From: a virus | Virus record (IMG/VR): IMGVR_UViG_3300028394_000312 | Coordinates: 1-23,468 of that record | Reading direction: 5' to 3' (one strand) | Length of the DNA: 23,468 nucleotides | Shown here: positions 1 through 23,468 of the stretch, one piece after another | How the letters are laid out: every line of letters begins with the position of its first letter | Numbering within the stretch: position 1 is the stretch's first letter | Notes under the pieces: generated by a model | Told to the model about the DNA's origin: nothing | What the model saw: only the letters and a program-made list of their open reading frames with translations | Database searches by the model: none | Made by a program: the position numbers and the translations under genes

Positions 1-427
1 AAGGTATCATTATTAAATTCCGCTTCGTTAAATCCTTTCTTTGCAGATATTCTTCAATATCCTTTTGTTTGTCCGACTGGTTAATTATTACTTTCTGCTG
101 CACTGGTGGTTTATATTCAATCGTACTATTAATATTATTTACATATTTCCGATAAGCATTCAGTATTCCAACAAGGTAAGCAATAGTAAATTGGTCATAA
201 ACCTTTAACTCATCAACTTCAAACGTTCCTTTAATTGCTAAATCAAACGCTAAGAATAATTCATCCAAAGTTCTCATTGGATAGCTGGACCGAATATAAT
301 TAAAGATTAAAACTGATTGGTTGTCATCAGGGAAGTGATGGGGTCTAAGTCCAATAATAAAATAAATCTTTTGTAATTCAGCTGCTAATTCTGCATTGGT
401 AGCATCCTTAACTTGCTTCGCTTTCAT
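1..427 (-). CDS. Hypothetical replication-module protein (3' end cut by window edge)
   Basis: An open frame of about 142 codons runs off the left edge of the window. It starts at an ATG inside the end of the preceding DUF1376-like gene, overlapping it by 20 bp in another frame, which suggests translational coupling. The visible protein begins MKAKQVKDATNAELAAELQK, is largely helical in character, and has a segment near residues 50-75 (MRTLDELFLAFDLAIKG). I do not recognise a catalytic motif. Position directly after a replication-initiator-like gene suggests a role in replication, for example helicase loading, but this is inference from context only. The C-terminus is not visible. Confidence 0.75.
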   Translation of the reverse strand, partial: MKAKQVKDATNAELAAELQKIYFIIGLRPHHFPDDNQSVLIFNYIRSSYPMRTLDELFLAFDLAIKGTFEVDELKVYDQFTIAYLVGILNAYRKYVNNINSTIEYKPPVQQKVIINQSDKQKDIEEYLQRKDLTKRNLIMIP

Positions 428-1133
428 TGCGTTTCTCAATAAATCTATCTGCGTAGGTAAGGTAGCTATTGAATTTGTCTGTGGCTGATAACTTTGTATT
501 TGCATCTTCAAATTTTTGTGTTTTTATCCAGTTGGTAAAATGTCTGTAAACTTCGTGTTCATTATTGTAATAAGTCATTCCGGTAAGCGTCTGCAATTTA
601 AATGATTTCCACATAGGATTAATCATATCATTTGTAATTGTTTTTTGTTTTTGAATTTTAAATTGTTCAATAATTGCTTGATGATAGTTTTCAGGAAGTC
701 CATTAAAATCAGATTCTAAATATTTTTTACCTTTAAAAATAATAGTATTTATATCTTCATTTACATTTTCATTTTCATTTTCCATATGGGAGGTCGTATG
801 ACCATCCATATGACCTAATTTATTATTAGTTTTTTTATGTTGATTATTCCCTGAAATGTTGTTGTGTCTTGACTTTGTAAACTTTTTACGCTTATCTTTT
901 TCAAGTTCTAATCGTTCATTAAAAAACTTTCCTTCAGAATCCATCCTAAACTTGTGCTTAATGTTATCCCACTTTTGACCTACCACTTGACCTATCATAT
1001 GGGAGGTCATATGACCAACATTAAACTGCATCATAAGTATTTCCATATATGCACCTTTGTCTTCTAAAGACATTCCCATAGTGCCGCCAATCCAATCATT
1101 TGGATAAAATAAGAATGCTGGGTCTTTACTCAT
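408..1133 (-). CDS. DUF1376-like phage replication protein
   Basis: A 241-residue protein. Its first 40 residues (MSKDPAFLFYPNDW, then GGTMGMSLEDKGAYMEILMM) match the DUF1376-type N-terminal domain seen in phage replication/initiator-like proteins. A low-complexity polar linker of about 40 residues (His/Asn/Glu-rich, about residues 90-130) joins it to a helical C-terminal part. The start at 1133 is preferred over an upstream TTG because a strong AAGGAGGT ribosome site sits just before it. The gene overlaps the 66-aa gene upstream by 8 bp. GGTCA-type repeats lie within the coding sequence. The role in replication is inferred from family and neighbours (a DnaA-like domain protein and ERF are in the same operon). 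Confidence 0.8.
   Translation of the reverse strand: MSKDPAFLFYPNDWIGGTMGMSLEDKGAYMEILMMQFNVGHMTSHMIGQVVGQKWDNIKHKFRMDSEGKFFNERLELEKDKRKKFTKSRHNNISGNNQHKKTNNKLGHMDGHTTSHMENENENVNEDINTIIFKGKKYLESDFNGLPENYHQAIIEQFKIQKQKTITNDMINPMWKSFKLQTLTGMTYYNNEHEVYRHFTNWIKTQKFEDANTKLSATDKFNSYLTYADRFIEKRNESEAS
783..1016. repeat. GGTCA-type repeats and palindromes inside the replication gene
   Basis: Two copies of a 21-bp sequence (783-803 and 996-1016) differ at one base. Each begins CATATGGGAGGTC and includes a 12-bp element, GGTCATATGACC at 1005-1016 (perfect palindrome) and GGTCGTATGACC at 792-803. Further TGACC half-sites occur at 811-815, 976-980 and 988-992. They encode the GHMTSHM and GHTTSHM segments of the protein. 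Arrangement inside an initiator-like gene resembles the origin iterons of lambda O-type genes, but origin function here is inference. Confidence 0.6.
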
Positions 1134-1326
1134 ATTTACCTCCTTCAATTTTAATTAGTGTATTGTGCAATTCATCCATTAATTGCTCTGCATCTCTTTT
1201 TGTTAGATGTACAAAGTTAATTTTTTGATTTTCATTTGTAATTGAAATCTCAACATACTCATCAAATTGAAATACATTCAATTCAACATTTGAATTTTCT
1301 TCGCTGATAAAAGTTTTTGTTGTCAT
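1126..1326 (-). CDS. Small hypothetical protein (66 aa)
   Basis: A 66-residue acidic protein, beginning MTTKTFISEENSNVELNVFQ and ending IKIEGGKYE. The first half reads as beta strands and the second half as an amphipathic helix (KRDAEQLMDELHNTLIKIE). No family is recognised. The preceding 81-aa protein ends in a comparable helix (NTAKILVEKLNEFIKTEK), which hints at a related small-protein fold, though similarity is slight. The gene sits between the 81-aa gene and the replication protein gene, overlapping the latter by 8 bp; its last codons double as that gene's ribosome site. Confidence 0.75.
   Translation of the reverse strand: MTTKTFISEENSNVELNVFQFDEYVEISITNENQKINFVHLTKRDAEQLMDELHNTLIKIEGGKYE
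1138..1145 (-). promoter_or_regulatory. Strong Shine-Dalgarno site for the DUF1376-like gene
   Basis: The minus strand reads AAGGAGGTAAATATG, a textbook Shine-Dalgarno sequence five bases before the ATG at 1133. It lies inside the final codons (Glu-Gly-Gly) of the overlapping 66-aa gene. Other genes in the window have A-rich leaders without such a site, as is usual for Bacteroidota, so this site decides the start and is unusual. Confidence 0.75.
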
Positions 1327-1358
1327 TTTTTAAAAGTTTAATTTGTTTTTATTTGACT

Positions 1359-1604
1359 TTATTTTTCTGTTTTAATAAATTCGTTTAATTTTTCTACAAG
1401 AATTTTAGCAGTATTATAACCAAAACTAACCTCAGCAACTTTTTTCTTGTCTTTTGCAAATAATAAAATCATAAATAATTCCATCATTTTTGGCTGATGC
1501 GTTAAAATTCCAATTACTACATCATCTGCTTGTTGAGTGTAACTTGCTTTTAATTCTAAAGCAAATGCTTTTTCTTGAATTTCTTTTAATTGTTTTTTTG
1601 TCAT
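1359..1604 (-). CDS. Small hypothetical protein (81 aa) after the leader terminator
   Basis: An 81-residue, Lys-rich protein beginning MTKKQLKEIQEKAFALELKA, with a hydrophobic central stretch (MMELFMILLFA, about residues 40-50) and a C-terminal amphipathic helix. The hydrophobic stretch is short for a membrane segment and may simply be a buried helix. No known family is recognised. Its ATG lies four bases after the U-tract of a hairpin that looks like an intrinsic terminator, so transcription must pass that hairpin for the gene to be expressed. It is the first gene of a three- or four-gene set ending in the replication genes. Confidence 0.75.
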   Translation of the reverse strand: MTKKQLKEIQEKAFALELKASYTQQADDVVIGILTHQPKMMELFMILLFAKDKKKVAEVSFGYNTAKILVEKLNEFIKTEK

Positions 1605-1607
1605 AAT

Positions 1608-1643
1608 AAAAAAAGGTTTACACTGGTAGAAGCAATGTAAACC
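1608..1643 (-). terminator. Intrinsic terminator or attenuator before the 81-aa gene
   Basis: On the minus strand GGTTTACA (1643-1636) and TGTAAACC (1622-1615) form a perfect 8-bp stem with a 13-nt loop, followed at once by seven U (1614-1608). This has the form of a rho-independent terminator acting on leftward transcription just before the start codon at 1604. It would end the DnaA-like transcript or act as an attenuator for the genes beyond. Confidence 0.75.
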
Positions 1644-1681
1644 CTTTAAGGTTGAAATAAATATTTCGGTTTGGCTTCTAC
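1626..1681 (-). promoter_or_regulatory. Possible antiterminator pairing in the leader
   Basis: In minus-strand RNA, GUAGAAGC at 1681-1674 is the exact complement of GCUUCUAC at 1633-1626, which is in the loop of the terminator hairpin. The next bases AAACC (1672-1668) can also pair with GGUUU in the terminator's 5' arm, leaving a small internal loop. This pairing and the terminator stem exclude one another in part. A further short hairpin, GAAATA/TATTTC, lies between. Function is inferred from the base pairing alone. Confidence 0.5.
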
Positions 1682-1700
1682 TTCAAAACGAAATTGTACA

Positions 1701-1708
1701 CAAATATA
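1701..1708 (-). promoter_or_regulatory. Weak promoter-like -7 element before the leader
   Basis: The minus strand reads TATATTTG, matching the Bacteroidota TAnnTTTG -7 element, just after the end of the DnaA-like gene and about 100 bases before the 81-aa gene. A transcript starting here would carry the complete terminator/antiterminator leader. No convincing TTG element is present at the usual distance upstream, so the call is weak. Confidence 0.25.
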
Positions 1709-1710
1709 AA

Positions 1711-2157
1711 CTAATTCTGCATAAATTCCCTACTTTTTGGGACTTTATTTTCTTTATTCAATCGGAAGTAATTTTCGGAATACTTGAAATACCGGTCGGA
1801 ATTGTAAAGGAATAAGTGCAAACGCCTATACCTATCTCTGTAATAAGGATTAATCTCACATTGATTTCTTACACTCCTGATTGCATTGATAACTGTTGTA
1901 TGGTCGCGACCTCCTAATAATCTTCCTATCTGCTTTAAACTTAAATTAAGAAAAACATCCGAATAAAGAATATCGCAGATTAAATGCCGAGCATATACCA
2001 AATTTCCAGTTCTTCTATTACCTATAATTCTTCCAACTGGTACTACAAGAAAGTCGCATACTTCCATTATAATTGCATCAGGAGCCAAGAGCTTAGTTGA
2101 TTCAATTAGTTGATGATTGTCGCAAGGAGTACAACTCCGAATTAATCTTTTATCCAT
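1711..2157 (-). CDS. Stand-alone DnaA domain IV-like DNA-binding protein
   Basis: A 148-residue protein lacking any ATPase. Residues about 25-98 match the C-terminal DNA-binding domain of the replication initiator DnaA, including the signature GRDHTTVINAIRSVRNQ (residues 83-99). In DnaA this helix-turn-helix binds DnaA boxes. Sequence before it (YARHLICDIL and LSLKQIGRLLGG) also fits domain IV. Residues about 105-148 form a basic, aromatic-rich tail (YYRDRYRR, YFKYSENYFR). The start ATG overlaps the end of the 59-aa gene by 8 bp. Role is likely origin recognition, host DnaA interference or transcription control; the sequence does not tell which. The downstream leader terminator follows its stop closely. 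Confidence 0.88.
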   Translation of the reverse strand: MDKRLIRSCTPCDNHQLIESTKLLAPDAIIMEVCDFLVVPVGRIIGNRRTGNLVYARHLICDILYSDVFLNLSLKQIGRLLGGRDHTTVINAIRSVRNQCEINPYYRDRYRRLHLFLYNSDRYFKYSENYFRLNKENKVPKSREFMQN

Positions 2158-2329
2158 TGTAGTTTTTTAAAAGTTCTTTAATTTGTTTTTTTGCTTCTGT
2201 TTTGTGCTTTGATTTAATGTAGTAATAGTCTTGTATCTTTTTTTCTTCTTCAGGTTTCCTTAGCCAAGTCTTTGGCTGACTATACTTACTTGACTTATTT
2301 TCTTTTTTTTCTGCCTTTAGCGTTTTCAT
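2150..2329 (-). CDS. Small basic hypothetical protein (59 aa), overlapping both neighbours
   Basis: An ATG-started frame of 59 codons fills the gap between the 77-aa gene and the DnaA-like gene. It begins MKTLKAEKKENKSSKYSQPK and ends KQIKELLKNYNG. It overlaps the upstream gene by 35 bp and the downstream gene by 8 bp (ATGGATAA), the overlap style seen elsewhere in this genome (for example at 13564-13571). It is very Lys-rich with helical character and has no recognised family. Evidence is packing and an intact start and stop, not homology. Confidence 0.6.
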   Translation of the reverse strand: MKTLKAEKKENKSSKYSQPKTWLRKPEEEKKIQDYYYIKSKHKTEAKKQIKELLKNYNG

Positions 2330-2528
2330 ATATTTTTTCTATTAAGTTTTTTTGAATAGGAGCATCCGAAAGGTTGTTTATGTTAACCCAGTACTTGTTA
2401 TCACTTTCATCAACTACTAATCTCATATTGATTGAATGTGTAAGGATGAATACTTTGTCACCTTTGTGGCCATATACTTTCCTACTGGATGCTCCGATTT
2501 GGTTTTCTTTAAGGTATACTGGAATCAT
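2295..2528 (-). CDS. Small hypothetical protein with SH3-like appearance (77 aa)
   Basis: A 77-residue protein beginning MIPVYLKENQIGASSRKVYG. The first 60 residues alternate short hydrophobic strands and turns (GDKVFILTHS, NMRLVVDES, NKYWVNINNL), suggesting a small SH3-like beta barrel, as in many short phage proteins of this kind. The last 15 residues are a basic tail ending GRKKRK, which may contact nucleic acid. The fold is inferred from pattern only. It overlaps the upstream 122-aa gene by 4 bp (2525-2528), so the two are likely translated together within the replication operon. Confidence 0.75.
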   Translation of the reverse strand: MIPVYLKENQIGASSRKVYGHKGDKVFILTHSINMRLVVDESDNKYWVNINNLSDAPIQKNLIEKIYENAKGRKKRK

Positions 2529-2893
2529 AAATTAAATTTGATTGAGAACATTCTTCTCATTTTACCATTCTGCGTATAATTTATTTTACAAACATCTCTT
2601 TGAACCAAAGTTCTTAATGATGTTTCAATGTCAGTAATAAAATATTTTCTTCTTGCATCTTTGACATAATCTGATTTTACATTGATTTCATTATTACCGT
2701 ACTTTTTATGTAAATCCTTAATAAAAGATACGGTTTTTTCTCTTAGTGATTTAAATGGGTCATCCTTTTCTATTTGCAAATTTACTGAATCTTGAAGGTT
2801 TAAGTTCATTTGATTTGATTTACATATTTCATCAACTTCATTTTTGTCAAAAATAATAATCATTGTGCCGTTGGATAAATTTTGAATTTTCAT
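2525..2893 (-). CDS. Hypothetical protein, possible winged-helix C-terminus (122 aa)
   Basis: A 122-residue protein beginning MKIQNLSNGTMIIIFDKNEV. The N-terminal 35 residues look beta-rich and acidic. Residues about 45-122 contain helices followed by a run resembling a winged helix (KDARRKYFITDIETSLRTLV, then VCKINYTQNGKMRRMFSI), consistent with a DNA-binding domain with a basic wing. No specific family is recognised. It sits between the ERF-partner-like gene and the 77-aa gene, overlapping the latter by 4 bp, so a replication or recombination accessory role is plausible. Confidence 0.75.
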   Translation of the reverse strand: MKIQNLSNGTMIIIFDKNEVDEICKSNQMNLNLQDSVNLQIEKDDPFKSLREKTVSFIKDLHKKYGNNEINVKSDYVKDARRKYFITDIETSLRTLVQRDVCKINYTQNGKMRRMFSIKFNL

Positions 2894-2919
2894 TTTCTTT
2901 AATTTAGGTTTAAATAAAT

Positions 2920-3390
2920 TTATTTCTGAATAGTAAATTTTACTGATGTTGAAGATGATTTGCTTGGCGGATAAATTGTAATGACCTCACCTGAATTAGA
3001 ATCTAATACTTGCATCCCTTCGCTTGGTACTTTCTTTAGAAATTCCTTACGTTCCTTTACTGCTTCATCAATAGACTTTTGTTGCTGCTCTAATTGGTCA
3101 AACATTAAATCACCGCATTTGCTAAAATCGTACTTAGTTCCAAACTCGCCTACTTCCATCTTTGTTCCGCCAGGTGTTACATATCCCTTACCAAACTTAG
3201 TTACTTCATAAATAAGAGCATCGTTAAATTCGGATGAGTCTTTCATTTCTTTAATTAGCAGTTGAACCTTAGTCAGCATTTCGGATATCTGTACGATGTC
3301 CTTACCGCCATCAAGTATTTCATTTACTGTTGTTTGAGCTATCACTTTAATTTGTGACTTTGTAAGCTCGTGGTTTATTACTGGTAACAT
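2920..3390 (-). CDS. ERF-associated phage protein of unknown function (156 aa)
   Basis: A 156-residue protein with a helical N-terminus (residues 1-55), a central glycine-rich piece (KFGKGYVTPGGTKMEVGEFG), the motif TKYDFSKCGD (about residues 85-94), a coiled-coil-like stretch (FDQLEQQQKSIDEAVKERKE, about 97-116) and a C-terminal part with GEVITIYPPSKSS. Proteins of this form commonly sit beside phage single-strand annealing proteins in Bacteroidota phages. The gene begins three bases after the ERF gene's stop, so the two are probably co-translated and may work together in recombination. Biochemical function is not known to me. Confidence 0.75.
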   Translation of the reverse strand: MLPVINHELTKSQIKVIAQTTVNEILDGGKDIVQISEMLTKVQLLIKEMKDSSEFNDALIYEVTKFGKGYVTPGGTKMEVGEFGTKYDFSKCGDLMFDQLEQQQKSIDEAVKERKEFLKKVPSEGMQVLDSNSGEVITIYPPSKSSSTSVKFTIQK

Positions 3391-3393
3391 AGT

Positions 3394-3951
3394 TTAAGAT
3401 TTATTTGTTAATAATGATTCAATTTCTTTGCTCATTCTGTACTTCAATTTTACTTTGCTGATTTCACCGCCTGACTTGATAAATTCTGCAACTTTGTCAA
3501 ATGCATCTGTATTCTTATTCAAGAAAGGAAGTTCAACTTTCTCAGGTTGTTGTGGTGTTCCGTTGCCATAAGTAGCGTGGTTTCCATCATCATCTTTCTC
3601 AAGGATATTCAAGCATAATGCGCTGACCAATGCATACCTTTTTTGGTAGGTCAAACAACTTCCTATTCCCTGAGCATCATCTTTGATTGGTCTAATCCTA
3701 TAAATAGATTCTAAAAACTCCCCTGATTCGTGCATAATGATTGTGGTTAGACAATGGTCTCCAGTTGGGAATTGGCAAACTGCAAGTCCTGATTCTTGCA
3801 ATGGTTCTTCAATGGCTTCTATAATCGTTCCTAAGCTCGCATAAGACGATTTAAAGAAAGGATTTCTGCTATCCTTAGTGATTGCGCCTACTTTTACCTT
3901 AAAGGTAATTAACGCCTTGCAGATGTTTTTAATTGATTCGCTTTTTTTCAT
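3394..3951 (-). CDS. erf: ERF family single-strand DNA annealing protein
   Basis: A 185-residue recombinase of the ERF family (Pfam ERF), which anneals complementary single strands during phage recombination and replication. Family hallmarks are DSRNPFFKSSYASLGTI (residues 27-43), EEPLQESGLAV (48-58), and the glycine-tyrosine core GSCLTYQKRYALVSAL (97-112) followed by the DDDGNHA signature (120-126). The C-terminal 35 residues form a short variable tail. The start at 3951 (MKKSES) is chosen because ERF proteins begin this close to the helix SIKNICKAL. An upstream in-frame ATG at 4014 would add 21 low-complexity residues and overlap the neighbouring 41-aa gene more heavily. It belongs to the replication operon driven from the 4484-4515 promoter. 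Confidence 0.93.
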   Translation of the reverse strand: MKKSESIKNICKALITFKVKVGAITKDSRNPFFKSSYASLGTIIEAIEEPLQESGLAVCQFPTGDHCLTTIIMHESGEFLESIYRIRPIKDDAQGIGSCLTYQKRYALVSALCLNILEKDDDGNHATYGNGTPQQPEKVELPFLNKNTDAFDKVAEFIKSGGEISKVKLKYRMSKEIESLLTNKS

Positions 3952-4054
3952 GTTTTCTTTTTTTTGGTTTTGGTTGATAATTGTTAATTGTTTGATTGAA
4001 ATGATAGAAGTCATATATTCCGATGGCTGCTATCATGAGTAGTAGAATCCACAT
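3929..4054 (-). CDS. Small single-span membrane protein (41 aa)
   Basis: A 41-codon frame starts one base after the stop of the 76-aa gene (TAG, T, ATG) and overlaps the start of erf by 23 bp. The protein begins MWILLLMIAAIGIYDFYHFN, an N-terminal hydrophobic helix, and has a strongly basic tail (PKPKKRKHEKKRIN), matching an N-out/C-in small membrane protein by the positive-inside rule. No family is recognised. Support is the tight packing and the membrane-protein composition. Confidence 0.55.
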   Translation of the reverse strand: MWILLLMIAAIGIYDFYHFNQTINNYQPKPKKRKHEKKRIN

Positions 4055-4055
4055 A

Positions 4056-4286
4056 CTAATCTTGTTTAATGGTTAGGGTGTGCAATCCTTCTTCAAAGAT
4101 TTCAAGACATTTGCCGGTAGTAATAAACTCAACCGATGCAGTAATGTTTGGCCATTGTGTTTTTTCTACATAATACCAGCTTTGAATAAGTTGGAAGATG
4201 TCTCCTTCTTTGTCTATCATAGAACAAGAAAGGTCAATAAATTTAGTGTTTAATTTTCCTTTGTTAATTAAGTGTACTGTTGTCAT
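4056..4286 (-). CDS. Hypothetical early protein (76 aa)
   Basis: A 76-residue protein beginning MTTVHLINKGKLNTKFIDLS. It reads as an alternating beta structure (KFIDLSCSMI, ASVEFITTGKCLEIF, LHTLTIKQD) with a tryptophan/tyrosine patch (SWYYVEKTQW). There is no signal peptide or membrane segment, and no family is recognised. The leader carries ACCAAATCAAATG, nearly repeated before the 34-aa gene just upstream, typical of an A-rich Bacteroidota leader without a Shine-Dalgarno site. It is the second gene after the operon promoter. Confidence 0.75.
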   Translation of the reverse strand: MTTVHLINKGKLNTKFIDLSCSMIDKEGDIFQLIQSWYYVEKTQWPNITASVEFITTGKCLEIFEEGLHTLTIKQD

Positions 4287-4304
4287 TTGATTTGGTTTTT
4301 TGGT

Positions 4305-4409
4305 TTAAAGTGTGTGTAATGGGTAAATAATAATCATTCCAATTATTACAATTATTGCAACCAATAAGATTGTAAATGTTTTTGAGTGTAGGAAGTTTTT
4401 TTGTTTCAT
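4305..4409 (-). CDS. Small single-span membrane protein (34 aa), first gene of the replication operon
   Basis: A 34-codon frame beginning MKQKNFLHSKTFTILLVAII and ending PLHTL. Residues about 12-29 are a hydrophobic helix (FTILLVAIIVIIGMIIIY), with a basic N-terminus, as in a small inner-membrane protein. It starts about 70 bases after the likely transcription start of the 4484-4515 promoter and 18 bases before the next gene. Leader sequence CAAATCAAAT is like that of the next gene. Function is unknown; small membrane proteins in early phage operons may alter the host envelope, but nothing here proves it. Confidence 0.55.
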   Translation of the reverse strand: MKQKNFLHSKTFTILLVAIIVIIGMIIIYPLHTL

Positions 4410-4430
4410 TTGATTTAATTTGATTTGGTT

Positions 4431-4457
4431 AAAAAAATGTGCGTTGATTGGTCGCAC
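4431..4457 (-). terminator. Weak hairpin with U-tract in the operon leader (possible attenuator)
   Basis: Minus-strand GTGCG (4457-4453) and CGCAC (4443-4439) pair across a 9-nt loop, followed by A and seven T (4437-4431). The stem has only five pairs, so it would be a leaky terminator at most. It lies between the operon promoter and its first gene, where it could attenuate transcription. Confidence 0.35.
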
Positions 4458-4483
4458 CCCCACGTCTTTCGTTTATCAGGATT

Positions 4484-4515
4484 CAAAGATAAGGCGGATA
4501 TAATTCTAAACCAAA
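4484..4515 (-). promoter_or_regulatory. Bacteroidota-type promoter for the replication operon
   Basis: The minus strand carries TTTG (4515-4512), 20 bases, then TATCTTTG (4491-4484). These match the Bacteroidota sigma factor elements (TTTG at -33, TAnnTTTG at -7) at normal spacing. Transcription should start near 4477 and run left into the 34-aa gene and on to erf and the replication genes. Repeats next to it (4515-4544) may control it. This is the only match in a gene-free gap with both elements. Confidence 0.75.
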
Positions 4516-4544
4516 ATTATTTTGAATTATTTTGAATTATTTTG
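4515..4544. repeat. Three tandem 10-bp repeats upstream of the promoter
   Basis: AATTATTTTG occurs three times without a gap (4515-4524, 4525-4534, 4535-4544), and the last A of the -33 element is shared. The 10-bp period matches one helical turn, so the copies face one side of the DNA. They may be an AT-rich upstream promoter element, a bent tract, or binding sites for a phage regulator. Confidence 0.85.
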
Positions 4545-4559
4545 AAAGTATTTTTAGAT

Positions 4560-4600
4560 TATTGCATAACTAATTGATTTGCAATAGTAATACATATTAC
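4560..4600. promoter_or_regulatory. Two inverted repeats, possible operators
   Basis: TATTGCA at 4560-4566 and TGCAATA at 4580-4586 form a 7-bp inverted repeat with a 13-bp centre. Adjacent to it GTAATA-ca-TATTAC (4587-4600) is a perfect 14-bp dyad. They lie about 70-110 bp upstream of the transcription start. Such dyads often bind dimeric regulators, but AT-rich DNA makes chance dyads common. Confidence 0.45.
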
Positions 4601-4620
4601 AAACTACCTAAAAAAAAGTA

Positions 4621-4652
4621 TAAAAAAAACCCCGATATAGAAATATCAGGGT
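4621..4652 (-). terminator. Strong intrinsic terminator ending the structural-lysis unit
   Basis: On the minus strand ACCCTGATAT (4652-4643) pairs with ATATCGGGGT (4638-4629) as a 10-bp stem with one G-U pair and a 4-nt loop, then a run of eight T (4629-4622). It lies 50 bp past the stop of the 94-aa gene, separating the lysis-side transcript from the replication operon promoter just beyond. Confidence 0.88.
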
Positions 4653-4703
4653 GATTATATCCAAATCCCAAATGAAAGAACAATACAAAGTTATGGTATT
4701 TCT

Positions 4704-4988
4704 TTAACTCTCCTCATCCTCCTCAAACAATTCATCATGCATTTCGCCTATACAATCATCTATTATCTTGATTGACTTTCTTATTATTCTTTTAATTCGC
4801 TTTGAATCTTCCCTTGTCATTATCTGTGTGTCCATTGATTCAACAGATGAAATAGCAAAATAGGCCGCAGTAATATAATCACTCCTGGTTGTTGTTTCAA
4901 CTTCAATTTCATCTTCCAGTTCTACTTCCAAAATTTCCTCATTAACAACCTCTGCAATAATCTCTTTTATTTTTTCATCAGTTATCAT
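4704..4988 (-). CDS. Acidic hypothetical protein (94 aa)
   Basis: A 94-residue, strongly acidic protein beginning MITDEKIKEIIAEVVNEEIL. Residues 1-35 and the last dozen (DELFEEDEES) are rich in Glu/Asp; a central part (SDYITAAYFAISSVESMD) is helical and the following stretch (DSKRIKRIIRKSIKIID) is basic. Overall charge pattern could suit DNA mimicry or a protein partner, but no family is recognised. It is the last gene before the strong terminator at 4621-4652 and therefore ends the long structural-lysis operon. Confidence 0.75.
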   Translation of the reverse strand: MITDEKIKEIIAEVVNEEILEVELEDEIEVETTTRSDYITAAYFAISSVESMDTQIMTREDSKRIKRIIRKSIKIIDDCIGEMHDELFEEDEES

Positions 4989-4997
4989 AAAATTGTA

Positions 4998-5054
4998 TTA
5001 ATCGTTGTCAAACCATTCAGGAAATTCCATTGGTGTATTAACTTCTGTATTCAT
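4998..5054 (-). CDS. Very short putative gene (18 aa)
   Basis: An ATG-started frame of 18 codons, MNTEVNTPMEFPEWFDND, begins one base after the stop of the 57-aa gene (TAA, G, ATG) and stops 9 bases before the 94-aa gene's start. The spacing is exactly that of real neighbours here. It could encode a microprotein or be a coupling device; length prevents a firm call. Confidence 0.35.
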   Translation of the reverse strand: MNTEVNTPMEFPEWFDND

Positions 5055-5055
5055 C

Positions 5056-5229
5056 TTAGTTTTTTAATAGTTGCAAATCAGGTCTGTCTTCATCAACTTT
5101 GCGGCCCATCTGCTTTGCGTTAATTCTTATTGAATTTAATTTCCTGTATTGTTTGCAAAGTGATTCAAGCATTGCAATTCTTTCACTCATTGGAACGTAT
5201 AAAAGCATTTGTTCAATTTCTTTTTTCAT
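5056..5229 (-). CDS. Small hypothetical protein (57 aa)
   Basis: A 57-codon frame beginning MKKEIEQMLLYVPMSERIAM and ending DRPDLQLLKN. It is helical and basic in the middle (KQYRKLNSIRINAKQMGRK). It occupies a gap between the exonuclease gene and the 94-aa gene that would otherwise be about 300 bases of non-coding DNA. The leader before its ATG contains three 11-bp repeats of CAAACAAACTA type. No family is recognised. Confidence 0.6.
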   Translation of the reverse strand: MKKEIEQMLLYVPMSERIAMLESLCKQYRKLNSIRINAKQMGRKVDEDRPDLQLLKN

Positions 5230-5261
5230 AGTTTGTTTGTAGTTATTTTGTAGTTTGTTTG
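5229..5261. repeat. Three 11-bp tandem repeats in the leader of the 57-aa gene
   Basis: TAGTTTGTTTG (5229-5239), TAGTTATTTTG (5240-5250) and TAGTTTGTTTG (5251-5261) follow one another; the middle copy differs at two bases. On the minus strand they make an A-rich CAAACAAACTA leader that runs into the start codon, so the repeats may tune translation. Confidence 0.8.
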
Positions 5262-5294
5262 TCAGTTTTAACCTTACATTTAAGATATGATTAA

Positions 5295-6050
5295 TTACTT
5301 ATCAATTTTAGTATGAAATTTTCCGCACGTTGTACATCTCATTTGTATCTTTTTTACTCCTGAGGCAGATACCATTTTTCTTGCCCTAATTATTTGGTCA
5401 GAACCGCACTCAGGACATGAACCTCTATCCCCCCCAAAGATAACTCCATAATGTGTCTTTGCTTCAGTATGCTTTGATAATTCTTTGTAAACTTTCTCCA
5501 GTACTATAACATCCATTTTACAATATTTGACCATCTTGCCCATGCTCACTTTACACTTGTTTAGCATTATCTCTTTCCACATGCCGTAATCTGTCTTTAT
5601 TTTTTGGCCAACTCCTAAAAACTTTGCAATGTAATCTAACTTATTACTGTTGAATTTAAACTTTGACCGACTAATTTTCAAGGTGTCAATGGTGACATAC
5701 TTAGGAAACATATCTATCCGATGAAATAAGCACCTTGTTCTTATCCAACTCAAGTCAAATCTATCTCCATTATGACCGACAAGCTCATCCGCCAAACTTG
5801 CAATTTCTACAAACTTTGATAATAGTTTCTTATCGCATTGTTTACTATCCCATTCTAACGAATGCACTTCCTTTGAATCTTCCCACTTGTAGCAGATGCA
5901 GATGATAGCACGTTCTTTGATAATGCTTTCAGGGCCAATGTTAAGTTTGAATCCTGACTGCCAAAATAAACCAATGTTGGCTGAAACCTCAATATCAAAG
6001 AATAATCGTTTTCTGTTTGTTCTAACTTTGTTTAAAGTCATTAAAGTCAT
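5295..6050 (-). CDS. RNase H-fold 3'-5' exonuclease with C-terminal zinc ribbon
   Basis: A 251-residue DnaQ-like exonuclease. The three Exo motifs are visible: FFDIEVS with Asp19 and Glu21, GHNGDRFDLSWI with Asp96/Asp99, and YCKMDVIVLEKVY with Tyr176 and Asp180. These residues bind two metal ions in this family. Residues 212-243 form a zinc ribbon, with Cys212-x2-Cys215 and Cys239-x2-Cys242 (CPECGS...CTTCGK), probably for DNA or RNA binding. The start codon overlaps the endolysin stop (ATGA). Likely work is nucleic acid degradation or processing in the phage cycle; the substrate cannot be read from sequence. A small possibility is a predicted predominantly RNase role. Confidence 0.82.
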   Translation of the reverse strand: MTLMTLNKVRTNRKRLFFDIEVSANIGLFWQSGFKLNIGPESIIKERAIICICYKWEDSKEVHSLEWDSKQCDKKLLSKFVEIASLADELVGHNGDRFDLSWIRTRCLFHRIDMFPKYVTIDTLKISRSKFKFNSNKLDYIAKFLGVGQKIKTDYGMWKEIMLNKCKVSMGKMVKYCKMDVIVLEKVYKELSKHTEAKTHYGVIFGGDRGSCPECGSDQIIRARKMVSASGVKKIQMRCTTCGKFHTKIDK

Positions 6051-6484
6051 ATAGTAAAGTATAGATTTGCTTCTTCTTTCCTACGTTTAATTAAACCCTT
6101 TAAAACCTTTCCCTTAGCACTTATATACTTTGTCTCAAACCATGTCCTAATCTCCTCGTTTGATGCCTTAGAATTGATTAAATTGTATAAGGTTAATGAA
6201 CCTCCAGTATTAAAGGTATAACTTAATAATGAATCAAATTGATTTTGATTTAATTGGACTGTCACTTTCTTTTGAATAATTGTGACAAACTTGCTCAAAG
6301 TTGATAGTAATAATTTTTCCGCACCTTCCAAAGTAATAACCTCACCCATCTTTACTGGCTTACCATCTTGCCAAAAAGTGTTACCATATCCAATAGTAGC
6401 TTTGTTTGCTGGACATAAGTACGCCTTTAGTTGACATCCCTCATATTTTTTTATTAGGTCAATGCAATTCTTTGATGGTGTCAT
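6047..6484 (-). CDS. GH24 (T4-type) lysozyme, endolysin
   Basis: A 145-residue endolysin that cleaves peptidoglycan between N-acetylmuramic acid and N-acetylglucosamine. The catalytic region reads LIKKYEGCQLKAYLCPANKA then TIGYGNT. Glu15 is the acid; position 24, which is Asp20 in T4 lysozyme, is Cys, followed by Thr30, the E-8-C-5-T spacing known from phage P21 R-type lysozymes. The C-terminal part (NQFDSLLSYTFNTGG, FETKYISAKGKVLKGLIKRR, EEANLYF) fits the family. No signal peptide is present, so release depends on the holin. ATG at 6484 is chosen over a TTG at 6520, since GH24 proteins start about 13 residues before the acid. It overlaps the exonuclease by 4 bp and follows the lipoprotein gene. 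Confidence 0.93.
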   Translation of the reverse strand: MTPSKNCIDLIKKYEGCQLKAYLCPANKATIGYGNTFWQDGKPVKMGEVITLEGAEKLLLSTLSKFVTIIQKKVTVQLNQNQFDSLLSYTFNTGGSLTLYNLINSKASNEEIRTWFETKYISAKGKVLKGLIKRRKEEANLYFTI

Positions 6485-6497
6485 TGAATTTATTTTT

Positions 6498-6971
6498 TTA
6501 CTTTCTAAAAAAGTGAACAATAATTGAAATCAGTAAAGCTATCAATAACCATAAATTTAACTTTGTACTATTTTCATATTTCTTATGAGCTTTCTCCCTA
6601 TCTACAATAAATTCCTGAATGATAGTTTTATCGGCCATACTTTGCTTAACAATAGTATCGTGGATGACTGGTAAGTTTTTATAAATGTTTCTATATATGT
6701 AAACTAATCTTTGATTATACTTCAATAACTCAATAGTATCTGCTTTGTAGATTGTATCAATTCTTAGGTCATTTAAGACATTAATTGTATCAAACCATGA
6801 CTTGTATTGGGTAGAATCAGAAATAGTCTTAATCGGGATGCAAGGATACCACAATGCCGATTTAGTAGCGACTACTTCAGGAAAGTTAATTTGTGCCTTA
6901 TTCATTTGCCTTTCAGCTTTCTTAACTGAATAGCACCCCGATAAAATAAGTAATAAAATTAAAAATCTCAT
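6498..6971 (-). CDS. Candidate unimolecular spanin (lipoprotein with C-terminal membrane segment)
   Basis: A 157-residue protein with a lipoprotein signal, MRFLILLLILSGC, in which LSGC is the lipobox and Cys13 would be lipid-anchored; Tyr at +2 suits outer membrane sorting. The middle is a polar, partly helical periplasmic region containing repeated DTI/DTI-type runs. The last 20 residues are a hydrophobic segment with a basic end (LWLLIALLISIIVHFFRK). A lipid anchor at one end and an inner-membrane segment at the other is the layout of the phage T1 gp11 u-spanin, which links both membranes and fuses them at lysis. ATG at 6971 is preferred to an upstream TTG. The neighbours are endolysin and holin. 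Assignment is inference from topology and position. Confidence 0.68.
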   Translation of the reverse strand: MRFLILLLILSGCYSVKKAERQMNKAQINFPEVVATKSALWYPCIPIKTISDSTQYKSWFDTINVLNDLRIDTIYKADTIELLKYNQRLVYIYRNIYKNLPVIHDTIVKQSMADKTIIQEFIVDREKAHKKYENSTKLNLWLLIALLISIIVHFFRK

Positions 6972-7075
6972 TTTAATAAATTTTAGTGAGTGTGGTAAGC
7001 TACTTTGCAATCACTTATTCCAATCCTATGGGACTGGTCTTTTCTTTAGATGAACCCTTTCACTGGTAACCTTTC

Positions 7076-7300
7076 TTACTTTTCCTTTTTGAAAGTTTGT
7101 CCAGTTGAATTAGTGAACAAGTTCTTTAATAAATAACCCAATGCTGAAGTCAATGCAGTAGTGCCAACTAACTTCCAATCAAATACTAAACTTCCAGCTT
7201 GTACAGTTGTGTAGACAATTGTCATTACTGAAGTCAATACTGCGAGAATCAATCCTTTACCTAAATCGTTTAGGTCAATGTTCAAAAATGGTGATTTCAT
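7076..7300 (-). CDS. Probable holin, two membrane segments (74 aa)
   Basis: A 74-residue protein beginning MKSPFLNIDLNDLGKGLILA. It has two hydrophobic helices, about residues 15-35 (GKGLILAVLTSVMTIVYTTV) and 44-62 (LVGTTALTSALGYLLKNLF), and a short basic tail (GQTFKKEK). Small proteins of this form next to endolysins are holins, which form inner-membrane holes that release the lysozyme. It precedes the candidate spanin and endolysin, in the order of a lysis cassette. The 104-bp gap before the next gene (6972-7075) shows only a weak imperfect hairpin near 6980-7015 and no coding frame. Confidence 0.75.
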   Translation of the reverse strand: MKSPFLNIDLNDLGKGLILAVLTSVMTIVYTTVQAGSLVFDWKLVGTTALTSALGYLLKNLFTNSTGQTFKKEK

Positions 7301-7318
7301 ATTTGTTTGTTTTTAGTT

Positions 7319-7528
7319 TTACTTTTCTAATCTTACTATTCGCACTTCATGGTCGCTTACATCATCCTTCAATCTTTCAATGTCTTTCTTATTGCTAACG
7401 TCTGACAATAGTATATTTTGAACCGTTTGCTCAAACTTAACTATTTTGCCAATTAGCATCTTGCCGATATACCCAATAATAGCAATTAATAATCCTATCA
7501 GGATGTTGGTCAATTCTTGTGGTGTCAT
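7319..7528 (-). CDS. Small membrane protein with coiled coil, XhlA-like (69 aa)
   Basis: A 69-residue protein with one hydrophobic helix near residues 6-24 (LTNILIGLLIAIIGYIGKML) followed by an extended charged coiled coil (KKDIERLKDDVSDHEVRIVR). This layout resembles small lysis-associated proteins such as XhlA, but with the membrane segment at the N-terminus. It sits directly before the holin gene and one base after the 67-aa gene, so it may be a holin-like partner or an antiholin. Role inferred from topology and place in the cassette. Confidence 0.65.
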   Translation of the reverse strand: MTPQELTNILIGLLIAIIGYIGKMLIGKIVKFEQTVQNILLSDVSNKKDIERLKDDVSDHEVRIVRLEK

Positions 7529-7529
7529 G

Positions 7530-7733
7530 TTAATTATTTATTGCTTCTCTGTCTGTAATATATTTGTTTGTTATTAAATCGGAAATGTATCCAAAAGTCC
7601 CATCAATTAAAGGAATGGCATCTGCGTATCTTTTAGTTATATCACCAACTGCATCTCCTATACTTTCTCCCTTACATACGATTTTATCAATATCGTTTAT
7701 TTCTTGCTCTGTATTATATACGAATATTAACAT
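7530..7733 (-). CDS. Hypothetical protein (67 aa) between adsorption and lysis genes
   Basis: A 67-residue acidic protein beginning MLIFVYNTEQEINDIDKIVC and containing YADAIPLIDGTFGYISDLI. It has no signal peptide or full-length membrane helix. It starts one base after the stop of the GH54/LamG-like gene and ends one base before the next gene (TAA, C, ATG at each junction), so it is translated as part of the same run. No family is recognised. It might be a small virion or assembly factor because it follows the fibre genes. Confidence 0.7.
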   Translation of the reverse strand: MLIFVYNTEQEINDIDKIVCKGESIGDAVGDITKRYADAIPLIDGTFGYISDLITNKYITDREAINN

Positions 7734-7734
7734 G

Positions 7735-8604
7735 TTAATAAATTGAATAGTAAGTATTTAAATTAGTTTCCATTGCATTTCTATTTGTTCCTTTGTCGCT
7801 TGTATATCCTATTACTTCAAAAATATTCGCATTTGCATAAATACCAGCCGTTCCACTTGTTCCTATTTTAAATGTTGCAGATGTATAATTATAAATAGAT
7901 GTTACAATAGATGAATTTGTTGAATTTAGATAATAACTACTTGTTGTTCCTACTCTTGTTATAAATCCAATATGCTTAGATAATATAGAATTTGTTATAC
8001 TTGCTGGAGTTCCTGCTAAAATAGAAAATTGATAAGTAGTACCAGTAGTTCTCCAAATATATGACCACCCATAAAGTGTGCTAAATCTATTTCCAAAAAA
8101 ATCATTATTACTATTTGTGTGACTACCGATTGCAGTAATAAAACTAAAAGTACCTCCATTAAATAAAACACTTGAAGTTGATAAAGATAAACTTGTTGCA
8201 GTATTTATACATATAATTCCGCCTTGTCTATTAACTACTCCACTTGTAATTATCTTTGGTTGACTTGCTGCCGTTGCTTGTGTTGCATCATTTCCGCTAC
8301 CACTTTGGTCATACCATGTAACTACAAATCCATTGTTTGCACCTACAAATGTTTTCATAGATGCAGTATCAATAGCATTGTTTATAAATCCAATATCTTG
8401 CTCAGTATTATCACTTGACCTCCTTACTCTTATACAACTCCCTGAATAATTGCTATTTAGTTTTCGCAAACTTAAAGCTATTGTTGCTGAAGGATAAATG
8501 TCTAAAAATAACGTACCTAAATTAGATTTGTATAATTGATTGCAACGGACAATTTGCCCATTAACTCCTATTGATAATAAAATAAAAAATAAAAGTAATC
8601 TCAT
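7735..8604 (-). CDS. Secreted-type GH54/LamG-like tail or receptor-binding protein
   Basis: A 289-residue protein with an N-terminal Sec signal peptide, MRLLLFFILLSIGVNGQ. Residues about 43-118 match the arabinofuranosidase B-like domain common in phage adsorption proteins: RVRRSSDNTEQDIGF (59-73) and TWYDQSGSGNDATQ (96-109) are its hallmark motifs. The rest, to residue 289, has LamG-like beta patterns with Ser/Thr/Asn-rich strands. Such proteins are typical carbohydrate-binding tips of tails; catalytic residues are not evident, so binding is likelier than hydrolysis. It follows the 544-aa fibre gene by 7 bases. The signal peptide is odd for a cytoplasmically assembled virion part. Confidence 0.75.
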   Translation of the reverse strand: MRLLLFFILLSIGVNGQIVRCNQLYKSNLGTLFLDIYPSATIALSLRKLNSNYSGSCIRVRRSSDNTEQDIGFINNAIDTASMKTFVGANNGFVVTWYDQSGSGNDATQATAASQPKIITSGVVNRQGGIICINTATSLSLSTSSVLFNGGTFSFITAIGSHTNSNNDFFGNRFSTLYGWSYIWRTTGTTYQFSILAGTPASITNSILSKHIGFITRVGTTSSYYLNSTNSSIVTSIYNYTSATFKIGTSGTAGIYANANIFEVIGYTSDKGTNRNAMETNLNTYYSIY

Positions 8605-8611
8605 TGTTTAA

Positions 8612-10246
8612 TTATCTTCTTAATTTATTTCCAAATAATGTTAAAGTAAAATAAGTTGGCTTTGTTGTTACCGTTCCAGTTTGAACCCAAACCCAATTAC
8701 CTTGTGGAATTTTTGTGTTATCCAATGAAGTAACTAAGGTACCAGTATAAATATTAGTTGCAGTACTTCCAGCAATAACTAATTTAGTTGCCCCAGCCGT
8801 AACTCCTAAGCTATCATTAAAATAAACAGTAGCATTAATAGATGGACTTGTTCCTTGTAATCCTATTCTTAATGATGTGACATTAATTGTATCGGAATAA
8901 TCATTGTAAAACGAGCCGTAAATAGCCGAAGTAGTAAATGCAGAAGTATCACCCGCCGCTGCACTTCCAGCACCAAAAACAAACATTGGAATAGTATCTA
9001 TTTGTTTTGTATAAGCAGTTAAAGATATTGAACGAACATAGTTTGTAAGCATAGTTGAAGTATCTGCATACTCAACATATTTAGAAAGCATTGCCGCAGT
9101 ATCTGAAATATTTACCTTTAGTGCAACATTTGTCTTTGTTGCTATCGTTCCAACTGTATCAACTATTGAATAAATATTTTTATTCTTCCAAACTTTTTGA
9201 GTATCGGAATAAGCAAGAACCTGATTGTTTAATTTACTATTTATTTGTACATCATGGATTTCATCAAGCTCGTAACCATTTTGACATTTAACAAATATTG
9301 CACCATTACCAGCATTTGATTTTACCACCACTCCAAGATATACAAGATGTGTCGGAGCTTGTGGTTTTACTTTTGTATAATTTCCTGATATTGTATCAAG
9401 ATAAATAATATCCCCATTTGAAAATGCTGATGTATTTAGCTTCTCAATCTTACCGCTTAAAATAACCCAACCAGTATCTTGATTTGCTATTGTTCCACTA
9501 ACAAAGCCAAGTGTATTTGCTGAAGTAGAATCTCCTTTGCTATTTGCTAATCTTACCGCTGGTGCTTCATTGTTATTTCCTGATGTAGTCAATGCAACTA
9601 CCTTGCCATTGGTAAGTGTTACTCCAGCGTCATTGTGAACTTTAACCATTACAATCGTAGCAGTATCATTTCCAAATCTACCATTTTGACCACCACCGCC
9701 AACACTATCTTTAATAGCAAACCTAACTCCACCCTTGTAAAATATTATTGAATCCTTACCAGCTATTCTTGTAATGCTTTGAATCCATCTATTTGCAGTA
9801 TCTACTGAATGCAGATAAGGACTTAGCATAGCACTTGTATCTGCTATATTAACCTTTAAATTTATTCGGTTACTTAAAGATAATGTATCAATTTTTCTTA
9901 AATAATTTCCAAGCATTGAAGCAGTATCACTTATATTAACTTTCAAATTTATTCTATTACTCAAAGAAGTTGTGTCTAATGTACTTCCTATCTCACTCCA
10001 AATTAATGTCTTAGGATTGTATTTATAGAATTTATTATTACAGGAATCAAATGCAATGGCTGCCTTCTTGCTTACCGATACAACACTTTTTAAAGTTGGT
10101 ACTCCGCAAACTGTTGGAATCTGCAAGGTAGAATCAAACGCCATTCTATTAGCACGATAACCGTACTGCGGCATCTCTTGATAGACTTGTCCAAAACTGA
10201 CAAGACAAAAAATGACAAGACAAAAAGATAGTAATAATTTTCTCAT
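8612..10246 (-). CDS. Tail fibre-like protein with signal peptide and LKVNISDT repeats
   Basis: A 544-residue protein. Residues 1-20 (MRKLLLSFCLVIFCLVSFGQ) form a typical Sec signal peptide. Then comes a section with NKFYKYNPKT and IWSEIG; two tandem repeats of about 28 residues at about 92-148 (SLSNRINLKVNISDTASML, then SLSNRINLKVNIADTSAML); and a beta-rich fibre domain near residues 195-335, with TLTNGKVVALTTSG, SAFSNGDIIYLD and IFVKCQNGYELDEIHDV, a pattern known from many phage fibres. A third LKVNISDTAAML repeat follows, then a C-terminal beta domain to residue 544. ATG at 10246 is chosen because an upstream start would be TTG and overlap the previous gene. It likely builds the adsorption fibre with the next gene. 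Confidence 0.78.
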   Translation of the reverse strand: MRKLLLSFCLVIFCLVSFGQVYQEMPQYGYRANRMAFDSTLQIPTVCGVPTLKSVVSVSKKAAIAFDSCNNKFYKYNPKTLIWSEIGSTLDTTSLSNRINLKVNISDTASMLGNYLRKIDTLSLSNRINLKVNIADTSAMLSPYLHSVDTANRWIQSITRIAGKDSIIFYKGGVRFAIKDSVGGGGQNGRFGNDTATIVMVKVHNDAGVTLTNGKVVALTTSGNNNEAPAVRLANSKGDSTSANTLGFVSGTIANQDTGWVILSGKIEKLNTSAFSNGDIIYLDTISGNYTKVKPQAPTHLVYLGVVVKSNAGNGAIFVKCQNGYELDEIHDVQINSKLNNQVLAYSDTQKVWKNKNIYSIVDTVGTIATKTNVALKVNISDTAAMLSKYVEYADTSTMLTNYVRSISLTAYTKQIDTIPMFVFGAGSAAAGDTSAFTTSAIYGSFYNDYSDTINVTSLRIGLQGTSPSINATVYFNDSLGVTAGATKLVIAGSTATNIYTGTLVTSLDNTKIPQGNWVWVQTGTVTTKPTYFTLTLFGNKLRR

Positions 10247-10254
10247 ATTTAATA

Positions 10255-10686
10255 TTAAACTGGCATTGAACAAGCATCAAATTTTGATACGATTGATAGA
10301 TTAAATGTTAAAAAAATTCCGCTTAAATAATCCTCATATTTTTCACTTACTGCATCCCAACTTATTTGAGCGTCTATTGTATAAGGATTGCTTCCCTTTC
10401 TTAAAGTACTAATTAAATCAGCTGCAACTGAATGCATATCACTCACAACCTCCGTTTCAAATTCGCTCTCTACTCCTGACTTATCAAGTAGCCAAAGTTC
10501 AATGCTATAAGTTTGCTCACGCCCAGCATTTAATCCACCTCTATTAATTGAATAAGCCGCCAATGGAAAGGTAGGTTGCTCATCCCAATTTAACCACTCT
10601 ATCGGACTTGCAAACCTTACTGAGTGAATCATCTTGTTTGATTCTAACAGGGTTTGTATTTCCTTTACTACTTGATTGTAAGTCAT
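10255..10686 (-). CDS. Probable tail completion or neck protein (143 aa)
   Basis: A 143-residue protein beginning MTYNQVVKEIQTLLESNKMI and ending SIVSKFDACSMPV. It contains EWLNWDEQPTFPLAAYSIN, TYSIELWLLDKSGV and EDYLSGIFLTFNLSIVSKF: the mixed alpha/beta pattern and length of small head-tail joining or tail terminator-like proteins that follow the connector in phage structural operons. It follows the connector gene here, supporting the call. No diagnostic motif decides between tail completion and tail terminator. It is followed by the fibre gene and its start overlaps a dubious 56-aa frame. Confidence 0.6.
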   Translation of the reverse strand: MTYNQVVKEIQTLLESNKMIHSVRFASPIEWLNWDEQPTFPLAAYSINRGGLNAGREQTYSIELWLLDKSGVESEFETEVVSDMHSVAADLISTLRKGSNPYTIDAQISWDAVSEKYEDYLSGIFLTFNLSIVSKFDACSMPV

Positions 10687-10750
10687 TTAAATTTGAATTA
10701 AATTTTGCTTTTACTTTATTGATGTACTCTTTTTTGTACCCTTTACTCAT
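10580..10750 (-). CDS. Doubtful small basic frame (56 aa) overlapping the tail completion gene
   Basis: A 56-codon frame with ATG at 10750, four bases after the connector stop, beginning MSKGYKKEYINKVKAKFNSN. Its first 24 residues fill the 68-bp gap, but the rest overlaps the next gene's start by 107 bp. The basic N-terminal half looks protein-like, the second half could be a chance out-of-frame tail. It may be a real short gene or a remnant of one. Confidence 0.35.
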   Translation of the reverse strand: MSKGYKKEYINKVKAKFNSNLNDLQSSSKGNTNPVRIKQDDSLSKVCKSDRVVKLG

Positions 10751-10754
10751 AAAT

Positions 10755-11543
10755 TTATTGGTATAAGAACGTGAATACTTCTCCAGCCATTGCAATATCT
10801 CCAGTCGGTAAAGTTACTATGCCTGAAGTGATTTGCAAATATTGTGTATTTGAAGTTGCTGTAGTTGTAATTGATTTACTTAAACCACCTCTTGAAGCAA
10901 AGTAAGTAACCCTACCGGACATAGCAACGATTGTAAATGTAGTTTCATTACCAACCGCAACATAAGTAGCCACGTTTGGACTTGGTGTAGTGCTTGAGCT
11001 ATTCACATAACGAGCTGACCTTCTCTCACTTCCACCTAAGTAAATTGGACAAGTGTATGCCTTATCTTCAGGAAATATTACATCTAATCCCATTCCGTAA
11101 TTTAAGTATTGACTATAAAGTGAATAGTTCTCTTTTAGAAAACTTATCATCCGAGTATTATAATACTCAGCCATTGACTTATATTTCTGTTCCAATAGCT
11201 CCAAATCACTCCTTGATGGTGCCTGACTTTCTTCAGCCGTTTTTTGCAAGAATCCTTTTGAGAATAATTGATAACCCATTGTCATAGGAAGCATAGACAT
11301 CGTGTACCAAATTAGAGCATCAGTCATATAATCATCAATCAAAGTCTTTTCATTGACGCTTAAATTGTTTAAATCTATTCCAGTTTGTAACCTTTTATAA
11401 AGTGTGCTGCCAAGAATTGGCTGAATATAAATATCCCCAGCTACTTTTATCATCGGAAATAATTGCTTTCCGTCAATAGAATTGCTCGCACCTGTTCTTT
11501 CCTTAAAGGTCTGTTCTGTTATGAATAGAATATTTTTGCTCAT
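10755..11543 (-). CDS. Probable head-tail connector/adaptor protein, DUF6712-like (262 aa)
   Basis: A 262-residue protein in two parts. Residues 1-175 are helical (MSKNILFITEQTFKERTGAS; YIQPILGSTLYKRLQTG; LIDDYMTDALIWYTMSML) and resemble the DUF6712-type adaptor proteins that follow the portal in Bacteroidota phages. Residues about 185-262 are a Ser/Thr-rich beta-strand appendage (NVATYVAVGNETTFTIVAM; SGRVTYFASRG; EVFTFLYQ), probably a decoration or ring contact domain. It sits six bases after the portal, where a connector is expected. Adaptor function is inferred from this position and fold pattern. Confidence 0.7.
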   Translation of the reverse strand: MSKNILFITEQTFKERTGASNSIDGKQLFPMIKVAGDIYIQPILGSTLYKRLQTGIDLNNLSVNEKTLIDDYMTDALIWYTMSMLPMTMGYQLFSKGFLQKTAEESQAPSRSDLELLEQKYKSMAEYYNTRMISFLKENYSLYSQYLNYGMGLDVIFPEDKAYTCPIYLGGSERRSARYVNSSSTTPSPNVATYVAVGNETTFTIVAMSGRVTYFASRGGLSKSITTTATSNTQYLQITSGIVTLPTGDIAMAGEVFTFLYQ

Positions 11544-11549
11544 TATAAT

Positions 11550-13571
11550 TTATTTTTTTGTAACTACATTTGCTTTCCATTCGTGGCGGCAATGATATTC
11601 ATGCTTTGTAGTACCAGGTACTGTATACCATCCACCGCATCTATCCCATACAGAGTAACCCATTATCATTGAAATTTGCTCAATATCCGAACGAGAATAA
11701 AACTTATCTAAATCCATTAACCTTTGACAGAATGGTCTTGATGAATCATAATCTTTGTCCGAAAATCCTGCCCTCCAATCGTAAGAATAACGAATCATTA
11801 TCTCAGTAACTTTCGGACTTTTACCTTGCAATTCCGAAATTGGAGCAGTCAATTCCCTTTCAATCACAATATCTGTTCCGACCTTAGTTTCTTTAACGCT
11901 TAAATAAGCATTATCAACAAGTCCTTTCATTGCTTCATCAACGACCTTATTAGATACGTTTAAAGTGGTTGCAATTACTTCGCTTGTGATACGCTTGTCC
12001 TTACTAATTAAGTCCAAAATATTGGCTTCTAATTGGTTTAAAGCACTACTGTCTGCAAAGTATTCGTGGTCTTTAAAAGATTTAGTTTCAATAAGGTTAA
12101 ATTCGCCTGAATGTGTACCTACCAAATTAAACTCATTAAGCAATCCTTTGTAAGAATCATCCGAGAATTTTTGTACTTCATCATCCGTTAATGGACTATC
12201 ATCTATCCCCAAAAAAGTATTGACATCATTATCATTGAATCCAAATCCGTTTTTAAGCATTAACCCAGCTTGCTCCTTACTTAGTTTTCCGTTACCAAAC
12301 TGACGGACAATTCTCATTACGTTTTGATATTGTCTTCCTGAAAGATTCTTTAATGAATCATTCATTTGTGCTGGAGCTACAACTGGAGCTGCAACAACTG
12401 GAGCTGCAACAACTGGAGCAACCACAACCTGACCATCAGAAGTAGCTTCCCCAACTTGTAAAGGTTCTTTACCCATTAACTCACGAATCTCATTCTGTGT
12501 TAAATTGGCAGCAATAATAGCTTCGCTAAATTCAAACTTCAATGGTTCTACCGGTATAATTTTAAACTCCCCAACATCACCCTTTAAATTCCTTAGCCAA
12601 GTAAATATTTGTTCAAGCTCTTGCTGCCTTTCATTTACATAAGTATTATTAAATATCTCATACGCATCCCTTAATTCATTTCTGCTGAATGCAGATGTTC
12701 CCTGTATGCCGAATAATTGTGGTGATGTAACCTGATGTGCAGCAAATACTTCCTGCTGAATAAGATTGTTTACATTGGTAAAATCTTCCTTTGTAAGCAT
12801 TGTATTACCCAAATCCAAAATCTCAGCCGCATTATCTTTGCTCTTATTGAACATAATCACAACACGCTTCCCTTCAGAACCAGTAAACTTCTTCAGCAAT
12901 CCTTTCTCAACTTCACCTTTATTTTCTTCTCCAATCGGGTCTCCATTGTTTAAATTCACCAACTTAGAACCAACCCAACCTTGCTTTGCGTTTCCTAAAA
13001 TATGTCTTGATACCTCAATGTCACTTTCAATATAATTTAATCCCTGAAAGTAAGACGGATACGGATATACTTCGCTTGATGGATTATATTCCTTAATGTA
13101 TAAAACCTGACTTCCTATTGGATTATTTATGTTGAATGCATCATACTCACGCATTTTTTCTCTCATATCGTTCCAGTCATTCTTAACAAAAAACTTCTGT
13201 AAGTCTTTGCTAACCCTAACCTTATGAAATTCAAGATGATAAACCTCGCTTATTTTCTTTAATCTATTCCAAATAACTTGCAAATAATAACCACGATAAA
13301 GCTCGTCATCCTTAATACACTTCTTCATAACATCATTCCAAGTATCGTTTGAATTAGCTGAACCAGCATCCTCAAATCCCTTTCCGTAAATGTAATTGCA
13401 TTTGCCCTTAATTATAGCACCATGCTTAGGTGACTCGTTATATAAACTTAACAAGTATGTTGGGTAATCATTATGTGCGCCAAACTCTACATAACCCAAT
13501 CTTTTCTTTTCTTCAAATCTCGGTTGCTGAGCTTGGTCAAATTGTAAAACGATGTGTTTGTAGTTATCCAT
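11550..13571 (-). CDS. Portal protein fused to winged-helix and MuF-like C-terminal domains
   Basis: A 673-residue protein. Residues about 25-365 are a phage portal core: YVEFGAHNDYPTYLLSLYN, KGKCNYIYGKGF, FTNVNNLIQQEVFAAHQVTS then PQLFGIQGTSAFSRNEL are typical for the dodecameric DNA gate. A Val/Ala/Pro linker (about 382-401) leads to a helical piece, then a winged helix (about 511-575) and a C-terminal domain (about 593-673) with SRPFCQRL, YSVWDRCGGWYT and HCRHEWKA, similar to the Cys/His/Trp motif of Mu gpF-like minor head proteins. ATG at 13571 overlaps the previous gene by 8 bp (ATGGATAA); an upstream start would be TTG. Separate proteins in other phages, here one chain, so the portal carries its own minor head functions. 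Confidence 0.82.
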   Translation of the reverse strand: MDNYKHIVLQFDQAQQPRFEEKKRLGYVEFGAHNDYPTYLLSLYNESPKHGAIIKGKCNYIYGKGFEDAGSANSNDTWNDVMKKCIKDDELYRGYYLQVIWNRLKKISEVYHLEFHKVRVSKDLQKFFVKNDWNDMREKMREYDAFNINNPIGSQVLYIKEYNPSSEVYPYPSYFQGLNYIESDIEVSRHILGNAKQGWVGSKLVNLNNGDPIGEENKGEVEKGLLKKFTGSEGKRVVIMFNKSKDNAAEILDLGNTMLTKEDFTNVNNLIQQEVFAAHQVTSPQLFGIQGTSAFSRNELRDAYEIFNNTYVNERQQELEQIFTWLRNLKGDVGEFKIIPVEPLKFEFSEAIIAANLTQNEIRELMGKEPLQVGEATSDGQVVVAPVVAAPVVAAPVVAPAQMNDSLKNLSGRQYQNVMRIVRQFGNGKLSKEQAGLMLKNGFGFNDNDVNTFLGIDDSPLTDDEVQKFSDDSYKGLLNEFNLVGTHSGEFNLIETKSFKDHEYFADSSALNQLEANILDLISKDKRITSEVIATTLNVSNKVVDEAMKGLVDNAYLSVKETKVGTDIVIERELTAPISELQGKSPKVTEIMIRYSYDWRAGFSDKDYDSSRPFCQRLMDLDKFYSRSDIEQISMIMGYSVWDRCGGWYTVPGTTKHEYHCRHEWKANVVTKK
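12381..12420. repeat. 15-bp tandem repeat in the portal linker
   Basis: AACTGGAGCTGCAAC occurs at 12381-12395 and 12396-12410 and begins a third time at 12411-12420. It encodes the flexible Val/Ala/Pro linker between the portal core and its C-terminal domains. Slippage could change linker length. Confidence 0.85.
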
Positions 13572-13935
13572 TGTAAGTGATAAATGTGTTTGATTGTTCG
13601 TTGTATGTTGTAGGTTCAAATGTAGTTGTAGGATTTAAATACATGTACCCATCCTCAACTTTATTTAACCCTGATATGTTCGTATTTGATGAGCTTGCTT
13701 GCTCGTAAATATTATAAGTCCAAAATCCAGTCTCCCCATTTGTAAAAAAATCGTTTACAGTCATAACAAAAGTATCATATCTTTTTGTATCGGAAATATT
13801 TGTAGCCACGAATTTAACTATTTCTTGTGTGATGCGATTAGTAAATGTAAACAAAAAATAAGGATTTGTCAACAGACATTTCTCTGTCGCTGTAAAATAA
13901 ATATTCTTTGATTCGCCTTTGCTTAATACTATCAT
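13564..13935 (-). CDS. Hypothetical structural-module protein (123 aa)
   Basis: A 123-residue protein beginning MIVLSKGESKNIYFTATEKC and containing PYFLFTFTNRITQEIVKF, ETGFWTYNIYEQASS and TFEPTTYNEQSNTFITYNG. It is mainly beta strands, without a signal peptide, and has the look of a small virion protein; no family function is known to me. It lies between a terminator at 13947-13976 and the portal gene, which it overlaps by 8 bp, so it is expressed with the portal. Confidence 0.72.
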   Translation of the reverse strand: MIVLSKGESKNIYFTATEKCLLTNPYFLFTFTNRITQEIVKFVATNISDTKRYDTFVMTVNDFFTNGETGFWTYNIYEQASSSNTNISGLNKVEDGYMYLNPTTTFEPTTYNEQSNTFITYNG

Positions 13936-13946
13936 CTTTATTAATT

Positions 13947-13976
13947 AAAAAACCACCGACTTTAATCGGTCGGTGG
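13947..13976 (-). terminator. Intrinsic terminator after the tail tube-like gene
   Basis: Minus strand: CCACCGAC (13976-13969), an 8-nt loop, GTCGGTGG (13960-13953), followed by six T (13952-13947). The perfect 8-bp GC-rich stem and U-tract form a good terminator between the 179-aa gene and the 123-aa/portal genes. With no promoter visible after it, portal transcription must read through. Confidence 0.85.
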
Positions 13977-14018
13977 CTTCAATTTTTATTTACTTATTTA
14001 TTAAGTGCCTTAAGTGCC

Positions 14019-14558
14019 TTATGTGCCTGGTGTTTCTAAAGCAGAAACGATGTTACTCGGTACAATTAAGAAATCTTCTCTCTCTTGTGAATTTAGAGTA
14101 AGCATGTAACCATTTCTGTCAGCTAAGCCAGTTCCACTTCCTGATTCCGTTCCAGTCATCTGTAAGCCAAACTCTTTGCCATACATTCTCGCAGAACCAT
14201 CACCTTCAACAAGTACAAAAGTCAATCTGTTCTTAGCCAAAGTAGTAACAATATTTCTAACAGTTGCCGAACGACTATTGATAGGGAATTTTACTTCATG
14301 TGTAAAAAAGAAAGTTCCGTTTTCAGGTGATTTAGTTATTGAATTAGAAGCACTTGCTGTTCCTCTTGGAACCTCAAACTTCCAAAATCTTGTTCCTGAA
14401 TCTTTGGTTAAAGCAGTAACTGTTCCTGAAGCTGAAGTAACTCTACTAACTCCTGAAGCATCATAAAGATTTGAATTTTCAATTAAGTAAACGGTTTCAA
14501 CTCCGCCTACTGATTCGGTACATTCTATGGCGTACCCACCTGTAATTGCACAAGCCAT
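14019..14558 (-). CDS. Probable major tail tube or abundant virion protein (179 aa)
   Basis: A 179-residue beta-rich protein beginning MACAITGGYAIECTESVGGV. Segments such as VETVYLIENSNLY, FWKFEVPRGTASASNSI, NGTFFFTHEVKFPIN, KNRLTFVLVEGDGSARMYG and GYMLTLNSQEREDF have the pattern of the short tail tube-like proteins of Bacteroidota phages. It follows the major capsid protein and is bounded by terminators on both sides, as expected for a product needed in large amounts. Tube identity is inference; it could instead be a head decoration protein. Confidence 0.6.
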   Translation of the reverse strand: MACAITGGYAIECTESVGGVETVYLIENSNLYDASGVSRVTSASGTVTALTKDSGTRFWKFEVPRGTASASNSITKSPENGTFFFTHEVKFPINSRSATVRNIVTTLAKNRLTFVLVEGDGSARMYGKEFGLQMTGTESGSGTGLADRNGYMLTLNSQEREDFLIVPSNIVSALETPGT

Positions 14559-14571
14559 TGTTTATAGATTT

Positions 14572-14605
14572 AAAAAAAGGTGATGTTTTTTGCACCACCT
14601 TTTTT
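14572..14605 (-). terminator. Intrinsic terminator after the major capsid gene
   Basis: Minus strand: AAAAAAGGTGGTG, a 7-nt A-rich loop, then CATCACC and TTTTTTT. The stem pairs 13 bases with one G-T pair and the U-tract (14578-14572) ends it. It lies in the 56-bp gap between the capsid and the tail tube-like genes and would lower expression of genes after the capsid. The A/T-flanked hairpin could also work in the other direction. Confidence 0.85.
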
Positions 14606-14614
14606 AGTTATTAA

Positions 14615-15580
14615 TTAGATAGCAGATTTAAACTTAACACACTCTGATGTCAAAGCTACGTCAACTCCTAGCTTAAATTCGCAACGGAATCTTACGTCGT
14701 TGTTATCTTCGCTCCACCATAACTTATAAGCAGTTTCTTCAGTTTCTAAATCAACAGCTATTGCCATGTTTGATACACTGATTGCGTAAGCATCTCCAGT
14801 TGTATTTAATCCGTTAACTGGCTCAATCTTTACGTTTGTACCCGGTAAGATAAAACCTTCAAAGTTTGCATCTTGTGGATTGTAAGAGAATAAGTTCAAA
14901 GCTCTGTAAGCAAGAACCAACAATCTAAACCAATCGTATCCTACAAATATCTTAACATCACCCTTAGCCATTACTTCAGCAGGGATTGCTTTGTAAATAC
15001 CTTCAGTACAAGCAACAACGTTTGAAGCAGTAACAGTTGCGATTGCAGAACCACTTACACCTGTGTAACCTGATACGTTTGCATCTACTGGAGAACCAGC
15101 ATCAATCAACTTACTAAGTCCGTTAAACTTGTTTAAGTTTGCAGTTGCAGAACCTGAATCACCTTGCCATATTGCAGTTTCTAATTGTCCAGCAATACGA
15201 GCATTTTTCTTTGCAAGATAAGCAGCAGCAAATTCAGCACTTCCGAAATCTTCGTAAGTAGAACCAGCTCTTAATGCTTCCATTGTGAAATACGCTTCCA
15301 AATCTTTTGGACAGATTTTTTCTTCAACTTTAATCTTACCAGGAACGATTGTTCTCTGAGTAAAAGTAGTTGTACCTGAAGCATCAAAGCTACAAGATTG
15401 AGCAGCAAATACTGCATCTGTGTCCATCAAAGGAATTGCAGTAGGTCCTTTAACTCCTGTCAAAACGATACCGTTGTCAAGGATTAATTGTTGTGTTTTA
15501 GCTCCAATAACCGCTGATGTTAATAAAGGTTGAACCAGTTGTTTTGTATATGCTGATAAACCTGATAATGATAATGCCAT
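14615..15580 (-). CDS. Major capsid protein (HK97-like)
   Basis: A 321-residue protein, the best candidate for the capsid shell protein. It is rich in Ala/Gly/Thr and has features typical of Bacteroidota phage capsids: an N-terminal region (LSGLSAYTKQLVQPLLTSAV) without signal peptide, an early beta stretch (GKIKVEEKICPKDLEAYFTM), a helical spine (EFAAAYLAKKNARIAGQLET then AIWQGDSG), and C-terminal strands (GYDWFRLLVLAYR; ILPGTNVKIEPVNGL; WWSEDNNDVRFRCEFKLGV). It follows a scaffold-like gene and prohead protease, the usual order for these three genes, and is followed by a strong terminator. HK97 fold is inferred, not proved by a short motif. Confidence 0.82.
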   Translation of the reverse strand: MALSLSGLSAYTKQLVQPLLTSAVIGAKTQQLILDNGIVLTGVKGPTAIPLMDTDAVFAAQSCSFDASGTTTFTQRTIVPGKIKVEEKICPKDLEAYFTMEALRAGSTYEDFGSAEFAAAYLAKKNARIAGQLETAIWQGDSGSATANLNKFNGLSKLIDAGSPVDANVSGYTGVSGSAIATVTASNVVACTEGIYKAIPAEVMAKGDVKIFVGYDWFRLLVLAYRALNLFSYNPQDANFEGFILPGTNVKIEPVNGLNTTGDAYAISVSNMAIAVDLETEETAYKLWWSEDNNDVRFRCEFKLGVDVALTSECVKFKSAI

Positions 15581-15614
15581 TGTTTTTTTATTTTATTGTT
15601 AATTAAATTTATTA

Positions 15615-16151
15615 TTAGTTAAAAAGAACGTCATATGACCTTACTTTTTCTTCTTTAAAGTTTGATTTTGTAATGCTTGCATCAGGTGTTCCTGTTGGTG
15701 TTTCAGCAAGTGTTTGTGTAAGGTTTAAAAGTCCTTCAATTACCTTAGTTGCTTTTGCAAGTTTAGCTTCATATTCTGCAAACTTGGTTTCGTAAGATGC
15801 AAATTTCTCTGAAGTTGATGTTTCAAATGCAGCGAATTTAGCTGACATATCTTCAACCATTGGAGCAGCATTTGTTGATGGAACAATAACAGTAATTGCT
15901 CCGTTGTCTCCAACTGTTAAAACTGTACCATCTTCTATTGTGTAATCTCCTACTGGAGCTGGTACTCCTTGCATAGTTACTATTCCGCCTACTGACATTT
16001 CAGTAACTTCAATTTCAGTACCATCAGCAAGTGTATGCTTCATTGGTTGTACCATTTCAGGAACCATTGGTTCTGTTGGTGGAATCACTTCGTTTTTAAC
16101 TAACTCGTTAAAAGTTTCTCTTAATTTGATTAGTATTTCTTTTGTGTTCAT
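15615..16151 (-). CDS. Scaffold- or decoration-like protein with coiled coil (178 aa)
   Basis: A 178-residue protein. After a short helix (MNTKEILIKLRETFNELVKN) comes a compact beta domain near residues 38-90 (HTLADGTEIEVTEMSVGGIV; GDYTIEDGTVLTVGDNGAIT), then a coiled coil (about 100-145) with repeated Phe/Lys/Glu heptads (KFAAFETSTSEKFASYETKF) and a tail. A coiled coil between protease and capsid genes suits a scaffolding role; the beta domain could be a decoration element. Position immediately before the capsid gene supports scaffold. Two related uses of the beta unit are common in Bacteroidota phages. Confidence 0.65.
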   Translation of the reverse strand: MNTKEILIKLRETFNELVKNEVIPPTEPMVPEMVQPMKHTLADGTEIEVTEMSVGGIVTMQGVPAPVGDYTIEDGTVLTVGDNGAITVIVPSTNAAPMVEDMSAKFAAFETSTSEKFASYETKFAEYEAKLAKATKVIEGLLNLTQTLAETPTGTPDASITKSNFKEEKVRSYDVLFN

Positions 16152-16203
16152 AATGTAATATGTATTTATGTTTGATTTATTTAGTTTAGATTTTATTTAA
16201 TAC

Positions 16204-17442
16204 CTATTTTATTTCGTTCAATAGCTTCTCTATTCGTTGTAATGCTTCCTTTTCAGCTGTAATAGGTTCTTCATAATCAAACAAACCCTCAACGCTGAAA
16301 CCTTTATACTCGCCACTTTTAATTGATTGCCATACCATATCATTCTCAACGTAGAATGAACCAAACCAACTGCCATCTGCAACATCTTCAAATCCTTTCA
16401 TTGGCAAGATTCCACGTTTCTTATCCACTATAAAAGATTCAAACATAGTAACTCCATCAACCTTTTGATTTTGGTCGTGCATTAAATTAACGTGATTTTG
16501 GAATTTCTTTTTTGAAAACTTGATAGCAATTTGTCTAATAGTGTCCGCAGAAAACTTGACATAATGTTCTCCAAAGGATTCGTTTTGTCTGTATATTAAT
16601 TCATCTGCCAACATCAATGGTCCTGATATTATTCTTTCATCTTCATTAACTACCTGAAAGGACATAGCAAACTTTGAACCGATAGAACCAAGTTCCTTTA
16701 CTACATCAGCGTTATTATCATAATGCTTAGATATTCCAAGCTCTTTAATCTTTTCAACCTTTGCTTTATTACTTCCAGTTGCATAAACTCTTGATTCAGG
16801 TATTCCTAAATCTTTTGCTGTTTGTAGCATTCCTGTCAGCTCATTCCTTGCACTTATGATATAAACAGTCTTTCCTTCAGCAATTAAACGCTTAGCTAAA
16901 TCCTTGCCTCTTGATGTGCTTAAAGTATCATCATAATCAATACTAACTTTATCAGCTGCCATAGTAACTGGACCACCAGCAACCCAAGCATCACAAGTTC
17001 TCATTGATGCACATTTGAAATCAAATGCTTCGCAATACCCTAAATCTCCAGCATCAATAACATCATAAGGATTTAATTCACTTCCTATTCCCTGAGCAAT
17101 ACAATCTTTAATCTTTTGTCCTACATTGAAAAAAGAACAATTCTTACAACGTGATTCTTTTGCTAAATCTTCAGTAGTATTAAATTGCTTTCCTTTTGCT
17201 ATCCAATATTCATCATTCGGTAAGTTTGGATTTAATGGTCCATAATGAGCAACATCAATAGCATTTTGTCTATTCTTTAAATTAGTAGGAATATCCTGAG
17301 TAGCAATAGGACAAGCTTCTTGCTCGTTAAACGCAAGGAAGTCCTTCTTAATGGCTGGTAAATCAACGAGTGCCACGTATGATACTTCGGAATCATCATT
17401 CAAAGATTCGCTTATTTTTAACTCGTATATTGGTAAGTTCAT
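16204..17442 (-). CDS. XkdF-like prohead protease with inserted Cys-rich and HAD-like domains
   Basis: A 412-residue fusion. Residues 1-40 (YVALVDLPAIKKDFLAFNE) and about 255-412 together match XkdF/prohead protease proteins: SGPLMLADELIYR, NLMHDQ with His322, ESFIVDKKRG, GSWFGSFYVENDMVW and KGFSVEGLF with Ser383, the expected catalytic His and Ser. Between them lies an insertion. Residues about 60-158 hold Cys99-x2-Cys102, Cys114, Cys137, Cys144 and Cys150, a metal or iron-sulphur-type site. Residues about 164-250 form a HAD-like hydrolase: DYDDTL (Asp169/Asp171), IISAR (Ser197), Lys226/Lys228 and DNNAD (Asp242/Asp246). The protease presumably trims scaffold and capsid; the role of the insertions is unknown. 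Assignment of the catalytic residues is by motif. Confidence 0.78.
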   Translation of the reverse strand: MNLPIYELKISESLNDDSEVSYVALVDLPAIKKDFLAFNEQEACPIATQDIPTNLKNRQNAIDVAHYGPLNPNLPNDEYWIAKGKQFNTTEDLAKESRCKNCSFFNVGQKIKDCIAQGIGSELNPYDVIDAGDLGYCEAFDFKCASMRTCDAWVAGGPVTMAADKVSIDYDDTLSTSRGKDLAKRLIAEGKTVYIISARNELTGMLQTAKDLGIPESRVYATGSNKAKVEKIKELGISKHYDNNADVVKELGSIGSKFAMSFQVVNEDERIISGPLMLADELIYRQNESFGEHYVKFSADTIRQIAIKFSKKKFQNHVNLMHDQNQKVDGVTMFESFIVDKKRGILPMKGFEDVADGSWFGSFYVENDMVWQSIKSGEYKGFSVEGLFDYEEPITAEKEALQRIEKLLNEIK

Positions 17443-17481
17443 AATGTATTATGTTTAAATATTGGTTTTATTTAGTTTATT

Positions 17482-19566
17482 TTAGTTTATTCTCGCAGCT
17501 CTGTTCAAACGCTGTATTCTTTCTTGATTTCCTGATACATCACTTTCAAGTACAAACGCCCTTGATGTTGCAGATGACAACTGATTTACTTGCCCTTGAT
17601 TTAATAAAGTAGATTGTACTTGTGGTTGTACTGGAGCGTTTGGTATTGATGATGCAGATGGTAACGAAGCACCACCACCACCTCCACCACCTTTGCCCGG
17701 TATTTGAACAGCCATAATCTTTTTAATATTTGCAAGTCCAGCAGCAATAGCAATTCCAGCATTGATAGGCCCAAGCACCATTCCGACGTAAGGTATTTCT
17801 AATCCTCTTTGATATGCTGTAATTGCTGAAGTAGTTGTAGTAATTACAGATGAAGCTATTGCCATTATTTTACCAGCCATAGTATGTTTGCCAATTAATT
17901 CAGCAACTCCATCTAATGTTTTTGCTGTTTCATTAGCCGCTTCCATTACTGCTGCTGTTTGCTCTTTTTGTATATTCTTTCGCGCTTCTGCATTTGCTTG
18001 CTCATAAGCAAGTCTTGCCGCATCACTCTCAAATATTATAGTATCTTCTAAATCTTGATGTTCTTTAACAGCTGCTAATCTTTCATCAAAACTTAATTTT
18101 TGATTATTAGCTTTCTCTAATTCTTTATTGGCAGTAAGCAATATAAAAGCATCTATGTCTTCACCTTCTTTAATTAAAGCATCTTCCGCTTCTTTGTCTT
18201 TTTTAGCTTTTTGTGCAGCATCTATTGCATTTTTATCAGTAATCCAATTTGTATATAATAATTGAAGTGATTGAAATTTCTCAACATCGGATGCCTTACT
18301 ATTTTCAATAGATTTCTTTGCATTTAAATAATCAAAATCTAACTTTCTTTTTGCACGTTCATTTTCATCTTTAATATTTTTTAATTCTTCTTCTTGAGCT
18401 AATGTTCTACGCTGCTCCTGAAGTTGCTTATCCGCTTCAAGTCTTTCTTTGTTTGCTGCTTCTCTGTCCGCTTTTGCTTTTTCATTTGCTGCATCTCTGT
18501 CCGCTTTTGCTTTTTCATTTGCTGCCTTTATATCATCAGCTGACTTCTTATTTGCATTGGTTTCTTCTGTTGCTATTTCAAGATTTTGTTTTCTATGCAA
18601 AGCAACTCTTTCATCTAAAGCGGCTTGAACATTCTGATTCTGTTTATTAAATTCCTCAACTGATTTGTTAGTTGTTTCTTGTTGTTTTTTAATTGCATCA
18701 TCATCAGCATCATTTGCTTTTAATGTTGCTAAAAGGTTTTTATTCTTTTCAAGAGTATTTTCTGCTAATGCTCTATTTGATATTTGATAAGCAATCTTTA
18801 AAGCTGCCTGATTTAATTCTTCTTCTCTTATTGCCTTAGCACTTGCACCTGATGCTTTAAGCATTGCAAGTTTATAATCTGATGATTTTTGATATTCCTG
18901 ATTATTCCTTTCTAATTGTTTTGATTCTCTTTCTAACGCCTTTGCACTTTCATCAACCGCCTTTGCATTTGCTTTTGCTGCCGCTGCGTTTGACATAAAA
19001 TAAGAAGTCAATGCAACAATACCAGCTATTAATAAAGCAACCGCTGCAACAATAGCACCGATAGGATTAGCTGCCATTGCCGCATTCCATACCCATTGAG
19101 CAGCTGTAACAATCTTTTGTACGATTGTATAAGACATTGCAACCGCCTTCAATCTTTTCCAAGCATCAGCTGCCTCGCCCAATGCATTCAATCCTGTAGC
19201 CAACGCCATAGCAGATTGAACCTTTAACATTGTTTTTTCAACATCTTTACTCTCGGCTCCCATTAATCCCATCGCACCTTGAACCGCTGCAAATCCTCCA
19301 GCAACAACACTTAATGCTCCTGATAATGCTTTGAATTTAGCATCAGGATTAAACGCTTCCGTCAATGCCTTTGCATCTCCAATCCTATCTTTTAACTCCG
19401 CTGCTTTCTTTGCTGCATTCGCTGCTTGTACTGATGTTTCTCCAAACTTATCAGCCATCTTAGAAACCTCCGCTTGAGCTTCCCTCATTTGAGCTTTTAA
19501 ACTCTTTACACTTCCTTCCGCTGCCGATGTGTCAAACGATGCTTCTAATGCTACTACTTTTGCCAT
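17482..19566 (-). CDS. Tail tape measure protein
   Basis: A 694-residue protein that sets tail length. It begins with an alpha-helical part (residues 1-70, KSLKAQMREAQAEVSKMADK), continues with hydrophobic helices near 150-195 (AANPIGAIVAAVALLIAGIV, ALTSYFM), and a very long coiled coil (about 200-520) rich in Ala/Lys/Glu/Asp/Asn. A second hydrophobic zone near 570-625 (TMAGKIMAIASSVITTTTSA; GMVLGPINAGIAIAAGLANI) and a Gly-rich stretch (GKGGGGGGGASLPSASS) close it. This composition and length are typical. From the known proportion for siphophages, about 700 residues suggests a tail near 100 nm. A 33-bp in-frame duplication is noted separately. Tail genes lie on either side. Confidence 0.88.
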   Translation of the reverse strand: MAKVVALEASFDTSAAEGSVKSLKAQMREAQAEVSKMADKFGETSVQAANAAKKAAELKDRIGDAKALTEAFNPDAKFKALSGALSVVAGGFAAVQGAMGLMGAESKDVEKTMLKVQSAMALATGLNALGEAADAWKRLKAVAMSYTIVQKIVTAAQWVWNAAMAANPIGAIVAAVALLIAGIVALTSYFMSNAAAAKANAKAVDESAKALERESKQLERNNQEYQKSSDYKLAMLKASGASAKAIREEELNQAALKIAYQISNRALAENTLEKNKNLLATLKANDADDDAIKKQQETTNKSVEEFNKQNQNVQAALDERVALHRKQNLEIATEETNANKKSADDIKAANEKAKADRDAANEKAKADREAANKERLEADKQLQEQRRTLAQEEELKNIKDENERAKRKLDFDYLNAKKSIENSKASDVEKFQSLQLLYTNWITDKNAIDAAQKAKKDKEAEDALIKEGEDIDAFILLTANKELEKANNQKLSFDERLAAVKEHQDLEDTIIFESDAARLAYEQANAEARKNIQKEQTAAVMEAANETAKTLDGVAELIGKHTMAGKIMAIASSVITTTTSAITAYQRGLEIPYVGMVLGPINAGIAIAAGLANIKKIMAVQIPGKGGGGGGGASLPSASSIPNAPVQPQVQSTLLNQGQVNQLSSATSRAFVLESDVSGNQERIQRLNRAARIN
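18461..18525. repeat. 33-bp in-frame tandem duplication in the tape measure gene
   Basis: A 32-bp sequence (18461-18492) is repeated exactly at 18494-18525, a period of 33 bp or 11 codons. It encodes the two NEKAKADR units of the coiled coil. An in-frame duplication there would lengthen the tail slightly, so it may be a recent length change. Confidence 0.9.
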
Positions 19567-19582
19567 AATATTTTACTTATAA

Positions 19583-19987
19583 TTAATTGTAATATCTTAT
19601 TTCTATTGTTGTTTTATTTATGTAATCATCTCCTGAAGCTGTGTATAATGAAACATCATACTGCGCATTATAATTAAAGTAAAAAGCTTTAAATTCAAAC
19701 AATGGACTTAAATATATCGCACACTTATCGGAATCAAAATCCACATCCCAATCAAAACCATATATCCCACCACTATCCCTTTTCCAATCAGGAACAAATC
19801 CTAAATTGTTTTGCAATACTATTGCCGTTGGGTCATTACTTCCGACTTGTGAAAGTTGTGCAACGTAAGATTTATACCCACTACCAACAACCCAACCGCT
19901 TACATCGTTATATTCCAATGCTGCGCCTGGTTGTCCTGATATATCTAACCAAGTGCCTTGTAAAAAATCAAAACTTTTTAAATCCAT
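19583..19987 (-). CDS. Hypothetical tail-associated protein (134 aa)
   Basis: A 134-residue protein beginning MDLKSFDFLQGTWLDISGQP and rich in aromatic residues (YGFDWDVDFDSDKCAIYLSP; FKAFYFNYNAQYDVSLY). The pattern is a beta sandwich and no catalytic motif is visible. It lies between the 704-aa tail protein and the tape measure gene, with gaps of 10 and 16 bp, so it probably belongs to the tail tip or baseplate. I do not recognise a family. Confidence 0.72.
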   Translation of the reverse strand: MDLKSFDFLQGTWLDISGQPGAALEYNDVSGWVVGSGYKSYVAQLSQVGSNDPTAIVLQNNLGFVPDWKRDSGGIYGFDWDVDFDSDKCAIYLSPLFEFKAFYFNYNAQYDVSLYTASGDDYINKTTIEIRYYN

Positions 19988-19997
19988 ATAAAATATT

Positions 19998-22112
19998 TTA
20001 TTGATAGTTTGTTGAAATAACTCTTAATAATTCTACTTTGCAAAGTTCTCCCGGTGTATAATCAATTATCTTTTGAAGTCTATAAAGTACTCCATCAATA
20101 AAAATATACTTTGCAAAGTTCAAATTGAATATTTCTTGCTCTGTAAACTTCATCGTAACAGTCAATAATCTTGAATCCTTGTCGGTTATCTCCGCTAAGT
20201 AAGATGAATAAAAAGCATTGAATAAATTATTAGATAAGTTCCCAGCACTTAATGTAAAAAAAGTTTCATTTAAAGCACCAAAATTACTGTCAATGTTGCA
20301 ATTTTTTGGATTATCTAAATGCCCAGCATACCCATATTGCGATAAATTTGTAATATAGTTTTGAGTACCATTAATAGCAGTTGTAACAGTTACATTATAA
20401 GTTTGTGTTAATGCTATTTTTTTGGCTTGTAAAATTCTTATGTTATGGTCAATAGCTTCCTCTACATTATTACTTTTCTTAAATATTGTAGATACTATCT
20501 TTTCGCAATTATCATATCCCACTAAAACTGTTGGTGAGAAAATCACTTCTGTTTTTGATGTCTCTTTTGCAAATTCAAGATTAGTATCATAATTTATTTG
20601 ACCATAAGATTTATTGTATCTTTTTTTATACATTTCATTAAAATAATCATTATCATCCTTATACTTTAATTCATAAGTTCTATGATTAGATTCTGACATT
20701 GGAACAATTTTAATATTATTGTTCCTATCAATTTTATCACTCCAATCTAAATAAGTAGTTCTATCATTCTCATAAAAATCAACCCATGGCTCAATTACTA
20801 AATGTCTTTCTTTGAATTTATCTTCCGTAACCATTAAATAAAACATTTTTAAAATAGATGCAAAGAAGTCTTTTTGATAAATATTTTTAGGAATAATTGT
20901 ATTTATTTCTATTTGATTACCTATTTGATATTCTACATAAGAATTTAGTAAAGGACTTACATCTAATGATGCATGTGTGATAGTTATTTTTGCAGATACT
21001 CCTAATTCCAAAAATACATAACCAAACATAGAAATCCCTTCTCCTGGTCTAATTATTACTGTCTGATTAAAATCCCAAACAAAAGATTGATTTGCTTCAA
21101 TAAATGTTTCTATCCCCCAATCTAATATACCACCAACTCTTTCTATTCCGACTTTATATGTATTATTTACATTACCAGTTGTGTATCCTTGGATTCTGCC
21201 TTTTATAACAACTGTTGTGTCAAATGAACCAGTAAAAGTAAATTTATTATTAAGATTATTTATTGTAAAATTGCTATATAAATTGTAAGTTGGCCATGGT
21301 ACATAAGTAGTCCTTTCAGGTTCATTTTGTGTTGCGGAACAAATTAAATTTATATCTCTTTGCGCTGTCAAATATTTTGTTGCATTTCTTTTGACAAATA
21401 CCTTTTCATTATATGGAATAATTAAACTCTTAAAAAAATTAGTATTGAAAAAATTTGATTCCCATGTATAACCAGCTGAAGTTATTATCTTATCAATATA
21501 TTCTTTAACAAATAGAGCTGGTCTGTATGCTCTTACTTCATAATCTATTTTATTGAAATGCCCTTGTGCTTGAGCATTATTAGAATATTGACTTACATTT
21601 CCAACATCAATTAATGGGTAGTAATATCCTTCTCCAGCATTGGCATTATCCCAACTATTTACAATATTAGTTGAATCCCAAACATGGTCATAATCACTAA
21701 AATCCAATTGCTCTATTTTAGAACCAGCAATTTTAGAAATGAATCCTGTCATTTCACCAAACAAAGCAATCTCATATTCAATTACACTATTGTTGATATT
21801 TATATTTAATAATCTAAGTACTCCTTTCATTATTTGAAGTCCATTCATTTCAAGCTTCATCTTAGCAGATTTAGAAGCATTAAAATTATATTCTACATTT
21901 GGAGCGTTATTATTGTAAAAATTACTATTTGCAAAATCAAAAATATTACCAAGTAATTTGTTGTTATTAGTAGAACCAGGTAGCACTATTGTCTTACTGA
22001 ATGAATTGGCTTTAGTATCTAAATTCTGCAAATCATCAATAGCATAAGTTATTTGATTACTAAATCCTTGATTAATATCTAATTCTTTATTTTCAATAAA
22101 TAGTTTAATCAT
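19998..22112 (-). CDS. Large Bacteroidota-phage tail protein (704 aa), possible baseplate/tip
   Basis: A 704-residue protein. The N-terminal 110 residues (NQITYAIDDLQNLDTKANSF then SKTIVLPGSTNNNKLLG) resemble an N-terminal domain conserved in tail proteins of Bacteroidota phages, and the rest is beta-rich with many Asn/Tyr residues. Motifs include GKIAGSKIEQLDFSDYDHVW-type patches, a cluster VIEPWVDFYENDRTTYLDWS (about 430-460) and a C-terminal FAKYIFIDGVLYRLQKI. No membrane segment or signal peptide is present. Position after the 417-aa protein and before tape measure suggests a distal tail or baseplate hub component. The specific role is not certain. Confidence 0.72.
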   Translation of the reverse strand: MIKLFIENKELDINQGFSNQITYAIDDLQNLDTKANSFSKTIVLPGSTNNNKLLGNIFDFANSNFYNNNAPNVEYNFNASKSAKMKLEMNGLQIMKGVLRLLNININNSVIEYEIALFGEMTGFISKIAGSKIEQLDFSDYDHVWDSTNIVNSWDNANAGEGYYYPLIDVGNVSQYSNNAQAQGHFNKIDYEVRAYRPALFVKEYIDKIITSAGYTWESNFFNTNFFKSLIIPYNEKVFVKRNATKYLTAQRDINLICSATQNEPERTTYVPWPTYNLYSNFTINNLNNKFTFTGSFDTTVVIKGRIQGYTTGNVNNTYKVGIERVGGILDWGIETFIEANQSFVWDFNQTVIIRPGEGISMFGYVFLELGVSAKITITHASLDVSPLLNSYVEYQIGNQIEINTIIPKNIYQKDFFASILKMFYLMVTEDKFKERHLVIEPWVDFYENDRTTYLDWSDKIDRNNNIKIVPMSESNHRTYELKYKDDNDYFNEMYKKRYNKSYGQINYDTNLEFAKETSKTEVIFSPTVLVGYDNCEKIVSTIFKKSNNVEEAIDHNIRILQAKKIALTQTYNVTVTTAINGTQNYITNLSQYGYAGHLDNPKNCNIDSNFGALNETFFTLSAGNLSNNLFNAFYSSYLAEITDKDSRLLTVTMKFTEQEIFNLNFAKYIFIDGVLYRLQKIIDYTPGELCKVELLRVISTNYQ

Positions 22113-22115
22113 AAA

Positions 22116-23369
22116 TTATCTTCTAAATCCGTAACGTGTTTGATTCATCTCAATCTCAATCTCAAACGCTTTAAGGTTGTTGTAAATGTTTTTTGAATAG
22201 TCGTAGTTTGTAGCTTTTATAGTAACTGGATAATAGTTGTCATCTATGCCAGCGTAAATCTGCGGACTATCAATAAGTTCTGCAAGCCATTGGTATTCTT
22301 CATCCGATGGGTAATTCATTGTAAGTTTATAGTTCCAATTAATCTTACTACCATAGTTAATTTTAGATTCATTGTAAGTGTTGTTAGCGTCATAATAAGA
22401 CACGCTTGAACCATTGGTGGTATAATCCCTTCGGCTGAATGCTTTGCGCTCTATTTCTTGACTTAAACGACTAACTAAATCAAACCTTGCCGTGTCAAAC
22501 ATTCCCCACTGGTTAATAAAGTATAGGTCAATAGGACTGTATAATGGATTGCAATCAATATTTATTTTATAGGTGTCGCTTATAATTGCACCATTCATTG
22601 AATTTTGCACCCTTACATCGTAGTATTTGCAAGTTGATGTTATTAAGTTACTACCATGTACTTGATTGTAATAACGATTAATTACATCAGGCCCAATATC
22701 TAACTGACCAAACTTTGCAATAGATGGATAAGAAACTATTGAACCATCATTGTATTGATTCCATGATTGATAATTTGTATTGTTTTCGTTATATAATCTT
22801 ATGTAAAATCCTGCTTCGTATTCAGTAGCCGACTTATAAGGTATTAAAAACTTGCCATCTATTCTGCAATTTGCTGATAATGGTCTGTTGGTTAGATATC
22901 TATTTGTGTACGAGCTGACATCAATTTGCTTTCTTTTGAATAATGGAGCAGAGAAGTTATACGCTGTTGATTGACCTGAAGCTAAATTCAATATTGTAAC
23001 CAATGAACCACCGCTGACATAAGAACCACTCACATAAGTTCCGCCACTGATAAATTCATCCCCAACACGAATGTCATAAATTAAAGACAGTTGACCATTA
23101 GAAGGCGTAGCCAGTACCATTGCATTTGATGATTCAGGGATAAACCAATCATAAGTTATTTCATTTCTCACAATCGGTCCAGCGTCAAAGTACCCCATTG
23201 CTGAAGTTGGGTCAGGGAATAACTTTACCCTTATTAATTGATTTGATGAATTGTACACATCAAACACATACTTAAAGTCAGGCATTCCCGAGTTGTCCGA
23301 TAGTGCAACCGACCAAAGTGTATCCTGAATGGATTGGTTATTGGCTGGCAAATTTAATGTCATGCTCAT
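22116..23369 (-). CDS. Hypothetical tail protein (417 aa)
   Basis: A 417-residue protein beginning MSMTLNLPANNQSIQDTLWS. It is beta-rich with Asn/Ser/Tyr strands (YVFDVYNSSNQLIRVKLFPD; AMGYFDAGPIVRNEITYDWF) and has repeats of a fibronectin-like look, but no diagnostic motif. The N-terminus (LWSVALSDNSGMPDFKYVFD) and C-terminus (LKAFEIEIEMNQTRYGFRR) resemble conserved Bacteroidota phage tail proteins, which are usually near the tail tip. Its start overlaps the preceding gene's stop by 3 bases (ATGA). It is followed by the 704-aa tail protein with a 3-bp gap. Tail assignment is by context. Confidence 0.68.
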   Translation of the reverse strand: MSMTLNLPANNQSIQDTLWSVALSDNSGMPDFKYVFDVYNSSNQLIRVKLFPDPTSAMGYFDAGPIVRNEITYDWFIPESSNAMVLATPSNGQLSLIYDIRVGDEFISGGTYVSGSYVSGGSLVTILNLASGQSTAYNFSAPLFKRKQIDVSSYTNRYLTNRPLSANCRIDGKFLIPYKSATEYEAGFYIRLYNENNTNYQSWNQYNDGSIVSYPSIAKFGQLDIGPDVINRYYNQVHGSNLITSTCKYYDVRVQNSMNGAIISDTYKINIDCNPLYSPIDLYFINQWGMFDTARFDLVSRLSQEIERKAFSRRDYTTNGSSVSYYDANNTYNESKINYGSKINWNYKLTMNYPSDEEYQWLAELIDSPQIYAGIDDNYYPVTIKATNYDYSKNIYNNLKAFEIEIEMNQTRYGFRR

Positions 23370-23468
23370 TTCTTAGTGTTTAAACTTATACTTAATGCTA
23401 TGTCCTCTCCGAATGCTTCTGCAATATCTTGTTCCCAGTTCGCGAACACTTTCTCAAATGCATTAAGT
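23366..23468 (-). CDS. Gene fragment (3' end) of unknown tail-region protein
   Basis: An open frame enters from the right edge and ends in TGA at 23366-23368, overlapping the ATG of the next gene. The visible 33 codons read LNAFEKVFANWEQDIAEAFG, then EDIALSISLNTKK. The helical, acidic end suggests a conserved C-terminus, but too little is visible to name it. The start and most of the protein lie outside the window. Confidence 0.65.
   Translation of the reverse strand, partial: LNAFEKVFANWEQDIAEAFGEDIALSISLNTKK

Follow-up and report, generated by a model that had tools for sequence, protein, structure and literature searches.

Exchangeable domains within the prohead protease of a flavobacterial-type phage: a possible means of loading cargo into the capsid

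The viral contig analyzed here (the window, 23,468 nucleotides or 23.5 kb) encodes on its minus strand a prohead protease in which a cysteine-rich domain and a HAD phosphatase domain lie between a short N-terminal segment and the catalytic domain. What are these two domains doing within a maturation protease? An initial annotation had linked both to capsid maturation, one as a redox- or metal-sensing element and the other as a phosphatase, and had suggested that they are perhaps cut free as the capsid matures.

Architecture of the protein and its setting among head genes

The assignment as an XkdF-type prohead protease, already made in the initial annotation, is borne out by the Pfam family Peptidase_S78_2 (PF14550), which matches residues 265-386 with an E-value of 3.4e-13 (50.2 bits against a cut-off of 24), and by the conservation of the catalytic residues His322, kept in 77 of 78 aligned relatives, and Ser383, kept in all 78. 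That the protein cleaves scaffold and capsid is predicted from its membership of the S78_2 (XkdF) family.

Residues 1-40 are separated from the protease by a genuine insert, as had been supposed. In the protein of Nonlabens (Persicivirga) phage P12024L (AFM54721; locus L084), as well as in L099, L107 and L111, the N-terminal segment is joined directly to the protease, and its arrangement in P12024L therefore defines residues 42-260 as inserted; residues 60-250 are not part of the usual family fold. The segment leads nearly every complete relative, even when up to ~700 residues separate it from the protease. P12024L shares with the present phage this segment, the S78_2 domain and the protease-scaffold-capsid gene order, but it has no inserted domains and its scaffold is fused into the protease protein.

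Table 1. Positions of the protease gene, its domains and neighboring head genes in the window
Feature	Position	Strand	Remarks
Whole gene, fusion of N-terminal segment, CYS, HAD and S78_2 protease	16204..17442	minus	412 residues; ATG start
N-terminal segment	17323..17442	minus	residues 1-40
Seven-cysteine domain	16969..17319	minus	residues 42-158; C44, C99, C102, C114, C137, C144, C150; HiPIP-like predicted fold
Minimal HAD phosphatase domain	16657..16962	minus	residues 161-262; D169, D171, T173, S197, K228, D242
S78_2 (XkdF) prohead protease domain	16213..16665	minus	residues 260-410; His322 at 16477-16479, Ser383 at 16294-16296
Probable scaffold	15615..16151	minus	weak match (E 0.0005) to the C-terminal part of phrog_24921
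Probable major capsid protein	14615..15580	minus	in Nonlabens phage P12024L, the homologous gene comes next after that for the protease-scaffold protein
Portal with C-terminal MuF-like module	11550..13619	minus	

Because the protease gene is followed by a scaffold-like gene and then by a homologue of the gene next to the P12024L protease-scaffold gene, the region can be recognized as the block of head genes in a tailed phage of flavobacterial type (Table 1). The probable scaffold contains three [KE]FA-type motifs, namely AKFA, EKFA and TKFA. Elsewhere in the window, a small protein encoded at 1711-2157 resembles, by eye, the C-terminal DNA-binding domain of DnaA.

The two inserted domains

Six cysteines had been noted in the initial annotation, at positions 99, 102, 114, 137, 144 and 150. 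These positions are correct, but the count is not, as Cys44 of the same domain had been missed. All seven cysteines are invariant in an alignment of 52 diverse phage homologues, and the median dN/dS of the domain among homologues is 0.068, a value that signifies strong purifying selection. No match to the domain was found in Pfam or PHROGs, and no PHROG extends over residues 41-161. The seven-cysteine domain is an undescribed and very conserved domain that recurs on unrelated phage head proteins. In the divergent solo proteins, five of the cysteines are kept and C44 and C114 are gone, fully so in four of five proteins, with L083 retaining a cysteine at the first site. These solo proteins (L083 and L089-L092), from Manatee Spring phages, were deposited as 'high potential iron-sulfur protein'.

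Modeled alone, the domain attains a pLDDT of 92.7. When this model was searched against the PDB, 11 of the 12 best matches were high-potential iron-sulfur proteins (HiPIPs), the exception being rank 10, although each match is weak by itself (best Foldseek E-value 0.6). Structural alignment with the HiPIP 1hrq by VIA-align gave a Z-score of 5.4 over 80 of 85 residues, with an rmsd of 3.6. At the level of sequence the two families remain unconnected: the HiPIP Pfam model PF01355 finds no match in the 412-residue protein and reaches at best 14.1 bits against a cut-off of 22, in a solo relative, and no homology is claimed from the profiles, since hhalign aligned only nine columns around a CxNCxxF motif (score 20.7, compared with 19.2 for the best of 50 column permutations). 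Given that the single matches are weak and the sequence profiles are not joined, the domain is described here as HiPIP-like and not as a HiPIP, from which it also differs in being ~40 residues longer, in having three more invariant cysteines and in being internal to a phage protein. Searching PDB sequences with the Cys profile yielded only splicing-factor matches, which were chance-like and were discarded.

One reading of the cysteines gives a CxxC ... C-x12-C pattern: the spacings C99-x2-C102 and C137-x12-C150 fit the HiPIP arrangement CxxC-xn-C-x12..14-C, whereas the gap between C102 and C137 is ~34 residues as opposed to 8-14. The structural alignment ends by pairing model residue 116 with residue 84 of the HiPIP chain, and by the ligand numbering of the Chromatium HiPIP, both ends lie seven residues past the last cysteine. 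Together with the C137-C150 spacing, the alignment ends suggest C99, C102, C137 and C150 as candidate cluster ligands, and the cofactor of this HiPIP-like domain is probably [4Fe-4S]. It is a real but lesser possibility that the domain instead coordinates zinc or is stabilized by disulfides, as a CxxC with further cysteines is a zinc pattern too, C44 and C114 are lost together in the divergent solo forms, and the sequence profiles do not join those of HiPIPs. Against zinc or disulfides, the fold search returned HiPIPs and no zinc ribbon, and the C137-x12-C150 spacing is fixed where HiPIPs have 12-14 residues. Under these results the domain has the appearance of a metal or Fe-S domain, and even zinc or disulfides would be compatible with the cargo role considered below.

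The motifs of the HAD domain lie where the initial annotation had placed them (DYDDTL at 169-174, IISAR at 195-199 and DNNAD at 242-246). Among homologues, motifs I-IV are conserved as D169 (83/83), D171 (83/83), T173 (81/83), Ser or Thr at 197 (85/85), K228 (86/86) and D242 (86/86), so that the phosphatase active site appears intact as judged from conservation; the median dN/dS of 0.125 again reflects strong purifying selection. In a fold search with the whole model, in which the HAD domain took up the list of matches, residues 161-261 matched the 3'-phosphatase of T4 Pnkp with a Z-score of 11.2 (97 residues, rmsd 2.2); phosphoserine phosphatase also scored 11.2 and a universal stress protein tied. 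The domain shares with T4 polynucleotide kinase the HAD fold and the DxDxT, Ser/Thr, Lys and Asp motifs; it differs in being only ~100 residues long, in having no kinase, and in a sequence similarity that falls under the Pfam cut-offs. Indeed, no Pfam HAD model exceeded its cut-off over the full protein (Hydrolase_3, 17.2 against 20.9 bits) or for the domain alone, and when PDB sequences were searched with the HAD profile, a designed protein and a phosphoserine phosphatase-like protein matched weakly. Weak ADH_zinc_N matches, also under cut-off, were ignored. The HAD clade is protease-linked in 85 of 86 cases, in a sample of the 80 best matches per scan that is biased to near relatives, the sole exception being L046, whose sequence starts within the C-terminus of a protease.

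Exchange of modules and the carriers of the seven-cysteine domain

Related proteases were compared using profiles for five modules (ALPHA, CYS, GWG, HAD and MuF-like) along with those for the protease and its N-terminal segment. Among 85 such proteases, more than 20 module orders were found around the S78_2 domain, and on a tree of the 85 protease domains, a quick tree with many open forks, the minimum number of gains or losses is 10 for CYS, 19 for GWG and 6 for HAD. The sister loci L003/L217, L002/L020 and L005/L197, with similar flanking DNA on both sides, differ by a single in-frame cassette, CYS. In L029/L033 and L223/L228, which are clean occupied and empty pairs with similar flanks, the difference is GWG, at one and the same codon, and ALPHA-GWG and HAD distinguish L194/L054 and L068/L066, respectively, again between similar flanking DNA. 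The MuF-like module, which resides on the portal in the present phage, sits inside the protease in relatives such as L057 and L066, indicating that modules move between head proteins. The anatomy, conservation and exchange of the modules are well supported, and recent segment shuffling between phage proteins is known as a general process (Nat Commun 2023, PMC10684548), in a text on domain mosaicism that makes no mention of proteases. The GWG and ALPHA modules (for example in L050:1219-2541) are ~100 and ~45 residues long, each with conserved cysteine and no counterpart in Pfam, and both are met repeatedly on proteases and portals.

Such frequent and clean turnover at a single site might be expected if the cassettes were neutral or selfish passengers in a tolerant position. 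This explanation is very improbable, as the cassettes have dN/dS values of 0.07-0.125 and conserved active sites; GWG, with a median of 0.066, is likewise under purifying selection, and the median for the protease domain among homologues is 0.063.

The same comparisons bear on the proposal that the Cys domain senses redox state or metal and, together with the phosphatase, gates the protease. The position of the insert, with the N-terminal segment on one side and the catalytic domain on the other, would suit such a regulator, as would the conserved cysteines and the HiPIP-like fold. Yet the sister phages L217, L020 and L197 lack the Cys domain and P12024L lacks both it and the HAD domain, such that the modules come and go among otherwise very similar proteases. 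Moreover, the module order is permuted, and the Cys domain occurs equally on other proteins or in a gene of its own. Fusions join it to lambda-type portals (L106 and L156), other portals (L165 and L100) and HK97-type proteases (L102 and L139), and protease-capsid fusions also carry it: in L085:849-3926 and L171:1240-4131, a single ORF unites the Cys domain and GWG with a prohead protease of HK97 type and the major capsid protein. Most of its fusion partners face the head interior. The coupling to capsid maturation is accordingly not sustained, and a regulatory role is improbable: presence and absence in similar proteases, permuted order and varied carriers fit exchangeable cargo better, and what the Cys fusions share is attachment to head proteins, mostly interior-facing ones.

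Solo Cys genes lie between terminase and portal in L161 and adjoin the protease in L099, L107 and L111. Some are found outside the head cluster, as in L150, beside a deoxyribonucleotidase gene, and a role in the head lumen is thus not general. In two proteins of ~1,270-1,300 residues, the Cys domain is accompanied by an ADP-ribosyltransferase (L115:3986-7903) or a polynucleotide-kinase-like region (L121:3986-7783). In the Actinomycetia phage DSL-LC01 (L082), a Cys-domain gene is located just upstream of the capsid maturation protease in the same head cluster, and at its C-terminus that protease (L082:8219-10774) has a second, shorter stretch of the type CxxC...C...GYC. The product annotated 'DNA methyltransferase/prohead protease' in Rhizobium phage RHph_TM16, being only 210 residues long, gives no evidence of a methyltransferase fusion.

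A possible cargo role and a candidate cleavage motif

Prohead proteases assemble inside the prohead, and cassettes within such a protease would therefore be carried with it into the head lumen. We consider the chances about even that the prohead protease is a carrier whose cassettes are packaged and delivered as capsid-interior cargo, an assembly-only role ranking next. Under the cargo reading, the site between the N-terminal segment and the catalytic domain would accept small independent domains in frame by recombination, here the HiPIP-like domain, probably with [4Fe-4S], and the minimal HAD phosphatase. The cassettes would probably be cut free at their linkers while the protease is processing the scaffold and itself, and some may stay with the DNA as internal proteins able to enter the host. 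We infer that the phosphatase may act in early infection, stripping 3'- or 5'-phosphates off nucleotides or nucleic acid, and that the Fe-S domain may serve in DNA binding or as a redox protein.

A precedent for the cargo reading is provided by P1 DarA, a protein that the prohead protease trims and that is ejected along with the DNA (PMC12810830). P1 DarA and Hdf and the T4 internal proteins share with the cassettes a location in the head interior, predicted in the present case, but they are separate substrates and not parts of the protease. Small domains recombined onto head proteins have also been described among polyvalent proteins and MuF- and portal-fused effectors, for which packaging and injection were proposed (Iyer et al. 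2017, PMC5512222). Judged from its sequence, the 412-residue protease is similarly multi-domain and fused to or beside head genes; the difference is that the carrier is the maturation protease. The text of PMC5512222, when searched, contained none of the terms XkdF, phosphatase, cysteine, iron-sulfur and Fe-S, and 'prohead protease' occurs in a reference title only. A search of open-access papers found none describing the seven-cysteine domain or the protease fusion. Injected effectors being already known on MuF and portal proteins, a maturation protease serving as an exchange site would amount to a natural cargo system, for which the empty and filled proteases are ready controls, and the seven-cysteine domain may represent an iron-sulfur protein inside virions.

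Phe-Ala is ~10 times commoner in the windows at inter-module junctions than elsewhere in these proteases (1.88% versus 0.18%). The motif [KEQHR]FA was observed 119 times against 34 expected in the proteases and 101 times against 14 in small downstream ORFs, mostly scaffolds, an enrichment inflated by the relatedness of the sequences and by the location of the scaffold copies in a coiled-coil-like heptad stretch; other ORFs show no enrichment (92 observed, 103 expected). The motif is a lead, as a candidate cleavage site at module linkers and in the scaffold, and it adds an indirect hint in favor of release during maturation, which, as originally suggested, is plausible. Another reading is that linker Phe-Ala reflects recombination at short TTTGCA repeats.

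The occurrence of the FA-type motif in both the scaffold and the protease linkers is also what would be expected if the modules were scaffold-like or DNA-organizing lumen domains, used during prohead building and then degraded or expelled with the scaffold, and the recognizable fusion partners are indeed head-building proteins. This assembly role is possible but rather unlikely, as an invariant catalytic HAD site and seven invariant cysteines exceed the needs of a filler, and a given module is absent from closely similar phages. Returning to cargo, a fuller proposal can be made only tentatively: that the maturation protease of flavobacterial-type phages is a self-cleaving cargo-loading platform, from which interchangeable capsid-interior enzymes, including an undescribed iron-sulfur-type domain, would be freed at [KEQHR]FA-type sites and delivered with the DNA. 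Should FA-type cleavage prove true, the motif would constitute a short address tag for protein release inside capsids; propeptides bearing multiple motif sites are known in the case of SPN3US gp245 (PMC10052503).
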